In this document: in pieces, positions 1 through 64,000 of the stretch
Layout of the letters: the number at the start of each line of letters is the position of its first letter
How positions within the stretch are numbered: the first letter of the stretch is position 1
Assembly (NCBI RefSeq): GCF_002214185.1
Contig: NZ_CP022161.1
Location: 7,943,486 to 8,007,485 of the forward strand
Source: Streptomyces capitiformicae
Lineage (GTDB): Bacteria > Actinomycetota > Actinomycetes > Streptomycetales > Streptomycetaceae
Length of the DNA stretch: 64,000 nucleotides
Direction of reading: 5' to 3'
Position numbers and translations under genes: made by a program
Notes under the pieces: model-generated
Databases searched by the model: none
What the model was told of the DNA's origin: nothing
Seen by the model: the letters and a program-made list of their open reading frames with translations, nothing else

Positions 1-2
1 GG

Positions 3-1919
3 ATGGCGGGAGCCCGAGGCGGCCCCGATCAGCACTCCATGGACTTCAAGAGGTCCGGGAAACGGCTGCTCGCGCAGTTCGGGCCGGAGCGGTTCACCAT
101 GTACGCGATGGTCGTGTGCGCGGTGTGCAGCGTCGGCCTCTCGGTGCTGGGGCCGTGGATCCTCGGCAAGGCGACCGACCTGGTGTTCGCGGGGGTCGTC
201 GGGCGGGAGATGCCGGCCGGGCAGACCAAGGCCGAGGTGCTCGAAGGCCTGCGGGAGCGTGGGGACGGCGGGGTGGCCGACATGCTCTCCGGCACCGACT
301 TCACCCCCGGCGAGGGCATCGACTTCGGGGCCGTCGGCGGCGTACTACTGGTTGCCCTCGGCATCTTCCTGGTCGCCGGGCTGCTGATGGCGGCGGCCAC
401 CCGGCTCTCCAACCGGGCCATCAACCGGACCATGTGCCGGATGCGCGAGGAACTCCAGGCGAAGCTGTCGCGGCTGCCGTTGTCGTACTTCGACCGGCGG
501 CAGCGGGGTGAGGTGCTGAGCCGGGCGACGAACGACATCGACAACATCGGCCAGACCTTGCAGCAGTCGATGGGGCAGCTCATCAACTCGCTCCTCACGA
601 TCATCGGTGTGCTGGTGATGATGTTCTGGGTGTCGCCGCTGCTGGCGCTGGTCGCGCTCGTCACTGTGCCGGTGTCGTTCCTGGTGGCCACCCGGGTGGG
701 CAAACGGTCGCAGCCGCACTTCGTCGCACAGTGGCGGACCACCGGGAAGCTCAACGCCCATATCGAGGAGATGTACACCGGGCACACGCTCGTGAAGGTG
801 TTCGGGCGGCAGGAGGAGTCGGCGCGGCAGTTCGCGGAGGAGAACGAGCGGCTGTACGAGGCCGGGTTCAAGGCCCAGTTCAACAGCGGGATCATGCAGC
901 CGCTGATGTTCTTCGTGTCGAACATCAACTATGTGCTGGTGGCCGTGGTGGGTGGACTGCGGGTCGCGTCCGGCGCCCTGTCCATCGGTGACGTGCAGGC
1001 CTTCATCCAGTACTCGCGGCAGTTCTCGATGCCGCTGACGCAGGTCGCGTCGATGGCCAACCTCGTACAGTCGGGGGTCGCCTCCGCCGAGCGGGTCTTC
1101 GAGGTGCTCGACGCGGAGGAGCAGGAGGCCGACGCCGTGCCCGGGGTGCGGCCGGAGGAGCTGCGGGGGCGGGTGGCCCTGGAGGGCGTGTCCTTCCGGT
1201 ACGAGGCAGACAAGCCGCTGATCGAGGACCTCTCGCTGGCTGTCGAGCCGGGGCACACGGTGGCGATCGTGGGGCCGACGGGGGCCGGGAAGACCACGTT
1301 GGTGAACCTGTTGATGCGGTTCTACGAAGTCACCGGTGGGCGGATCACCCTGGACGGGGTCGACATCGCGTCCATGTCACGGGACGAGCTTCGGGACGGG
1401 ATCGGGATGGTGCTTCAGGACACCTGGCTGTTCGGGGGGACCATCGCGGAGAACATCGCGTACGGGGCGTCCGCCGCGCGGAAGGTCACGCGGGGGGAGG
1501 TCGAGGAGGCGGCTCGGGCCGCGCACGCGGATCGGTTCATCCGGACGTTGCCGGACGGGTACGACACCGTGATCGACGACGAGGGGACGGGGGTCAGTGC
1601 CGGGGAGAAGCAGCTGATCACCATCGCTCGGGCGTTTCTGTCGGATCCGGTGATTCTTGTGCTGGACGAGGCGACCTCGTCGGTCGACACCCGTACGGAG
1701 GTGTTGATTCAGAAGGCGATGGCGAAGCTTGCGCATGGGCGGACGTCGTTCGTGATCGCGCATCGGTTGTCGACGATTCGGGACGCGGACGCGATTCTGG
1801 TGATGGAGAACGGTTCGATCGTCGAGCAGGGGGCCCATGGGGACCTGTTGGCGGCGGACGGGGCGTACGCGCGGTTGTACAAGGCGCAGTTCGCGGAGGC
1901 GGTTGCGGAGGTGGACTGA
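3..1919 (+). CDS. ABC exporter, fused membrane and ATPase domains (one half of a heterodimer)
   Basis: Multidrug/lipid-type ABC exporter half-transporter in the plasma membrane. The N-terminal ~330 residues hold six hydrophobic segments of an ABC transmembrane domain. The ATPase follows: Walker A GPTGAGKT near residue 425, an unusual signature SAGEKQ near 531 in place of SGGQ, Walker B VILVLDEATSS near 550-560, and the switch His in FVIAHRLST. Family knowledge: this signature form and the long N-terminal lead are typical of one subunit of heterodimeric exporters, so the partner gene probably lies just upstream, outside the window. The ATG at position 3 may be internal, because the frame could extend past the window edge. 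The exported substrate cannot be told from sequence. Confidence 0.9.
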   Translation: MAGARGGPDQHSMDFKRSGKRLLAQFGPERFTMYAMVVCAVCSVGLSVLGPWILGKATDLVFAGVVGREMPAGQTKAEVLEGLRERGDGGVADMLSGTDFTPGEGIDFGAVGGVLLVALGIFLVAGLLMAAATRLSNRAINRTMCRMREELQAKLSRLPLSYFDRRQRGEVLSRATNDIDNIGQTLQQSMGQLINSLLTIIGVLVMMFWVSPLLALVALVTVPVSFLVATRVGKRSQPHFVAQWRTTGKLNAHIEEMYTGHTLVKVFGRQEESARQFAEENERLYEAGFKAQFNSGIMQPLMFFVSNINYVLVAVVGGLRVASGALSIGDVQAFIQYSRQFSMPLTQVASMANLVQSGVASAERVFEVLDAEEQEADAVPGVRPEELRGRVALEGVSFRYEADKPLIEDLSLAVEPGHTVAIVGPTGAGKTTLVNLLMRFYEVTGGRITLDGVDIASMSRDELRDGIGMVLQDTWLFGGTIAENIAYGASAARKVTRGEVEEAARAAHADRFIRTLPDGYDTVIDDEGTGVSAGEKQLITIARAFLSDPVILVLDEATSSVDTRTEVLIQKAMAKLAHGRTSFVIAHRLSTIRDADAILVMENGSIVEQGAHGDLLAADGAYARLYKAQFAEAVAEVD

Positions 1920-2021
1920 GGGGGGTGGGGCGTGCGTGGGGTTTTCCCGCCCCCGCCGCCCCTACCCGTCCCATCCCCCCGGGGGCGCTGCCCCTTCGAC
2001 CCCGATGTGCGGGTGGGTGGG

Positions 2022-2075
2022 GGCTGGTCGCGCCCACGCGGCGGAGCCGCACATCGACACAGCCCCGCGCCCCTG
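2022..2075. repeat. Dispersed REP-like intergenic repeat, copy 1 (short form)
   Basis: First of six copies in this window. The shared core reads GCGGCGGAGCCGCA followed shortly by ACAGCCCCGCGCCCCT. It lies between the convergent exporter and hrdA genes and runs into the terminator hairpin at 2070-2108. Confidence 0.8.
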
Positions 2076-2108
2076 AAAAGCAGGGGCTGCGCCCGTGCTT
2101 TTCAGGGG
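2070..2108. terminator. Convergent-gene terminator hairpin
   Basis: Perfect 13-bp inverted repeat: CCCCTGAAAAGCA at 2070-2082 pairs with TGCTTTTCAGGGG at 2096-2108. It lies between the 3' ends of the ABC exporter and hrdA, so it probably ends transcription from both sides. Its left arm overlaps the end of the dispersed repeat. Confidence 0.75.
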
Positions 2109-2132
2109 CCACACACCACCCGCGGCCGCACC

Positions 2133-3290
<1,158 letters not shown>

Positions 3291-3599
3291 GGGGGCGACC
3301 TCCAGGAATGTCGCTGCTGAGGCGTACGGCAGCGGTACGTCTGGGATGGCGCGGGCGGCCTCGCCGCCGTCCATCCCGTACTCATCGAGCGGAACCGCGG
3401 GGATCTCGGACCCGTGGGGGACGGGTCGGCCGCGCTCCGAGGACTCAGGCACCGGAACCCAGTGTGGAGTACGACACACAGCCGCCACGAGGGGCGTGCG
3501 GTGACTTTTTGCGTCCGGTCCGTGACCGGTCGGTTACTCGGATCGTTTGACCATCGGACTGACGTGCGGGGACACTGATTCCCGCTGACTTGGGGCAGG

Positions 3600-4013
3600 A
3601 TGAAAGACATGGGCGAGATCGAGGAGCTGCGGCGGCGTCTTGAGGCGCTGGAGGCGCAGGTGCACGACGTGGTGGAGCAGCAGGCCATCATCCGACACCT
3701 TGCCGTGAGCTCCGACCGGGACGTGGCTGCGCTGCAGGAGCAGCGGCGGGCCGACCGGCAGCTGTTCCATGCCTTGCGTGAGACGCAGCTGGAGCACGGA
3801 AAGACCCTGCGCGAGCACAGCGAACTGCTGGGCGTTCTCGTCAAGGGCCAGATCGAGCACGGCAAAATCCTCGCCGAGCACACAAAGGTGCTGGGCGAGC
3901 ACAGCAAGACGCTGGGCGAGCACAGCACCATGTTGCGGTCCCTGGCGGCTGGGCAGGCCGCGATTCTGGATCACCTCGGCATCACGCCGCCCGAGCAGCC
4001 TCAGGAAGGCTAG
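3600..4013 (+). CDS. Small predicted coiled-coil protein of unknown function
   Basis: 137-residue charged protein that I do not recognise. The first half looks like a continuous coiled coil (EIEELRRRLEALEAQVHDVVEQ). The second half repeats a seven-residue pattern of the type L-x-E-H-S/T-K-x, for example LGEHSKT followed by LGEHSTM, with related EHGK units before it. There is no signal peptide or membrane segment. It is divergent from hrdA and convergent with dnaG, ending 25 bp from the primase stop. The start at 3600 has a weak GGGGCAGG in front, and the ATG at 3609 is an alternative. Coding phase looks normal for this GC content. Oligomerisation is the only inference I would make. Confidence 0.6.
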   Translation: MKDMGEIEELRRRLEALEAQVHDVVEQQAIIRHLAVSSDRDVAALQEQRRADRQLFHALRETQLEHGKTLREHSELLGVLVKGQIEHGKILAEHTKVLGEHSKTLGEHSTMLRSLAAGQAAILDHLGITPPEQPQEG

Positions 4014-4038
4014 GGCCGGACGCTCCGCGCGGAAGCGT

Positions 4039-5940
4039 TCACAACGCCTCCGCGCCCCGCTCCCGCAGCGCCTGGTCGTACTGCTGCAACACCCACAGCT
4101 CGTTCTGTACGGCGGCCAGGGCGGCCGGGTCGCCCTGGGCGCTGGCGCGGGCGAGGCTGCTCTGGACGTCGCGTACGCGGCGTTCCACGGCGCGGCGGCG
4201 GACGGTGACCAACTGGGCGCCCGCGTAGACCTCGTCGACCGTCTTGCGCATGATCGCCTCGACCGCCAGCTCGGTCACCATGGCCCGCACCGCGTCGTCC
4301 GGCGCGGCCTCGCGGACCCGGATCAGATACTCCTGCGGGTCCTCCGCGCCGTACTCGACGCCGCCCGCCTCGATGATCGTCTGGCGTACGGCCGCGTAGG
4401 GCTCGGCGGTGAACTCGTCGACCCCGTACGCGTCGAACGCCGGGGCCACCAACTCGGGTCGCTGGAGGGCGAGTTTGAGGAGTTCGCGCTCGGTGGCGTA
4501 GACGGGGTTGCGGAGGTTGAGGGCGGGGCCGGAGGGGCGGCGGGGCGTGGACTCGTACGGCTGGGCGGTGCGCTGCGGGGCCGGGGCGGGGCCCTTGCCG
4601 CCGCGGTCGCGGGCCCAGCGGGCCAGTTGGGCGACGCGCTTGACGACGAACTGGGTGTCGAGGATGCCGAGCATGCCGGCGAGTTGCACGGCGACCTCGT
4701 GCTGGGCGCCGCTGTTCTTGATGCGGGCCACGACGGGCGCGGCCTCGTCGAGGGCGGCCGCCCGGCCCGCCGGGGTCTCCAGGTCGTAGCGGGCGACGAT
4801 CTGGCGGAGCGCGAACTCGAAGAGCGGGGTGCGGGGTTCGACCAGGTCCGCCACCGCCTCGTCGCCCTTGGCCAGCCGCAGGTCGCAGGGGTCCATGCCG
4901 TCCGGCGCGATCGCGATGTACGTCTCGGCGGCGAACTTCTGGTCGTCCTCGAAGGCGCGCAGGGCCGCCTTCTGCCCGGCCGCGTCGCCGTCGAAGGTGA
5001 AGATCACGCGGGCCGAGCCGTTGTCCATCAGCAGTCGGCGGAGGATCTTGATGTGGTCGCCGCCGAAGGCCGTACCGCAGGTGGCGATGGCCGTCGTCAC
5101 CCCGGCGAGGTGGCAGGCCATCACGTCCGTGTAGCCCTCGACCACGACGGCGCGGCTGGTCTTGGCGATGTGCTGCTTGGCGAGGTCGATGCCGTACAGG
5201 ACCTGGGACTTCTTGTAGAGCGCCGTGTCGGGGGTGTTCAGGTACTTGGGCCCGTTGTCCGCCTCGTACAGCTTGCGGGCGCCGAAGCCGACGACGTCCC
5301 CCGCGATGTCGCGGATCGGCCACATCAGCCGGCCCCGGAAGCGGTCGATGGGGCCTCGGCGGCCCTCCTGCGCCAGCCCCGAGAGGAGCAGCTCCTTGTC
5401 GGCGAAGCCTTTGCCGCGGAGGTAGCGGGTGAGGTGGTCCCAGCCCTGGGGGCTGTAGCCGACGCCGAAGTGGACGGCGGCGGCCTGGTCGAAGCCGCGC
5501 TCGGCGAGGAACATCCGGCCCGTGTCGGCCTCGGGGCTGACCGCCAGCTGCTCCGCGTACCACTCGGCGGCGATCTTGTGTGCCTCGACCAGCCGGATCC
5601 GCTCACCGCGCTGGTGGGAGGGGTTGTAACCGCCCTCCTCGTAGCGAAGGGTGATCCCGGCCTGGGCGGCCAGGCGCTCCACCGCCTCCGAGAAGGACAG
5701 GTGGTCGACCTTCATCACGAACGTGATGGTGTCGCCGCCCTCCTGGCAGCCGAAGCAGTGGAAGAACCCCTTGCTGGGACTGACCTGGAAGGAGGGCGAC
5801 TTCTCGTCATGGAACGGGCAGAGCCCCTTGAGGTTGCCCCCGCCCGCGCTCCGCAGCTGGAGGTACTCGGACACCACGGCGTCGATCGGGACCGCGTCCC
5901 GTACCGCCTTCACGTCCTCGTCGTTGATCCGTCCTGCCAC
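4039..5940 (-). CDS. dnaG: DNA primase DnaG
   Basis: Synthesises RNA primers for chromosome replication, working with the DnaB helicase. The CHC2 zinc-binding domain lies in residues ~40-65 (CPFHDEKSPSF, then FFHCFGC). The catalytic core has EGYTDVMA near 266 and the acidic motif FDGDAAGQKAA near 315, both of the TOPRIM fold. A helicase-interacting C-terminal region completes the usual ~630-residue length. The GTG start at 5940 has no Shine-Dalgarno, but TAGAAT at 5947-5952 ends exactly 6 nt before it, which fits a leaderless mRNA. It is followed downstream by the convergent coiled-coil gene. Confidence 0.95.
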   Translation of the reverse strand: MAGRINDEDVKAVRDAVPIDAVVSEYLQLRSAGGGNLKGLCPFHDEKSPSFQVSPSKGFFHCFGCQEGGDTITFVMKVDHLSFSEAVERLAAQAGITLRYEEGGYNPSHQRGERIRLVEAHKIAAEWYAEQLAVSPEADTGRMFLAERGFDQAAAVHFGVGYSPQGWDHLTRYLRGKGFADKELLLSGLAQEGRRGPIDRFRGRLMWPIRDIAGDVVGFGARKLYEADNGPKYLNTPDTALYKKSQVLYGIDLAKQHIAKTSRAVVVEGYTDVMACHLAGVTTAIATCGTAFGGDHIKILRRLLMDNGSARVIFTFDGDAAGQKAALRAFEDDQKFAAETYIAIAPDGMDPCDLRLAKGDEAVADLVEPRTPLFEFALRQIVARYDLETPAGRAAALDEAAPVVARIKNSGAQHEVAVQLAGMLGILDTQFVVKRVAQLARWARDRGGKGPAPAPQRTAQPYESTPRRPSGPALNLRNPVYATERELLKLALQRPELVAPAFDAYGVDEFTAEPYAAVRQTIIEAGGVEYGAEDPQEYLIRVREAAPDDAVRAMVTELAVEAIMRKTVDEVYAGAQLVTVRRRAVERRVRDVQSSLARASAQGDPAALAAVQNELWVLQQYDQALRERGAEAL

Positions 5941-5946
5941 GGGGTG

Positions 5947-5952
5947 ATTCTA
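5947..5952 (-). promoter_or_regulatory. Putative -10 box for leaderless dnaG transcript
   Basis: TAGAAT on the minus strand, 6 nt upstream of the GTG of dnaG. With no ribosome site visible, transcription probably starts at or next to the start codon. I see no clear -35 box. Confidence 0.45.
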
Positions 5953-5969
5953 CGGTGGCCCACTGACAG

Positions 5970-7241
5970 CTATGAGGTGCCCAGAAGGCTCTCCAACGCC
6001 ACCTGAGGGTTCGAGAGCGCCTCGACATCCACGCGCGCCCGGGAGCGGATCAGCTTCTGGATCGTCTCCGTGACGTCCCACACATTCACGTTCATCCCGG
6101 CCAGCACCCTCCCCTCCCGCACCCAGAACGCGATGAACTCCCGCTTCCCCGCGTCCCCCCGGATCACCACTTGGTCGTACGAACCGGGGGGCGCCCAGCC
6201 CGAGTACTCCATCCCCATGTCGTACTGGTCGGAGAAGAAGTACGGCACACGGTCGTATCTGACGTCCTGCCCGAGCATGGAGCGGGCGGCCGCCGGGCCG
6301 CCGTTGAGCGCGTTGGCCCAGTGCTCGACGCGCAGCCGGGTGTCGAAGAGGGCGTGCGGGAAGGAGACGACGTCACCGGCCGCGTAGATGGAGGGGTCGG
6401 ACGTACGGAGCCGGGCGTCCACCACGATGCCGCCGCCGTGCGCGCGGTCGGCGATCTCCAGGCCGGAGGCCTCCGCGAGGCCGACCCGCGGAGCCGCGCC
6501 GATGGCCGCGAGGACGTCGTGCGCCGGGTGCTCCTCCCCCGTGTCCGTACGGGCCGCCAGCACCATGCCGTCCTGGCCGACGATCTCCGTGAGCTTCGCG
6601 CCGAAGACGAAGCGGACCCCGTGCTCGCGGTGGAGTTCGGCGAAGAGGTTGCCGAGCTCGGGGCCGAGCACGCCGTGCAGCGGGGTCGGCTCCGGCTCCA
6701 CGACAGTCACTTCCGCCCCGTACTCGCGGGCCGCCGCCGCGACCTCCAGGCCGATCCAGCCGGCGCCCGCGATGACGATGTGGCCGTTGTCGCGGCCGAG
6801 GGCGGCGAGGACGCCCTTGAGGCGCTCGGCGTGGGCCAGGCGGCGCAGGTGGTGGACACCGGCGAGGCCGGTGCCGGGGATGTCGAGGCGGCGCGGTTCC
6901 GCGCCGGTCGCGAGCAGCAGCTTGTCGTAGTGGACGAGGGTGCCGTCGTCGCCGAAGCGGACGGTCTTCGCCGTGCGGTCGATCGCGTCGACGGTCTGGC
7001 CGAGGTGCAGCTCGATGTCGTTGCGCGCGTACCAGGAGGGCTCGTGGACGAAGACGCTGTCGCGTTCCTCCTTGCCGAGCAGATAGCCCTTGGAGAGCGG
7101 CGGGCGCTCGTACGGGTGGTCGCGTTCGTCGCAGATCAGTATCACGCGGCCGCTGAAGCCCTCCGCTCGGAGCGTCTCCGCCGCCTTCGCGCCGGCGAGA
7201 CCACCTCCGACGATGACGAATGTCTGATCCGCGTCGACCAC
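5970..7241 (-). CDS. FAD-dependent pyridine nucleotide oxidoreductase (ferredoxin reductase type)
   Basis: 423-residue flavoprotein of the ferredoxin/rubredoxin reductase group, which moves electrons from NAD(P)H to a small redox partner. It has an N-terminal FAD Rossmann motif (VIVGGGLAGAKAAE), a second NAD-binding Rossmann motif in the middle (GAGWIGLEVAAAA), the FAD-contacting IYAAGDVV, and a C-terminal reductase domain beginning near the YFFSDQYDMG stretch. The start is the GTG at 7241, which has a perfect AGGAGG at 7249-7254 (7 nt spacing); the frame is open further upstream without such support. It sits 29 bp upstream of the dnaG start on the same strand. The electron acceptor is not indicated by neighbours. 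Confidence 0.87.
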   Translation of the reverse strand: MVDADQTFVIVGGGLAGAKAAETLRAEGFSGRVILICDERDHPYERPPLSKGYLLGKEERDSVFVHEPSWYARNDIELHLGQTVDAIDRTAKTVRFGDDGTLVHYDKLLLATGAEPRRLDIPGTGLAGVHHLRRLAHAERLKGVLAALGRDNGHIVIAGAGWIGLEVAAAAREYGAEVTVVEPEPTPLHGVLGPELGNLFAELHREHGVRFVFGAKLTEIVGQDGMVLAARTDTGEEHPAHDVLAAIGAAPRVGLAEASGLEIADRAHGGGIVVDARLRTSDPSIYAAGDVVSFPHALFDTRLRVEHWANALNGGPAAARSMLGQDVRYDRVPYFFSDQYDMGMEYSGWAPPGSYDQVVIRGDAGKREFIAFWVREGRVLAGMNVNVWDVTETIQKLIRSRARVDVEALSNPQVALESLLGTS

Positions 7242-7405
7242 TTGATGCCTCCTCTTAAGGTTGCCGCCACATGCGAGCGTCCCGCACACAGCGTGATGCG
7301 GGAAGAGGGAGTGACCCGATCAGGCCACGGAGGTCACATTTGTTTCATACTGGTCTTTTTGTTTCACACCGGCCTCGTCAGTCGTGCGTTCACCGTTCAT
7401 GCCCG

Positions 7406-8680
7406 TCAGCCGCGTCTCGTCAGTCTCGCGTGGAGTGAGCGGGCCGAGGTGTCGGTGAGGGAGGCGATCTGGTCGACGATCACCCGCTTGCGGGCGCGGT
7501 CGTCCGGGGCCTCCTCGAACAGCGCGCGGAACTGCGGTTCGAGGCCTTCCGGGGCGCGGGCGGTGAGCGCCCCGGCCAGTTCGGCGACGACGATCCGCTG
7601 GTCGGCGCGGAGCCGCTCCTGCTCGGCGCGCTGCATCACATACCGGTCGGCGACGGCCTTGAGGACCGCGCACTCCAGCCGGGCCCCGCGCGGGACGACC
7701 AGTTCGGCGGCGTACCGGGTGAGGCGTCCCGTGCCGTACGTCTGCCGGGTCGCGCCCTCGGCGGCCAGGCAGAAGCGGCCGATGAGCTGGCTGGTGGCGT
7801 CCTTCAACCGGGCCTGGGCGACGGCCGTTCCGTCGTAGCCGTGCGGCCACCACTCCTGGTCGAGGAGGCGGTCGAGGGCCTCGGCGAGTTCGGCGGGGTC
7901 GGTGTCGGCGGGCACGTACCGGCCGCGGGCCACCCCGAACACCGCCTGCCGTTCGGGCTCCGCGTGCAGCAGGTTGGGGGTGATGTGGCCCGCGTGCAGG
8001 CCGTCCTCGACGTCGTGCACCGAGTACGCCACGTCGTCGGACCAGTCCATGACCTGGGCCTCGAAGGTCGTACGGGTGCCGGGGGCGTCCTTGCGGACCC
8101 AGTCGAAGACGGGGCGGTCGTCGTCGTAGACGCCGAACTTGGGGGACGCGGGGTCGGTGGGGTGGCCGCCGCGGGGCCAGGGGTACTTGGTGGCGGCGTC
8201 CAGGGTGGCTCGGGTGAGGTTGAGGCCGACCGAGCCTTCCAGGGTGAACCGTTTGGGTTCGATTCGGGTGAGGAGCCTCAGGGACTGGGCGTTGCCCTCG
8301 AAGCCGCCGCAGTCCTCGGCGAATTCGTTGAGGGCGACCTCGCCGTTGTGGCCGAACGGGGGGTGGCCGAGGTCGTGGGAGAGGCAGGCGGCTTCGACGA
8401 GGTCGGGGTCACAGCCGAGGGCCGCGCCCAGCTCTCGGCCGACCTGGGCGCACTCCAGGGAGTGGGTGAGACGGGTGCGGGGGGTGGCGTCCCATGCGGG
8501 GTCGCTGCGCTCGCCTGGCGGGACGACCTGGGTCTTGCCGGCCAGCCTTCTGAGCGCGGCGGAGTGCAGGATGCGGGCACGGTCGCGTTGGAAGGCGGTG
8601 CGGCCTGGGCGTTTGTCGGGCTCGTAGGCCCAACGTTCTGCTGAGGAGGGGTCGTAGCCGGGGGGTGCGGTGCCTTCCAT
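7406..8680 (-). CDS. dgt: dGTPase-like HD-domain triphosphohydrolase
   Basis: Deoxyguanosinetriphosphate triphosphohydrolase-like protein, 424 residues; the family removes triphosphate from dNTPs. The N-terminus has [19 protein letters not shown], followed by the HD metal-binding residues in [14 protein letters not shown] and [14 protein letters not shown], and later the second Asp in [17 protein letters not shown]. That is the full catalytic set of the family. There is no Shine-Dalgarno before the ATG at 8680, but TACTGT lies 6 nt upstream on the minus strand, so a leaderless message is plausible. The gene follows the CbiX-like gene on the same strand but is separated from it by a 205-bp gap holding a dispersed repeat. 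Confidence 0.9.
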
Positions 8681-8749
8681 GATTCGACAGTACGGGGAGG
8701 TGGTGACAAATGGTGCCTACCCGTCTGCCGGGTTCTGATTTTGGGCGGG

Positions 8750-8853
8750 TGCGGGTTCGTTGTGGCTAGTCGCTCCCCCCAGTCTCGGCTTCGCTCGACC
8801 GGGGGGACCCCCATCGCGGCGGAGCCGCATATGAGTACAGCCCCGCGCCCCTT
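8750..8853. repeat. Dispersed REP-like intergenic repeat, copy 2 (long form)
   Basis: It has the same flanks as copy 1 (GCGGCGGAGCCGCA and ACAGCCCCGCGCCCCT). An inner hairpin-forming segment, starting CTCCCCCCAGTCTCGGCTTC and ending GGGGGGACCCCCATCGC, replaces the short CGCCCACG. It lies just past the 3' end of the CbiX-like gene. Confidence 0.8.
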
Positions 8854-8885
8854 AACAGCACGACGTCCCCCTAGTTACCAGCGCC

Positions 8886-9674
8886 CTATGCCGTTGCCAG
8901 CGCTCGTTCCCTCGTCGCTTCCGGGGTTGCCAGTGCCTGGTCGTAGCGGTGCAGGACCAGGCTCGCCATCGCCCGGTGCGTACCCAAGGGGGCCGACGCT
9001 ATCCAGGGGGCCGCTTCCGCGGACTCCGTGGCGAAGCGGCCGGGGGCCGTGAAGTAGGAGGCCACGGCTGCTCGGGGGCGGCCGGCGGCGGCCAGGGCCT
9101 GGAGGGCGTCGGGGACTGTGGGAGCGGCGGTGGTGGCGTAGGCCGGGACCACGGGCACGCCCAGGCGCTCGGCGAGGAGTTGGGCGGTGCGGCCGGTGTC
9201 GACCTTCGACTCGGGGTCGCGGGAGCCCGCGGCGGCGAGTACGACGGCGCTGGTGCGGCGGGTGGCGTCGTCCATGGGGGTGCGCCAGCCGGCCTCGACG
9301 AGGCGGGCGTGGAGGGCTTCCGCGAGGAGGGGGTGCGGGCCGAGAGGGGCCGCTACTCGGGCGCGTACGCCTGCTTCCGCCGCCATCTCGGGGATGTCCC
9401 GTTTGACGTGGTAGCCGCGGCTGAGGAGGAGGGGGACCAGGACGGCCTCGCGGTCGCCGAGGGTGGCGAGGGTGTCGGGGAGCAGGGGCTCGTTCAGCTC
9501 GATGTGGCCGAGGCGCACGTCCAGGCCGGGGCGCTGTTCGCGGACGCGGTCCATGAGGGCGCGTACGGTCTCCAGCGCGCGCGGGTCGCGGCTGCCGTGC
9601 GCCACCAGGACCAGGGCCTGTGCCGGAGACGGCGTGGGCGGGGCGGGGCGTCGGGTCGCCTTCATGAACAACAT
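8886..9674 (-). CDS. Sirohydrochlorin chelatase / CbiX family protein
   Basis: Two-lobed class II chelatase of about 262 residues; the family inserts Fe2+ or Co2+ into sirohydrochlorin. The first lobe begins LVLVAHGSRDPRALE with the metal-binding His, then HIELNEPLL and LVPLLLSRGYHVKRDIPE with the second conserved His. The second lobe repeats the layout with VVLAAAGSRDPES, where the His is replaced by Ala, as often happens in one half of such proteins. Siroheme is the cofactor of the nitrite reductase encoded at 25174-27798, so a supply role is plausible but inferred. The start is uncertain: ATGs occur at 9674 and 9665 and neither has a ribosome site. Confidence 0.85.
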   Translation of the reverse strand: MLFMKATRRPAPPTPSPAQALVLVAHGSRDPRALETVRALMDRVREQRPGLDVRLGHIELNEPLLPDTLATLGDREAVLVPLLLSRGYHVKRDIPEMAAEAGVRARVAAPLGPHPLLAEALHARLVEAGWRTPMDDATRRTSAVVLAAAGSRDPESKVDTGRTAQLLAERLGVPVVPAYATTAAPTVPDALQALAAAGRPRAAVASYFTAPGRFATESAEAAPWIASAPLGTHRAMASLVLHRYDQALATPEATRERALATA

Positions 9675-9938
9675 GAACAAATGGTGCCGGGGGGAGGTTG
9701 CCTGCCCGTTGCACGGGAATGACGGGGGTTTTCCGGGGGTTCACGGTGGACCGCAGGGCTGTGTGAACCGCTGTGACCTGGAGTTTCGGCTCGGCTGAGT
9801 GAAACTGGTCACGCTGTGCGATGAACCTGATCACCGCATACGGCGTCTTCGTTGGTCAGAAGGACGGGCGCTGTCGGGTCCGTCGGAAACATCCAGGACA
9901 CATGGCGGGGCGGGGAGCGGTATGAGGGGGGCAGGCGG

Positions 9939-10613
9939 GTGAGGCATGTCTTCCGGCTGCCTCGTACGCGGGCGGGGCGGCGGCGGGCCGTGCAAGTGGT
10001 CATGTTGCTGTGCGTGCTGGGTCTGCTGCCCGCGACGTGGATGTTCACCGCCGCCGACGGGCGGCTGCGGACGACCGCCGATGTGCCGCGTACCGATGTG
10101 GCGATGGTCTTCGGGGCGGGGCTGTGGCGGGGTGAGCCGTCCCCTTATCTCGCGCGGCGGTTGGACGCGGCGGCCGAGCTGTACCGCGAGGGCCGTATAG
10201 AGGTGGTGCTGGTCACCGGGGACAACAGTCGCGAGGAGTACGACGAGCCGGACACGATGCGGGCCTATCTCACCGAGCGCGGGGTGCCCGACGGACGGAT
10301 CGTCAGTGACTACGCGGGCTTCGACACCTGGGACTCCTGCGTCCGGGCCAAGAAGATCTTCGGTGTCGACCGCGCGGTGCTCATCAGCCAGGGGTTCCAC
10401 ATACGCCGGGCGGTCGCGCTGTGCCAGGAGGCGGGCGTCGAGTCGTACGGCGTCGGAGTGCAGGACCGGCACGACGAGACCTGGTACTACGGCGCCACCC
10501 GGGAGCTGTTCGCCGCGGGCAAGGCCTCCCTGGACGCCCTGTTCAAGCCGGACCCCCGGTTCCTCGGGCCGGAGGAACCGGGGGTCGAGCGGGCGCTGGC
10601 CGCGGCCCGCTGA
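9939..10613 (+). CDS. SanA/YdcF-like DUF218 membrane protein
   Basis: About 224 residues with one N-terminal membrane segment (VMLLCVLGLLPATWMF) after an Arg-rich cytoplasmic lead, then an outward DUF218 domain. Conserved family pieces are VFGAGLWRGEPSPYLARRLDAA, LVTGDNS, the segment DYAGFDTWDSCVRA, and ISQGFHIRRAVALC. E. coli SanA is tied to envelope permeability and vancomycin tolerance, but the biochemical activity of the family is unsettled. I start at the GTG at 9939 because GAGGGGGG precedes it and the Arg-rich lead to the membrane helix follows. The frame is open from 9852. It is convergent with the next gene. Confidence 0.8.
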   Translation: MRHVFRLPRTRAGRRRAVQVVMLLCVLGLLPATWMFTAADGRLRTTADVPRTDVAMVFGAGLWRGEPSPYLARRLDAAAELYREGRIEVVLVTGDNSREEYDEPDTMRAYLTERGVPDGRIVSDYAGFDTWDSCVRAKKIFGVDRAVLISQGFHIRRAVALCQEAGVESYGVGVQDRHDETWYYGATRELFAAGKASLDALFKPDPRFLGPEEPGVERALAAAR

Positions 10614-10636
10614 GGCCTCACGGGGAGGCGGCTGGC

Positions 10637-11140
10637 CTAGTGGATGTTGCCCCAGGTGCCCCCGTTCACCGGGCAGCTCCAGCTCTTGCCGTTCGGGGTC
10701 TTGCCGTACAGGGTGAACTTCGCCTCGTACCTGTTGCTCAGCAGGCGCGTGCTGACCTTGAAGGCGGCGCTCTTGCCCGGCTTCAGGGTCTTGGCGGCGA
10801 TCTTGACGGTCTGGTCGGTCTTCTGGGTGATCCGGCCGATCGGCCTGGTCGTCACGGTCGCCTTGCCGAAGCGGAGGCTCTTGACGTTCTGCACCTTGAG
10901 GCTCACCGAATTGAAGGTCTGCTTCTTGGTGGTGTTCGTGAGACCGAACCTGAGGCCGCCGTTGGTCACCCAGTTGTTCTGGTCCACGTAGAACCTCGTC
11001 AGGAAGGTGATCTTGATGCCGCACTTGGTGTCCTGCGTCGAGACGTCCGTCGCGGACGCTCCCCCGGCGAGGCCCAGCTGGGCGGCGGTCAGAGCGCCGG
11101 TGGCGCCCAGGACGGCGACGGTGGTGCGCATACGGTTCAC
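10637..11140 (-). CDS. Secreted protein of unknown function
   Basis: 167 residues. A clear Sec signal peptide (VNRMRTTVAVLGATGALTAA, ending near GGASA) is followed by a ~135-residue exported domain rich in Thr, Lys and Asn. It looks like a beta-sandwich: FGLTNTTKKQTFNSVSLKVQ, then TVKIAAKTLKPGKSAAFKVS. There are only two Cys in the mature part, near its two ends, so one disulfide is likely. The start is the GTG at 11140, with AGAGGA 8 nt upstream. I do not recognise the family. The domain shape recalls small immunoglobulin-like secreted proteins of Streptomyces. It lies divergent from nasA, about 300 bp away. Confidence 0.72.
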   Translation of the reverse strand: MNRMRTTVAVLGATGALTAAQLGLAGGASATDVSTQDTKCGIKITFLTRFYVDQNNWVTNGGLRFGLTNTTKKQTFNSVSLKVQNVKSLRFGKATVTTRPIGRITQKTDQTVKIAAKTLKPGKSAAFKVSTRLLSNRYEAKFTLYGKTPNGKSWSCPVNGGTWGNIH

Positions 11141-11386
11141 AGTGGTGGTCCTCTTCCCCCTACGGCCCTCGCGGGCCCTGCGATTGGGCGTGCGCCACGT
11201 CGGGCTCTCGGTTTGACTCCCGTGTCCGTGGCGCCTGTAGTTCTTAGCACGCACGGCCGAACGCAGGACACCGTAAGCGCTTGTGCAAGTGCACTCGGTG
11301 ACAGAATCGGGACATCGGGAACCCTCCGTTCACCCAGGCCCCGTCCGGCTTCCTCACGCCACCCCGGTCCGCGCCGGGAGGTCCCC

Positions 11387-11424
11387 GTGCCGGTCGCGTA
11401 ACGGGGAGCGTCCCGGCGCGTAAC
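11387..11424 (+). promoter_or_regulatory. Putative GlnR site upstream of nasA
   Basis: Four 5-bp boxes separated by 6 bp: GTGCC (11387), GTAAC (11398), CGTCC (11409), GTAAC (11420). The known GlnR pattern alternates GTnAC and GaAAC with this spacing. The third box is poor. The last box ends 23 nt before the nasA start, exactly as at the nirBD operon. Confidence 0.6.
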
Positions 11425-11447
11425 ACGTCCGACGCACGCTGGGCGGT

Positions 11448-13547
11448 ATGCCGAACTCCGCGACGCCCACCCACTGCCCGTACTGCGCCCTGCAGTGCGG
11501 GATGAACCTCACGCCCGGATCAGCGGGTGGCGTCGCGGTCGTCGAGCGCCCGGACTTCCCGGTGAACCGGGGCGCGTTGTGCGGCAAGGGCCGTACGGCG
11601 CCCGCGGTGCTGTCGTCGAGCGTTCGCCTGACCACTCCCCTGGTCAGGAAGGCGGGCGTCCTGGAACCCGCCTCCTGGGACGAGGCACTCGACCGGATCG
11701 CCGAGGGACTCACCCGCACGCGTACGGAACATGGCCCGGACGCGTGCGGAGTGTTCGGCGGCGGCGGACTCACCAACGAGAAGGCTTACACACTCGGCAA
11801 GTTCGCGCGGATCGTGCTCGGCACCTCGCAGATCGATTACAACGGGCGTTTCTGCATGTCCTCGGCGGCGGCCGCCGGGATGAAGGCGTTCGGGCTGGAC
11901 CGGGGGCTGCCGTTCCCGCTGGAGGACATCCCGAAGACGGGGTGTGTCGTCCTCGTCGGCTCCAACCTCGCGGAGACCATGCCTCCCGCGCTGCGCTATC
12001 TCACCGAACTCAAGGACAACGGCGGCACGTTGATCGTCATCGATCCGCGCCGCACCCGTACGGCCGAACAGGCGGATCTGCATCTGGCGCCGCGCCCCGG
12101 CACCGATCTCGCCCTCGCGCTGGGCCTGTTGCATGTGATCGTCGCGGAAGGGCGTACGGACGAGGAGTACATCCGGGAGCGTACGAGCGGCTGGGAGGAG
12201 GCGCGGGCCGCGGCGATGGCGCACTGGCCGGAGTACGTGGAGCGGATCACGGGAGTGTCCGTTCCCGAACTCCGTGCGGCCGTACGGATGTTCTGCGAGC
12301 CGGAGAGCGCGATGGTGCTCACCGCGCGCGGGCCCGAGCAGCAGTCCAAGGGCACCGACACGGTCGGCGCGTGGATCAACCTGACGCTGGCGACGGGCCG
12401 CGCCGGGCGCCCGCTGTCCGGGTACGGCTGCCTCACCGGGCAGGGCAACGGGCAGGGCGGGCGCGAGCACGGGCAGAAGGCCGACCAGTTGCCCGGCTAC
12501 CGCAAGCTGGTCGACCCCGAGGCGCGGCGGCATGTCGCCGAGGTGTGGGGGGTCGATCCGGACAGCCTGCCGGGGCCGGGGCGCAGCGCGTACGAACTGC
12601 TGGACGCGCTGGGTACGGACATCAAGTCCCTGCTGCTGATGGGCTCCAACCCGGTGGTGTCGGCGCCGCGTGCCGCGCACATCGAGGACCGGATCAAGTC
12701 GCTGGACTTCCTGGCGGTGTGCGATGTCGTGCTGTCGGAGACGGCGGCCCTCGCGGACGTCGTCCTGCCCGTGACCCAGTGGGCGGAGGAGACGGGCACG
12801 ACGACCAATCTGGAGGGCCGGGTGCTGCTGCGGCGGCGCGCGATCACCGCTCCCGAGGGCGTCCGCAGCGATCTCGAGGTGATGAACGAACTGGCCGCCC
12901 GGCTGGGCGTGGAGAAGGGCTTCGCGACCGATCCCGAGGAGGTCTTCGAGGAACTGCGCCGGGCCAGCGCGGGCGGTCCCGCCGACTACTCGGGGATCAC
13001 CTATCAGCGGCTCGTGGAGGAGAACGGGGTGTTCTGGCCCTGCCCCGCCCCGACGCAGGCTGCCGACCCGGCCGGAGAGGTCCACCCCGGCACCCCGCGG
13101 CTCTTCCTCGACCGGTTCGCCACCGAGGACGGCCGGGCCCGGTTCGCGCCCGTGTCGCACCGGGCGGCGGCCGAGGAGCCGGACGAGGAGTATCCGGTGC
13201 TGCTGACCACCGGGCGGGTGGTCGCCCAGTACCAGTCGGGCGCGCAGACCAGGCGGGTCGACGAGCTGAACGCCGCCGCGCCCGGCCCGTTCGTGGAGCT
13301 GCATCCCCGGCTGGCCGAGCGGCTCGGGGCGGCGGAGGGCGACCCGGTGGCCGTGGTGTCCCGGCGGGGCCGGGCGGTGGCGCCCGCGCGGATCACCACC
13401 AGCATCCGCCCCGACACGGTGTTCATGCCGTTCCACTGGCCGGGCGAGGGCCGGGCCAACACCCTGACGAACCCCGCCCTCGACCCCACCTCCCGCATGC
13501 CGGAGTTCAAGACGTGCGCGGTGCGGGTGGAGGCGGTGGGCAAGTGA
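11448..13547 (+). CDS. nasA: Assimilatory nitrate reductase catalytic subunit
   Basis: Molybdopterin enzyme reducing nitrate to nitrite in the cytoplasm for nitrogen assimilation. The N-terminal [4Fe-4S] motif uses C10, C13, C17 and C45 (HCPYCALQC, then GALCGKG). The likely Mo-ligand Cys is in NGRFCMSS near residue 140. The C-terminus has the molydopterin-dinucleotide-binding domain (LLTTGRVVAQYQSGAQTRRV). At 699 residues it lacks the extra BFD iron-sulfur domain of longer NasA proteins, so an external reductase must supply electrons. The FAD protein at 23956 is the best local candidate. No nitrate transporter is visible. Regulation by GlnR is inferred from the upstream box set. Confidence 0.92.
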   Translation: MPNSATPTHCPYCALQCGMNLTPGSAGGVAVVERPDFPVNRGALCGKGRTAPAVLSSSVRLTTPLVRKAGVLEPASWDEALDRIAEGLTRTRTEHGPDACGVFGGGGLTNEKAYTLGKFARIVLGTSQIDYNGRFCMSSAAAAGMKAFGLDRGLPFPLEDIPKTGCVVLVGSNLAETMPPALRYLTELKDNGGTLIVIDPRRTRTAEQADLHLAPRPGTDLALALGLLHVIVAEGRTDEEYIRERTSGWEEARAAAMAHWPEYVERITGVSVPELRAAVRMFCEPESAMVLTARGPEQQSKGTDTVGAWINLTLATGRAGRPLSGYGCLTGQGNGQGGREHGQKADQLPGYRKLVDPEARRHVAEVWGVDPDSLPGPGRSAYELLDALGTDIKSLLLMGSNPVVSAPRAAHIEDRIKSLDFLAVCDVVLSETAALADVVLPVTQWAEETGTTTNLEGRVLLRRRAITAPEGVRSDLEVMNELAARLGVEKGFATDPEEVFEELRRASAGGPADYSGITYQRLVEENGVFWPCPAPTQAADPAGEVHPGTPRLFLDRFATEDGRARFAPVSHRAAAEEPDEEYPVLLTTGRVVAQYQSGAQTRRVDELNAAAPGPFVELHPRLAERLGAAEGDPVAVVSRRGRAVAPARITTSIRPDTVFMPFHWPGEGRANTLTNPALDPTSRMPEFKTCAVRVEAVGK

Positions 13548-13594
13548 CCCGGACCGGATCCGGTCGGCGTGAACCGCCGGATCCGGGCCGACGG

Positions 13595-13658
13595 GCCGGC
13601 AGGGCGGCAGGCCGGCAGGGCGGCAGGCCGGCAGGGCGGCAGGGCTGCAGGGCGGCAG
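13595..13658. repeat. Four 16-bp tandem repeats
   Basis: GCCGGCAGGGCGGCAG occurs three times exactly (13595, 13611, 13627), followed by the variant GGCTGCAGGGCGGCAG at 13643. It lies in the 192-bp gap between the convergent nasA and gamma-glutamylcyclotransferase-like genes. It is GC-rich and has no gene. Confidence 0.9.
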
Positions 13659-13739
13659 GCGGATCAGGGTTGCCGGAAACCCCGACGGCATGGCCACTAC
13701 GGCTGACGGTCGCCTGAACCGGCGAGGGCCGCCCCAGGG

Positions 13740-14144
13740 TCACCGCCCCCGCCAGTCCCCACCCTCAATCAGCTTGCCTCTGGCCCGCAGCCGGGCGGCA
13801 ACAGCCGGGGCGGCGACATACACCCAGGCCCGTACGACGCTGCCGTCACCAAGGGCCACCGGCCGTTCGACGCGCTCGTAGAGGTTCGCGGGATCGCCGG
13901 GCGCGTACTCCTCCAACCGGTCGAGGGCACCGAGGAGTTCGCCGTACGCCTCGGGACGAGCGGTCACCACCTCACCGACCACAACACCACCGGGCTCCTC
14001 CACCGCGTACGGGTACCCGGGCCCGTCGTAGAGCACCACACCCCGCATCGTCGCCGGTTCCTCGGAACGGGAGCGGCCACGCAGGAAGAGGTCGTGGTTG
14101 GGCTCGCCGGGGCGGAGGGTGCCGTAGACGAAGAAGGGGAGCAT
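13740..14144 (-). CDS. Gamma-glutamylcyclotransferase-like (GGCT/AIG2) protein
   Basis: 134 residues with the GGCT fold. The substrate-loop motif FVYGTLRPGEPNHDLF lies at the N-terminus, followed by GPGYPYAVEEPGGVVVGEVV with the catalytic Glu region and LDRLEEYAPGDPANLYERV. Family members open the gamma-glutamyl bond of small peptides or amines to give 5-oxoproline, but the substrate of this branch is not known. The frame is open to 14330, but the ATG at 14144 is chosen because GGAG precedes it and homology starts there (MLPFFVYGTL). It is convergent with nasA across a tandem repeat. Confidence 0.82.
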   Translation of the reverse strand: MLPFFVYGTLRPGEPNHDLFLRGRSRSEEPATMRGVVLYDGPGYPYAVEEPGGVVVGEVVTARPEAYGELLGALDRLEEYAPGDPANLYERVERPVALGDGSVVRAWVYVAAPAVAARLRARGKLIEGGDWRGR

Positions 14145-14322
14145 GATTCTCCACTCCGGGCTGACGTGCGGACCTTTACGGAAACGATTCTCACCCCTCA
14201 CACACGCCACCGGAGACACCCTGGACGTCGCATGGACCTCGCCGCGCCATGAGGAGCCCGCAGGCGAGACGGTCTCACCCAGAGCCCGCGCCCGGCTTGG
14301 GTTTGCGTCGTACGCTCGATCC

Positions 14323-14538
14323 ATGAGCACTGCCGGGCAGGGTCAAGGAAGCCCACAAGCGTCGCGGGCTGTCCCATCGGGAGTGGCGAACGCGTCGGGC
14401 GTATCGCTCTCGACCATCCGGAAGCGTCCTTCGGTGGCTGCCTGGATCGCCTCCCGCATCGGCCACCACATCAACTTGCCTCAGTTGGTCCGATCTTTGC
14501 GCAGAAACGAGTCCGGCACCACCTACGAGCGCGTCTGA
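14323..14538 (+). pseudogene. Decayed Xre-type helix-turn-helix gene remnant
   Basis: The 496-bp stretch 14145-14640 has no convincing intact gene. On the plus strand from the ATG at 14323, three frames together spell the start of a common Streptomyces Xre regulator: MSTAGQ in frame 1, VKEAHKRRGLSHRE in the next frame, then ASGVSLSTIRK back in frame 1. The shifts fit loss of 2 nt after codon 6 and of 1 nt near 14386. Beyond TIRK the sequence no longer resembles the family in any frame, so the rest is deleted or scrambled. The family match is from memory of the consensus. Call: non-functional fragment. Confidence 0.5.
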
Positions 14539-14640
14539 CGGGTGGTGCGGGTATTGGCCGGCGATGCCCGCACACCCGCGGATGTCACCGCGCGGGCCAC
14601 AACCCCCGTGCCGCAGCCATCCGTCATTTCGTCGGGCCGT

Positions 14641-15504
14641 CTAGACCACCGGCGGCCCCGCCTCGATGCGGCGCAGTACCGGGAGCAGGCGGTCCAGTTC
14701 GGGGCCCGTCTGGAGTTGCCGCTCGTCCCACCAGGTGGCGCCGGCGTCGTGCAGCGGACCGATCACGTCCTTGGCCTTGGCCGCATCCGGGGGTGTGGCA
14801 CCGCCGAGCACGAGCTCGAAGGGGCGGTCGGCCTCGGCCGAACGGTGCCTGCGTACATAGCCGACGAGATCCCGTACCTCCGCCACATCCGGCACATGCC
14901 CATGCCGGGCCGTCTCGAACAGCGGCACCGCGCCGTCCCACCGCGCTGCCCGCCGCATGGGCGGACGCCGCGGCCAGAACCCACCGATCCACACCGGCGG
15001 ACCAGGCCGCTGCACAGTGGCAGGCAGGAGCGTCACGTCCTGAACCTCGTAGTGCCGGCCGCGGTGGTTCACCGGCTCGCCGGACCAGAAGCGCCTCAAC
15101 AGCTCCAGCCCCTCATCCAGCCGCTCGGCGAGGACGTGCGGCTCGGCGGCGTCGCCAAAGCTGCGGTATTCGTCCTCGATCGGACCGCCCAGGCCGGCGG
15201 CGAAGATCACCCGGCCGTCGCTGAGGTGATCCAGGGTGGCCACTTGGCGGGCGAGTTGCTGCGGACGGTAACGGGGAACCGGCGTCAGTAAGGTGCCCAG
15301 TCGGATCCGCGAGGTCGCCAGCGCAGCCGCGGTCAGCGACATCCAAGGATCTCCGAAGGGACGCCCTTGATGCTGCCGGTGCAGTACGTGATCCCAGATG
15401 AAGAGCCCGTCCCAGCCGCCCTGTTCAGCAGCAGCCGCCACGGTCGCAACGTTACGGGGGTAGGCGAAGTCACCGAAATTGGGGATGTTGATGGAGAAGC
15501 GCAT
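14641..15504 (-). CDS. LLM-class flavin-dependent oxidoreductase
   Basis: 287-residue luciferase-like TIM-barrel protein. It opens MRFSINIPNFGDFAYPRNVA and continues WDGLFIWDHVLHRQ, IRLGTLLTPVPRYRPQQLARQVATLDHLSDGRVIFAAGLGG in the standard F420/FMN-binding layout, then PPVWIGGFWPRR. In actinobacteria this group mostly uses F420 or FMNH2 to oxidise small organic substrates; the substrate here is unknown. It is complete and of normal length. No operon partner is adjacent: 211 bp without a recognisable gene separate it from the next gene upstream, and the HTH remnant lies downstream. Confidence 0.85.
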   Translation of the reverse strand: MRFSINIPNFGDFAYPRNVATVAAAAEQGGWDGLFIWDHVLHRQHQGRPFGDPWMSLTAAALATSRIRLGTLLTPVPRYRPQQLARQVATLDHLSDGRVIFAAGLGGPIEDEYRSFGDAAEPHVLAERLDEGLELLRRFWSGEPVNHRGRHYEVQDVTLLPATVQRPGPPVWIGGFWPRRPPMRRAARWDGAVPLFETARHGHVPDVAEVRDLVGYVRRHRSAEADRPFELVLGGATPPDAAKAKDVIGPLHDAGATWWDERQLQTGPELDRLLPVLRRIEAGPPVV

Positions 15505-15715
15505 CCCAGCAGGATGCGCAACTGGCCGCGAAGGGGCAATCGGATTCGGTTCCAGACGGCTTCACAACAGGCCACCGACAGGCGCAGGACTACACGCGCT
15601 CCCTCGGAATCCCGAACCGCAGCTGGACCGGCAGGACTGGCCACCGGACTCCGCATCCCAAGCGGAGCGGAAGTCGCCGGTGCCACTCCTGGCAGCGCCC
15701 TGACGGCCGGCGACG

Positions 15716-16471
15716 TCACGAGCCCGGCAGCGGAAGGGCGTCCTTGTAGCCGTTGGTCGGGCGGGGGACCTCTTTGATGGCGTGGACGTCGAGGGCGGCT
15801 TCGGCGGAGTTGGTGCCGAGGGTGCCGGTGGGGTGCCAGGTGCCGGTGAGGGTGACCCAGGTGTCGGCGGGTGGGGGTGGGGTGCCGTGGACGCGGACCT
15901 TCACGAACTGGGCGTCCGCGGCACAGCAGCTGAAGATCGTGCGGGTCAGGTACCAGCCGTCGCCGCTCTGGTCGTCGGGGGTGGCGTAACCGGTCAGCTG
16001 GATCTCGCGGCCCTCGATCGCCTGTTCGCGGTCCTGCTGTACGCGCTTGGTGAAGTCGGTGAGGGTCATCGGGAGCGGTGACGTCTTGGGGAGCGGCTCG
16101 AAGTCGTCCTGGTCCGTGACCGCCACGACCTTGGGCGCCTCGCGGGAGGCGGTGTACGCGCCGATGGCCGGTGGGGCGTAGACGAGGAGGCTCAGGGCGG
16201 GGAGGAAGAGGAGCCACGCCACGTGGGGTGGGGTGGAGTGGTCGTGGCCGTGGCCGCCGTCGTCGCTGTGGGTGTCGTCGGACTCTGGTTTCGGGTTCCA
16301 GCACGACCATGCCTCCGCCGCCGCCAGTACCAGCAGCACCGCGCCGGACGCGATCAGTACCGGGCGCATGCCCTCCTTGACGTAGCGGAGGTAGAGGTCG
16401 GTGAGGAGGGTGGCGTGGAGGAGGCCGAGGCCGCTGAGGAGGAGGAGCAGTGCTTGGAGGGGACGTTTCAC
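15716..16471 (-). CDS. TIGR03943 (DUF1980) membrane protein
   Basis: 251 residues. Hydrophobic segments lie at the N-terminus (LQALLLLLSGLGLLHATLL, then VLIASGAVLLVLAAAEAW) and near residue 90 (VAWLLFLPALSLLVYAPPAIG). A His/Asp-rich loop (DDTHSDDGGHGHDHS) between the second and third could bind metal. A soluble C-terminal domain follows, with IQLTGYATPDD, LTRTIFSCCAADAQFVKVRV and WVTLTGTW. It starts with a GTG that overlaps the stop of the upstream permease by 4 bp, so the pair is translationally coupled. The pairing of a DUF318 permease with this protein is widespread (B. subtilis ycgR-ycgQ); a role in metal handling is often suggested but not proven. Confidence 0.85.
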   Translation of the reverse strand: MKRPLQALLLLLSGLGLLHATLLTDLYLRYVKEGMRPVLIASGAVLLVLAAAEAWSCWNPKPESDDTHSDDGGHGHDHSTPPHVAWLLFLPALSLLVYAPPAIGAYTASREAPKVVAVTDQDDFEPLPKTSPLPMTLTDFTKRVQQDREQAIEGREIQLTGYATPDDQSGDGWYLTRTIFSCCAADAQFVKVRVHGTPPPPADTWVTLTGTWHPTGTLGTNSAEAALDVHAIKEVPRPTNGYKDALPLPGS

Positions 16472-17553
16472 AGCAGTACGGCTCCGATCAGGACGCTGCT
16501 CAGGACGGCGACGACGGCGGTGGCGGCGGAGAAGCGGAGGGCGAAGGCCCGGCCGAAGGTGCCCGTCTGGAGGGCGATCAGCTTCAGGTCGACCATCGGG
16601 CCGACGACCATGAACGTCAGCCGCGCGAGGGGGGAGAAGCCGGTCAGGGAGGCGGCGACGAACGCGTCCGCCTCGGAGCAGACCGAGAGGAGGATCGCGA
16701 GCGCGGCGAGGAACAGTACCGACAGCCAGGGCGAGTCGGCGACCGTGTCGAGGAGGGAGCGCGGGACCGCCACGTTGAAGGTGGCGGCCGCCATGGCGCC
16801 GACGACGAGGAAGCCGCCCGCGTGCAGGAAGTCGTGCTGGAAGCCGAGCCGGAACTCCGTCCAGCGGCTGTGGCCGGGGCGGTGCCCGGTGTGGCGTACG
16901 GGGTTGGGCTTGAGCCATTCCTCGCGCCCGAGCCAGAGCCACAGCCAGCCCATCGCGGCGGCCGCGACGAGCGAGGCGAGCAGCCTGGCCAGCACCATGG
17001 CGGGGCTGTCGGGGAAGGCGACGGCCGTCGCGGTCAGGACGATCGGGTTGACGGCCGGGGCCGAGAGGAGGAACGCGAAGGCGGCGGCCGGGTTGACTCC
17101 TCGGCGTATCAGGCTGTTCGCGACCGGTACGGACGCGCACTCGCAGCCCGGCAGGACGACCCCGGCCGCGCCCGCGACCGGTACGGCCAGCGCGGGCTTC
17201 TTCGGCAGCACGCTGTTGAACACCCTGGCCGGCACGAACGCGTTGATGGCGCCGGACAGGGCCGTACCGAGCAACAGGAACGGCAGCGCCTGCACGGTGA
17301 TGGAGAGGCAGACCGTCCGCCAGGCGTCGATGGCGGGGTTGTCCGTCCCCCGGCCGACGAGGTAGAGCACCACGCCGGGGACGACGGCCGCGCCGAGGAG
17401 CAGCAGGGGCCAGTGGCGGGGCCAGTCGCGTATGGGGGCCTCGTCGGTATCGGCCTCGGCCTCGACGCCGATCGCCACAGGGGCCGACGCGACGACCGTC
17501 TCCCTCTCCGCCACTGCCCCCACCTTCCCCGCCGGTCGATGCGCCTTCCGCAT
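16468..17553 (-). CDS. Permease of the DUF318 / YraQ family
   Basis: 361-residue integral membrane protein with about eight or more helices. Family hallmarks include ALPFLLLGTALSGAINAFVP, then GVVLPGCECASVPVANSLIRRGV with its conserved Cys-x-Cys, SAPAVNPIVL, and later SEADAFVAASLTGFSPLA and VGPMVDLKL in the second half. The two-fold layout is typical. I start at the ATG at 17553, which has GGGAGG upstream; the frame is open to 17688. It forms a two-gene unit with the TIGR03943 protein downstream. Substrate unknown. I looked upstream for a Zur-type palindrome and saw none. Confidence 0.85.
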   Translation of the reverse strand: MRKAHRPAGKVGAVAERETVVASAPVAIGVEAEADTDEAPIRDWPRHWPLLLLGAAVVPGVVLYLVGRGTDNPAIDAWRTVCLSITVQALPFLLLGTALSGAINAFVPARVFNSVLPKKPALAVPVAGAAGVVLPGCECASVPVANSLIRRGVNPAAAFAFLLSAPAVNPIVLTATAVAFPDSPAMVLARLLASLVAAAAMGWLWLWLGREEWLKPNPVRHTGHRPGHSRWTEFRLGFQHDFLHAGGFLVVGAMAAATFNVAVPRSLLDTVADSPWLSVLFLAALAILLSVCSEADAFVAASLTGFSPLARLTFMVVGPMVDLKLIALQTGTFGRAFALRFSAATAVVAVLSSVLIGAVLL

Positions 17554-17571
17554 CCCGGCCCTCCCACCGAA

Positions 17572-17595
17572 CTCAAGGATCTCAAGGATCTCAAG
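17572..17595. repeat. Short direct repeat, CTCAAGGAT-type x3
   Basis: CTCAAGGAT occurs twice in a row, followed by CTCAAGAGT, just upstream of the permease ribosome site. It lies in the leader if transcription starts before 17600. Confidence 0.7.
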
Positions 17596-17701
17596 AGTCC
17601 CGGCGGGCCCCACGAGGTATCGACGGGCCCGACGATCTCGACGCCGAATGTCGGACGATCGTTGATCGAACATAGCGGTCGAAGGCACCGCGTCTCATCC
17701 T

Positions 17702-18124
17702 TCACACCCCACCGAGGAGCGATTCCAGGCCCTCGTCGAGGATCGGTGCCAAGTCCTCGCCGCCAGCCGCGACGACGGCGTAGGAGCGGCGCAGGAAGCG
17801 GCGGAGGGCGGCCGTTTCGAAGTGGATCATCGCCAGGCCGTGCGGGGAGTGGAGTTCGACGACCGTGCGGGCCCATCCGCAGGGCCAGATATGGACGTCA
17901 CCTATCCCGGCGGGGCCGCTCAGCCCCTCCTCCAACAGGGCGCGGGCGAACGTCCACGTCACGCTCCCGCCGTCCAGCGAGGCGCCGCCGGGGAAGTCGA
18001 TGTGCACGGCGTAGGGGTCGGCGGCGGTGTAGCGCAGCGTGCTGCGGACCGAGACCTGCTGGTGGCCGGAGGCGATGAGGCGGGCACGGGCGGGCTGCGC
18101 GAGGGCGGTGTCCATGTTGTCCAT
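17702..18124 (-). CDS. SsgA-like sporulation / cell-division protein (SALP)
   Basis: 140 residues, the usual length for SsgA-like proteins, which are confined to sporulating actinomycetes and place division and cell-wall machinery. Conserved features seen are the RSTLRYTAADPYAVHIDF region, a WTFARALLEEGL segment, and GIGDVHIWPCG followed by VVELHSPHGLAMIHFE. The ATG at 18124 has GGAG 8 nt upstream; a second ATG follows at 18115. It is divergent from the ECF sigma gene across a 203-bp AT-richer promoter region. Which paralogue it is cannot be settled here. It supports assignment of the window to Streptomyces or a near relative. Confidence 0.85.
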   Translation of the reverse strand: MDNMDTALAQPARARLIASGHQQVSVRSTLRYTAADPYAVHIDFPGGASLDGGSVTWTFARALLEEGLSGPAGIGDVHIWPCGWARTVVELHSPHGLAMIHFETAALRRFLRRSYAVVAAGGEDLAPILDEGLESLLGGV

Positions 18125-18327
18125 GTGAAGTTCTCCGAGTGCGGTTGAGCAGGTGGCCAGTTGCCCCCGACACCCTTCTCGACCTCGCGGAGCACCTGGG
18201 TATTACGCGCCACTCACGTCAACTTCCGTGACGTGCGTCACTCTTTCGCGATTACTCTACGTGTTTATCATCCATGATTACAAAATCAACCTCGTCCCAT
18301 TAGCAGGCGACTAGAGAGCGTTCCTCC

Positions 18328-20295
18328 ATGACCGACGGTCACGCCACCGTGCCTGCCGTACCCGCTGCGCCCGTTGTTCCGGCTCAGGGGTCCGCGCCCG
18401 CGCCCAGTTCCCTGTCGGCGTCCGCGACCGCCGCCTACACCCGGATCTACGAGGAGCAGCATCCGCGCCTCGTCGCATACGCGCGCTCCCTCACCCGTAA
18501 CGCCTGGACGGCCGAGGACCTGGTCGCCGAGGCGCACTTCCGTGTGTGGCGGCGGCTGTCGGCGGGGCACGAGATCGAGAACGTACCGGCGTATCTGATG
18601 ACGACGGTCAAGCATCTCGCGGTCACGGTCGGGAGCGCGACGCGGGAGACTCCGCAGGATCCGACCGCCCCCGAGCGGGTCGAGCCCGGCGCCCACACGG
18701 ACGATGCCGCCGACCCCGCCGAACAGGTGTCCTCGGTCGACCTGTTGGTGCGGGTGCTGGGCCAGCTGCCCGAGCGGTGGGTGCAGGCGCTGTGGCTCGC
18801 CGAGGCGGAGGGCCAGCCACTGGAGACGGTCGGACAGCGCATCGGCGCCAAGCAGGGCGCGACGGCGGTGCTGTTGCACCGGGCGCGTGAGGGCATGCGC
18901 CAGGCGTTCCTGCGCGAGCAGGAAGGGGCGCCGGTCGATCCGGCGTGCCAGGTGCGTTGGGGGCGCATGCCCGCGTACGTACGCGGTACCGCGACCCCGC
19001 GACAGTCCGAGCAACTGCTCAGCCATGTGGACGAGTGCGACGACTGCCGCGCCCGGCTCGCGGTCCTGATGCGCACGAACGACCGCCTTCCCGCGCTCGT
19101 GGGTCCGGCTCTGCTGGTGTTCGTCGTGGGTGGCGGAGGGGGCAAGCTTCTGCTGTCCCTCACCGCCGGGTCGGCCGGCACGGCCACGGCGTTGGGTGCG
19201 GCGAGTGGTAACGCCGGTGGTGGTCAGCTGCTGCACGCCGTACGGCAGGCCGCGAGCGGGGGTGCCAAGGTCAAGGCGCCCACCGCGGTGGGGGTCGGGG
19301 CGGCCGTCGCCACCGCCGCCATCGCGGCCGGCATCGCACTCGGTTCCCTCGACCCGGCCGCGGTTCCGCCGCAGCGCGTGCCGGTGGCCCAGGCCCCGGC
19401 GGCGCCACGACCGCCGGAGGTCCCCGCGACCGACGTGACCGAACGCCGGGACGCCAGGACGGACGTCGCGGCCGTGCCCGGGGAGGGGGACAGGGACGGT
19501 GAGTCGGGGCGGTCGGACACCGGATCCGTCACCTCCTCGGTCGGCGTCGGTGGTGACGACGGTGACACGTCCGTGGTCCAGGTGGAGGACGACGAGGATT
19601 CCGGCCGGCCGCCCGCCAAGGCCCCGGCGGACGATGACGACACGTCACCGCCGGACGAGACGACGCCGGGGGACGACACGCCGCCGGATGACAGCACGGG
19701 CCCGGACTCGGATGCGGAACCGGAGAAGCCGGCGGACGGTGGAGGCGGGGACGGCGGTACGGAAGGGGGCGGGGACGGCGGCAAGCCGGGGGAGGACATG
19801 CCGGATGAGCCGGACGCCCCGGACACGCCGGATGACCCGGAGACCCCGGACACGCCGGACACCCCCGATGAGCCGGACACCCCGGACACCCCGGACACCC
19901 CCGATGAGCCGGACACCCCGGACACCCCGGACACCCCCGATGAGCCGGAGACCCCGGATGAGCCGGAGACCCCGGATGAGCCGGACGCCCCGGACGCCCC
20001 AGGCACCCCCGATGAGCCGGACACCCCGGAGGCTCCTGGCACCCCGGACTCCCCCGGGACCGACACCCCGGGCCCGGACGACCCGGGCGCGGACGACCCG
20101 GGCACCGGTTACCCCGATGCCGATGAGCCTGGCGCGGACGACCCGGGCACCGGTTACCCCGATGCCGATGAGCCTGGCGCGGACGACCCGGGGGCTGAGA
20201 CCCCCGATCCCGAAGCGCCGGACGCCGAGACGCCCACTCCCCCGGCACCGGAAGAGCCGGCGCCGGGGGACCCCGGGGGCGGTTGTGAGGGGTGA
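18328..20295 (+). CDS. ECF sigma factor fused to zinc-finger, membrane segment and long acidic Asp/Pro-rich tail
   Basis: 655 residues. Residues ~40-80 form sigma region 2 (YEEQHPRLVAYARSLTRNAW, then AHFRVWRRL) and ~135-195 region 4 (LGQLPERWVQALWLAEAEGQ, then VGQRIGAKQGATAVLLHRAR). A zinc-finger anti-sigma motif follows near 232 (LLSHVDECDDCRARL), then hydrophobic stretches at ~254-268 and ~319-340. From about 400 onward the chain is disordered: Asp, Glu, Pro, Thr and Gly in tandem units such as DTPDTPDEP. The whole is one open frame with normal codon use. Known ECF groups carry C-terminal zinc-finger/membrane extensions. I infer that the tail lies outside the cell and the sigma domain is membrane-tethered until released. 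No separate anti-sigma gene is adjacent. Confidence 0.85.
   Translation: MTDGHATVPAVPAAPVVPAQGSAPAPSSLSASATAAYTRIYEEQHPRLVAYARSLTRNAWTAEDLVAEAHFRVWRRLSAGHEIENVPAYLMTTVKHLAVTVGSATRETPQDPTAPERVEPGAHTDDAADPAEQVSSVDLLVRVLGQLPERWVQALWLAEAEGQPLETVGQRIGAKQGATAVLLHRAREGMRQAFLREQEGAPVDPACQVRWGRMPAYVRGTATPRQSEQLLSHVDECDDCRARLAVLMRTNDRLPALVGPALLVFVVGGGGGKLLLSLTAGSAGTATALGAASGNAGGGQLLHAVRQAASGGAKVKAPTAVGVGAAVATAAIAAGIALGSLDPAAVPPQRVPVAQAPAAPRPPEVPATDVTERRDARTDVAAVPGEGDRDGESGRSDTGSVTSSVGVGGDDGDTSVVQVEDDEDSGRPPAKAPADDDDTSPPDETTPGDDTPPDDSTGPDSDAEPEKPADGGGGDGGTEGGGDGGKPGEDMPDEPDAPDTPDDPETPDTPDTPDEPDTPDTPDTPDEPDTPDTPDTPDEPETPDEPETPDEPDAPDAPGTPDEPDTPEAPGTPDSPGTDTPGPDDPGADDPGTGYPDADEPGADDPGTGYPDADEPGADDPGAETPDPEAPDAETPTPPAPEEPAPGDPGGGCEG
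19798..20175 (+). repeat. Coding minisatellite in the ECF sigma tail
   Basis: In-frame repeats of 9- and 18-bp units built from GACACCCCGGACACCCCC and GATGAGCCG blocks fill about 19798-20040. They are followed by a perfect 45-bp tandem duplication (20086-20130 and 20131-20175) encoding GADDPGTGYPDADEP twice. All units are multiples of 3, so copy number can change without frameshift. Confidence 0.85.
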
Positions 20296-20352
20296 GTGCC
20301 TGAGCGCTCTGCTGGAAGTGCCTCGATAGGCCGTCGGTCGTCTCGGGCACCA

Positions 20353-20420
20353 TCGTGGCTGGTCGCGCCCACGCGGCGGAGCCGCAATTCGATACAGCCC
20401 GGCGCCCCTATGGGGCGCGG
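20353..20420. repeat. Dispersed REP-like intergenic repeat, copy 3 (short form)
   Basis: Same core as copy 1 (CGCCCACGCGGCGGAGCCGC, then ATACAGCCCGGCGCCCC). It lies between the convergent ECF sigma and flavin reductase genes and ends in a GGGGCGC inverted repeat. Confidence 0.8.
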
Positions 20421-20436
20421 TTGTCATGGCCCCATG

Positions 20437-20474
20437 GAAGAAGGCCTGCCTCGGCGTTGAGGCAGGCCTTCTTC
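20437..20474. terminator. Terminator hairpin of the flavin reductase gene
   Basis: Perfect 16-bp stem: GAAGAAGGCCTGCCTC (20437-20452) pairs with GAGGCAGGCCTTCTTC (20459-20474) across a 6-nt loop. It stands 1 bp past the reductase stop codon and also faces the ECF sigma gene, so it may act both ways. Confidence 0.85.
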
Positions 20475-20475
20475 C

Positions 20476-21111
20476 TCACCCCCCGTACGGCCGCTTCTCC
20501 TTCGCCTCCCGCAGTGCCCTCCCCCACCACGCCAGCTGATCCAGCATCACCTTCGCGGCGGTCGTCGGGGCGGACGGTTCCTTCAGGTGACCGGTGTCGT
20601 CGAAGGAGGTGTGGGCGTGGTGGAAGGAGACCGTGTCGCGGACGGTGGTGGCGTGGAGTTCGGCGAAGACCTGGCGCAGGTGCTCGACGGCGCGCAGGCC
20701 GCCCGAGAGGCCGCCGTAGGAGACGAGGGCGACCGGTTTGGCGCGCCACTCGTGGTAGTGCCAGTCGATGAGGTTCTTCAGGGCCGCGGGGTAGGAGTGG
20801 TTGTACTCGGGGGTCAGGACCACGAACGCTTCGGCGGTGGCCAGTTTCGGCGTGATCTCGGCCAGTTGTGCCGTGACCTCGGGTGTCGGGGCGAAGGTCG
20901 TCGGGAGGTCGAAGTCGGCGACGTCCACGACGTCCACCTCGAAGTCGTCGTGCGCGCGCACCCGGCCCAGCAACCACTCGGCGACCACCGGGCCGAAGCG
21001 GCCGGTGCGGTTGCTGCCGACGACCACCGTCACCCGAACGGGGGCGGAGGAGGTGGAAGCGGCGGAGGGGGCGGTGCGGACGTCTGTAGGGGTATCCGTA
21101 GCGGTCTTCAT
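20476..21111 (-). CDS. NADPH-dependent FMN reductase, SoxR-box controlled
   Basis: 211-residue flavodoxin-fold reductase of the NADPH-dependent FMN/quinone reductase family. Visible motifs are VTVVVGSNRTGRFGPVVAEW at the phosphate-binding loop, VVLTPEYNHSYPAALKNLID, and LVSYGGLSGGLRAVEHLRQV. A ~25-residue Ala/Thr/Ser-rich N-terminal extension precedes the domain. The ATG at 21111 is preceded by AGGAGG (21121-21126, minus strand); a GTG at 21120 is also open. A SoxR box lies directly upstream. From memory, the S. coelicolor SoxR regulon includes just such a reductase at this map position (SCO2478). It probably deals with redox-active quinones or flavins. Confidence 0.88.
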   Translation of the reverse strand: MKTATDTPTDVRTAPSAASTSSAPVRVTVVVGSNRTGRFGPVVAEWLLGRVRAHDDFEVDVVDVADFDLPTTFAPTPEVTAQLAEITPKLATAEAFVVLTPEYNHSYPAALKNLIDWHYHEWRAKPVALVSYGGLSGGLRAVEHLRQVFAELHATTVRDTVSFHHAHTSFDDTGHLKEPSAPTTAAKVMLDQLAWWGRALREAKEKRPYGG

Positions 21112-21127
21112 GGCGACCACCCTCCTA

Positions 21128-21145
21128 CCTCAACTTTACTTGAGG
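21128..21145 (-). promoter_or_regulatory. SoxR box
   Basis: CCTCAACTTTACTTGAGG is an 18-bp near-palindrome differing at two central positions from the E. coli soxS operator CCTCAAGTTAACTTGAGG. On the minus strand a TTGACC abuts it as a candidate -35, and GAGGGT lies about 19 nt further as a stretched-spacer -10. That would make the transcript almost leaderless. Confidence 0.85.
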
Positions 21146-21410
21146 TCAAGTCACCGCCAAGCACCCCGCCGAGGCCGGACCTCCACGCCCGATCACCCGT
21201 TCACACCCTCACGGCCCCCTCTTCCCGATCTCTTCCCCCGACACAGCCCTCACACGACCATGACCTGCCCAAACACCACCTTCCCCGCCTCCCGTCGACA
21301 TCCTCCTGACACCCATTCACATCATTTCTGACGCTCCATCAGGAAGCGCTCCAGCACGTCTGCCACTTACCTCGGAAGGGCAAGGTGGACTCTCGGAGGA
21401 GCAAAGCACG

Positions 21411-22016
21411 ATGCGACGTACCACCCCGCCGCCGGCCGGAACCGCGCTCGCCACCGCGGTGGCTCTCACCGGCGCCCTCACCGGAGCCGTCGCCGTCGCC
21501 GTCGCGACCCTCGTCGCCGCCGCCGCGCCGGCGCACGGCGGGGAGGACGCCGGACGGCTGGAGCTGTCCCCGGCGCAGGTCGTCCCCGGCGAGGAAGTCG
21601 CCGTCACCGCGGAGCCCTGCGGCGCGGACGGTTCCGCGACGGGGGACGCCAGCGCGGTGGGGGCCGGCACCTTTTCCATGGCACCGGACGCACTGGACGC
21701 ACCGGACGCACAGGACTCCGGGCAGGGGAAGGCCGAGGGGCGGTTCGAGGTGCCGCCGAGTGCGCAGCCGGGGACGTACGAGATCGTCGCGACCTGTGCG
21801 GACGGTGACCGGCGGGTCGCCGGGGACCTCGTGGTCACCCTCGCCGGCACGCGTATGGCACCGGCGGCGCATCCGAGGGGCAGTGTGAAGACGGGGGTCG
21901 GTGGCGCGCTCGGCCCCGACCCCGTGCAGACCGCGGCGGGTGTGGTGGCCTTGGCCGTCGCCGCCGCGGGCGGTACCTGGCTCCTGCATCGCCGGGCGAG
22001 AGGCGACGGGATCTGA
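21411..22016 (+). CDS. Secreted, C-terminally membrane-anchored protein paired with a class F sortase
   Basis: 201 residues. The N-terminal signal segment (ALATAVALTGALTGAVAVAVA) ends near AAAPAHG. The mature domain has two Cys (EPCGADG and VATCADGDRR) and looks like a small beta-domain. The C-terminus reads SVKTGVGGALGPD, then a helix (TAAGVVALAVAAAGGTWLL) and HRRARGDGI, the layout of a sortase substrate but with no LPXTG-like motif. The ribosome site GGAGGAG lies 8-9 nt before the ATG. The sortase gene starts 131 bp downstream on the same strand. Family: Streptomyces hypothetical proteins that accompany class F sortases; function unknown. Confidence 0.78.
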   Translation: MRRTTPPPAGTALATAVALTGALTGAVAVAVATLVAAAAPAHGGEDAGRLELSPAQVVPGEEVAVTAEPCGADGSATGDASAVGAGTFSMAPDALDAPDAQDSGQGKAEGRFEVPPSAQPGTYEIVATCADGDRRVAGDLVVTLAGTRMAPAAHPRGSVKTGVGGALGPDPVQTAAGVVALAVAAAGGTWLLHRRARGDGI

Positions 22017-22147
22017 CGGACACCCTCCGCTGTCCGTCCGCCGGTACCGCCGTCCCCCTCCCCTCCGGGTCCGACGCCCCTCGGCCCGGAGGGGAGGAAC
22101 GGAGAGGAAGAGGGAGGAACCACCCTCGGGCGCGAAAGGAGGCCCGT

Positions 22148-22771
22148 GTGCGCCGCGTCGCCAACATCCTCATAGCGGGCGTCACCCTCGTCGCGCTCTG
22201 CCTTGGCGCGTGGCTGCTGCGCAACGGCATCGCGTCCCACCTGCCACCGCAGCCGTCCGCCGCGCAGGCCCACCGCGGCCGGCCCCCCACGCAGCCCCCC
22301 GCGCCGGCCCTTCCCCCGTCCCCGCCCGACCGAGTGCGTATCCCCGCCATCCGCGTGGACGCCCCCCTCATGGGCCTCGGCCTCACCCCCACCGGAAGCC
22401 TCGACGTGCCGCCCGCCGAGCGGAAGAACCTCGCCGGCTGGTACGAGTCCGGCACCACACCCGGTGAGAAGGGCACCGCGATCGTCGCCGGGCACGTCGA
22501 CAACGCCGACGGCCCCGCCGTCTTCTACCGGCTCGGCGCGCTGGAGAGGGGCGCCCGTATCGAGGTGGAGCGGCGCGACGGCAGCCTCGCCCTCTTCACC
22601 GTGCACGCCGTCGAAATGTACGACGCCCACGCCTTCCCCGACGAGAAGGTGTACGGCGCCGCCGACCGGCCCGAGCTCCGCGTGATCACCTGCGGCGGCG
22701 GTTACACGAAGGGCACCGGCTACCGGGGCAACGTCGTCGTCTTCGCCCACCTCACGGGGAGCCGTCCCTAG
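22148..22771 (+). CDS. Class F sortase
   Basis: 207-residue membrane-bound transpeptidase acting outside the cell. One N-terminal helix (ILIAGVTLVALCLGAWLL) is followed by a Pro-rich linker (~35-65) and the catalytic beta-barrel. The catalytic triad is visible: His in AIVAGHVDNADG, Cys in LRVITCGGGY and Arg in GTGYRGNVVVFAHL. The start is the GTG at 22148, with AAAGGAGG a few nt upstream. It lies 131 bp behind the membrane-anchored protein, which is the likely partner. Class F enzymes of actinobacteria often lack a canonical LPXTG substrate nearby, as here. Confidence 0.9.
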   Translation: MRRVANILIAGVTLVALCLGAWLLRNGIASHLPPQPSAAQAHRGRPPTQPPAPALPPSPPDRVRIPAIRVDAPLMGLGLTPTGSLDVPPAERKNLAGWYESGTTPGEKGTAIVAGHVDNADGPAVFYRLGALERGARIEVERRDGSLALFTVHAVEMYDAHAFPDEKVYGAADRPELRVITCGGGYTKGTGYRGNVVVFAHLTGSRP

Positions 22772-22783
22772 GCCACCGTCACA

Positions 22784-23597
22784 TCACGCCAGCCACTGCT
22801 CGTACGCCATCTTCGTCACCAGCGTGAACACCACCGTCAGCAGCACGACCCGGACGAATCCGCTGCCCTTCTTCAGGGCCGTGTGCGCGCCGACCGTCCC
22901 GCCGACGAGGTTGATAGACCGCCATCAGAGCGGCCAGTTGCCAGTACACCGTGCCCTTCCAGGCGAAGGTGGCGAGGGCGCCGGCGTTGGTACAGCAGTT
23001 GACGATCTTGGCGGTGGCGGAGGCGGTGACCAGGTCGAGGTGAAGGACGGCGGTCAGGGCCAGGACGAGGAAGGTTCCGGTGCCGGGGCCGATGAGGCCG
23101 TCGTAGAAGCCGATGCCGACCCCCGCGAGGCCGATCGCGGCGAGGACGCGGCGTGCGGAGACGGGGCCGGTGGCGGGGGCGGTGCCGAAGGAGGGGCGGA
23201 GATCACGAAGGCGCCGACGGCCAGCAACACCACCATGACCACCGGCTTCAGGATGTCCGTGCTCATTCCGGCGGCCACGAAGGCGCCGGCCGTCGAGCCG
23301 GCGAGGGCCGCCAGGCCGATCCGTACGGCGATCCGTACGTCGACCGGGGTGCGGCGCGCGTACTCCCCCACTGCCTCAAGGGCGTGGGAGGTGCCCCCAT
23401 CGCCGCGCCGTCGTGCCGACGATCGCGACCGCCTGTTGACCGAGCGCGTACTGGGCGGCCGAGGCGCCGTTCGGCAGACCGAGGAGGAGCGCGAGGAGGA
23501 GCAGCAGCCCGCCGCCACCCACCACGGCGTCGATCCATCCGGCCGCGAGGGCGGCGAGGCACAGGACGACGACCATGGTCAGCGATATGTCGGGCAT
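22784..23597 (-). pseudogene. Broken TauE/SafE family exporter
   Basis: A complete TauE/SafE membrane protein can be read only by changing frame three times. Frame 1: MPDISLTMVVVLCLAALAAG through LPNGASAAQYALGQQAVAIV. A hairpin-like insertion then sits at ~23363-23404. Frame 2: YARRTPVDVRIAVRIGLAAL through VVLLAVGAFVI. One base is then missing near 23204. Frame 3: SARRVLAAIGLAGVGIGFYD through KGTVYWQLAALMAV. One extra base then lies near 22915, and the end reads EQWLA. The family exports sulfite or organosulfonates. Genes on either side are intact, so true decay is likelier than general sequencing error, but read support would settle it. Confidence 0.75.
23363..23404. mobile_element. Small hairpin insertion within the TauE/SafE gene
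   Basis: The segment starts CTCCCCCACTGCC and ends GGGAGGTGCCCCCATCGC. It interrupts otherwise continuous exporter coding by about 32 nt. Its ends match the inner segment of the long dispersed repeats at 8772-8818 and 49660-49710 (CTCCCCC at one end, CCCCCATCGC at the other). It has no coding capacity. Mobility is inferred from this shared structure. Confidence 0.5.
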
Positions 23598-23894
23598 GAT
23601 CGCGACCCTATGGGGCGAGGTAGGTGTGCCGTCCATCGACCTGAGGGATCTCTGAGGTTGCGGGCGGAGGCGGCGGCGAGGGCCCGGGCGTGAGTCCACG
23701 GCGTGAGCTATGACACCGGCGGCCCGGACGCCCCGGAGCGCGCGCCGCGGCCGTACGCCGTCCCCCGCCCTCCCGTATACGCCCGCGCGACCCTCGTATC
23801 ACCAGGTCAGCGGCGCGTTCCCCGGCATCCTCACACCCCACCCCACCTCACCGGAAACCCCTCACACTCCCCTCGGGGCCGCGGGGAGGGCAGC

Positions 23895-23932
23895 GTTCCT
23901 CGTGGGAAACAGATGTGATGCGGTCGGGTAAC
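23895..23932 (+). promoter_or_regulatory. Putative GlnR site upstream of the nitrite reductase operon
   Basis: Four boxes spaced by 6 bp: GTTCC (23895), GAAAC (23906), GATGC (23917), GTAAC (23928). This fits the GTnAC-n6-GaAAC-n6 pattern bound by GlnR in Streptomyces. The last box starts 28 bp before the first ATG, the same as at nasA. Confidence 0.7.
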
Positions 23933-23955
23933 ACCGGCACCGCACGCTCAAGGAC

Positions 23956-25173
23956 ATGACCTCGAATGAGCGTGTGGTGGTGATCGGCTCCGGCCTCGCG
24001 GGTGTACGTCTCGCCCGGCGGCTCGGAGAGCTCGGCATGCCCGCCACGCTGATCGGCGAGGAGGAGCACGCACCGTACAACCGGGTGCTGCTCGCCGAGG
24101 TCCTGGCCGGGCGGTACGCCCCCGAGGTGATCGCGCTGCCCGCGCCGGCTGAGCTCACCCGGGGCCGGGTGGTCCGTATCGACCGCGAGATGCGAGCCGT
24201 ACATCTCGCGGACGGCGCGGAGGTCGCATACGACAGGCTCGTGCTGGCGACCGGGTCGAACCCGGTGCTGCCGCCGCTGCGCGGTCTCTGGGACCCGGAG
24301 CGGCACGAGTTCCCCGACGGGGTGCACGCGTTCCGGACCATGGACGACTGTCTGGGCCTGTCGAAGGCGGTGCGGCCGGGTGTACGGGCCGTCGTGATCG
24401 GCGGTGGGCTCCTCGGGGTCTCCGCCTCCCGCGCACTCGCCCTGCGCGGCGCCCAGGTCGTCCTCGCCCAGCAGGGCGAACGGCTGATGGAGCGTCAACT
24501 CGACCCGTCCGCCTCGAAGTTGGTACGTCGACACCTCACCGACCTCGGCGTCGAGGTGCACACCGAGACCCGCGTACGTGCCGTCCGCAGCGTCGGCGGG
24601 GCCGTACGGTCGGTGTCGATGGCCGACGGGTACGCGCTCGACGCGGACCTCGTGGTCATCGCCTGCGGCGTCCACCCCAGGGCGGGTCTCGCCCAGGAGG
24701 CGGGTCTCGCGGTGCACAAGGGCGTCGTCGTCGACGAGGAGCTGCGCACCTCCGACCCGCGCATCCACGCGATCGGCGACTGCGCCCAGTTCGAGGGCAA
24801 CGTCTACGGGCTCGCCACTCCGGCGCTCGAACAGGCCGACGTCCTCGCCGAGTTGCTGGCAGGCAACGCGGCCTCCCGCTACACCGGCACCCGCGCCCTG
24901 ACCCGGCTGACGCTCGCCGGAGCGGACTTCCTCGATCTCGCCGCGTTCGGCGAGCCCGAGCCCCGGCCGGGTGACGACGTCGTCCAGCTCGCCGACGCCA
25001 CCCGCGGCACCTACCGCAAGGTCGTCGTCCGTGACGACCGCCTGGTCGGCGGGGTGCTCGTCGGCGAACTCGGCACCGTGGGCGCGCTCGCCCGCGCCTG
25101 GGAGGGAGCAGAGCCGCTCCCCGCGAACGGCGCTCCCCTGCTCCACCTGCTCACCAACGATGGAGGCTCCTGA
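23956..25173 (+). CDS. FAD/NAD(P)-dependent oxidoreductase of the nitrite reductase operon
   Basis: 405 residues with the two-Rossmann layout of NirB-type and NasB-type flavoproteins: VVVIGSGLAGVRLARRLGEL at the N-terminus, ATGSNPVLPPL, then VVIGGGLLGVSASRALALRG and IHAIGDCAQFEG. It is similar to the N-terminal half of NirB next door but lacks the BFD and siroheme domains. It starts at the ATG at 23956 with AAGGA just before it, and its stop abuts the nirB ATG directly (TGAATG), so the genes are cotranscribed and probably coupled. The likely role is to pass NAD(P)H electrons to the nitrate reductase NasA and/or nitrite reductase; which one is inferred only. Confidence 0.85.
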   Translation: MTSNERVVVIGSGLAGVRLARRLGELGMPATLIGEEEHAPYNRVLLAEVLAGRYAPEVIALPAPAELTRGRVVRIDREMRAVHLADGAEVAYDRLVLATGSNPVLPPLRGLWDPERHEFPDGVHAFRTMDDCLGLSKAVRPGVRAVVIGGGLLGVSASRALALRGAQVVLAQQGERLMERQLDPSASKLVRRHLTDLGVEVHTETRVRAVRSVGGAVRSVSMADGYALDADLVVIACGVHPRAGLAQEAGLAVHKGVVVDEELRTSDPRIHAIGDCAQFEGNVYGLATPALEQADVLAELLAGNAASRYTGTRALTRLTLAGADFLDLAAFGEPEPRPGDDVVQLADATRGTYRKVVVRDDRLVGGVLVGELGTVGALARAWEGAEPLPANGAPLLHLLTNDGGS

Positions 25174-27798
25174 ATGACCGCCACCCCGGGGGCCACCCCC
25201 ACGATCGTGCTCGTCGGCCACGGCATGGTCGGCCAGCGCTTCCTCGAAGCGCTCGCCGAGCGCGGCCTGACCGCCACGCACCGCGTGGTCGTCCTCTGCG
25301 AGGAGCCGCGCCCGGCGTACGACCGCGTGGCGCTCACCTCGTACTTCTCGGGCAAGACGCCCGAGGACCTGTCGATGACCGACATGGCGTTCATCGAGCA
25401 GCACGGCATCGAGCTGTACGTCGGCGACCCTGCCGAGACCGTCGACCGCGAGACCAAGAAGGTCACCGCGCGCTCCGGTCAGGTCTTCGAGTACGACGTC
25501 CTCGTCCTCGCCACCGGCTCGTACCCCTTCGTGCCGCCGGTCCCGAACAAGGACGCCGAGGGCTGCTTCGTCTACCGCACGATCGAGGACCTGCTCGCGA
25601 TCGAGGAGTACGCGAAGACCAGGGCCCAGGTGGGTGCCGTGGTCGGCGGCGGTCTGCTCGGACTCGAGGCGGCCGGTGCGCTCAAGGGCCTCGGACTCAC
25701 CTCCCACATCGTGGAGTTCGCGCCCCGGCTGATGCCCGTGCAGGTGGACGAGGGCGGTGGCGCGGCCCTGCTGCGCACCATCGAGGACATGGGACTCAGC
25801 GTCCACACGGGCGTGGGCACCCAGGAGATCGTCGTCGGGGAGGACGGCGCGGTCACCGGGATGAAGCTGTCCGACGGCTCCGAACTGGCCACCGACATGG
25901 TGGTGTTCTCCGCCGGTGTCCGCCCCCGCGACCAGCTGGCCCGCGCCTGCGGCCTCACGGTCGGCGAGCGTGGCGGCATCACCGTCGACGAGCAGTGCCG
26001 GACCGTCTCCGACCCGCACGTCTTCGCGATCGGCGAGTGCGCGCTGGCCGCCGACGGCCGGGTGTACGGCCTGGTCGCCCCCGGTTACGAGCAGGCAGAG
26101 ACGGTCGCCGCCACGATCGCGGCGGACGAGGCCGAGCAGTTGTCGTTCACGGGTGCCGACCTGTCCACGAAGCTGAAGCTCCTCGGCGTCGACGTGGCGT
26201 CCTTCGGTGACGCGCACGGCGCGACCCCCGACTGCCTGGACGTCGTCTACTCCGACTCCCGCTCGGGCCTGTACAAGAAGCTGGTCATCGGCCGGGACGG
26301 CACGCTGCTCGGCGGCATCCTGGTCGGCGACGCGGAGGCGTACGGCACGCTGAAGGCCTTCACCGGCTCGGTCCCGCCGGTCTCCCCCGAGTCGCTGGTG
26401 CTGCCCGCCGGCGCCGGGGAGTCCGCCCAGCTCGGCCCGACCGCGCTGCCGGACGACGCGATCATCTGCTCCTGCAACAACGTCCGCAAGGGCACGATCC
26501 GCGGCGCGGTCACCGAACACAAGTGCACCACCGTGCCCGAGGTGAAGAAGTGCACCAAGGCCGGTACGACCTGCGGCTCCTGCGTCAAGGTGCTCGGCCA
26601 GCTGGTCACCGCCGAGCTGGAGGCCAGCGGCGTCGAGGTCGACAAGGGCCTGTGCGCCTGCTTCTCGCAGACCCGCGAGGAGCTGTACGAGATCGTCCTC
26701 GCCCTGCGCATCAACAAGTACCAGGACCTGCTGGACCGTTACGGCCGTGAGGACGCCCGGGGCGGCGACGGCTGCGAGATCTGCAAGCCGGCCGTCGGCT
26801 CGATCATCGCCTCCCTCGCCCCGACGATCGGCGCCGACGGCTACGTCCTCGAAGGCGAGCAGGCGGCGCTCCAGGACACCAACGACCACTTCCTGGCCAA
26901 CCTCCAGAAGAACGGCTCGTACTCGGTCGTCCCGCGCATCCCCGGCGGTGAGATCACCCCCGAGGGCCTGATCGTGATCGGTGAGATCGCCCGCGACTTC
27001 GGTCTCTACACGAAGATCACCGGCGGCCAGCGCATCGACATGTTCGGCGCGCGGGTGGAACAACTCCCGCTGATCTGGACGAGGTTGGTGGACGCCGGCT
27101 TCGAGTCGGGCCACGCGTACGGCAAGTCTCTCCGCACGGTGAAGTCCTGCGTCGGCCAGACCTGGTGCCGTTACGGCGTCCAGGACTCGGTCCGCATGGC
27201 GATCGACCTGGAGCTGCGCTACCGGGGCCTCAGGTCGCCGCACAAGCTCAAGTCGGCGGTCTCCGGGTGCGCCCGCGAGTGCGCGGAGGCCCAGTCGAAG
27301 GACTTCGGCGTCATCGCCACGTCCAACGGCTGGAACCTGTACGTCGGCGGCAACGGCGGCGCCACCCCGCGCCACGCCGACCTGCTGGCCCAGGACCTCA
27401 CGGACGCCGAACTGATCAAGCTGATCGACCGGTTCCTGATGTTCTACATCCGGACGGCGGACCGTCTGGAGCGCACCTCGACCTGGCTGGAGCGGATCCC
27501 CGGCGGCCTGGATCACATACGGGACGTGGTCGTGGAGGACTCCCTCGGCATCTGCGAGGAGCTGGAGTCCCTGATGGCGGCGCACGTCGCGCACTACGCC
27601 GACGAGTGGGCCTCCACCATCAACGACCCCGAGAAGCTCGCCCGGTTCGTGTCCTTCGTCAACGCCCCGGACACCCCGGACCCGGTCGTCGGCTTCGTCC
27701 CCGAGCGCGACCAGATCAAGCCCGACCTGCCGCTGCTGTCCATCGGCCTGCGGCCCGCCGCCGCCGAAGAAGTCCTGGAAGGAAGCGCCCAGCGATGA
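25174..27798 (+). CDS. nirB: Assimilatory nitrite reductase [NAD(P)H], large subunit
   Basis: 874-residue cytoplasmic enzyme reducing nitrite to ammonium with six electrons. Domains in order: FAD/NAD-binding region (IVLVGHGMVGQRFLEALAER, VGGGLLGLEAAGALKGLG); BFD-type [2Fe-2S] domain near 430-480 (IICSCNNVRKG, then CTKAGTTCGSC); ferredoxin-like half domain; and siroheme/[4Fe-4S] domain with ligands in TVKSCVGQTWCRYG (~650) and SGCARECAEAQSKDFG (~690). All ligand Cys are present and the length is normal. The stop overlaps the nirD start (ATGA). It needs siroheme, which the CbiX-like protein at 8886 might help to make. Confidence 0.95.
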   Translation: MTATPGATPTIVLVGHGMVGQRFLEALAERGLTATHRVVVLCEEPRPAYDRVALTSYFSGKTPEDLSMTDMAFIEQHGIELYVGDPAETVDRETKKVTARSGQVFEYDVLVLATGSYPFVPPVPNKDAEGCFVYRTIEDLLAIEEYAKTRAQVGAVVGGGLLGLEAAGALKGLGLTSHIVEFAPRLMPVQVDEGGGAALLRTIEDMGLSVHTGVGTQEIVVGEDGAVTGMKLSDGSELATDMVVFSAGVRPRDQLARACGLTVGERGGITVDEQCRTVSDPHVFAIGECALAADGRVYGLVAPGYEQAETVAATIAADEAEQLSFTGADLSTKLKLLGVDVASFGDAHGATPDCLDVVYSDSRSGLYKKLVIGRDGTLLGGILVGDAEAYGTLKAFTGSVPPVSPESLVLPAGAGESAQLGPTALPDDAIICSCNNVRKGTIRGAVTEHKCTTVPEVKKCTKAGTTCGSCVKVLGQLVTAELEASGVEVDKGLCACFSQTREELYEIVLALRINKYQDLLDRYGREDARGGDGCEICKPAVGSIIASLAPTIGADGYVLEGEQAALQDTNDHFLANLQKNGSYSVVPRIPGGEITPEGLIVIGEIARDFGLYTKITGGQRIDMFGARVEQLPLIWTRLVDAGFESGHAYGKSLRTVKSCVGQTWCRYGVQDSVRMAIDLELRYRGLRSPHKLKSAVSGCARECAEAQSKDFGVIATSNGWNLYVGGNGGATPRHADLLAQDLTDAELIKLIDRFLMFYIRTADRLERTSTWLERIPGGLDHIRDVVVEDSLGICEELESLMAAHVAHYADEWASTINDPEKLARFVSFVNAPDTPDPVVGFVPERDQIKPDLPLLSIGLRPAAAEEVLEGSAQR

Positions 27799-28145
27799 CC
27801 CTGGCCCCCGAGAAAACCGATGTGAAGATCCAGCTGCGGCTGGCGGACGGCTGGTTCACGGTCTGTGACCTGGCCGTACTGACCCCGGGCCGCGGCGTGG
27901 CCGCCCTGCTCCCCGACGGCAACCAGGCCGCGCTCTTCATGGACCGCGCGGGCAAGCTGTACGCCATCGACAACCGCGACCCCTTCGGCGGCGCCGCCGT
28001 CCTCTCCCGCGGCCTCACCGGCACCCACCAGGGCCGCCCGTTCGTGGCCTCCCCGCTCCTGAAGCAGCGCTTCGACCTGGAGAACGGGCAGTGCCTGGAC
28101 GACGAGACGGTACGCATCACGGTCTACGAGGTGCGGGCGGCGTAG
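27795..28145 (+). CDS. nirD: Nitrite reductase small subunit NirD
   Basis: 116-residue Rieske-fold subunit of NirBD. Readable features are QLRLADGWFTVCDLAVLTPG, ALFMDRAGKLYAIDNRDPFG, and GRPFVASPLLKQRFDLENGQ. As usual for NirD, the Cys-His pairs that would bind a Rieske cluster are absent, so it keeps the fold without the cluster. The ATG overlaps the nirB stop by 4 bp, which indicates translational coupling and equal synthesis. It is last in a three-gene operon closed by a strong hairpin 9 bp after its stop. Confidence 0.93.
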   Translation: MTLAPEKTDVKIQLRLADGWFTVCDLAVLTPGRGVAALLPDGNQAALFMDRAGKLYAIDNRDPFGGAAVLSRGLTGTHQGRPFVASPLLKQRFDLENGQCLDDETVRITVYEVRAA

Positions 28146-28154
28146 CTCATGCCG

Positions 28155-28190
28155 GAGGCGGGTCGCGCACGAGGGTGTGCGACCCGCCTC
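28155..28190. terminator. Terminator between nirD and the SDR gene
   Basis: 16-bp stem GAGGCGGGTCGCGCAC (28155-28170) / GTGTGCGACCCGCCTC (28175-28190) with one wobble pair and a GAGG loop, sitting between two convergent genes. It probably works in both directions. Confidence 0.85.
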
Positions 28191-28197
28191 TCACGTT

Positions 28198-29133
28198 TCA
28201 TGCCTTCAGCTGGTCGTACGTCACCCCGGTCAGCCGCTCCGACTCCTCCCAGAGGAGTTCGCCGGCCCGATCGTTGAGGGTCCAGGAGGCTCGGGGCGAC
28301 TTGGCGGGGGAGCCGCGCCACATCATGATCGACGGGCCGATGAAGGCGTCCTGGCCGACGCCGGGTGCGGTGGCCGCGTACAGCGTGGGCAGGGCGCCGG
28401 CCTCGGCGGACTGGGCGAAGAACCGGTTGCCGATCCGCATGAACGCCTCCATGCCCTTGCGGCCCTCCGCGCTCGGACCCGAGGTCTGGAGGTTCGTCGC
28501 CGCGTAACCGGGGTGCGCGGCGGCCGCGACGACATCGGCGCCGATCGCGGCCAGCCGCCGGGCCAGCTCGTGCGTGAACAGCAGATTGGCCGTCTTGGAG
28601 CGGCCGTAGGCGAGCCAACGCCCGTAGTTCCGCTCGCTGTTGAGGTCGTCGATGTCGATGTTGGCCCTCATGTGCATACCGCTGGAGAGGGTCACCACCC
28701 GCGCGCCGGGGGTGGCAAGCAGCGTGGGCAGCAACAGCCCTGTGAGGGCGAAGTGCCCGAGATGGTTCGTCCCGAACTGCGTCTCGAAACCGTCCGCCGT
28801 CCGCCCCTCGGCCACGGCCATCACACCCGCGTTGTTGATCAGCAGATCGAGGCGGTCGTCGTGCGTACGGCCGTACGCCGCGGCGAACTCCCGTACGGAG
28901 TCCAGATCCCCGAGGTCGAGCCGTATCAACTCGACACTTCCGCCGGGGACTTCGGAGGTCATACGGTCCAGGGCGGCGGCACCCCGCTCCTCGCTCCGGC
29001 ACGCGAGGACGACATGGGCGCCGCGGCGAGCGAGTTCACGGGCGGCGGCATAGCCGATGCCACTGTTGGCTCCCGTGACGACGGCCGTACGGCCGGTCTG
29101 TTCGGGGATGTCGTGCGCGTTCCAGCCGGACAT
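28198..29133 (-). CDS. Short-chain dehydrogenase/reductase
   Basis: 311-residue NAD(P)-dependent SDR of the retinol-dehydrogenase/WWOX-like group. Cofactor motif TGANSGIGYAAARELARRG is followed by ACRSEERG, which suggests NADP preference from the Arg. NNAGVM follows, then the catalytic Ser in VVTLSSGMH, and Tyr and Lys in YGRSKTANLL. The C-terminal extension (WTLNDRAGELLWEESERLTG) is typical of this branch. Full length, ATG start at 29133. It is convergent with nirD, and no functional link to nitrite reduction is visible. The substrate is unknown; the branch acts on hydrophobic alcohols, ketones and similar compounds. Confidence 0.88.
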   Translation of the reverse strand: MSGWNAHDIPEQTGRTAVVTGANSGIGYAAARELARRGAHVVLACRSEERGAAALDRMTSEVPGGSVELIRLDLGDLDSVREFAAAYGRTHDDRLDLLINNAGVMAVAEGRTADGFETQFGTNHLGHFALTGLLLPTLLATPGARVVTLSSGMHMRANIDIDDLNSERNYGRWLAYGRSKTANLLFTHELARRLAAIGADVVAAAAHPGYAATNLQTSGPSAEGRKGMEAFMRIGNRFFAQSAEAGALPTLYAATAPGVGQDAFIGPSIMMWRGSPAKSPRASWTLNDRAGELLWEESERLTGVTYDQLKA

Positions 29134-29320
29134 GGACGGCTCCTTCCCGAAGCGGCGCGTTCAGGTTACGGCAGGGGTAGGGGCATGGGCATGGGGCGGC
29201 TGCGGGGGTGGGCGCCTTCGCATCTGCCGGTTTGGCCCCAGGTGCAGACGGAGCAGCCCCGCACTCGCCGCCGCCGCAACACTCTCGAAGTCCCACGCAT
29301 GAGCGTCGTAGGGATTCCGC

Positions 29321-29364
29321 GCCGGACCACCCGGAATGCTGTCCAGGCTGAGGGGTGGTCCGGC
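29321..29364. terminator. Inverted repeat downstream of the kinase fragment
   Basis: GCCGGACCACCC (29321-29332) pairs with GGGTGGTCCGGC (29353-29364) across a 20-nt loop. It stands 14 bp past the stop of the kinase remnant on the minus strand, so it may be that gene's old terminator. The rest of 29134-29320 shows no gene. Confidence 0.5.
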
Positions 29365-29378
29365 TCTTTGTTCGGGAG

Positions 29379-29640
29379 TCAGCTCAGCGCCTTGCCCACT
29401 TCGTAGATGGTGGGCCGGTCCTCCGGGGCGTGGCTGAGCATCGCGTCGATCAACTCGCCCAGCTCACCAGGTGCCTTCACAGGGCGGCGCTTGCCGTTCG
29501 CCACGGCCTCCCTCTGGACCGGACGCGGAGCGTCGTCCGGGTACTCGACCGCCCGCCAGCCGGTGGCGGAGATGAGCAGGGACGCGCCGAGCGCGTAGAC
29601 ATCTGCTTCCGGCGTAGCGGAGAGGGCGGCATGTTCGACA
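29379..29640 (-). pseudogene. C-terminal fragment of a serine/threonine protein kinase
   Basis: Only the last ~85 residues of a protein kinase domain can be read: SATPEADVYALGASLLISAT (the APE/D-x-W region of the C-lobe in altered form), EYPDDAPRPVQREAVANGKR, and the final helix GELGELIDAMLSHAPEDRPT with its conserved Arg. The ATP loop, catalytic HRD and DFG segments are missing. Upstream, after about 29640, the frame stays open but the sequence no longer looks like a kinase and soon meets the divergent Nudix gene. I read this as a remnant cut off at its 5' side. Confidence 0.65.
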
Positions 29641-29701
29641 CCTACGCCAGTAGCTTCAACGCTGTGTGGGAGACCGCGACGCCGGTAACAGAAGGGTGAC
29701 C

Positions 29702-30172
29702 ATGTCACGGACCGAGTACTACGACGACCCAGCAGCACCGGAGCCGAACAGCTTGGTGGTCGCCGCGTCCGCCGTGGTTACCGACGACGAAGGGCGCGTG
29801 CTCCTTCAGCGCCGCCGAGACAACGATCTCTGGGCGCTACCTGGTGGCGGCATGGAGATGACCGACTCACTCCCGGGAACGGCCGTCCGCGAGGTGAAGG
29901 AGGAAACGGGGCTGGACGTAGAGGTCACCGGGCTCGTGGGCACGTATACCGACCCTCGCCACATCATCGCCTACTCGGACGGTGAGGTGCGCAGACAGTT
30001 CAACATCTGCTTCACCGCCCGCATGGTCGGCGGCCGACTCGCGATCTCGGACGAGTCCACGGAGCTGCGGTTCGTCCAGCCGCAAGAAATAGATCAACTG
30101 CCGATGCACCACACGCAACGGCTCCGGATCCGCCACTTCCTGGAGCACCGTGAGCGGCCCTATCTCGGCTGA
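29702..30172 (+). CDS. Nudix hydrolase
   Basis: 156 residues. The Nudix box is complete: GGGMEMTDSLPGTAVREVKE followed by ETGL, with the metal-binding Glu residues, in the middle of the domain after VVAASAVVTDDEGRVLLQRR and LWALPGG. The family hydrolyses nucleoside diphosphates linked to another moiety; this branch (YDDPAAPEPNSLVVAASAVV) is common in Streptomyces and has no fixed substrate. I start at the ATG at 29702, with GAAGGGTG just upstream; the frame is open earlier. It lies between two decayed genes (kinase fragment and transposase remnant), so it may be an accessory gene. Confidence 0.88.
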   Translation: MSRTEYYDDPAAPEPNSLVVAASAVVTDDEGRVLLQRRRDNDLWALPGGGMEMTDSLPGTAVREVKEETGLDVEVTGLVGTYTDPRHIIAYSDGEVRRQFNICFTARMVGGRLAISDESTELRFVQPQEIDQLPMHHTQRLRIRHFLEHRERPYLG

Positions 30173-30286
30173 CCTCAGCTTGGAAAGCTGCGAGCATTTG
30201 CGGGTGTTCCGGCCGCTGACCTGGGCGAACGGCTGGGCTGCGGCCTCTTCGGGCTGGACCGCTTTGCTCGTGGTTCCCCGCTGTTC

Positions 30287-30752
30287 CGACGCCCACTCCT
30301 TGGGCAGGAACAGCCTCCATTGCAGCGGGCAGGAAGCGGTATCGGTCGCGGCGTGGACGCTGACCGCGACCTGACAGTTGGCCCGTTTGCCCAAGGCCCC
30401 GCAATACTGCGGGGCCACTCCGACCGACATCCGGCCGTCCTTCGGCACCGACACGTCGTCGATCTCCCAGGCCGTCGGCTCGATCAGCGGCAGCATGCGC
30501 TCAGCGAGCCGCCGTGGCACGGGCACCGGATCCCATTTCGACTGGTTCACGAACTGCTGCAGGTTCTGCTCGTTGCCGTCCGGCAGCCGCGCAGCCATGG
30601 CCTGGATGGACTTGCGGCGGCCGTACCAGCATCAGCCCCCGCAGATAGCAGTCACCCTTGGCCCGCTGGTCCTTGCACGGTACCGAGGCGAACACATCCG
30701 CCACGTATAACGCCAACGTCGCCCGAACACGGTTCACTTCATGTGCATCCAC
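30287..30752 (-). pseudogene. Truncated, frameshifted IS701-family transposase
   Basis: The N-terminal third of an IS701-type DDE transposase. The GTG at 30752 begins MDAHEVNRVRATLALYVADV and runs to DCYLRGLML. One inserted base near 30624 then shifts the frame, which continues AARLPDGNEQNLQQFVNQSK, PLIEPTAWEIDDVSVPKDGR with the first catalytic Asp region, and CPLQWRLFLPKEWAS. After that the resemblance stops and the C-terminal two thirds, with the remaining catalytic residues, are absent. I see no terminal inverted repeats. A dead remnant that cannot transpose by itself. The bases 30173-30286 between it and the Nudix stop hold nothing I recognise. Confidence 0.75.
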
Positions 30753-30829
30753 ACAACCAACATGCTCCCGAACAGACCCGGCGGAAAGACCTAACGAAGT
30801 CCTATTCGCCGAGGTGGTCCAAGCGAGAA

Positions 30830-30867
30830 GGGCGGCACCCCCCGCACGGGGTGCCGCCCTCATTTTT
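30830..30867. terminator. Strong terminator hairpin downstream of ppdK
   Basis: 12-bp stem GGGCGGCACCCC (30830-30841) / GGGGTGCCGCCC (30848-30859), followed on the plus strand by CATTTTT. On the minus strand it lies about 110 bp after the ppdK stop and is followed by TTCTCGCTT, so it probably ends ppdK transcription too. The stretch 30868-30971 shows no gene. Confidence 0.8.
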
Positions 30868-30971
30868 CGTGATCCGGAACCGCCGCCCATCGGTGAGGGT
30901 CGGTCGGGGACAAGCGGCGGTTCCGGGGTTCGGGGGATGTCGTACGGCCTACCGGTGGCCGAACGTACGGG

Positions 30972-33719
30972 CTACCGGTGGTCGCTGCCCGCCGACTGCG
31001 AGGCCGCGCGGCCGGCCTCCAGGCGGGCCACCGGGATCCGGAAGGGCGAGCAGGAGACGTAGTCGAGACCGACCTCGTGGAAGAAGTGGACGGACTCGGG
31101 GTCGCCGCCGTGTTCGCCGCAGACGCCGAGCTTGAGGTCGGGGCGGGTGGCCCGGCCCGCGTCCGCCGCGAGCTTCACAAGGGAACCGACGCCGTCCTTG
31201 TCGATCGTCTCGAAGGGGCTGACGCCGAAGATGCCCCTCTCCAGGTACGCGGTGAAGAAGCTCGCCTCCACGTCGTCCCGCGAGAAGCCCCACACCGTCT
31301 GGGTCAGGTCGTTGGTGCCGAAGCTGAAGAACTCCGCCGCCTCCGCGATCTGGCCGGCGGTGAGCGCGGCTCGCGGCAACTCGATCATCGTGCCGATCGC
31401 CAGCTTGAGTTCCGTACCCGTCGCCGCCTCGACCTCCGCGACGACCTGGTCGGCCTCCTCGCGGACGATCTCCAGCTCCTGGACGGTACCGACGAGCGGG
31501 ATCATGATCTCCGCGCGCGGGTCGCCCTTCGCGTTCTTCCGCTCGGCCGCCGCCTCCGCGATGGCGCGGACCTGCATGGTGAACAGGCCGGGGATGACCA
31601 GGCCGAGGCGTACGCCGCGCAGGCCGAGCATCGGGTTCTGCTCGTGCAGGCGGTGGACGGCCTGGAGCAGGCGGAGTTCGTTCTCGTGGGGTTCCTGGCG
31701 GGACTCCGCCAGGGCCACGCGGACCGAGAGTTCCGTGATGTCAGGCAGGAACTCGTGGAGCGGCGGGTCCAGGAGACGGATCGTCACCGGGAGGCCGTCC
31801 ATCGCCGAGAACAGCTCCACGAAGTCCTGCTTCTGGAGGGGCAGGAGTTCCTTCAGGGACTCCTCGCGCTCGGCCTCCGTGTCCGCCAGGATCAGCCGCT
31901 CGACCAGTTCACGGCGGTCTCCGAGGAACATGTGCTCCGTACGGCACAGGCCGATGCCCTGGGCGCCGAAGCGACGGGCGCGCAGCGCGTCCTCGGCGTT
32001 GTCCGCGTTGGCCCGGACACGGAGACGGCGCTTCCGGTCCGCGAAGGCCATGATCCGGTGGACCGCCTCGACGAGTTCGTCGGCGTCGTGGGCGCCCGCG
32101 TGCATCCGGCCCTCGAAGTACTCCACCACGGGGGAGGGGACGACCGGGACCTCGCCCAGGTAGACCTTGCCGGTGGACCCGTCGATCGAGATCAGGTCGC
32201 CTTCCTCCACCACGTGTCCGCCGGGCACGGTCATCCGGCGGCGCTTGGTGTCGACCTCCAGCTCCTCGGCGCCGCAGACACAGGTCTTGCCCATGCCGCG
32301 CGCGACCACGGCCGCGTGGGAGGTCTTGCCGCCGCGCGAGGTCAGGATGCCCTCGGCGGCGATCATGCCGTCCAGGTCGTCGGGGTTCGTCTCACGGCGG
32401 ACCAGGATGACCTTCTCGCCGGAACGCGACCACTTCACGGCCGTGTACGAGTCGAAGACCGCCTTGCCGACCGCCGCGCCCGGCGAGGCGGCGATGCCCC
32501 GGCCGACCTTCTCCACCTTGGCGTCCTCGTCGAAGCGCGGGAACATCAGCTGGGCGAGCTGGGCGCCCGTCACGCGCTGGAGCGCCTCGGCCTCGTCGAT
32601 CAGGCCCTGGTCCACGAGCTGCGTGGCGATACGGAAGGCCGCGCCCGCCGTGCGCTTGCCGACGCGGGTCTGGAGCATCCACAGCTGGCCGCGCTCGATG
32701 GTGAACTCGATGTCGCAGAGATCCTTGTAGTGGTTCTCCAGCGTCTCCATGATCCGCATCAGCTGGTCGTACGACTTCTTGTCGATCGACTCCAGCTCGG
32801 CCAGGGGGACGGTGTTGCGGATGCCCGCGACCACGTCCTCGCCCTGGGCGTTCTGGAGGTAGTCGCCGTAGACGCCCTGGTGGCCGGAGGCGGGGTCGCG
32901 GGTGAAGGCGACGCCCGTGCCGGAGTCGGGGCCCAGGTTGCCGAAGACCATGGAGCAGACGTTGACCGCGGTGCCCAGATCGCCGGGGATGCGCTCCTGG
33001 CGGCGGTAGAGCTTGGCGCGGTCGCCGTTCCAGGAGTCGAAGACGGCCTTGATGGCGAGGTCCATCTGCTCGCGCGGGTCCTGCGGGAAGTCCCGGCCGG
33101 CCTCGGCCTTGACGATCTTCTTGTACTTGGTGACGAGTTTCTTGAGGTCGGCCGCTTCGAGGTCGGTGTCGACCGTGACCTTCTTGGCCGCCTTCGCCGC
33201 CTCCAGGGCCTCCTCGAAGAGGTCGCCGTCGACGCCGAGGACGGTCTTGCCGAACATCTGGATGAGCCGGCGGTAGGAGTCCCAGGCGAAGCGGTCGTCG
33301 CCCGCCTGGTCGGCGAGGCCCTTCACGGACTTGTCGGAGAGGCCGATGTTGAGGACGGTGTCCATCATGCCGGGCATCGAGAACTTCGCGCCGGAGCGGA
33401 CCGAGACGAGGAGCGGGTTGTCGGCCTGACCGAGCTTCTTGCCCATCCGCTCTTCGAGGGCCACGAGGTGCGCGCTCACCTCGTCACGGAGTGCCGCGGG
33501 CTCCTCGCCGCTGTCGAGGTAGACCTGGCAGGCCTCGGTCGTGATGGTGAAGCCGGGCGGCACGGGCAGACCGAGGTTGGTCATCTCGGCGAGGTTCGCG
33601 CCCTTGCCGCCGAGGAGGTCCTTGAGATCCTTGTTGCCCTCGGTGAAGTCATAAACAAACTTCACGCCCTCAACACTCTGAGTTACGTGGCCTACGTGGG
33701 GATCTTTGTTTTCCGACAC
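30972..33719 (-). CDS. ppdK: Pyruvate, phosphate dikinase
   Basis: 915-residue cytoplasmic enzyme that interconverts pyruvate, ATP and phosphate with PEP, AMP and pyrophosphate. The N-terminal ATP-grasp domain starts KFVYDFTEGNKDLKDLLGGK and includes FSMPGMMDTVLNIGLSD. The phosphohistidine domain carries the swivelling His in LTSRGGKTSHAAVVARGMGK. The C-terminal PEP/pyruvate barrel has FGTNDLTQ and the catalytic Cys in LGVCGEHGGDPESV. The start is the GTG at 33719 with AAGGAG 9 nt upstream; an in-frame extension to 33851 lacks support. It stands alone, with a terminator downstream and no recognised kinase/phosphatase regulator (PDRP) nearby. Confidence 0.95.
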   Translation of the reverse strand: MSENKDPHVGHVTQSVEGVKFVYDFTEGNKDLKDLLGGKGANLAEMTNLGLPVPPGFTITTEACQVYLDSGEEPAALRDEVSAHLVALEERMGKKLGQADNPLLVSVRSGAKFSMPGMMDTVLNIGLSDKSVKGLADQAGDDRFAWDSYRRLIQMFGKTVLGVDGDLFEEALEAAKAAKKVTVDTDLEAADLKKLVTKYKKIVKAEAGRDFPQDPREQMDLAIKAVFDSWNGDRAKLYRRQERIPGDLGTAVNVCSMVFGNLGPDSGTGVAFTRDPASGHQGVYGDYLQNAQGEDVVAGIRNTVPLAELESIDKKSYDQLMRIMETLENHYKDLCDIEFTIERGQLWMLQTRVGKRTAGAAFRIATQLVDQGLIDEAEALQRVTGAQLAQLMFPRFDEDAKVEKVGRGIAASPGAAVGKAVFDSYTAVKWSRSGEKVILVRRETNPDDLDGMIAAEGILTSRGGKTSHAAVVARGMGKTCVCGAEELEVDTKRRRMTVPGGHVVEEGDLISIDGSTGKVYLGEVPVVPSPVVEYFEGRMHAGAHDADELVEAVHRIMAFADRKRRLRVRANADNAEDALRARRFGAQGIGLCRTEHMFLGDRRELVERLILADTEAEREESLKELLPLQKQDFVELFSAMDGLPVTIRLLDPPLHEFLPDITELSVRVALAESRQEPHENELRLLQAVHRLHEQNPMLGLRGVRLGLVIPGLFTMQVRAIAEAAAERKNAKGDPRAEIMIPLVGTVQELEIVREEADQVVAEVEAATGTELKLAIGTMIELPRAALTAGQIAEAAEFFSFGTNDLTQTVWGFSRDDVEASFFTAYLERGIFGVSPFETIDKDGVGSLVKLAADAGRATRPDLKLGVCGEHGGDPESVHFFHEVGLDYVSCSPFRIPVARLEAGRAASQSAGSDHR

Positions 33720-33969
33720 AGGTCCCAACTCCTTGAGGACGCGGTGGCTGCCCTGACGGCGAGGAACATACCCAGATCGAAGGCTCCTGGGTACGTCCAC
33801 TTGTGCGTCATGCGCCTGTAACCACCCGTCCGCCAGCAGATCGAAAGTCAAAGCTTGGCAAGGAGTTGAACGGCGATGTGTTCACTTCTTGAAGGTGACG
33901 CCGCCCCCAAGTCTGGAATTCCGCTCACATGAGCAGCAATTGGCACGTCTGAGTTTGCCCGATGAACGA

Positions 33970-34000
33970 TCAAAGGGTGGCACTCAGTGCCACCCTTTGA
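33970..34000. promoter_or_regulatory. Perfect 15-bp inverted repeat with 1-nt centre
   Basis: TCAAAGGGTGGCACT (33970-33984), C, AGTGCCACCCTTTGA (33986-34000). It lies in the 406-bp gap 33720-34125 between the ROK gene end and the ppdK start, both on the minus strand. It could be the ROK terminator (TCGTT follows on that strand) or an operator for ppdK. The rest of the gap shows no gene. Confidence 0.6.
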
Positions 34001-34125
34001 AGACCAAGAACCACCCGTAATTCGCTCATCTGAGCGCAGCCCTTATCAGGGGTGGCGAGAATCACGCCGTTCAGGGAGGCGGGATTTCACCATGCGGACC
34101 AGTACTCGGGCAGGAAACCTTCCCG

Positions 34126-35346
34126 TCACACCCCCAGCGCCGCCAGCCGCTCCTCCGCCCGCTCCGGCGCGTACAGGTACTCGACGACCAGCGCACCCGC
34201 CCCCACCAGGCCCGCCCGCTCCCCCAGCCGGGAGGTCACCACGTCCAGATGGGCCGTGGAGCGGGGCAGCGCCCGCTGGTAGAGCAGCTCGCGTACCCCC
34301 GTGAGGAAGGGGGTTCCGGCCAGATCCCCGGCGATCATCAGGACACCGGGGTTCAGCAGCGTCACCACCGTCGCCAGGACATCGCCCACGCACCGGCCCG
34401 CCTCCCGGGCGAGCGCCATCGCTCCTGGGTGGCCCGCGGCGAGCAGGTCCCGCACATCCGATCCCGAGGCCGCCGGAACGCCCGCCTCCGTCAGCCGCCG
34501 CGCCACGGCACCGCCGCTCGCGACCGCCGCCAGACAGCCGTACGAGCCGCACTTGCACAGCGCCTCCGCGCCCTGCGGCACCCGGATGTGGCCGATGTCG
34601 CCGGCGCCGCCGTCGACGCCCCGGTATATCGAGCCGCCCACGACCACACCGGCGCCTATGCCCGTCGACACCTTGACCAGGGCGAAGGCCGAGCAGTCCG
34701 GGTAGGCCGTGCGCTGTTCGCCGTACGCCATGAGATTGGCGTCGTTGTCGACGAGGACCGGGACCGCGGCGGGACCGGCCGCGTGTTCGGTGAAGGCGCG
34801 GGCGAGGCGGCCCCTTGTGTCGTAGCCGTCCCAGCCGGGCATGATCGGCGGCTGGACGACCCGGCCGGTGTCACTGTCCACCGGGCCGGGGACGGCGAGG
34901 CCGATGCCGCAGACCGCGCCGGCGGGGTGTCCCGCCTTCTCGAGGAGTTCGGCGAACCAGCCGCCGAGCCCGTCCAGTACGGCGTCGGGGCCGTCCTCGA
35001 TGACCAGGGTGCCGGTGTGCTCGGCCAGGATCTCGCCGGTGAGGGAGAGGACGGCGGCGCGGGCGTGGCGGGTGTCGAGGTCGGCGGCGAGGACGACGGC
35101 GTGCTCGTCGTCGAACTCCAGTCGCATGGACGGGCGTCCGCCCAGCGGGGAGTCGACCGGACCGGCCGCTCCCTCACGGAGCCAGCCCGCACGGAAGAGC
35201 CGGTCCAGGCGCTGGCCCACCGTGGCCCGGGACAGGCCCGTGGCCTGCTGAAGCGCACCGCGCGTGGTGGCCCGGCCGCTGCGGACCAGCTCCAGCAGTT
35301 CCCCGGCCCCCGCGTGACTGCCCACCTTCACGGCCCTTCTGCTCAT
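34126..35346 (-). CDS. ROK-family transcriptional regulator
   Basis: 406 residues. The N-terminal winged helix (residues ~10-75: ELLELVRSGRATTRGALQQA, then LSRATVGQRLDRLFRAGWL) is followed by a sugar-kinase-like domain: VVLAADLDTRHARAAV, PVLVDNDANLMAYGEQ with the conserved Asp, then IGHIRVPQGAEALCKCGSYG with the Cys-rich zinc motif (CxCGxxGC). Family members are usually sugar-responsive repressors. The start is the ATG at 35346. It is divergent from the two-gene glycosidase unit across a 154-bp AT-rich region containing the palindrome GTAGCTAC at 35455-35462, so those genes are the likely targets. The ligand is unknown. Confidence 0.88.
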   Translation of the reverse strand: MSRRAVKVGSHAGAGELLELVRSGRATTRGALQQATGLSRATVGQRLDRLFRAGWLREGAAGPVDSPLGGRPSMRLEFDDEHAVVLAADLDTRHARAAVLSLTGEILAEHTGTLVIEDGPDAVLDGLGGWFAELLEKAGHPAGAVCGIGLAVPGPVDSDTGRVVQPPIMPGWDGYDTRGRLARAFTEHAAGPAAVPVLVDNDANLMAYGEQRTAYPDCSAFALVKVSTGIGAGVVVGGSIYRGVDGGAGDIGHIRVPQGAEALCKCGSYGCLAAVASGGAVARRLTEAGVPAASGSDVRDLLAAGHPGAMALAREAGRCVGDVLATVVTLLNPGVLMIAGDLAGTPFLTGVRELLYQRALPRSTAHLDVVTSRLGERAGLVGAGALVVEYLYAPERAEERLAALGV

Positions 35347-35500
35347 GCCGCCATTCTCGCGGCCCGTCCGACATTCGCCCGCGCGCACCCTCTTGCGTTC
35401 ACCAACTCTGCATTACATATTGAGTTTTGCGTGTTAAATAGACGTAACCCTACGGTAGCTACTGCCGAACCGGTCGGCCCTTGTCCTCAGGGAGCCCTGC

Positions 35501-36940
35501 GTGAACCGCACAACCCAGCTCACCGCCCTTCGACCAGGCACGAGCACGCCTCACGGGATCGCCGTATACGATCCGGCCGCGTACGACCTGACCACGTCGG
35601 CGAACGCCCTGCACCGTGGCGCTGCGGAGGTGCTGGCGGGCAACTGGACAGGGCTGTCCACGGTGCCGTCGCGCAAGCTGTATCCGCACCAGTGGTCGTG
35701 GGACTCGGCGTTCGTCGCGATCGGGCTGCGCCATCTGTCGCCGCTCAGGGCCCAGACCGAGCTGGAGACGCTGCTCGACGCGCAGTGGGGCGACGGACGG
35801 ATCCCGCACATCGTCTTCAACCCCGCCGTGCCGCTCGACGCGTACTTCCCGAGCCCCGACTTCTGGCGCTCCTCGACCGCGGGACGCGCCGCGGGCGCCC
35901 CGCTCACCACCCAGACCTCGGGCATCGTGCAGCCGCCGGTGCACGCGCTCGCCGTGTGGCTGGTGCACGAGTCGGACCCCGGGCTCTCCCGGGCACGCGG
36001 CTTCCTGCCCCGGGTCTATCCACGGCTGGCCGCCTGGCACCGCTATCTGCTGCACCGCCGCGACCTCGGCGGCGCCGGGCTCGCCTCCGTGGTCCACCCC
36101 TGGGAGCAGGGCATGGACAACAGCCCCACCTGGGACGCCCCCCTCTCCCGGATCACCCCGGCCCCGGCCCGCTCCTTCCGCCGCGCCGACCTCGACCACG
36201 GCGCGGCCGAGGACCGGCCGACGGATCTGGACTACGGGCGGTATGTGCGGCTCGCGACGGACTACAGGGACCAGGGGTACGCCGACGGGGAGGGCGACTT
36301 CGCGGTCGAGGACCCCGCTTTCAACGCCCTGCTGATCGCCTCCGAGCACGCCCTCGCCCGGATCGCGGAGGAGCTGGGCGCACCGGGGGCGGCACGGCAC
36401 GCGCGGGCCGAGCGGCTGACGGCGACGCTGGTGGAACGGCTGTGGGACCCGGCGGAAGGGATGTTCTTCTGCCGGGACGTCACGACCGACGCCCTCATCC
36501 CCGAACGCAGCGTCTCCGGCCTTCTCCCCCTGCTCCTCCCCGGCCTGTCCCGCGACATCGCCACCGCCCTCGTCCGGACGCTCCACGGCCCCCGCTTCGG
36601 CCTCGGCGACACCACCCGGCTGGCGCCCTCGTACGACCTGACCGGCGAGGCCTTCGATCCGCACCGCTACTGGCGCGGGCCGGCCTGGTTCAACACGAAC
36701 TGGCTGCTGGAGCGGGGGCTCAGACTGCACGGCGAGCTGGGGCCGGCCGACGCGCTGCGGGCGGAGCTGCTGGACACCGCGGGCGCGTCCGGGTTCGCCG
36801 AGTACGTGGACCCGTACACCGGTGAGGCCTGCGGAGCGCTCGGCTTCAGCTGGACGGCCGCGCTCACGCTCGACCTGCTGCACCAGCAAGGCCAGGACCT
36901 GCACGTTCGACGGAGTGACCAGGGAGGGGACCGGGCATGA
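35501..36940 (+). CDS. MGH1-like glycoside hydrolase ((alpha/alpha)6 barrel)
   Basis: 479 residues. The toroid glycosidase domain shows LYPHQWSWDSAFVAIGLRHL, IPHIVFNPAVPLDAYFPSPD, LASVVHPWEQGMDNSPTWD with candidate acid residues, and HRYWRGPAWFNTNWLLERGL near the C-terminus. This set is typical of the mannosylglycerate hydrolase / GH63-like group. No signal peptide is present, so it acts on an intracellular sugar or glycoside. The GTG start at 35501 is preceded by GGGAG. Its stop overlaps the next gene's ATG by 4 bp. With the debranching-like partner and the divergent ROK regulator it forms a sugar-controlled unit; the exact substrate is not deducible. Confidence 0.82.
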   Translation: MNRTTQLTALRPGTSTPHGIAVYDPAAYDLTTSANALHRGAAEVLAGNWTGLSTVPSRKLYPHQWSWDSAFVAIGLRHLSPLRAQTELETLLDAQWGDGRIPHIVFNPAVPLDAYFPSPDFWRSSTAGRAAGAPLTTQTSGIVQPPVHALAVWLVHESDPGLSRARGFLPRVYPRLAAWHRYLLHRRDLGGAGLASVVHPWEQGMDNSPTWDAPLSRITPAPARSFRRADLDHGAAEDRPTDLDYGRYVRLATDYRDQGYADGEGDFAVEDPAFNALLIASEHALARIAEELGAPGAARHARAERLTATLVERLWDPAEGMFFCRDVTTDALIPERSVSGLLPLLLPGLSRDIATALVRTLHGPRFGLGDTTRLAPSYDLTGEAFDPHRYWRGPAWFNTNWLLERGLRLHGELGPADALRAELLDTAGASGFAEYVDPYTGEACGALGFSWTAALTLDLLHQQGQDLHVRRSDQGGDRA

Positions 36941-38877
36941 CGGACCGGCATCACCTGCTCGTGCGCGGCGCGACGTTCGCCGCCGTGGGCGACGGCGGCG
37001 ACATCAGCGGGGTGCGGGGCGGCAACGCGCCGGACGGGCTGTTCGTACGGGACGCCCGGCATCTGAGCCGGTGGCAGCTGACCGTCGACGGCGCGATGCC
37101 CGAGCAGCTCGCACCGGTCGTGGACGGCGACACCGCGCGCTGTGTGCTCGTGCCCCGGGGCGGGCGCCAGGAGCCGCCCGCGTACACGCTCTTCCGTGAA
37201 CAGGCCGTCTCCGACAGCGCCTTCGTCGATTCGCTGCGCGTCACCAGCAACCGCCCCGTCCCCACGACGGTCCGGATCGCGGTCACGGCGGACGCCGACT
37301 TCACCGACCAGTTCGAGCTGCGCTCCGACTTCCGTACGTACGCCAAGTCCGGCGTCGTCAGAAGGCGTGAAGTCCTCGACGACGGCGTGGAGTTCACTTA
37401 CCGGCGCGGTGAGTGGCGCTCCTGTACGACGGTCACGGCCGAGCCCGCGCCGGACGCCGTCGAGGAGACGGGAACCGGGGCGCGGCGGCTCGTCTGGGCC
37501 CTGGACCTCGAACCGCACGCCTCGGTGGAGCTGACCCTGCGGGTGATGGCACGGCCGCACGGCGACAAGCGGGCCCTGCGGGTACCGCGCTCACCGGCCG
37601 CCGTGAGCGAGCAACTCCACGCGGCGGAGGCCGAGTTCGTGGAGAGCGTGGCCTTCCCGACCGGCTGGCCGGAGCTGGCCGCCGCCTGCGCGCGCGGCCT
37701 CGCCGATCTCGCCGCGCTCCAGGTCCCGGCGACCGGCCCGGACGGCGAGACACTGCGGGTGCCGGCCGCCGGAGCGCCCTGGTTCCTGACCCTCCTCGGC
37801 CGCGACGCCCTGCTGACCTCCCTCTTCGCCCTCCCCTACCGCCCGGAGCCCGCCGCCGCGACACTGCTCGCCCTGGCCGCCGCCCAGGCCACCGAGGTGG
37901 GCGCGGACGCGGTCGCCCAGCCCGGCAAGATCGTGCACGAGGTACGCCACGGCGAGCTGGCCCACTTCGGGCAGGTGCCGTACGGGCGCTACTACGGCTC
38001 CGTGGACGCGACACCGCTCTTCCTCGTCCTCCTCGGCGCGTACGTCGAGCAGACCGGGGATGTCACGCTGGCCCGGCGGCTCGAACCGCACGCCCGCGCC
38101 GCGGTCGGCTGGATGCTCGACCACGGCGGCCTCACCTCCCGCGGCTACCTCGTCTACCGCGCCGACCAGGGCGGCCTCGCCAACCAGAACTGGAAGGACT
38201 CCCCCGGCGCGATCTGCTCCGCCGACGGCAGCCGTCCCGCGAACGGGCCGGTGATGGCCGCGGGGGCACAGGGATACGCGTACGACGCGCTGCGGCGCAC
38301 CGCCGCGCTCGCCCGTACGGTCTGGGAGGACGAGGTGTACGGGGCGCTGCTGGCGCAGGCCGCGGGTGATCTCCGCGACCGTTTTCAGCGGGACTTCTGG
38401 ATGCCGGAGCAGTCCTTCCCCGCGCTGGCGCTGGACGGGGAGGGGCGGCAGGTGGACGCGCTCGCCTCCGATGCGGGGCATCTGTTGTGGTCGGGGCTGT
38501 TGGACAAGGAGTACGGGGAGCTCGTCGGGCGGCGGTTGCTGGAGCCGGACTTCTTCTCGGGGTGGGGGGTGCGAACCCTGGCCGCGGGGCAGGCGGCGTA
38601 TCACCCGCTCTCGTACCACCGGGGGTCGGTCTGGCCGCACGACAACGCGCTGATCACGTTGGGGCTGGCGCGGTACGGGCTGCATGACGAGGCGCGTGCG
38701 GTGGCCTCCGGCATGGTTGACGCGGCGACTGCTGCCGGGCATCGGCTGCCGGAGGTCATCGCCGGGTACGGGCGGGACGGGGGTGGGGAGCCGGTGCCGT
38801 ATCCGCATGCGTGTGTGCGGGAGTCCCGGGCGGCGGCGGCTCCGTTGGCGCTCCTCACTGCCGTGGGGGGCGCGTGA
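36937..38877 (+). CDS. Glycogen debranching N-terminal domain protein / amylo-alpha-1,6-glucosidase-like
   Basis: 646 residues. The N-terminal beta-sandwich domain of bacterial debranching-type enzymes reads LLVRGATFAAVGDGGDISGV, GLFVRDARHLSRWQLTVDG and TSNRPVPTTVRIAVTADADF. The C-terminal alpha/alpha toroid has GAPWFLTLLGRDALLTSLFA, GKIVHEVRHGELAHFGQVPY, GRYYGSVDATPLFLVLLGAY, GLANQNWKDSPGA and SVWPHDNALI. It is cytoplasmic. It overlaps the upstream glycosidase by 4 bp (ATGA), which implies coupled translation. Related proteins trim alpha-linked glucans, but the substrate here is inferred only. Its 3' end faces the pyruvyltransferase-like gene across a dispersed repeat. Confidence 0.85.
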   Translation: MTDRHHLLVRGATFAAVGDGGDISGVRGGNAPDGLFVRDARHLSRWQLTVDGAMPEQLAPVVDGDTARCVLVPRGGRQEPPAYTLFREQAVSDSAFVDSLRVTSNRPVPTTVRIAVTADADFTDQFELRSDFRTYAKSGVVRRREVLDDGVEFTYRRGEWRSCTTVTAEPAPDAVEETGTGARRLVWALDLEPHASVELTLRVMARPHGDKRALRVPRSPAAVSEQLHAAEAEFVESVAFPTGWPELAAACARGLADLAALQVPATGPDGETLRVPAAGAPWFLTLLGRDALLTSLFALPYRPEPAAATLLALAAAQATEVGADAVAQPGKIVHEVRHGELAHFGQVPYGRYYGSVDATPLFLVLLGAYVEQTGDVTLARRLEPHARAAVGWMLDHGGLTSRGYLVYRADQGGLANQNWKDSPGAICSADGSRPANGPVMAAGAQGYAYDALRRTAALARTVWEDEVYGALLAQAAGDLRDRFQRDFWMPEQSFPALALDGEGRQVDALASDAGHLLWSGLLDKEYGELVGRRLLEPDFFSGWGVRTLAAGQAAYHPLSYHRGSVWPHDNALITLGLARYGLHDEARAVASGMVDAATAAGHRLPEVIAGYGRDGGGEPVPYPHACVRESRAAAAPLALLTAVGGA

Positions 38878-38902
38878 GAGCTCGGGCTGGCGAGGTCCTT
38901 TG

Positions 38903-38983
38903 GCGGCTGCGGGTGTGTTGTGGCCGGTCGCGCCCACGCGGCGGAGCCGCATATCGATACAGCCCCGCGCCCCTTTGGGGCCC
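38903..38983. repeat. Dispersed REP-like intergenic repeat, copy 4 (short form)
   Basis: GGTCGCGCCCACGCGGCGGA runs into GCCGCATATCGATACAGCCC and then CGCGCCCC, ending in a GGGGCC inverted repeat. It fills the gap between two convergent genes. Confidence 0.85.
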
Positions 38984-38991
38984 GCTGCCCC

Positions 38992-40074
38992 TCAGGTGAG
39001 TCCAGCCAGTAGCCGTCCCGCTGTTTTCCTCGCCTCTGTCTCCGTCCAGGCCCATTCCGCTGTCTGGGGGCGATGGGTCGTCCACGTGTCCCAGTAGCTT
39101 CTCGCCTTGCCGTAGCGGTCGGCCACCAGGACGTGGGGGAGGTTGAGGAGGAGGCTGAGGACGTGGCCGTGGAGGCGGTCGGTCACGGCTACTCGGCCCG
39201 CGGTCAGGAGGCGGCAGCCGCGGGCCAGTTGGAGGCGGGCCAGGCCGTCGTAGGCGGCGAGGAGGGCGGGGATCGCGCCCGCCGGGTCGCCGGAGCCGGC
39301 GCGGCACAGGGCTCGGGCGCGGCCGCGCCACAGGGTCTCCTTGGCCTGGCGCCAGTCGGCGTCCGTGGTCTCGCGGGCCCAGTCGAAGACGTACGGGCCG
39401 TTGTGTTCCTTGCGGGGCGTGCCCCGGCCGGCCGGTGGACCCTTCGCGGACTCCTTGTCCTCGCGGGCCAGCCAGACGACGTCATGGCTGACCGCACCGC
39501 CGGACAGCGCGTCCGGTGGCACGGCGAAGGCCAGGTCGGGGGCGAGGAAGGCGGGGGCCTCGAAGACGGTGCGGCAGCGGTGCAGGCTGCGGCGGTCGCG
39601 CAGGAGCAGGGTCAGGTCGGGGTGGGCGTCGAAGACGCGGCGGGCGCGGGTGAGGTTGGCGTGGTCGGTGAAGTGCACCGACTGGGGCAGCTGGAGGATG
39701 CGGCGGTCGGGGAAGTCGCGCAGCACCTGCTCGCGCAGGAGTTGGCTGTCCTCCCACAGGTCGCCGAGGGTACCGCCGCCGGTCAGCAGGATCGGGCCCT
39801 CGGGCACACAGGCCGCCAGGTGCCGGGCGTCGTACGACATGAGGTCGCAGGCGTAGCGCACCTCGGCGCGGAGTGCGTCGAGCAGGGCCCGCTGCCCGAG
39901 CCAGATCGCGCTGTCGCCGACGTTGGAATTCAGCGGCGCGCCGATGACCGCGCACCGGGTGCCGGCCGGCACGAGTCGGTCCAGGACGGTCAGGACGTAC
40001 GAGACGTAGTGCGCGCAGTGCGGGCTGGAGGCCCTCTTCGCCGGCTTCTTCGGTGTCTCATTCGCTCCGCACAC
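38992..40074 (-). CDS. Polysaccharide pyruvyl transferase family protein
   Basis: 360 residues with the fold of CsaB/ExoV-type pyruvyltransferases. AVIGAPLNSNVGDSAIWLGQ is at the N-terminus, ILLTGGGTLGDLWEDSQLLR follows, and then ILQLPQSVHFTDHANL. Near the C-terminus come TDRLHGHVLSLLLNLPHVLV and DRYGKARSYWDTW. The family adds ketal pyruvate from PEP to sugars of cell-wall polymers, although many members act on other acceptors. There is no membrane segment. The frame opens with a GTG at 40074 without a good ribosome site, so the true start may be slightly downstream. There are no glycosyltransferase neighbours, so the acceptor is unknown. Confidence 0.82.
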   Translation of the reverse strand: MCGANETPKKPAKRASSPHCAHYVSYVLTVLDRLVPAGTRCAVIGAPLNSNVGDSAIWLGQRALLDALRAEVRYACDLMSYDARHLAACVPEGPILLTGGGTLGDLWEDSQLLREQVLRDFPDRRILQLPQSVHFTDHANLTRARRVFDAHPDLTLLLRDRRSLHRCRTVFEAPAFLAPDLAFAVPPDALSGGAVSHDVVWLAREDKESAKGPPAGRGTPRKEHNGPYVFDWARETTDADWRQAKETLWRGRARALCRAGSGDPAGAIPALLAAYDGLARLQLARGCRLLTAGRVAVTDRLHGHVLSLLLNLPHVLVADRYGKARSYWDTWTTHRPQTAEWAWTETEARKTAGRLLAGLT

Positions 40075-40178
40075 CGAAACGCGCTACCCGGACATTTCCC
40101 CACCTATTCCGAGATGACGGAAACCAGCCGCACAAAGGCTGGAACGGTGATGGATCCGGGCAACTTCCCCAGCCTCAA

Positions 40179-41321
40179 CTAGCCGCCGGACGTGTCCAGT
40201 TCGGCCTCTTCGCCGATGCCCGCGCAGTCGTACGGATCCTTGAGCCAGCCGTCCGGGAGGACGACGCGGTTGTTGCCGGAGGTACGGCCGCGCGGGCCGT
40301 CGGCGCCGGTGGGCCAGGGCTGGTCGAGGTCCAACTCGTCGAGGCCGGAACGCAGTTCGGCCAGGGAGGAGGTGATCGCCAGGCGCCCCCGCATCTCGGA
40401 GCCGACCGCGAAGCCCTTGAGGTACCAGGCCACGTGCTTGCGGAAGTCGACGACCCCCTTGGACTCGTCGCCGATCCACTCGCCGAGGAGGGTGGCGTGG
40501 CGGACCATGATGTCGGCGACCTCGCGGAGGGCCGGGCGCGCGATGTCTTCCGTCCGGCCCTCGAAGGCCGCCACCAGGTCCGCGAACAGCCACGGCCGGC
40601 CCAGGCAGCCGCGCCCGACGACCACCCCGTCGCAGCCCGTCTCGCGCACCATCCGCAGGGCGTCCTCCGCCGACCAGATGTCTCCGTTGCCGAGGACCGG
40701 GATCTCGGGGACGTGCTCCTTGAGGCGGGCGATGGCGTCCCAGTCGGCCGTGCCGCCGTAGTGCTGGGCGGCGGTGCGGCCGTGGAGTGCGATGGCGGTG
40801 ATGCCCTCCTCGACGGCGATGCGACCGGCGTCGAGGTAGGTGATGTGGTCGTCGTCGATGCCCTTGCGCATCTTCATGGTGACCGGGAGGTCCCCGGCGC
40901 CGCTCACGGCCTCGCGGAGGATCGCGCGCAGCAGGTTGCGCTTGTACGGGAGGGCCGAGCCGCCGCCCTTGCGGGTCACCTTCGGCACCGGGCAGCCAAA
41001 GTTCAGGTCGATGTGGTCGGCGAGTCCCTCCTCCGCGATCATGCGGACGGCCTTGCCGACGGTCGCCGGGTCCACGCCGTACAGCTGGATCGAGCGCGGC
41101 TTCTCGGTCGCGTCGAAGTGGATCAGCTGCATGGTCTTCTCGTTGCGCTCGACCAGCGCCCGCGTCGTGATCATCTCGCTCACGAACAGCCCCTTGCCGC
41201 CGCTGAACTCCCGGCACAGCGTGCGGAAGGGCGCGTTCGTGATCCCGGCCATGGGGGCCAGGACGACGGGCGGCCGGACGGCGTGCGGGCCGATCTGCAG
41301 GGGCGAGGCGGTCATGGACAT
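40179..41321 (-). CDS. dus: tRNA-dihydrouridine synthase DusB-like
   Basis: 380-residue FMN enzyme reducing uridines in the tRNA D-loop. The TIM-barrel core has VVLAPMAGITNAPFRTLCRE at the FMN end, LNFGCPVPKVTRKGGGSALP with the catalytic Cys, KMRKGIDDDHITYLDAGRIA, LHGRTAAQHYGGTADWDAIA, and VLGNGDIWSAEDALRM and GRGCLGRPWLF in the phosphate-binding loops. A C-terminal helical tRNA-binding domain completes it. The ATG at 41321 has GGGTGA close by; the internal ATG at 41315 is an alternative. It is divergent from the MFS exporter, 64 bp apart. Confidence 0.93.
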   Translation of the reverse strand: MSMTASPLQIGPHAVRPPVVLAPMAGITNAPFRTLCREFSGGKGLFVSEMITTRALVERNEKTMQLIHFDATEKPRSIQLYGVDPATVGKAVRMIAEEGLADHIDLNFGCPVPKVTRKGGGSALPYKRNLLRAILREAVSGAGDLPVTMKMRKGIDDDHITYLDAGRIAVEEGITAIALHGRTAAQHYGGTADWDAIARLKEHVPEIPVLGNGDIWSAEDALRMVRETGCDGVVVGRGCLGRPWLFADLVAAFEGRTEDIARPALREVADIMVRHATLLGEWIGDESKGVVDFRKHVAWYLKGFAVGSEMRGRLAITSSLAELRSGLDELDLDQPWPTGADGPRGRTSGNNRVVLPDGWLKDPYDCAGIGEEAELDTSGG

Positions 41322-41363
41322 TCACCCATTCTCACGTACCGGACGGGGCGGGTCGAAAATCAT

Positions 41364-41379
41364 TAGTTAGGCATACTAT
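41364..41379 (+). promoter_or_regulatory. Promoter/operator of the MFS exporter gene (leaderless)
   Basis: TACTAT at 41374-41379 is a good -10 box ending 6 nt before the ATG at 41386, and no ribosome site is present, so the message should be leaderless. TAGT (41364) and ACTA (41375) form a short interrupted palindrome over the -10, a plausible repressor site. Confidence 0.55.
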
Positions 41380-41385
41380 TCATGC

Positions 41386-42840
41386 ATGCCCGAGCTCAGC
41401 CGTCGCCGCCGCATACTGGTGCTCGCGATCTGCTGCATGAGCCTGCTGATCGTGAGCCTCGACACCACCGCCCTCAACATCGCCCTGCCCTCGATGGAGC
41501 GCGATCTGCACGCCAGTACGGCCGGCCTGCAGTGGACGATCGACGCGTACACGCTGGTACTCGCCTCGCTGCTGATGCTGGCCGGCTCCACGGCCGACCG
41601 GATCGGCCGCAAGCGGGTGTTCATGGTGGGACTGGCCGTCTTCACCATCGGCTCGGCGCTCTGTTCCGCCGCGCCGAACCTGGAGGCGTTGATCGTCTTC
41701 CGGATGGTCCAGGCGGTGGGCGGCTCGATGCTCAACCCGGTCGCCATGTCGATCATCACCAACACCTTCACCGACGCGCGGGAGCGGGCGCGCGCGATCG
41801 GCGCGTGGAGTGCCGTCGTCGGACTGTCGATGGCGGCGGGCCCGCTGGTCGGCGGTCTGCTGGTGGAGGCCGTCGGCTGGCGCGCGATCTTCTGGATCAA
41901 CCTGCCGGTGGGGCTCGCCGCGCTCCTGCTCACCCTGCGCTTCGTCCCCGAGTCGCGCGCCGCCCGGGCCCGCCGCCCCGACCCGGTCGGCCAGCTGCTG
42001 GTGATCGCGCTGTTCGGCTGTCTGACGTACGCGATCATCGAGGTACCGCAGGCGGGCCTCGCGGCCGTCGCGCCGTACGCCGCCGTGGCGTTCGCCGCCC
42101 TCCTCGCGCTCCTGTGGTACGAGCCCCGCCGGGAGGAACCGCTGATCGATCTCCGCTTCTTCCGTTCGGTGCCGTTCAGCGGGGCCACGGTGACAGCGGT
42201 GGCCGGCTTCGCGGGGCTCGGCGGCTTCCTCTTCCTGTCCACGCTGTACCTGCAGAACGTACGCGGCCTCGACGCCCTGCACGCCGGTCTGTGGATGCTG
42301 CCGATGGCGTTCCTGTGCTTCGTCTCCGCGCCGGTCGCGGGACGGCTGGTCGCCGGGCGGGGGCCACGGCTGCCGCTGCTGATCGCCGGGGTCTCGATGA
42401 CCGCGTGCGGGGTGCTGTTCGCGGCGTTCGGGGCCGAGACGTCGAACACCACGCTCTTCATCGGCTATGTGCTCTTCGGCCTCGGCTTCGGGTTCGTCAA
42501 CGCGCCCATCACCAACACGGCGGTCTCCGGCATGCCCCGGTCCCAGGCCGGCGTGGCCGCGGCCGTCGCCTCCACCAGCCGCCAGCTCGGCCAGACGCTG
42601 GGCGTCGCCGTCATCGGCGCGGTACTGGCCGCCGGGGTCGACGCGTCCTCGTACGCCGACACCTTCGTGGCGGCGGCCCGGCCCGCGTGGTGGATCGTCG
42701 CCGGATGCGGCCTCACCGTGCTGGTGCTGGGGGCGCTGACCACCGGGGCGTGGGCCCGGCGAACAGCCGAGCGGTCGGCTCAGCGGCTGGCTCCGAGGGA
42801 GGGGCGGGACACGGCCGCGGCGGTCGGGGCGGGGTCGTAG
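41386..42840 (+). CDS. MFS drug exporter, DHA2 (14-helix) family
   Basis: 484-residue proton-coupled exporter in the plasma membrane. N-terminal family motifs are visible: SLDTTALNIALPSMERDL in helix 1, WTIDAYTLVLASLLMLAGST, the loop motif ADRIGRKRVF (motif A) and AGPLVGGLLVEAVGWRAIFW (motif C). Hydrophobic helices continue to about residue 455, consistent with 14. The ATG at 41386 has no ribosome site but lies 6 nt after a TACTAT box. No dedicated regulator is intact next to it: the convergent AraC-type gene downstream is truncated. Substrates are unknown. Confidence 0.88.
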   Translation: MPELSRRRRILVLAICCMSLLIVSLDTTALNIALPSMERDLHASTAGLQWTIDAYTLVLASLLMLAGSTADRIGRKRVFMVGLAVFTIGSALCSAAPNLEALIVFRMVQAVGGSMLNPVAMSIITNTFTDARERARAIGAWSAVVGLSMAAGPLVGGLLVEAVGWRAIFWINLPVGLAALLLTLRFVPESRAARARRPDPVGQLLVIALFGCLTYAIIEVPQAGLAAVAPYAAVAFAALLALLWYEPRREEPLIDLRFFRSVPFSGATVTAVAGFAGLGGFLFLSTLYLQNVRGLDALHAGLWMLPMAFLCFVSAPVAGRLVAGRGPRLPLLIAGVSMTACGVLFAAFGAETSNTTLFIGYVLFGLGFGFVNAPITNTAVSGMPRSQAGVAAAVASTSRQLGQTLGVAVIGAVLAAGVDASSYADTFVAAARPAWWIVAGCGLTVLVLGALTTGAWARRTAERSAQRLAPREGRDTAAAVGAGS

Positions 42841-42863
42841 AACCTCGCGGTCCGTCCAACGGC

Positions 42864-43256
42864 CTACTCCCGCTCGGACAGCGCCCTCACCCGGTAATCC
42901 TTGGGCGAGAGGCCGTACGCGGCACGGAAGGCGCGGGTGAAGTCCGAGGCGCGGGGCATGCCCCAGCGGGTGGCGAGGACATGGATCGGCGTGCCGCGCA
43001 GGGACGGGTCGGCCAAGTCCCGCCGGGCGCCTTCCAGCCGGCGGCGGCGTATCCAGGCGGCGACCGTCTCGCCCTGCGTCTGCTGCTGGAAGATCCGGTG
43101 CAGATAGCTCACGGAGATGTAGTGCGCGGCAGCGATCACCGGCGGGGTCAGGCCGAGGTCGTGCGGGTGCTGCCGGATGAACGCCTGGACGCGTCGCGCA
43201 CGGTCCCGATCATGGCGTCCCATCTCCGCTGTCCCGCCGGGCACTTGCGGCGCCAT
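42864..43256 (-). pseudogene. Truncated AraC-family regulator (DNA-binding domain only)
   Basis: 130 residues holding only the C-terminal two-helix-turn-helix AraC domain: VQAFIRQHPHDLGLTPPVIA, HYISVSYLHRIFQQQTQGET, IRRRRLEGARRDLADPSLRG, WGMPRASDFTRAFRAAYGLS and PKDYR. Full members of this branch are ~320 residues with an N-terminal AraC-binding-like cupin domain, which is absent. The 266 bp upstream do not encode it in any frame I could recognise and contain a 20-bp tandem duplication. Neither possible ATG (43256, 43223) has a properly spaced ribosome site. It might still be made as a small DNA-binding protein, but 5' truncation is likelier. Confidence 0.65.
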
Positions 43257-43347
43257 CCTCGCACGCGCGGATCACCCGGGCGGCGGGACCCGGTGGCCGG
43301 AAACCGACCAGGCCCGGTGGTCACCACGCCTCCCGTTCCAGCGCCAT

Positions 43348-43387
43348 GGCGGGCAACTGGCGGGCGTGGCGGGCAACTGGCGGGCGT
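43348..43387. repeat. Exact 20-bp tandem duplication
   Basis: GGCGGGCAACTGGCGGGCGT occurs twice back to back (43348-43367, 43368-43387) in the gene-free stretch upstream of the truncated AraC gene. Confidence 0.9.
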
Positions 43388-43522
43388 GGGACTGACGGTG
43401 GGGCTGAGTCCGCGGTTGCCGCGAGTGGTGGGACAACTCATCATTCGATATCCCCTGTTGATGTTGTTCCTGCTGCACACTGCTCCCCGACACAGGTCCG
43501 TGAAGTGCCGTCTGGAGACGTC

Positions 43523-43744
43523 ATGCCGCAGCTCAACACCAGCAAAGTGAGCCGCTGGGACCAGCACGGGCGGGAGCACACCGTGCGGGTCCAGCGCTCG
43601 GGCGTGCAGCGCACGATCAGCTGCGACACGTGCGGCTGGCGCAAGGGCGCGCAGTTCCTGCCCTGGCTGAAGGCGGAGGAACACCTCGCCGAGGCCCACC
43701 AGGCGACGGTGGACCCGGCGGGGGGAGTAAGCCCGGCGAGTTAG
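43523..43744 (+). CDS. Small Cys-x2-Cys protein of unknown function
   Basis: 73 residues: MPQLNTSKVSRWDQHGREHT, then VRVQRSGVQRTISCDTCGWR and KGAQFLPWLKAEEHLAEAHQ. One CDTC pair followed by a helix with a late His (HLAEAH) could make a small zinc-binding unit resembling a half C2H2 finger. The ATG at 43523 is backed by GGAG 5 nt upstream, and the frame is open much further up but without support. I do not recognise a named family. It is convergent with the SRPBCC gene. Probably real, because of the ribosome site and the ordered Cys/His spacing. Confidence 0.65.
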   Translation: MPQLNTSKVSRWDQHGREHTVRVQRSGVQRTISCDTCGWRKGAQFLPWLKAEEHLAEAHQATVDPAGGVSPAS

Positions 43745-43781
43745 GACCGGCGGGTCGCGGCCCGTGTGGGTCGCGAGCGCG

Positions 43782-44177
43782 TCAGGCCGGTTCGTCGAGC
43801 GCCTCGGCGACCCGGTCCATCACCCACCGCCAGTGCGCCCGTTGCCGCTCACGCTCCTCGGCGCTCGCCATCCGTTCCTGGTGGAAGCGGAGTACGGCCC
43901 TGTCGCCGGCCGCGGCCGAGACGGCGACCTGGACGGTCGTAGCGCCGTAGGTGACGCGGATACGGTCGCCCGGGCGGTAACCGCGCACCTCACCGCCGAC
44001 ACCCGAGTCGGTGGTGTACGGGGCGCCGCGCTCGGGGGTGAGCCGGGCCCCGGCCCCGAGCCACAGTTCAAGGCCGCGCGGCCCGCTGATGAACTCCCAC
44101 ACGGCGGAGGGAGATCGGGGCAGCGTGCGGGAGACGCCGATCTTCCATCCGGCGTCCTTGGTGAGTCCGGCAGCCAT
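43782..44177 (-). CDS. SRPBCC (START-like) domain protein
   Basis: 131 residues of the Bet v1-like/AHSA1-like hydrophobic-pocket fold: KIGVSRTLPRSPSAVWEFIS, RGLELWLGAGARL, GGEVRGYRPGDRIRVTYG, TTVQVAVSAAAGDRAVLRFH, and the C-terminal helix HWRWVMDRVAEALDE. Such proteins bind small hydrophobic ligands or act as stress proteins. The ATG at 44177 has AGGTGG 5 nt upstream and is preferred over the GTG at 44186. The CGNR gene ends 12 bp upstream on the same strand, so both are probably one operon. Confidence 0.82.
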   Translation of the reverse strand: MAAGLTKDAGWKIGVSRTLPRSPSAVWEFISGPRGLELWLGAGARLTPERGAPYTTDSGVGGEVRGYRPGDRIRVTYGATTVQVAVSAAAGDRAVLRFHQERMASAEERERQRAHWRWVMDRVAEALDEPA

Positions 44178-44189
44178 GAGAACCACCTC

Positions 44190-44825
44190 TCAACTCGTAT
44201 GCCTGGTGGGCTCTTCCTCGGAGTGGCGCGCGCGGTGGGCGCGGACCTTGTTGCGGTTGCCGCAGTGCTCCATCGAGCACCAGCGGCGGCGGCCGGGCCG
44301 GGAGGTGTCGACGTAGAGGAGATAGCAGCGCTCGCCGGCGCACATCCGGATCCGTTCCGCGTACGGCCCGGTGAGCAGGTCGACGGCGTCGCGGGCCACG
44401 GTGGAGAGCAGTTGGGTCCCGGTGGCGGCCCCGGGGGCCCAGCCCCGGCTGCCGTCCGCCCGGAGGGCGGGGACGAGCGAGGGCCGGGCGGCGGCGTCGT
44501 TGATGGCCTGGCGGTCGGCGGAGTCCGCCGCGGCCACGTCCAGCTCGGGGAGCCCGCTGCCGTGGACGTGCGTGACGACCGTACGGGTCAGCGCGTCGCG
44601 CAGCCGGCGGGCGTACGTGACGTCGTCGTCCGTGAACTCGAGTGACGCGGGGGTGGGGGTGAGCCGGCACTCCTCGACCCAGCGGACCAGGTCAGCGGGG
44701 GTGTGCAGCACCTCGAAGCGAGCCAGGGCACCGGGACCGCCGGTGACGAGCAGTTCCAGGCAGAGTGCGCCCGGGTCGAACCGGAAGACGTTGCCGGAGT
44801 AGGACCGCAGCTGGATGCCCGACAC
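44190..44825 (-). CDS. CGNR zinc-finger transcriptional regulator
   Basis: 211 residues. The N-terminal ABATE-like ligand domain (FRFDPGALCLELLVTGGPGA, LVRWVEECRLTP, ALTRTVVTHVHG) is followed by the C-terminal CGNR zinc finger: RMCAGERCYLLYVDTSRPGR, then RRWCSMEHCGNRNKVRAHRA with the four Cys. These are putative stress-related DNA-binding regulators. The frame is open to 45314, but the divergent VOC gene occupies that region. I place the start at the GTG at 44825 (AGGGGG 8 nt upstream); the GTG at 44834 is possible. It leads the SRPBCC gene and is divergent from the VOC gene across a palindrome it may bind. Confidence 0.83.
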   Translation of the reverse strand: MSGIQLRSYSGNVFRFDPGALCLELLVTGGPGALARFEVLHTPADLVRWVEECRLTPTPASLEFTDDDVTYARRLRDALTRTVVTHVHGSGLPELDVAAADSADRQAINDAAARPSLVPALRADGSRGWAPGAATGTQLLSTVARDAVDLLTGPYAERIRMCAGERCYLLYVDTSRPGRRRWCSMEHCGNRNKVRAHRARHSEEEPTRHTS

Positions 44826-44870
44826 TCCCGACACCCCCTTCGCAGCCGATGCCCTGGACGAAGAACCCGT

Positions 44871-44891
44871 GTAACCAATATAACCGGTTAC
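44871..44891. promoter_or_regulatory. Palindromic operator abutting the VOC start codon
   Basis: GTAACC (44871-44876), 9 bp, GGTTAC (44886-44891). The VOC ATG follows at 44892. TATAAC inside it (44879-44884) is a fair -10 box 7 nt before the ATG, so the VOC message may be leaderless and a protein bound here would block it. The divergent CGNR regulator is the obvious candidate. Confidence 0.6.
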
Positions 44892-45362
44892 ATGACTGCA
44901 GCAGCGCTGAACTGGAAACTGGTCATCGACACCCAGGACGCCCAGCCCCTGGCCGACTTCTGGGCCGCGGCCCTCGGCTACGAGGTGGAAAACCCCGGCG
45001 AGCTGATCGCCCACCTCCTCACCACCGGCGCCCTCCCGGAAGCCGCCGTCACCGAACACAACGGCCACCGCGTCTTCCGCGGCTACGCCGCCGTCCGCCA
45101 CCCCGACGACCCGTACGACCCCTTCACCGGCATCGGCCAGGGCCGCCGCCTCCTCTTCCAGGACGTCCCCGAGCCCAAGACGGTCAAGAACCGCCTCCAC
45201 ATCGACATCCACGCCGAAGAAGCCGAAGAGGGCGGCCGCGACGCCCTGGTCGCCCGCCTGGAAACCCTGGGCGCCACCCGAGTCGAGGAATTCGACAAGG
45301 GCCCGGCGGGGCACTGGTGGCTCATGAGGGACCCGGAGGGCAACGAGTTCTGCGTGGCATAG
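44892..45362 (+). CDS. VOC superfamily (glyoxalase-like) protein
   Basis: 156 residues. The vicinal-oxygen-chelate fold is seen in LNWKLVIDTQDAQPLADFWA and AALGYEVENPGELI, then RRLLFQDVPEPKTVKNRLHI with DIHAEE, LETLGATRVEEFDKGPAGHW and WLMRDPEGNEFCVA. The final motif with Glu and the HIDIH segment hold the usual metal ligands. This subgroup is a common glyoxalase-like domain in actinobacteria without an assigned reaction. It starts at the ATG at 44892, directly behind a palindrome and a TATAAC box and without a ribosome site. It is paired head-to-head with the CGNR regulator. Confidence 0.85.
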   Translation: MTAAALNWKLVIDTQDAQPLADFWAAALGYEVENPGELIAHLLTTGALPEAAVTEHNGHRVFRGYAAVRHPDDPYDPFTGIGQGRRLLFQDVPEPKTVKNRLHIDIHAEEAEEGGRDALVARLETLGATRVEEFDKGPAGHWWLMRDPEGNEFCVA

Positions 45363-45510
45363 GCCGCGGCCTGCTTCTCACCGCAGGGGTCCGAACCGGT
45401 GCGAGAAGGGGGTGAGACATGGCAATAACATCTCCGGTCCCGAGCTGGCTGTCGGGGCCTGTACGTCTGTCAGCCCGAACAGCCGGACGCACACCCATGT
45501 CGCTGACCCC

Positions 45511-46113
45511 TCAGGCCCGCAGCCCCCGCACCACCAGGTCCACCACCGCCGTGAACTGGTCCTCGATGTCCGGCTGTTGCCAGACGGGAGCGTAGGCGGG
45601 GTCGTGGAAGCGGGCGGTGGCGTGGAAGACGGCTCGGGCGGTGGTGTCGACGGTGGCGAGGGTCACGCCGGTGAAGTCGGCCTCGCGAATCCCCCGTTCG
45701 AGGATGTACACGAGCTGACCCACGAGGTCGGCGATGTGTTCCTCGACGACCGCGCTGGTCTCACCGAGGAGCACCTGGTACGTCGCGAACAGCTCGGGGT
45801 CGTCGCCGGCCTTGTGCCGCTTGGCGGTGAACAACGCCCCCAGCCAGTGCCGCAGCAGTTGCGGAGGCGTCTCGCTCCGAACCCTGGTGATGTCGTGGAG
45901 CATCTGCGTCGTACGGTCCAGCCATCGCTTGGTGACCGCCTCCCGCAGGGCCGCCTTCGTACGGAAGTGGCGGTAGACGCTCCCATGGCTGACACCGAGC
46001 GCGCGGGCCACGTCCACCACGGTGGCCTTGGCGGGACCGTGGCGGCGCAGCACCTCCTCGGTGGCCACGAGGATGCGCTCGGCGGTCAGGGGCTCTGTGG
46101 TGGACGGTGCCAT
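45511..46113 (-). CDS. TetR-family transcriptional regulator
   Basis: 200 residues. The N-terminal TetR helix-turn-helix occupies residues ~10-55 (AERILVATEEVLRRHGPAKA, VVDVARALGVSHGSVYRHFR, TKAALREAVTKRWL), followed by an all-helical ligand domain with a TetR_C-like pattern (MLHDITRVRSETPPQLLRHW and later). The ATG at 46113 lacks a ribosome site. It lies 26 bp downstream of the aldo-keto reductase on the same strand, so the pair is probably cotranscribed and the regulator may control the reductase, perhaps through the long palindrome at 47166-47203. The gap 45363-45510 shows only a weak hairpin. Confidence 0.86.
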   Translation of the reverse strand: MAPSTTEPLTAERILVATEEVLRRHGPAKATVVDVARALGVSHGSVYRHFRTKAALREAVTKRWLDRTTQMLHDITRVRSETPPQLLRHWLGALFTAKRHKAGDDPELFATYQVLLGETSAVVEEHIADLVGQLVYILERGIREADFTGVTLATVDTTARAVFHATARFHDPAYAPVWQQPDIEDQFTAVVDLVVRGLRA

Positions 46114-46139
46114 GAGGGGAACCGTACCGGGAGAAAGGA

Positions 46140-47150
46140 TCAGCGTTCGCTGTCGAGGTGTGCCATCTGGGCCGCCGGGTAGCGGTCGCCCGCCGCCGCG
46201 TCGGCCGGGACGGCCTCCTCGATCGCCGCCAGGTCGGCCGCGTCCAGGGTCACCTCCAGCGCGCCCAGCGCCTCCGCCAGGCGGTCCCGGCTGCGGGCGC
46301 CCACGAGCGGCACGATGTCCTCGCCACGGGCCAGCACCCAGGCGATCGCGATCTGCGCGACCGTCGCCCCCTTCTGCTCGGCGATCTTCCGCAACTGTTC
46401 GACCAGGCCGAGGTTGTGCCGGAGGTTCTCCCCCTGGAAGCGCGGCGAGAACGCCCGGAAGTCGCCCGCCCCCAGTTGCCGGTCGCTGGTGAAGTGGCCG
46501 GAGATCAGGCCGCGGGAGAGGACTCCGTACGCCGTGATGCCGATGCCCAGCTCGCGGGTGACCGGCAGGATCTCGGCCTCGATGCCGCGCGAGATGAGGG
46601 AGTACTCGATCTGGAGGTCCACGATCGGGGCCGTGGCCGCCGCCCGGCGGATCGTCTCCGCGCCGACCTCGCTCAGGCCGATGTGCCGTACGTAGCCCTG
46701 CTCCACCAGCTCCGCGATCGCGCCGACCGTCTCCTCGATCGGTATGTCGGGGTCGACCCGCGCGATCCGGTAGACGTCGATGTGATCCACGCCGAGGCGC
46801 TGGAGCGAGTACGCGACGAAGTTCTTCACCGCCGCTGGGCGGCCGTCGTAGCCGAGCCAGCTCCCGTCCGCGCCACGCAGCGCCCCGAACTTGACGCTGG
46901 TCAGCGCCTGCTCCCGACGCGCGGCGGGCGCGGCACGCAGGGCCTCGCCGATCAGCAGTTCGTTGTGGCCCATGCCGTAGAAGTCGCCCGTGTCGAGCAG
47001 GGTGACGCCGGATTCGAGTGCCGCGTGGATCGTGGCGATGGACTCGGCCCGGTCGGCTTCGCCGTACAGCGCGGACATGCCCATGCAGCCGAGGCCGAGC
47101 GTCGAGACCTGGGGGCCGGTGGTTCCGAGGGTTCGGGTTCGCATCGTCAT
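46140..47150 (-). CDS. Aldo-keto reductase
   Basis: 336-residue NADPH-dependent TIM-barrel reductase of the AKR13/YakC-like type. Readable parts are LGTTGPQVSTLGLGCMGMSA, the catalytic Asp in TLLDTGDFYGMGHNELLIGE, where the Tyr lies in FYG, and the Lys in LTSVKFGALRG. The usual His is not evident: the corresponding stretch reads DVYRIARVDPDIPIEETVGA where most members have Y-x-H-R. IVPLVGARSRDRLAEALGAL follows near the C-terminus for cofactor binding. Starts possible are GTG 47159, ATG 47150 and ATG 47144, none with a strong ribosome site. A large palindrome sits just upstream. Confidence 0.87.
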   Translation of the reverse strand: MTMRTRTLGTTGPQVSTLGLGCMGMSALYGEADRAESIATIHAALESGVTLLDTGDFYGMGHNELLIGEALRAAPAARREQALTSVKFGALRGADGSWLGYDGRPAAVKNFVAYSLQRLGVDHIDVYRIARVDPDIPIEETVGAIAELVEQGYVRHIGLSEVGAETIRRAAATAPIVDLQIEYSLISRGIEAEILPVTRELGIGITAYGVLSRGLISGHFTSDRQLGAGDFRAFSPRFQGENLRHNLGLVEQLRKIAEQKGATVAQIAIAWVLARGEDIVPLVGARSRDRLAEALGALEVTLDAADLAAIEEAVPADAAAGDRYPAAQMAHLDSER

Positions 47151-47165
47151 GCGTTCCACGATGGC

Positions 47166-47203
47166 ATGACAGATGACAGATTTCAATATCTGTCATCTGT
47201 CAT
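47166..47203. promoter_or_regulatory. Long perfect palindrome, 16-bp arms
   Basis: Left arm ATGACAGATGACAGAT (47166-47181), 6-bp centre TTCAAT, right arm ATCTGTCATCTGTCAT (47188-47203). Each arm contains the unit ATGACAG twice, so two dimers could bind. It is directly upstream of the aldo-keto reductase start. The likely function is an operator, perhaps for the linked TetR protein. Confidence 0.75.
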
Positions 47204-47214
47204 TCGTCATCGCC

Positions 47215-47284
47215 CAGCTCTTACCTGTCAGCTCTCACCTGTCAGCGCTCGTCTGTCAGCTCTTACCTCTCAGCTCTCATCCCT
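47215..47284. repeat. Five 14-bp tandem repeats
   Basis: Units of the type CAGCTCTTACCTGT start at 47215, 47229, 47243, 47257 and 47271, with small variations. The last ones run into the final codons of the DUF4394 gene (stop at 47277). They lie beside the palindrome upstream of the aldo-keto reductase. Confidence 0.88.
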
Positions 47285-48239
47285 GTCGCAACGGAATCGC
47301 CAGATCCACCACCTGCCGCCCCTTCGCGAAGCTCCCCGTCACGCTCGCCTTCCCCGTCAGCAGGTTGACGCTGAACACCCGCGAGCCGGTGACCGCGTAC
47401 CCGGCGTTCGTCCCGCTCCGGCTGGAGCTGTAGATGTCGAAGCCGGAGTTGAGCGGCGCGTTGGCGCCCAGCTTCCCCGTGGGGGCCAGGTTGCCCGCGT
47501 TGGCCGGGGACTGGATCGATATCTGGTCCTGGGCGGTGTCGAGGTCGAAGAGGGTGGTCGCCGTCGTGGCGTCGAGGTCGTTGTTGGTGTACGCCGCGCC
47601 GGTGACGCCCTGGGCGCTGGTGCCGGTGGTGGCGGGCGGGACCGGCGGGTTGGTGAGGGTGCCGTCGACGGCCGTTGTGCCGGCGGCCGGGGCGCCCTGG
47701 GGGTCGTCGAGGTTGTGGCGGAGGTTCTGGCCGATGTCGCTGATCACCCGGAGCCGGTTGGCCGCGGGGTTGAAGTCGACGCCGTACGACGTGCCCCGGA
47801 GGGCGACCGTGAGCTGGGAGACCTTGGTGGCCTTGGCTCCCACCTCGCGGAGGGTGTAGATGCCGCCCTTGTCGCCGACGCCGTAGAGCTTGTTGTTCTG
47901 GACGCGGTAGTCAATGCCGACGAGCTTGGTGTCGCCTTTGAGGCCTGCGACCCTGCCGAGCGGGACCGCGGCGCCGGGCTTGTCGACGCGGAAGGCGACG
48001 AGCCGCTGGTCGGCGGTGAGGCCGATGGCCTTCAGACCGGTCGGGGCGGCCGCGCCACCGACACCGCCCTTGGCCTCGATGCCCGAGGAGCCCTCGGCGC
48101 CTGACCCCGCCGTCCCCTCCTGCGGCTGCGAGGAGCCCGCCGACGCCGTTGATCCGCCCAGCGCGCCCGATCCGACCACGCCGACCGTTCCGATCGCCAC
48201 CGCCATGGTGAGTACGCCGATGACTGCTTGCTTGCGCAT
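47277..48239 (-). CDS. Secreted DUF4394 domain protein
   Basis: 320 residues. The Sec signal peptide is MRKQAVIGVLTMAVAIGTVG followed by VVGSGALG. A Gly/Ser-rich linker leads to a beta-propeller-like DUF4394 domain: LKAIGLTADQRLVAFRVDKP, KLVGIDYRVQNNKLYGVGDK, VDFNPAANRLRVISDIGQNL, and later GAAYTNNDLDATTATTLFDL and AGYAVTGSRVFSVNLLTGKA. The repeated pattern resembles lipoprotein-like propellers of unknown role. A GGGG ribosome site precedes the ATG at 48239. It is divergent from the phosphodiesterase gene across a 229-bp region with two AT-rich palindromes. Confidence 0.82.
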   Translation of the reverse strand: MRKQAVIGVLTMAVAIGTVGVVGSGALGGSTASAGSSQPQEGTAGSGAEGSSGIEAKGGVGGAAAPTGLKAIGLTADQRLVAFRVDKPGAAVPLGRVAGLKGDTKLVGIDYRVQNNKLYGVGDKGGIYTLREVGAKATKVSQLTVALRGTSYGVDFNPAANRLRVISDIGQNLRHNLDDPQGAPAAGTTAVDGTLTNPPVPPATTGTSAQGVTGAAYTNNDLDATTATTLFDLDTAQDQISIQSPANAGNLAPTGKLGANAPLNSGFDIYSSSRSGTNAGYAVTGSRVFSVNLLTGKASVTGSFAKGRQVVDLAIPLRQG

Positions 48240-48331
48240 GAACGCCCCCGTTGAAGATGCGCGGCCCGCCCTCTGCGGGCCGTATGTCTTCTCGTTCGGA
48301 GCGGTGGGTCGGGGCGGATTGGTGCCCCGTG

Positions 48332-48363
48332 TGGAAATTTTTCCCGGCGTTCCGGAAATTTTC
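48332..48363. promoter_or_regulatory. Paired AT-rich palindromes in a divergent promoter region
   Basis: GGAAATTTTTCC (48332-48343) and GGAAATTTTCC (48353-48363) are two near-identical sites 21 bp apart, about two helical turns. They stand out in GC-rich DNA between the DUF4394 and phosphodiesterase genes. Regulator unknown. Confidence 0.55.
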
Positions 48364-48468
48364 CCTCACGCTCCGTTGGACACTGATCACACCCTCTCGG
48401 AGAATTTGTGTTGTCGGCGCACAGTCATCCCCGCCCAGTCACCTCCGCGCCGCCGAAGAGGAGGCGCC

Positions 48469-49605
48469 ATGACCGTCCGTATCGCCACCTTCAACGCCGA
48501 GAACCTCTTCCGGCGCCCCAGGGCCTTCGGGCTCGACGACGAAGAGCTGAGCAGGAGGATCCTGGAGGACTTCGCCACCCTGGTCTCCCTCCTCGACCGC
48601 GATCCCTACACGGCCGCGGACAAGCGGAAGATCGCCGCACTGCTGGAGGAGCACGCCTACAACAGCACCCGGACCCGCCCTCGCGCGATCCTCGTCAACG
48701 AGCCCCGCGGCGGCGCCAAGCTCCACACGACGAGCAAGGACGAGAGCGGCCGGACCGTCGTCAAGGTCATCGCGGGCGGCCGTTCCTCGTGGGCCGGCTG
48801 GGCCGAACTCGTCCGGGACGACCTCAACCGGCCCGCCGTGGAGAACACCGCGCGGGTGATCGCCGAGGTCGACGCCGACATACTGCTCACGGTGGAGGTG
48901 GAGGACCGTCTCACGCTGGACCGCTTCAACACCCAGGTCCTCAACACGGAGATACTGGGCACCGCGTCGGGCGCCCGACCGTACCCGTACAACCTGCTGA
49001 TCGACGGCAACGACAGCCGCGGCATCGATGTGGGCATCCTCAGCCGCTTCCCCATACGGTCCGTGCGCTCGCACATATTCGACGGGACCGAGAAGGGCGG
49101 CGAGCCGGTCTTCAGCCGGGACTGCCCCGAGTTCGAGATAGAGCTGCCGGGCGGCGACTCGCTGTGGATACTCGGCAACCACTTCAAGAGCCAGGGCTTC
49201 GGCTCGGCCAAGCAGAACGACGAGAAGCGCCTGAACCAGGCCAGGCAGGTCAGGAAGATCTACCGGGAAGCACTCCGCCGCTCGCCCCACGTCGTGGTCG
49301 CCGGAGACCTCAACGACTCCCTCGACAGCCCACCCATCATGGCCCTGCGCCGCGCCGGCCTACGCGAAGCCATGACCCACAAGAGCTACCAGGGCACCCC
49401 GGGCACCCACGGCACAGGCAACCTCCCCGACCAGAAGCTCGACTACCTCATGTTCTCCCCGACCCTGTGGCCCAAGGTCCAGAATGTGAACGTCGAACGC
49501 CGCGGAGGCTGGGCCCCCAACACCTTCGACTCCTTCGAAACGGTGACATCGAAGATCACCAGGGCATCGGACCACGCGGCCCTGTTCGCCGACCTGGACC
49601 TGTAA
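48469..49605 (+). CDS. Endonuclease/exonuclease/phosphatase family protein
   Basis: 378 residues of the DNase I-like metallo-phosphodiesterase fold. Motifs: IATFNAENLFRRP at the N-terminus (Asn), DILLTVEVEDRLTLDRFNT with the Glu region, IDVGILSRFPIRSVRSHIFD, LWILGNHFKSQGFG (His/Asn), VVVAGDLNDSLDSPPIMALR (Asp-x-Asn), and TRASDHAALFADLDL with the catalytic Asp-His at the C-terminus. The active-site set is complete. No signal peptide. The ATG at 48469 has GAGGAGG 4 nt upstream; the open frame upstream is unrelated. The substrate could be DNA, a phospholipid head group or an inositol phosphate; sequence alone does not say. Confidence 0.87.
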   Translation: MTVRIATFNAENLFRRPRAFGLDDEELSRRILEDFATLVSLLDRDPYTAADKRKIAALLEEHAYNSTRTRPRAILVNEPRGGAKLHTTSKDESGRTVVKVIAGGRSSWAGWAELVRDDLNRPAVENTARVIAEVDADILLTVEVEDRLTLDRFNTQVLNTEILGTASGARPYPYNLLIDGNDSRGIDVGILSRFPIRSVRSHIFDGTEKGGEPVFSRDCPEFEIELPGGDSLWILGNHFKSQGFGSAKQNDEKRLNQARQVRKIYREALRRSPHVVVAGDLNDSLDSPPIMALRRAGLREAMTHKSYQGTPGTHGTGNLPDQKLDYLMFSPTLWPKVQNVNVERRGGWAPNTFDSFETVTSKITRASDHAALFADLDL

Positions 49606-49616
49606 ACGCCGAGTTC

Positions 49617-49735
49617 CCCGCGCCCATAAGGGGCGCGGGGCTCTCTCGATTTGCGGCTCCGCCGCGATGGGGGTCGCCCCGGTCGAGCGAAGCCGAGACT
49701 GGGGGAGCGACCAGCCACGAAGAACCCGCAGCCGG
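49617..49735. repeat. Dispersed REP-like intergenic repeat, copy 5 (long form, inverted)
   Basis: This copy runs in the opposite direction: GGGGCGCGGGGCT, TGCGGCTCCGCCGCGATGGG, then GGTCGAGCGAAGCCGAGACT and GGGGGAGCGACCAGCCAC. It contains the same inner hairpin segment as copy 2. It lies between the convergent phosphodiesterase and glyS genes. Confidence 0.8.
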
Positions 49736-49778
49736 CCAGTCACACAAGCCAGGCAGACGCGAACCCGCCCAAGAACAC

Positions 49779-51161
49779 TTACGCGCCGACCAGCCGCCCA
49801 GCGAGGTACGACTCGATCTGGTCCAAAGAAACCCGCTCCTGCTTCATCGAGTCCCGCTCACGAACCGTCACCGCGTTGTCGTCCAGCGTGTCGAAGTCCA
49901 CGGTCACGCAGTACGGCGTACCGATCTCGTCCTGGCGGCGGTAACGGCGCCCGATGGCGCCCGCGTCGTCGAACTCGATGTTCCAGTGCTGGCGCAGCGC
50001 CTGGGCGAGCCCCTTCGCCTTCGGGGACAGCTCGGCGTTGCGGGACAGCGGCAGCACGGCCACCTTCACCGGGGCGAGGCGGTGGTCGAGGCGCAGCACC
50101 GTCCGCTTCTCCAGCTTGCCCTTGGCGTTGGGGGCCTCGTCCTCGGTGTACGCGTCGAGGAGGAACGCCAGCATGGTGCGGCCGACACCGGCGGCGGGCT
50201 CGATGACGTACGGGGTGTAACGGTCGCCGGCCTCCTGGTCGAAGTAGAAGAGGTCCTGGCCGGAGGCCTTGGAGTGCGCGGTGAGGTCGTAGTCGGTGCG
50301 GTTGGCGACGCCCTCAAGCTCGCCCCACTCGCTGCCGCCGAACTGGAAGCGGTACTCGATGTCGGCGGTGCGCTTGGAGTAGTGGGAGAGCTTCTCCTGC
50401 GGGTGCTCGTACCAGCGCATGTTCTCGGCGCGCAGACCCAGGCCGGTGTACCAGTTCCACCGCTCCTGCATCCAGTACTCCTGCCACTTCTCGTCCTCGC
50501 CCGGCTTGACGAAGAACTCCATCTCCATCTGCTCGAACTCGCGGGTGCGGAAGATGAAGTTGCCGGGCGTGATCTCGTTGCGGAAGGACTTGCCCATCTG
50601 GGCGATGCCGAACGGGGGCTTCTTGCGCGAGGCGGTCTGCACCTGGGCGAAGTTGGTGAAGATGCCCTGGGCGGTCTCGGGGCGCAGGTAGGCGACGGAG
50701 CCGGTGTCCTGGGTGGGGCCGAGGTGGGTGGAGAGCAGACCGGAGAACTGCTTGGGCTCGGTGAACTGGCCCTTGTTGCCGCAGTTGGGGCAGTTGATGT
50801 CGGCGAGGCCGTTCGCCGGGGCGTGCCCCTTCTTCTCCTCGTACGCCTCCTCCAGGTGGTCCGCGCGGTAGCGCTTGTGGCAGGAGGTGCACTCGGTGAG
50901 CGGGTCGGAGAAGGTGGCGACGTGGCCGGAAGCGACCCAGACCTCGGAGGCCAGGATGACGGACGAGTCGATACCGACGACGTCCTCGCGCGACGTCACC
51001 ATGTAGCGCCACCACTGGCGCTTGATGTTCTCCTTGAGCTCGACACCCAGCGGTCCGTAGTCCCAGGCGGCACGCTGACCGCCGTAGATCTCGCTGCACG
51101 GGAATACGAAGCCACGGCGCTTGCTCAGGCTGACGATGGTGTCGATCTTGTCGGCGGCCAC
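49779..51161 (-). CDS. glyS: Glycyl-tRNA synthetase (alpha2 type)
   Basis: 460-residue class II synthetase charging tRNA-Gly. Features: N-terminal [40 protein letters not shown] (motif 1 region), a CxxC pair near 80 ([16 protein letters not shown]) and another in [16 protein letters not shown], motif 2 in [20 protein letters not shown], and motif 3 in [20 protein letters not shown]. The C-terminal anticodon-binding domain includes [20 protein letters not shown]. The start is the GTG at 51161 (VAADKID), with GAGAG 5 nt upstream; an in-frame extension to 51224 is unlikely. It is divergent from znuA. Confidence 0.95.
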
Positions 51162-51329
51162 GGTGCTCTCTTCATTACGACGACGGGCGACGAAGCGATG
51201 CGCTCCTGGAGGAAGCGGATGCACTTCAGAGCGAATGCTTCAGGTTACCGGCGGGGGCTCCCCTCCAATCAAATCGGTTCCGGTCCCAGATCGGACAAAG
51301 GCCTTACCCAGGGCTTACCACCAGCCTTG

Positions 51330-51367
51330 TTGACAATCGTTTCCAGACAAGATGAAAATGACTGTCA
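51330..51367 (+). promoter_or_regulatory. znuA promoter with Zur box
   Basis: TTGACA at 51330-51335 is a consensus -35. The Zur-like 15-mer TGAAAATGACTGTCA covers 51353-51367, where the -10 should be; it matches the TGAAAATGATTTTCA-type actinobacterial Zur site at 13 of 15 positions. Zinc-loaded Zur would block initiation. The box ends at the chosen start codon. Confidence 0.75.
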
Positions 51368-52380
51368 TGAACGTAGTAAGTCGACGACTTCTGATACCCG
51401 CGGCGGCGACCGCGGCCGCCGCCCTCAGCCTCACCACTCTCTCCGCCTGCTCCAGCGCCGGCGCCGGCGCCGGCAACACGGACAAGTTCGACGTCGTCGC
51501 GTCGTTCTACCCGATGGCCTTCCTCGCCGAGCAGATCGGCGGGGACCACGTGAACGTCACCAGCCTCACCGAGCCCGGCCAGGAGCCGCACGACCTGGAG
51601 ATCAGCGCCAAGCAGACCGCGCAGCTCCAGGAGTCGGACGCGGTGCTCTATGTCAAGGAACTGCAGCCGGCCGTCGACGAGGCCGTCGCGCAGTCGGAGG
51701 TCAAGACCAAGATCGACGCGGCCGCGCTGACCAAGCTGGAGGACCACGGCGACCTCGAGGACAGCCACGAGCACGAGGGCGAGGAGGGCCACTCCGAGGA
51801 GCCCGCCGAGGAGCACTCCGAGGAGCACTCCGAGGAGCCCGCCGAGGAGGAAGAGCACACCCTCGACCCGCACATCTGGCTCGACCCGGTGAAGTACGCC
51901 GAAGTCGCCGAGGGCGTCGCCAAGGCCTTCGAGAAGGCCGACCCGGACAACGCGGCCGACTACAAGAAGAACGCCGAGGCCCTGGTCAAGAAGCTCGACG
52001 ACCTCAACACCCAGTTCACGGACGGCCTGAAGAACACCAGGACGAAGGTCTTCTTCACCAACCACGCCGCCTTCGGCTACCTCGCCGAGCGCTACGGCCT
52101 GACCATGGAGGCCATCTCCGGCCTCGACCCGGAGAGCGAGCCCAGCCCGGCCCGGATCAAGGAACTCCAGGAAGAGGCCAAGGCCGACGGCGTCACCACG
52201 GTCTTCTACGAGACACTGGTGTCCGACAAGACCGCGAAGACCCTCGCCGACGACGCGGGCCTCAAGACAGACGTCCTCGACCCGATCGAGGGCATCACCG
52301 AGAAGTCCCGGGGCGACGACTACTTCGCGGTCCAGGAAGCCAATCTCAAGGCGCTGCAGACGGCCCTGGGAGCCAAGTGA
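51367..52380 (+). CDS. znuA: Zinc ABC transporter substrate-binding lipoprotein
   Basis: 337 residues by my start. Lipoprotein signal: AALSLTTLSACSS with the lipobox Cys. The periplasmic-binding fold of the zinc/manganese cluster A-1 group follows: FDVVASFYPMAFLAEQIGGD, EPHDLEISAKQTAQLQESDA (first His ligand), then an Asp/Glu/His-rich loop (HEHEGEEGHSEEPAEEHSEE, continuing to EEEEH) before TLDPHIWLDPVKYAEV, and FFTNHAAFGYLAERYGL. The loop is the usual zinc-collecting insertion. The ATG at 51352 lies inside the Zur box/promoter, so I prefer the in-frame ATG at 51367 (MNVVSRRLL). First gene of znuACB-zur. Confidence 0.92.
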   Translation: MNVVSRRLLIPAAATAAAALSLTTLSACSSAGAGAGNTDKFDVVASFYPMAFLAEQIGGDHVNVTSLTEPGQEPHDLEISAKQTAQLQESDAVLYVKELQPAVDEAVAQSEVKTKIDAAALTKLEDHGDLEDSHEHEGEEGHSEEPAEEHSEEHSEEPAEEEEHTLDPHIWLDPVKYAEVAEGVAKAFEKADPDNAADYKKNAEALVKKLDDLNTQFTDGLKNTRTKVFFTNHAAFGYLAERYGLTMEAISGLDPESEPSPARIKELQEEAKADGVTTVFYETLVSDKTAKTLADDAGLKTDVLDPIEGITEKSRGDDYFAVQEANLKALQTALGAK

Positions 52381-52408
52381 TCCATCCAGTCCTCCGGAGG
52401 AAGCAGGC

Positions 52409-53176
52409 ATGACCGAGCCCGTCATATCGATGCGCGGCGTCCGCGCCGAACTGGGCTCGCGCACGGTCCTGCGCGGCATCGACCTCACCGTTCACCGCGG
52501 TGAGGTCGTCGCGCTGCTCGGCGCCAACGGTTCCGGCAAGTCGACCGCCGTACGCACGGTGATCGGCCAGGTGCCGGTGACCGACGGCGAGATCGAACTG
52601 TTCGGCACCCCGCGCCGCCGTTTCCGCGACTGGCGGCGGCTGGGCTACGTACCGCAGCGCACGACGGCGGCGGGCGGCGTACCCGCGACGGTGACGGAGG
52701 TCGTGGCGTCCGGCCGGCTCTCCCGCGCCCGCCTCGGCATCCTCCGCAGAACCGACCACGCGGCGATCCGGCGGGCCCTCGACCTGGTCGGCATGGCGGA
52801 CCGCGCCAAGGACTCGGTGAACGCCCTCTCCGGCGGCCAGCACCAGCGCGTCCTCATCGCCCGCGCCCTCGCCTCCGAGCCCGAACTGCTGATCATGGAC
52901 GAGCCGATGGCGGGCGTCGACCTGGCCAGCCAGGAGGTACTGGCGCAGACGCTGCGCGAGCAGGTCGCGGCCGGTACGACGGTCCTGCTCGTGCTGCACG
53001 AACTGGGTCCCCTGGAGCCGCTGATCGACCGCGCGGTCGTCCTCCGCGACGGCTGCGTCGTGCACGACGGCCCGCCCCCGAAGGCCGTCGGTCAGCATGC
53101 CCTGCCCGGCCACGACCACGTCCACCCGCACGCGGCGCCGGGCGCCGAGCCCCTCCGCACGGGCCTGTTGAGCTGA
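52409..53176 (+). CDS. znuC: Zinc ABC transporter ATP-binding protein
   Basis: 255-residue ATPase. Walker A is LLGANGSGKSTAVRTV near residue 40, with a Q-loop at YVPQRTTAAGG. The signature is NALSGGQHQRVLIARALASE, Walker B ELLIMDEPMAGVDLAS, and the switch His lies in TTVLLVLHELGPLE. The C-terminal stretch is His-rich (VGQHALPGHDHVHPHAA), which may sense or carry zinc. The ATG is 28 bp after the znuA stop, with GGAGGA upstream. It powers ZnuB-mediated zinc uptake. Confidence 0.93.
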   Translation: MTEPVISMRGVRAELGSRTVLRGIDLTVHRGEVVALLGANGSGKSTAVRTVIGQVPVTDGEIELFGTPRRRFRDWRRLGYVPQRTTAAGGVPATVTEVVASGRLSRARLGILRRTDHAAIRRALDLVGMADRAKDSVNALSGGQHQRVLIARALASEPELLIMDEPMAGVDLASQEVLAQTLREQVAAGTTVLLVLHELGPLEPLIDRAVVLRDGCVVHDGPPPKAVGQHALPGHDHVHPHAAPGAEPLRTGLLS

Positions 53177-53197
53177 GAAGGCGTTAAGGAACTCATC

Positions 53198-54130
53198 ATG
53201 GAAATCCTCGACTACGCCTTCATGCAGCGGGCCCTGCTCGCCGCCGTCCTCGTCGGCATCACCGCCCCCGCGATCGGCATCTACCTCGTCCAGCGCCGCC
53301 AGGCCCTCATGGGCGACGGCATCGGCCATGTCGCGATGACCGGCGTCGGCCTCGGCTTCATGCTCTCCTGGTCGCCGGTGTGGATGGCCACGCTCGTGTC
53401 CGTGGCCGGCGCGGTCCTGATGGAGCTGATCCGCTGGTACGGCAGGACACGCGGCGACATCGCGCTGGCCATGCTCTTCTACGGCGGTATGGCGGGCGGT
53501 GTGATGCTCATCAACCTCGCGCCCGGCGGCACCAACGCCAACCTGATGTCCTTCCTCTTCGGCTCGCTGTCGACCGTGTCACAGGAGGACATCACCGCGA
53601 TCTGCGTCCTCGCCGCGTTCGTGATCGTGATGACGCTGGCGCTGCGGCGGCAGCTGTTCGCGGTCAGTCAGGACGAGGAGTTCGCGCGGGTCACCGGGCT
53701 GCCGGTCCGTGCGCTCAACCTGCTGACGGCGGTCACGGCGGCCGTGACCGTGACGGTCGCCATGCGCGTCGTCGGACTGCTGCTGGTCTCCGCGCTGATG
53801 GTCGTGCCGGTCGCGGCCGCGCAGCAGCTCAGCCGCAGTTTCGCGGCGACCTTCGCGATCGCCGTGGCCATCGGGGTGTCCGTGACGGTCGGCGGCACGG
53901 TCACCTCGTACCACCAGGACGTGCCGCCCGGCGCGACGATCGTGCTGCTCGCCATCGCCGCCTTCATGGTGCTGACCGCGCTGGCGACGCCGCTGGCCAG
54001 GAGGCGTGCGCGGGCCCTGGAGCTCGCCGCGGGCGACCCTGCCGAGTGCGCGATTCCGGGGGCCGGCGCGAAGGCGGCGGACGAGAGGATTCCGGCCAGC
54101 CGGGGTTCCTCGGACGGGCTCGGCGTCTGA
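53198..54130 (+). CDS. znuB: Zinc ABC transporter permease
   Basis: 310-residue ABC-3 type permease with about eight membrane helices: MQRALLAAVLVGITAPAIGI, GHVAMTGVGLGFMLSWSPVW, the conserved loop GDIALAMLFYGGMAGGVMLI, DEEFARVTGLPVRALNLLTA, and VGLLLVSALMVVPVAAAQQL with SRSFAATF, the coupling region. The C-terminal ~40 residues are charged and cytoplasmic. It starts 21 bp after znuC. It forms the channel for zinc delivered by ZnuA. Confidence 0.93.
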   Translation: MEILDYAFMQRALLAAVLVGITAPAIGIYLVQRRQALMGDGIGHVAMTGVGLGFMLSWSPVWMATLVSVAGAVLMELIRWYGRTRGDIALAMLFYGGMAGGVMLINLAPGGTNANLMSFLFGSLSTVSQEDITAICVLAAFVIVMTLALRRQLFAVSQDEEFARVTGLPVRALNLLTAVTAAVTVTVAMRVVGLLLVSALMVVPVAAAQQLSRSFAATFAIAVAIGVSVTVGGTVTSYHQDVPPGATIVLLAIAAFMVLTALATPLARRRARALELAAGDPAECAIPGAGAKAADERIPASRGSSDGLGV

Positions 54131-54189
54131 AGGGGGTCTGCCGAGGCTGGCACAATGGCCCCGCAAGACCGCGATGTGAGGAGGCAACG

Positions 54190-54606
54190 GTGACGACCGC
54201 TGGACCTGTACGAGGTCGTTCCACCCGGCAGCGGGCAGCCGTGGCCGCGGCACTCGACGAGGTCGACGAGTTCCGCAGTGCGCAGGAGCTCCACGACATG
54301 CTGAAGCACCGCGGTGACTCTGTGGGGCTCACCACCGTGTACCGGACGTTGCAGTCCCTGGCGGACGCGGGTGAGGTCGATGTGCTGCGGACCTCGGACG
54401 GGGAGTCCGTGTATCGGCGGTGCTCCACCGGGGAGCATCACCATCATCTGGTGTGCCGGGTGTGTGGGAAGGCCGTTGAGGTGGAGGGGCCGGCGGTCGA
54501 GAAGTGGGCCGATGCGATTGCTTCTGAGCACGGGTATGTCAATGTGGCCCACACGGTGGAGATCTTCGGCACGTGTGCGGAGTGCGCGGGGGCGTCTGCC
54601 GAGTAG
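54190..54606 (+). CDS. zur: Fur-family zinc uptake regulator Zur
   Basis: 138-residue repressor. The winged helix occupies residues ~15-75 (RQRAAVAAALDEVDEFRSAQ, GLTTVYRTLQSLADAGEVDV). The zinc-binding and dimer domain carries GEHHHHLVCRVCGKAVEVEG and VEIFGTCAECAGASAE, the two CxxC pairs of the structural zinc plus the regulatory His cluster. The start is the GTG at 54190, with GAGGAGG 5 nt upstream. It closes the znuACB operon, 59 bp after znuB. With the Zur box at 51353 this makes a negative feedback loop on zinc uptake. Confidence 0.94.
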   Translation: MTTAGPVRGRSTRQRAAVAAALDEVDEFRSAQELHDMLKHRGDSVGLTTVYRTLQSLADAGEVDVLRTSDGESVYRRCSTGEHHHHLVCRVCGKAVEVEGPAVEKWADAIASEHGYVNVAHTVEIFGTCAECAGASAE

Positions 54607-54611
54607 GGTTC

Positions 54612-54686
54612 GTTTGCGGCTGCCGGTTCGTTGTGGCTTGTCGCGCCCCGCGGCGGAGCCGCACATCGGCACAGCCCCGCGCCCCT
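54612..54686. repeat. Dispersed REP-like intergenic repeat, copy 6 (short form)
   Basis: GCGGCGGAGCCGCACATCGG followed by CACAGCCCCGCGCCCCT, filling the gap between the convergent zur and YcxB-like genes almost completely. Confidence 0.85.
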
Positions 54687-55200
54687 AAGAGCTCAGCCTT
54701 CGTTTGAGAAGTGCTCGGAGGCCGTCCACATCCCTTGTGCCTCGCTTCGGCAGCGGGATCGGCGTCGGCGGGTATGCGTGCGTGGTGAGGAGTACGAAGG
54801 TCCTTCGTGTCTCCTCGTAGCGCGGGATCTCTGACCAGCGGGTCATTCTTTCGGGGCCCCTGGTTGTCGTGGTCGTGACGCCCCACGGGTCCAGAACCGC
54901 ACGGTGCAGCCCTCGCTCGGCCGCCCGTCGATGGAGACGGTGGGCCTGGAGCCAGGGCAGGACGACCAGGCCGACGACCGCCGTACCCGCCATCACCAGA
55001 ACCTGAGTGGCAGGAACCGTACTGCCGAACGTCAGCGATGCGACGGCCACGAAGGCGCTCGCGCCGCCGGAGAAGAGGAGCAGGCCCCGTCCCCAGCGGC
55101 CGAGGGACGAGGCGCGTGCGGAGGCGGTGAGTGCCTCGTGGAACTCACCGACCGTCGGCCGATACACCAGCTCGACGTGCTCCCCATCCGCCTCGGCCAA
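54685..55200 (-). CDS. YcxB-like membrane protein
   Basis: 171 residues. After VELVYRPTVGEFHEALTASA two membrane helices follow (GRGLLLFSGGASAFVAVASL and QVLVMAGTAVVGLVVLPWLQ). The C-terminal PH-like YcxB domain follows (ERGLHRAVLDPWGVTTTTTR, WSEIPRYEETRRTFVLLTTH, then PIPLPKRGTRDVDGLRALLK). It starts with a TTG at 55200 with GGAGGAGGG upstream, placed exactly at the uppS stop, 3 bp away, so it is cotranscribed with uppS. Function of the family is unknown; it resembles the bPH-type membrane domains. Confidence 0.78.
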   Translation of the reverse strand: MAEADGEHVELVYRPTVGEFHEALTASARASSLGRWGRGLLLFSGGASAFVAVASLTFGSTVPATQVLVMAGTAVVGLVVLPWLQAHRLHRRAAERGLHRAVLDPWGVTTTTTRGPERMTRWSEIPRYEETRRTFVLLTTHAYPPTPIPLPKRGTRDVDGLRALLKRRLSS

Positions 55201-55203
55201 AGG

Positions 55204-56043
55204 TCAACCCTCCTCCGTCCGGCCCTCCATCGCCAGCAGTTCCTCGTTCGGGATGGCGCCGCCGAAGCGGCGGTCGCGGGAGGCGAATTCGACGCAGGCT
55301 CGCCAGAGGTCGCGGCGGTCGAAGTCGGGCCAGAGGACGTCCTGGAAGACCATCTCGGCGTAGGCGCTCTGCCAGAGCAGGTAGTTGGAGGTGCGCTGCT
55401 CGCCGCTGGGGCGCAGGAAGAGGTCCACGTCGGGCATGTCGGGGTAGTAGAGGTACTTCGCGAGGGTCTTCTCGTTGACCTTCGACGGGTCGAGGCGGCC
55501 CGCCTTCACGTCCTCGGCGAGGGCCTGCGCGGCGTCGGCGATCTCGGCGCGGCCGCCGTAGTTCATGCAGAAGTACAGGGTGAGCTTGTCGTTGCCCTTG
55601 GTCTGCTCCTGGGCGACCTGGAGCTCCTTGGCGACGGACTTCCACAGCTTGGGCATACGGCCGACCCAGCGGACCCGGATGCCGAGTTCGTCGAGCTGGT
55701 CGCGGGTCTTGCGGATGAAGTCGCGGTTGAAGTTCATGAGGAAGCGGACCTCGTCGGGCGAGCGCTTCCAGTTCTCGGTGGAGAAGGCGTAGAGGGAGAT
55801 GTTGCGGACGCCCATCTCGATCCCGCCCTGGAGTACGTCGAGGACGCGCTCGGCGCCGACCTTGTGGCCTTCCGTGCGCGGCAGTCCGCGCTCCTTCGCC
55901 CAGCGGCCGTTCCCGTCCATGACGATCGCCACATGCTCGGGGATCAGCTCACCGGGGAGCTTCGGCGCGCGGGCGCCGGACGGGTGCGGCTCCGGCGTCC
56001 TGTACTCGCGGCGCTGGCGCCCCAGGATCCCGCGTACGACCAT
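55204..56043 (-). CDS. uppS: Isoprenyl (undecaprenyl-type) diphosphate synthase
   Basis: 279-residue cis-prenyltransferase making the long-chain polyprenyl diphosphate used as carrier lipid for cell-wall synthesis. All family motifs are present: [20 protein letters not shown] with the catalytic Asp, [60 protein letters not shown], and [20 protein letters not shown] followed by AYAEMVF. It lies downstream of recO on the same strand, 50 bp apart, with short tandem repeats between them, and is followed by the coupled YcxB-like gene. Confidence 0.94.
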
Positions 56044-56068
56044 GTGCTACTCGTCTCCCTTTTTCCGC

Positions 56069-56102
56069 TTACTTCTTACTTCTCTTACTTCTCTTACTTC
56101 TC
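56069..56102. repeat. 9-bp tandem repeats over the recO stop codon
   Basis: On the minus strand GAGAAGTAA occurs three times in a row (56102 down to 56076), followed by GAAGTAA. The first copy is the end of recO (Glu-Lys-stop). Each further copy restates an in-frame Glu-Lys-stop. Confidence 0.88.
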
Positions 56103-56840
56103 CACGTACCGAAGCGAGCGCAGGCCACGCTCCAGATGCCAGTGCAGGTACGCGGACACCAGTCCGCTCCCCTCCCTGACGTACCGCGGCTCGCACGCGT
56201 CCGCGGTCTCCCAGTCTCCCGTCAGCAGCGCGCCGAGGAGTTCCAGGGCCTGCGCAGAGGGTACGACGCTGCCGGGCACCCGGCAGTCCACGCAGACGGA
56301 GCCGCCGGCCGCGACCGAGAAGAACCGATTCGGTCCGGGCAGCCCGCACTTCGCGCAGTCGCTGAAGCTGGGGGCGTAGCCGTTGACGGCGAGCGAGCGG
56401 AGCAGGAAGGCGTCGAGAACGAGGTGCGGCGCGTGCTCGCCGCGGGCGAGGGTGCGCAGCCCGCCGACGAGCAACAGGTACTGCTGCACGGCGGGCTCGC
56501 CCTCGTGGTCAGTGAACCGCTCGGCGGTCTCCAGCATGGCCGTCCCGGCGGTGTAGCGGGCGTAGTCGCTGACGATCCCGCCGCCGTACGGAGCGATCGT
56601 CTCGCTCTGCGTGCACAGGGGCAGCCCGCGCCCGATCAGCTCACTGCCCCGCGCGAAGAACTGCACGTCCACATGCGAGAAGGGTTCGAGCCGGGCGCCG
56701 AACTTGGACTTGGTCCGCCGCACTCCCCGGGCCACCGCCCGTACCCGTCCATGGCCTCGGGTGAGCAACGTGATGATCCGGTCCGCTTCTCCCAGCTTCT
56801 GGGTGCGCAAGACGATGCCGTCGTCCCGGAAAAGGCTCAT
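56094..56840 (-). CDS. recO: DNA repair and recombination protein RecO
   Basis: 248 residues. The N-terminal OB fold reads MSLFRDDGIVLRTQKLGEAD, RIITLLTRGHGRVRAVARGV and RRTKSKFGARLEPFSHVDVQ. A helical middle follows, then a zinc motif in DCAKCGLPGPNRFFSVAAGG and SVCVDCRVPG (two CxxC pairs), and a helical C-terminus. It works with RecF/RecR to load RecA on SSB-coated DNA. It is intact, with the family-typical ATG at 56840. Only 16 bp upstream of this ATG the DNA becomes 23S rRNA tail, so its native promoter region is not present in the usual form. Confidence 0.93.
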   Translation of the reverse strand: MSLFRDDGIVLRTQKLGEADRIITLLTRGHGRVRAVARGVRRTKSKFGARLEPFSHVDVQFFARGSELIGRGLPLCTQSETIAPYGGGIVSDYARYTAGTAMLETAERFTDHEGEPAVQQYLLLVGGLRTLARGEHAPHLVLDAFLLRSLAVNGYAPSFSDCAKCGLPGPNRFFSVAAGGSVCVDCRVPGSVVPSAQALELLGALLTGDWETADACEPRYVREGSGLVSAYLHWHLERGLRSLRYVEK

Positions 56841-56856
56841 CGCGCGCCACCACGGA

Positions 56857-56916
56857 GATATGGAAGCCCAGTAATGGGTGGAGTTGACTGGTACTAATAG
56901 GCCGAGGGCTTGTCCT
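56857..56916 (+). rRNA. 3' terminal fragment of 23S rRNA (~60 nt)
   Basis: ATATGGAAGCCC, then GGTGGAGTTGACTGGTACTA and ATAGGCCGAGGGCTTGTCC form the recognisable last helix and 3' end of actinobacterial 23S rRNA. Nothing of the other ~3 kb of 23S or of 16S is present; recO begins at once on the other side. The exact left boundary of the match is judged by eye. Confidence 0.8.
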
Positions 56917-57020
56917 CAGTTGCTCGCGTCCACTGTGTCAGTTCTGAGACAACGAACAGTTGTCGGCTTTGAGCTGAGCATCTAACTGAAGAGTGTGCTT
57001 GTTCGCTCGAAACCAATAGG

Positions 57021-57140
57021 GTTTCGGTGGTCATAGCGTGAGGGAAACGCCCGGTTACATTCCGAACCCGGAAGCTAAGCCTTACAGCGCCGATGGTACT
57101 GCAGGGGGGACCCTGTGGGAGAGTAGGACACCGCCGAACA
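57021..57140 (+). rRNA. rrf: 5S ribosomal RNA
   Basis: Complete ~120-nt 5S rRNA: it starts GTTTCGGTGGTCATAGCGTG, continues CGCCCGGTTACATTCCGAAC and CCGGAAGCTAAGCC, and ends AGTAGGACACCGCCGAACA. The 5' and 3' ends pair as the terminal stem (CGGTGGT with ACACCGCCG). The spacing of ~105 nt from the 23S tail is normal for a Streptomyces rrn operon. It may not be expressed here, because the rest of the operon and its promoters are missing upstream. Confidence 0.95.
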
Positions 57141-57149
57141 ATCTTTGAA

Positions 57150-57199
57150 GGACCCCTGGTCACCAGCGTTCAGCTGGGACCAGGGGTCCTTTTGTTTTT
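57150..57199 (+). terminator. rrn operon terminator
   Basis: GGACCCCTGGTC (57150-57161) pairs with GACCAGGGGTCC (57178-57189), followed by TTTTGTTTTT. It is a classic rho-independent terminator directly after the 5S rRNA and before the next gene. Confidence 0.92.
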
Positions 57200-57233
57200 A
57201 CAATGCTTGCGGTACCGAAGACAGGAGTCACCG

Positions 57234-59180
57234 ATGTCCACCAACTCTCCCGACGATCGACCGGAGCGCGACCAGCGGCGACGGGACAGTGGTGACCGTG
57301 GTGGCTACCGGGGTGGACCGCGTCGGGACAGCGACCGACGCGACAACGACCGTGGTGGCTACGGGCGTCGTGACGATCGCCGCGGTGATGACCGTCGAGG
57401 TGACGACCGCGGTGGCTTCCGTCGCGGCGATGATCGCGGTGGCTTCCGTCGTGATGACAGCCGTGGCGGCGAGCGTGGCGGATTCCGTGGGCGTGACGAC
57501 CGTCGTGAGGGTGACCGTGGGCCTCGTCCCGCCTTCCGTCGCGACGACCGCCCCGGGGGACCGCGTCGTGACGACCGCCCCGGGGGACCGCGTCGTGACG
57601 ACCGCGACCGGGACCGTGACCGTGGCTTCCGGCGGGACGGAGACCGTCCTGGTTTCCGTCGCGATGACCGGCGTGACGAGCGGCGTGACGAGCGGCGTGA
57701 CGACGACCGCGGTGGCTTCGGCCGTCGTGACGACCGTCCCGCGTTCCGCCGTGATGATCGTCGTGAGGACCGGCGTGACAGCGGAGACCGGGGCGGCTTC
57801 CGCCGCGACGACCGGGACCGGGACCGTGATCGTGGCTTCCGGCGGGACGCCCGTGACGAGCGCCGTGACGGCGACCGTCCCTCGTACCGTCGTGACGACG
57901 ATCGCGGTGGTTTCCGTCGCGATGACAGCCGTGGTGAGCAGCGAGGTGGGTTCCGCGGACGTGACGACCGGCGCGATGACCGGCGTGGGGACGACCGCGG
58001 TGGACGTCCGCCGTTCCGACGTGACGACCGGCGCGACGATCGGCGGGACGCGGATCGGCCGGCCTTCCGTCGCGATGACCGGCGTGACGACCGCGGTGAC
58101 CGCCGGGACAGTGACCGTCCCTCGTACCGTCGTGACGACGACCGCGGTGGTTTCCGGCGGGACGACAGCCGTGGTGGCGAGCGTGGCGGATTCCGTGGCC
58201 GTGACGATCGCGGCCGTGACGATCGCGGTCGTGGTCCCCGGCGTGACGACCGCGGCGGTCGGCCCGGTGGTTTCCGTGGGCGGGACGACCGGCGGGGCGG
58301 TGACGACCGGCGCGGTGGCGGGCGCTTCCGTGATGAGCGGGACCGGGACCGCGAGCCGATCAAGCGGCTGCCGATCCCGGAGGACGTCACTGGCGAGGAG
58401 ATCGACAAGGACGTACGGCAGGAGCTGCAGAGCCTGCCCAAGACGCTCGCCGACGACGTCGCCAAGAACCTGGTGATGGTCGCCCGGCTCATCGATGAGG
58501 ACCCCGAGGGCGCGTACGGCTACTCCAGGGTGGCCTTGCGGCTGGCGTCGCGTGTCGCCGCCGTACGCGAGGCGGCCGGCTTCGCCGCGTACGCGAACCA
58601 GAAGTACAGCGAGGCGCTCGCCGAGTTCCGGGCCGCGCGGCGGATGACCGGCAACGTGGACCTGTGGCCCGTGATGGCCGACTGCGAGCGCGGTCTCGGG
58701 CGGCCCGAGAAGGCGCTCGACATGGCCGGGGCGCCCGAGGTGCACAAGCTGGACAAGGCCGGCCAGGTCGAGATGCGGCTTGTCGCGGCCGGTGCCCGGC
58801 GTGACATGGACCAGCTCGACGCGGCCATCGTGACCCTGCAGAGCCCTGAGCTGGCCTCCAACTCCGTACAGCCGTGGACCGCGCGGCTGCGGTACGCGTA
58901 CGCCGACGCGCTGCTCGCGGCCGGGCGGGCGGACGAGGCGCGGGAGTGGTTCGCCAAGGCCGTCGAAGCCGACAAGGACGGCAGCACCGACGCGTCGGAC
59001 AGGCTCGCCGAGATGGACGGCGTCGAGTTCGTCGATGTCCTCGACGACAGCGAGGCCGACCAGGCGGGCGACGGCGAGCCGCAGATTCCGTCCGCAGCAG
59101 CGGATGACGCGGATGACACGGATGACGAGACCGTCGACGAGGACAAGGTCGACGAGGCCGTCAAGGACGACAAGGACTGA
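57234..59180 (+). CDS. Arg/Asp/Gly-repeat protein with C-terminal TPR-like domain
   Basis: 648 residues. Residues ~10-390 are a low-complexity repeat region almost wholly of Arg, Asp and Gly with some Phe and Pro: recurring DDRGGFRRDDSRGGERGGFR, GRDDRR, RPAFRRDDRR and DRDRDRGFRRD units. It resembles eukaryotic RGG boxes that bind RNA. Residues ~400-600 are helical and TPR-like: GEEIDKDVRQELQSLPKTLA, DDVAKNLVMVARLIDEDPEG, YANQKYSEALAEFRAARRMT, YADALLAAGRADEAREWFAK. The tail is acidic. The ATG at 57234 has AGGAG upstream. The other long frames across the repeat are shadows of the GAC/CGN codon bias. I infer RNA binding from composition and from the position behind the 5S gene. Confidence 0.85.
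   Translation: MSTNSPDDRPERDQRRRDSGDRGGYRGGPRRDSDRRDNDRGGYGRRDDRRGDDRRGDDRGGFRRGDDRGGFRRDDSRGGERGGFRGRDDRREGDRGPRPAFRRDDRPGGPRRDDRPGGPRRDDRDRDRDRGFRRDGDRPGFRRDDRRDERRDERRDDDRGGFGRRDDRPAFRRDDRREDRRDSGDRGGFRRDDRDRDRDRGFRRDARDERRDGDRPSYRRDDDRGGFRRDDSRGEQRGGFRGRDDRRDDRRGDDRGGRPPFRRDDRRDDRRDADRPAFRRDDRRDDRGDRRDSDRPSYRRDDDRGGFRRDDSRGGERGGFRGRDDRGRDDRGRGPRRDDRGGRPGGFRGRDDRRGGDDRRGGGRFRDERDRDREPIKRLPIPEDVTGEEIDKDVRQELQSLPKTLADDVAKNLVMVARLIDEDPEGAYGYSRVALRLASRVAAVREAAGFAAYANQKYSEALAEFRAARRMTGNVDLWPVMADCERGLGRPEKALDMAGAPEVHKLDKAGQVEMRLVAAGARRDMDQLDAAIVTLQSPELASNSVQPWTARLRYAYADALLAAGRADEAREWFAKAVEADKDGSTDASDRLAEMDGVEFVDVLDDSEADQAGDGEPQIPSAAADDADDTDDETVDEDKVDEAVKDDKD
57270..58370 (+). repeat. Coding minisatellite of GGTGGCTTCCGTCG-type units
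   Basis: Degenerate in-frame repeats of about 15-75 bp encode the RGG/RDD region. The longest recurring block (DDRGGFRRDDSRG, then ERGGFRGRDDR) appears three times, near 57420-57520, 57900-58000 and 58130-58230. Because every unit keeps the frame, length can vary between strains. Confidence 0.85.
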
Positions 59181-59197
59181 CGTTCGGCAGGCGCGGT

Positions 59198-59235
59198 GAA
59201 GGGGCGGGATTCCACGTACGGGATCCCGCCCCTTC
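59198..59235. terminator. Terminator between the repeat protein and DUF1015 genes
   Basis: GAAGGGGCGGGAT (59198-59210) pairs with ATCCCGCCCCTTC (59223-59235). It sits between two convergent genes, 18 bp after the repeat-protein stop. Confidence 0.85.
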
Positions 59236-59257
59236 GTATGTCGGCTGTCGGCGCGGC

Positions 59258-60550
59258 TCAGAGTTCCAGCGCGCGCAGTACCAGTCCCGACGCCGGCTTC
59301 GGGCCGAAGGACGTCGACTTGCGGGGCATCTTGATGCCCTGGCGGGCCAGGTCGCGTACGACCTCCTCGCGGACCGGGTGCATCAGGACGGCCGTGCCGC
59401 CGTCCCGTTCCGCCTTCTCGACGGTGGCCGCCGTGTCGTGGATGTACGCGATGTGTGCCGGTGAGTCCTCGGGGATGTGCCAGACGTGGTGGAGGAGAGT
59501 GGCGTGCAGGACGGTCGCGTCGAGGGTGCGCCAGGCGGCCGGGTGGTCGGCGGGGATCGTACGGGCGAGGAGGTCCGGGTCCGGGTGGTCGATCAGATGG
59601 AAGGAGCCGTCGCCCGCGAGGAGGAAGGCGTTGCCTGCGGTGGCCGCGTCCGCCAGGGCGTCCAGGGCCTCGGGGAGCGGTACCGCCAGGTGTTGTACGC
59701 GGAAGAGGCCGTCCAGGGCGCTCAGGGCGTCGGCCACCGGCAGTTGGTGCAGCAGGCGGTGGATGGCGCGGACGCGCAGGGGGTGGCGGGCGGTGTCCAC
59801 CAGGAGGACCAGGCCGTAGTCCCAGGGGCTGGGCGTGGGGTGCTCCGCGCGTAGCCGCAGGTACGTCGCCCAGCGGTGGTGGCCGTCGGCTATGAGGGCC
59901 TGGTGGCGGGCGAGGTCCGACTGGATCTCGGCGAGATCGGCGGGGTCGGTGACCGCCCACAGACGGTGGCTGAAGCCGTCCTCCGTGGTCGTCGCGAGGA
60001 GAGGGGGGCGTTGCGTGGTGCGCTCGACCACGGCTGTCGCGCCGGTCGTGGAACGGTTGCCCCGGTAGGTGAGGAGCAGAGGCTCCAGGTTGGCGGAGGT
60101 GGCGCGCATCAGGGCCGCGCGGTCGGCGATGACGTGGGGTATGACGTCCTCGTGGGGGAGGACCACGCCGTCGGCGGGCTCCGAGAGACGCAGGGCGCCT
60201 ATGAGGCCGCGCTGGAGGATGGTGCCGTCGGCCTGCTCGTAGACGTAGAGGCCGGGCTCGGTGTCGGGGGCCAGGACGCCCTCGGAGAGCCAGTGGCGCA
60301 GGGTCTCGGCTGCTTGTTTGTTGCGGGCGTCGGGGGTACTGGCCTGGGGGAGTATCAGGCGGACGATGTTGTGCGGGTCGGCCGATTCGAGGTGGAGCAG
60401 ACCGTCCGGCCGTACGACCACGTCGTACGGCGGTGACGTCACGGCGGCCAGGCTGCCGACCCGGTCGGGGGCGTAGCGAAGGCCCCGGAACGGGGTCAGT
60501 TCGAGGCCGCTGCGCGCCGGGATCTCCTCCGCGGGACCTGCGTAGTTCAT
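59258..60550 (-). CDS. DUF1015 family protein
   Basis: 430 residues, the usual length. Conserved pieces: LTPFRGLRYAPDRVGSLAAV and TSPPYDVV near the N-terminus, NIVRLILPQ, GLIGALRLSEPADGVVLPHE, the family hallmark HQALIADGHHRWATYLRLRA, and DPDLLARTIPADHPAAWRTL followed by DATVLHATLL. The family is widespread (sometimes called SerC-like or HTH-linked) with no established reaction; the His-His in ADGHHR may be catalytic. The ATG at 60550 is divergent from the HAD gene across a region with three 12-bp repeats. From memory it often lies near the HAD, SCP2 and tlyA genes in Streptomyces, as here. Confidence 0.85.
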   Translation of the reverse strand: MNYAGPAEEIPARSGLELTPFRGLRYAPDRVGSLAAVTSPPYDVVVRPDGLLHLESADPHNIVRLILPQASTPDARNKQAAETLRHWLSEGVLAPDTEPGLYVYEQADGTILQRGLIGALRLSEPADGVVLPHEDVIPHVIADRAALMRATSANLEPLLLTYRGNRSTTGATAVVERTTQRPPLLATTTEDGFSHRLWAVTDPADLAEIQSDLARHQALIADGHHRWATYLRLRAEHPTPSPWDYGLVLLVDTARHPLRVRAIHRLLHQLPVADALSALDGLFRVQHLAVPLPEALDALADAATAGNAFLLAGDGSFHLIDHPDPDLLARTIPADHPAAWRTLDATVLHATLLHHVWHIPEDSPAHIAYIHDTAATVEKAERDGGTAVLMHPVREEVVRDLARQGIKMPRKSTSFGPKPASGLVLRALEL

Positions 60551-60605
60551 TGATGCATCGTATGTGTGTCAGTGGCATGCGCGATGATCGGTGGAAGCGA
60601 TCCAG

Positions 60606-60645
60606 ACCGATTGTTGACCCAACCGATTGTTGAACCGATTGTTGA
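60606..60645. repeat. Three copies of a 12-bp unit in the HAD promoter region
   Basis: ACCGATTGTTGA occurs exactly at 60606, 60622 and 60634 (spacings 16 and 12 bp), 25-65 bp upstream of the HAD start codon. It could be a multi-site operator or a slippage repeat. Confidence 0.85.
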
Positions 60646-60670
60646 TCGGCCGAGCGAGGAGCGGTGTGTA

Positions 60671-61699
60671 ATGAGCCAGCCAGTCAGGACGCGGCCCGAC
60701 GGCAGTGGGCAGGCCCTGAGCGAGGCGTACGACACGGCGCTGCTCGATCTGGACGGGGTGGTGTACGCGGGCGGGAGCGCGATCGCGTACGCCGTGGAGT
60801 CACTGGGTACGGCCCGTGCGGGGGGCATGCACCTCGCGTACGTCACGAACAACGCGCTGCGGACGCCCGATACGGTGGCCGCCCATCTCACGGCGCTGGG
60901 GATACCGACCGAGGCCGGTGACGTCATCACGTCGGCGCAGGCCGTGGCCCGGCTGATCAGCGAGCAGGTGCCGACCGGGGCGCGGGTGCTGGTCATCGGC
61001 GGCGAGGGGCTGCGGGTCGCGCTGCGCGAGCGAGGGCTGGAGCCGGTCGAGTCGGCGGACGACGATCCAGTGGCGGTGGTGCAGGGATACGGCGGTCCTG
61101 AGCTGCCCTGGGGGCGGTTCGCGGAGGCCAGCTACGCCATCGCGCGCGGGGTGCCGTGGTTCGCTTCCAACACCGACCTGACGATTCCGAGCGCGCGCGG
61201 GATCGCGCCGGGTAACGGGGCGGCGGTGCAGGTCGTGCGGACAGCCACCGGCGCGGAGCCGCAGGTGGCGGGCAAGCCGCTGCCGCCGATGCACCGGGAG
61301 ACGATCCTACGGACGGGCGCCGAGCGGCCGTTGGTGGTCGGGGACCGGCTGGACACGGACATCGAGGGGGCGTTCAACGGTGAGGTCGACTCGCTGCTCG
61401 TGCTGACCGGTGTGACCGACGGCGCGCAGCTGCTGGCCGCGCTTCCGCAGCACCGGCCGACGTACGTCGACGCCGATCTGCGGGGGCTGTTGACAGGGCA
61501 GCCGGAGGTCGTCGAGGCGGGCTCGGGCTTCCGCTGCGGTGGCTGGACGGCGACGGTCGGTGATGAGCGGTTGGAACTGGACGGCGAGGGTGGGGCGCTG
61601 GACGGGCTGCGGGCGCTGTGTGCGGCGGCGTGGACGGCGGCCGGAGAGGGTTCGTGCGAGCTGGACGGGGGGAAGGCGCTGGCACGGCTGGGGCTCTGA
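60671..61699 (+). CDS. HAD-superfamily phosphatase (NagD / 4-nitrophenylphosphatase-like)
   Basis: 342 residues. Motif I DTALLDLDGVVYAGG holds the nucleophile Asp and the general-acid Asp; motif II is HLAYVTNNALRTP, a cap domain follows, and the Lys lies in PQVAGKPLPPMHRETIL. Motif IV is RPLVVGDRLDTDIEGA. A C-terminal extension of ~80 residues follows (VVEAGSGFRCGGWTATVGDE), as in the actinobacterial branch of these HAD-IIA enzymes. They dephosphorylate small phosphate esters such as phosphoglycolate or nucleotides. The ATG at 60671 has GAGGAG upstream. Confidence 0.88.
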   Translation: MSQPVRTRPDGSGQALSEAYDTALLDLDGVVYAGGSAIAYAVESLGTARAGGMHLAYVTNNALRTPDTVAAHLTALGIPTEAGDVITSAQAVARLISEQVPTGARVLVIGGEGLRVALRERGLEPVESADDDPVAVVQGYGGPELPWGRFAEASYAIARGVPWFASNTDLTIPSARGIAPGNGAAVQVVRTATGAEPQVAGKPLPPMHRETILRTGAERPLVVGDRLDTDIEGAFNGEVDSLLVLTGVTDGAQLLAALPQHRPTYVDADLRGLLTGQPEVVEAGSGFRCGGWTATVGDERLELDGEGGALDGLRALCAAAWTAAGEGSCELDGGKALARLGL

Positions 61700-61853
61700 A
61701 CTCCTGTGATCGGAAGGGGTTCGAGCGGCCCTTGGGGTGGGTGCGCCTCGCCCAAGAGGCCTCGCGCCGTACGCCGGGGCCGTGTTCGTCGTACGCCCAC
61801 GCCCTCCTCGTGGCACACTCTTGCCGTCTTCGTGGACGCTATCGGGCAAAAGA

Positions 61854-61872
61854 AGAGGATAGGCTAACCTAA
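61854..61872 (+). promoter_or_regulatory. Iron box (DmdR/IdeR type)
   Basis: The core TAGGCTAACCTAA (61860-61872), with AGG at 61856-61858, matches the 19-bp consensus TTAGGTTAGGCTAACCTAA at 16 positions. It lies 4 bp before the GTG of the FecCD remnant, so the promoter must overlap it and the message may be leaderless. Iron-loaded DmdR would repress. Confidence 0.75.
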
Positions 61873-61876
61873 CTGG

Positions 61877-62553
61877 GTGTTGGTCGACAGTCCCCCGGAA
61901 CCGAGCGCGGAGACCGCCCCCGCGCCCCCAGAGCCGCCGGGCGATGCGTGCCGTCGGTCTCGTCGTGGCCCTCGCGATCCTCGTCCTGGTCGCGCTGGCG
62001 AGCATCGGGATCGGCGCGAAAGAGCTGTCGCTGGAGCAGGTCTGGCACGGACTGTTCGACGACACGGGGACGTACGGCGACGTCGTCGTCGGGGAGCGGA
62101 TCTCGCGCACCCTCCTCGGGCTGCTCGCCGGCGCCGCCGTCGGTCTGGCCGGTGCCGTGCTGCAGGCGCTCACCCGTAATCCGCTGGCCGACCCGGGTCT
62201 GCTCGGCATCGCGGGAGCGTCGGCCGCGGTGGTCACCGCCATCACCTACGTCGGTGTCACCTCGCTGACCGGGTATGTGTGGTTCGCGTTCGTCGGCGCG
62301 GCGGCGGTCGGGGCGCTGGTGTGGTTCCTCGGCGGCAGCCGGGGGGCGACGCCCGTACGGCTCGCCCCCGCGGGCACGGCGATCAGTGCCGCGCTCTACG
62401 GCTACTCCAGGCCGTGATGATCATGGATGACGCGGCGCTCTCCAAGATGCCTTCGGGGCCGACCAGCTGCCCGTCGGTGTCGTCACCGGCGTACTCGGCG
62501 GTGTCTGTCTGCTGTGGCTGCTGGTCACCGAGCGGAAGGCCAGGCGGATATGA
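61877..62553 (+). pseudogene. Fused remnant of two FecCD siderophore permease genes
   Basis: The GTG at 61877 begins LVDSPPEPSAETAPAPPEPP. A frame change near 61940 leads into the first FecCD permease (AVGLVVALAILVLVALASIG, RISRTLLGLLAGAAVGLAGA, LGGSRGATPVRLAPAGTAIS). After ALYGY one base is missing, and LQAVMIMDDAALSKM follows. At ~62450 the sequence jumps to the C-terminus of a second permease: FGADQLPVGVVTGVLGGVCL and LWLLVTERKARRI, stop 62551-62553. The last half of permease 1 and nearly all of permease 2 (roughly 1.5 kb expected) are gone. Neither protein can function. The ATPase that follows is intact. Confidence 0.8.
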
Positions 62554-62597
62554 AGGCCGGGGCGGATATGAACGAGAACAACCTGAGGAGCAGTACT

Positions 62598-63422
62598 GTG
62601 AACCGCCTGTCCGCCGAGAACGTCACCCTCGCCTATGACCAGCGGGTCATCGCCGAGCAGCTGTCGGTGGAGATCCCCGACAACTCCTTCACCGTGATCG
62701 TCGGCCCCAACGCCTGCGGCAAGTCCACGCTGCTGCGCGCCCTTTCGCGGATGCTGAAGCCGTCCCGGGGACAGGTGCTGCTCGACGGGCAGGTCATCCA
62801 GTCGATGCCCGCGAAGAAGGTCGCGCGGACGCTCGGCCTGCTGCCCCAGTCGTCGATCGCGCCGGACGGGATCACGGTCGGCGACCTCGTCGGACGCGGC
62901 CGGTATCCGCACCAGGGGCTGCTGCGGCAGTGGTCGACCGAGGACGAGCGGATCGTGCGGGAGTCGATGGAGTCGACGGGGGTCGCCGAGCTGGCCGACC
63001 GTTACGTCGACGAGCTGTCCGGCGGTCAGCGCCAGCGCGTGTGGATCGCCATGGCCCTCGCCCAGCAGACCCCGCTGCTGCTGCTCGACGAGCCGACCAC
63101 CTACCTCGACATCCAGCACCAGATCGACGTGCTCGACCTGTGCGCCGAGCTGCACGAGGAGCAGGGCCGCACGCTGGTCGCGGTGCTGCACGACCTCAAC
63201 CACGCCGCCCGCTACGCCACCCACCTCATCGCCCTGCGCGGCGGCTCGGTGATCGCCGAGGGCGCACCCTCCGAGATCGTCACGGCCGAACTGGTCGAGG
63301 AGGTCTTCGGGCTGCGCTGCCAGGTCATCGACGACCCGGAGACGGGGACACCGCTGGTGGTGCCGGCGGCACGCAAGGCACGTACCAAGGCCGAAAAGGT
63401 GGCTGTTACAGAAGCTTCCTGA
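62598..63422 (+). CDS. Iron-siderophore ABC transporter ATP-binding protein
   Basis: 274 residues of the FepC/FecE type. Walker A is VIVGPNACGKSTLLRALSRM, followed by a Q-loop in LGLLPQSSIAPDGITVGDLV, GRGRYPHQGLLRQW (typical of FecE), the signature DELSGGQRQRVWIAMALAQQ, Walker B LLLLDEPTTYLDI, and the switch His in VAVLHDLNHAARYA. The start is uncertain: the ATG at 62550 overlaps the old permease stop, but the GTG at 62598 (VNRLSAENV) has AGGAG 7-8 nt upstream, which I favour. With both permeases deleted it has no local membrane partner; it may serve another system or be idle. Confidence 0.88.
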   Translation: MNRLSAENVTLAYDQRVIAEQLSVEIPDNSFTVIVGPNACGKSTLLRALSRMLKPSRGQVLLDGQVIQSMPAKKVARTLGLLPQSSIAPDGITVGDLVGRGRYPHQGLLRQWSTEDERIVRESMESTGVAELADRYVDELSGGQRQRVWIAMALAQQTPLLLLDEPTTYLDIQHQIDVLDLCAELHEEQGRTLVAVLHDLNHAARYATHLIALRGGSVIAEGAPSEIVTAELVEEVFGLRCQVIDDPETGTPLVVPAARKARTKAEKVAVTEAS

Positions 63423-63753
63423 GGCGGAACAGGTCCTTCAGGCTCGCCTCCAGCTTCACCCGGCCCGCGCCCCAGGCCTTGGCGAAGTTCAGCTCGCCGC
63501 TGACCATCGCGACCAGGTCGTCGCCGGTCATGGTCAGCCTGATCTCGGCCTTCTCCGGCGGCGGGCCCTGGAGGGTGTCCAGCACCTCGATGCCGCCGTC
63601 CTTGAGGCGACCGACGAAGGTGACGTCCAGGTCGGTGATACGGCAGCTCAACGACCGGTCCAGGGCGGCGGCAGCGCGCACGTCCCTGTCGGCGTTCCGC
63701 ATGTTGTCCGAGAGCTTGTCGAGTGCGGCGCGGCACTCCTCAATCGTGGCCAT
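63406..63753 (-). CDS. SCP2 sterol-binding domain protein
   Basis: 115 residues: ATIEECRAALDKLSDNMRNA, LSCRITDLDVTFVGRLKDGG, PPPEKAEIRLTMTGDDLVAM, then VSGELNFAKAWGAGRVKLEA. This is the single-domain SCP2/SCPx lipid-binding fold, cytoplasmic. The ATG at 63753 is chosen by homology; the frame is open to 63957 but that part is antisense to the next gene. Its 3' end overlaps the convergent ATPase gene by 17 bp. Ligand unknown. Confidence 0.83.
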   Translation of the reverse strand: MATIEECRAALDKLSDNMRNADRDVRAAAALDRSLSCRITDLDVTFVGRLKDGGIEVLDTLQGPPPEKAEIRLTMTGDDLVAMVSGELNFAKAWGAGRVKLEASLKDLFRLRKLL

Positions 63754-63796
63754 CGCGAACGACGGTACCCCAGGGCTTCGAGGTAGCGTCTGGGCA

Positions 63797-64000
63797 TGAG
63801 CGACTCTTTGCCCGAGGCCGAGGCCCGGGTGGAAGCGGCGATTCCGGAGGGTGACACTCCGGATACGGAGACTGGTGTTGCGGAGGGCGTGACCGAACCC
63901 GAGTACGACCCCGCCGCCCCGGCCCCGCTGAACGTGCCCCGCGCCGCCACCGGCCACCCCGAGGTGGACGCGGCCCTCGAGCGGCTGGTCGACGCCGACC
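63797..64000 (+). CDS. Conserved hypothetical protein, partial at window end
   Basis: The first 68 residues run off the window. MSDSLPEAEARVEAAIPEGD, an acidic Glu/Thr/Pro-rich N-terminus, is followed by PAAPAPLNVPRAATGHPEVD and AALERLVDAD, where a helical domain begins. From memory this short protein sits between the SCP2 gene and tlyA (rRNA methyltransferase) in Streptomyces. It is divergent from the SCP2 gene, 43 bp apart. No function known. Confidence 0.7.

Follow-up and report, generated by a model that had tools for sequence, protein, structure and literature searches.

Introduction

Misjoins at collapsed rRNA-operon repeats are a familiar fault of draft genome assemblies. The locus described here resembles them in that contigs appear to end just inside an rrn operon, pieces of rRNA are left over, and foreign sequence abuts the break. 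It differs from draft-genome misjoins in that the joins contain no N bases and the record resembles one finished chromosome. The second point of comparison is the regular set of six rrn loci in Streptomyces. Here the right flank of one such locus is the same, with a 5S rRNA gene followed by genes for a TPR protein and a DUF1015 protein, whereas the 16S and 23S genes are missing.

The stretch of DNA that we analyzed, called the window below, is 64,000 nucleotides long and covers 7,943,486-8,007,485 of a single 10,989,391-bp sequence with a completeness figure of 99.97%. Within it, recO lies directly against the 3' remnant of an rrn operon. A preliminary description of the sequence proposed either a rearrangement that consumed an rrn operon or a false join in the assembly. 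Judging from sequence comparison, the contact is almost certainly (probability about 0.98) an unmarked false join at 56855/56856 that brings together two unrelated Streptomyces pieces.

Results

A 23S rRNA remnant abuts recO

The features around the junction are as follows, in window coordinates.

56094..56840, minus strand: recO, complete (Pfam RecO_N and RecO_C); end of the putative left-hand contig
56834..56855, minus strand: 22 bp identical to genome positions 2,216,234-2,216,255, the true neighbour (exact match)
56855..56856, no strand: almost certain false join with zero filler bases (sequence comparison)
56856..56917, plus strand: last ~62 nt of 23S rRNA; ragged end of the putative right-hand contig (relatives' alignments)
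57023..57139, plus strand: 5S rRNA, complete (Rfam match)
57147..57195 (about), plus strand: terminator-like palindrome with a T run (read off the sequence; self-match)
57234..59180, plus strand: TPR protein with a long Arg/Asp-rich N-terminal part; usual right neighbour of this rrn operon
59258..60550, minus strand: DUF1015 protein; usual right neighbour of this rrn operon

Alignments of the rrn locus in closed relatives begin at window position 56856 or 56857, and the 62-nt length of the 23S remnant is set by the end of the 23S gene in one of them, G252. The remnant is followed by a 5S gene that is complete (104.8 bits, E 6.3e-22) and is the sole match above Rfam gathering scores within the window, and then by the terminator; there is no 16S or other 23S sequence. 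The preliminary description, which reported about 60 nt of 23S tail with 5S and terminator, had therefore read the remnant correctly. It was also right that the remnant adjoins recO, although 15 bp (56841-56855), and not the 16 bp it gave, separate the recO ATG from the start of the rrn sequence. To the left of recO, 54590-55222 holds about 0.5 kb that is extra relative to several relatives (e.g., L091), including an open frame of 171 residues (54685-55200, minus strand).

The genes on the two sides had been assigned to different map positions, and related genomes bear this out. In all 39 Streptomyces genomes that carry recO and the DUF1015 gene on one contig, to which the count is confined, the two are 0.72-3.73 Mb apart (median 0.95 Mb). 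Outside the genus, the distance is 1.9 Mb in G038 and 0.19 Mb in G045. The DUF1015 gene lies 2-4 kb from a contig end in many drafts, as would be expected of an rrn operon left unassembled there.

rRNA operons are incomplete throughout the assembly

Family searches found no complete 23S or 16S gene in the 10.99 Mb (12 and 26 candidates scored, respectively), and the fragments that they did find are confined to 10.93-10.99 Mb. Alignment to relatives resolves these into about 1.37 kb of 23S, 0.63 kb comprising a 23S start and spacer, and 0.56 kb of 16S. In 10 closed relatives, a search of this kind placed 23S at six loci each, as 57 full-length matches plus three loci with partial matches alone. 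In G064, G217 and G007, one of the six loci is partial or split, which may be a limit of the search.

The 5S genes tell a similar story. Beyond the copy in the window there are five, which match over just 83, 78, 71, 46 and 42 nt, are truncated at five different bases and continue into sequence that is unlike after each.

Genome positions 9,442,292; 8,916,751; 3,779,646; 6,275,103; 2,606,082: cut 5S copies

Two of the five score above threshold in cmscan (42.4 and 50.3 bits, versus 104.8 for the whole 5S) because the program aligns through the unlike sequence. Judged by eye, two of the cut copies run into apparent glycosyl-hydrolase genes. No N bases occur in the 28 stretches checked. The other rrn copies of this assembly are thus incomplete in the same way as the one in the window. 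With the rrn set incomplete and the other 5S copies cut, the 23S tail in the window would therefore be the longest of six contig ends that enter unassembled rrn operons.

A second likely silent join or deletion lies at window 62449-62457, where relatives are about 1.4 kb longer. A FecCD permease is cut there (model positions 1-145 of 311), a second permease is mostly absent, and the frame of the first breaks by one base about 45 nt before the site. The roughly 1.4 kb absent at window ~62,450 was not found in 19 stretches of the strain's own genome.

The recO end overlaps a leuA-linked piece at 2.216 Mb

The 22-bp segment at 56834-56855, which consists of the last 15 nt of an open reading frame leading into recO (the leader ORF, described below) and the first 7 nt of recO itself, occurs at one other site only, 2,216,234-2,216,255, with up to two mismatches allowed. 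That site is the end of a stretch linked to leuA (2,193,494-2,195,182). From leuA to 2,216,255, the stretch shows broad, gapped collinearity with the region between leuA and recO in relatives. In all eight relatives searched for leuA, the gene lies upstream of recO on the same strand, roughly 1 to 38 kb away; with the pieces rejoined, the distance here would be 21 kb.

Rejoining at the 22-bp overlap restores collinearity. A single alignment spans the junction in 9 of 12 relatives, extending over 891 nt without gaps in G252 (92.4% identity) and, with one gap each, over 905 nt in G132 and 1087 nt in G217. The rejoined sequence aligns as two pieces in the other three, G278, L140 and L147, because their recO has no leader copy. 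In the sequence as assembled, by comparison, the relatives' alignments end at the junction from both sides.

The leuA side carries a diverged second recO start (61/68 nt identical), for which a mixture of two strains in the assembly or a decayed recO was considered. Both ideas were dropped because relatives carry the same upstream copy directly before recO and because the ends rejoin. In the assembly, the leuA side is fused at 2,216,255/2,216,256 to an open frame of about 899 codons, rich in Pro, Ala and Gln, that has no start at the join.

The 5' flank of the rrn operon lies at 5.88 Mb

A full 16S-23S-5S operon precedes the TPR and DUF1015 genes in each of the seven relatives fetched with enough flank (G278, G252, L092, L094, L096, L102 and L109), of which the first two rank nearest in DUF1015 (90 and 89% of residues). 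None of the seven has a 5S gene without a preceding 23S at this place, and the idea that the truncated arrangement might be an old feature kept among relatives finds no support in them.

The stretch before 16S in the relatives' operon, which includes a methylpurine-DNA glycosylase gene, matches 5,870,074-5,879,412 of the strain's own sequence in three pieces, at 91-92% to G252. The match stops about 200 nt short of the 16S start. At 5,879,412/5,879,413 (9413/9414 in L264), the flank runs directly into the middle of rpoA, whose frame at the join starts at position 38 of 74 in the RNA_pol_L model and continues into the alpha C-terminal domain. In this sequence, 2.1 Mb therefore separate the flanks of a single operon, each of which is attached to something foreign. 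Short matches beside a 16S piece (8,965,584 and 8,063,844) were rejected as rrn leaders; the upstream part of the query was unlike the relatives' rrn, and the loci of the two matches (L106, L107) gave no rRNA match.

These positions bear on a simple alternative, in which the contig order is right, recO truly adjoins this rrn operon in the strain and the operon body alone is missing. Such an arrangement would require just an unfilled gap of about 5 kb. However, the recO contig end overlaps the leuA-linked piece, the 5' side of the operon is the methylpurine-glycosylase locus, and none of the 39 genomes has recO and DUF1015 closer together than 0.72 Mb. We regard this explanation as highly improbable.

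The other alternative is a real inversion or translocation, with breakpoints just before recO and inside an rrn operon, of which the 16S and most of the 23S were lost. The presence of the same 22 bp at both junctions could stem from a staggered break, and in principle this duplication at two breakpoints is a point against a false join. Moreover, the sites at 2.2 and 8.0 Mb would fall in different halves of the chromosome, as do the breakpoints of common origin-centred inversions. An inversion was weighed, given the 22-mer at both sites and the second recO start on the leuA side, and was dropped when the ends proved to rejoin. The reciprocal junctions do not link the other halves: the leuA side leads into an unrelated open frame and the 5' flank of the operon into the middle of rpoA, an essential gene. 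A rearrangement that consumed one rrn operon, as the preliminary description had suggested, also sits poorly with an assembly that holds no complete rrn operon, in which five further 5S copies are truncated and each of the two broken loci rejoins elsewhere. With no intact rrn, with the reciprocal ends not joined to each other and with the essential rpoA cut at the sister join, the rearrangement reading fails; we give it next to no chance.

The false join that the preliminary description named as its other option is now backed directly by the sequence to either side of the junction, through the 22-bp overlap and the 5' flank at 5.88 Mb. The synteny comparison that it recommended points the same way: the recO side fits the leuA piece (9 of 12) and the rrn side follows a full operon (7 of 7). 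For either side of the junction, the true neighbour lies at another place in this assembly.

An upstream open reading frame may lead translation of recO

In the window, the 15 bp before recO (56841-56855) form the last part of a leader ORF. This ORF, whose stop overlaps the recO start, copies the N-terminus of RecO. Its position here and the loci at which we found leaders are listed below.

Window 56841-56855 with genome positions 2,216,121-2,216,248: own recO leader ORF
L155, L161, L170, L184, L200, L202, L209, L213, L220, L225, L229, L233, L241, L243, L245 and others: leader loci

The arrangement recurs within the genus, in rows that represent related species and are not independent. Of 126 distinct recO loci, 99 have the motif (G/C)A(G/C)AATG 3-6 nt ahead of the recO start and 27 lack it there; this set includes our own locus in its rejoined form in place of the window as assembled (L031). 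With L031 kept, 28 rows lack the motif at that place. In 25 of these it lies farther upstream, ahead of an ORF of 9-51 codons whose TGA stop overlaps the start of recO. The remaining three comprise L031 and two loci in which several copies follow one another (L235 and L245). The copies in L245 (G411) are spaced at 128 nt.

The leader start recognisably copies the recO start in 17 of 107 loci, and in all 17 the stop ends at recO base +4. Because recO starts with ATGA or GTGA in every one of 127 rows, an overlapping TGA is always available, and the evidence for a leader is its frame and its openness. In 25 of 26 measurable loci the distance from leader start to recO start equals 2 modulo 3, with 12 different values between 26 and 152 nt; only L235, with its two copies in series, departs from this. 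For comparison, among the 99 loci without a leader, 93, 65 and 48 keep the corresponding frame open for 27, 60 and 129 nt, respectively.

Across codons 1-22 of recO, the share of synonymous codons that differ is 0.154 where a leader is absent (60 of 109 loci used, one of them our own window as assembled), versus 0.336 in the 17 loci that have one; elsewhere in recO the figure is 0.20-0.45. This suggests, from codon comparison, that a constraint moves with the leader. Against this, the distance to the common start is 0 to 23 of 68 nt (mean 7.5) for leaders and averages 6.5 for the recO starts behind them, so that leaders are no less divergent. Folding gave no sign of special structure in the leader region (-74.9 kcal/mol, versus a mean of -71.8 with sd 4.3 in 100 simple shuffles).

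We infer two roles: the motif would be the -10 element of a leaderless transcript, and the GGNGGTG ahead of recO a Shine-Dalgarno site. There is an even chance that this is a real leader, 9-51 codons long and in many species repeating the first ~22 codons of RecO in tandem, that lies behind the motif otherwise found immediately before recO. Its stop overlap would couple translation of recO, and it may swap a leaderless start for a coupled one, setting the amount of RecO. The portions of the literature covered by a limited search, including parts of PMC11077062 and PMC8346170, contain no description of a recO leader. A section of PMC11077062 reports a recO transcript fragment of about 200 nt bound to RNA polymerase in Mycobacterium smegmatis and shows no link to a leader.

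Discussion

The record is probably a pseudo-chromosome, built from contigs of short-read origin that were placed plainly end to end with no N spacers. If the rrn repeats were left unassembled, contigs reaching them would stop shortly inside. The contig with the 5S, TPR and DUF1015 genes, extending 62 nt into 23S, would then have been set against an unrelated contig whose end lies 15 bp before recO. The strain itself would have the leuA-linked contig next to the recO end, and its TPR and DUF1015 genes would follow a complete 16S-23S-5S operon.

A seemingly finished chromosome record with silent joins leads to wrong synteny, wrong rrn copy number, wrong inversion counts and wrong gene-neighbourhood predictions; even rpoA is split at the sister join. 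The 22-bp overlap makes the assembly fault directly testable with reads. The recO leader, in turn, offers a small, testable point on the expression of a DNA-repair gene.
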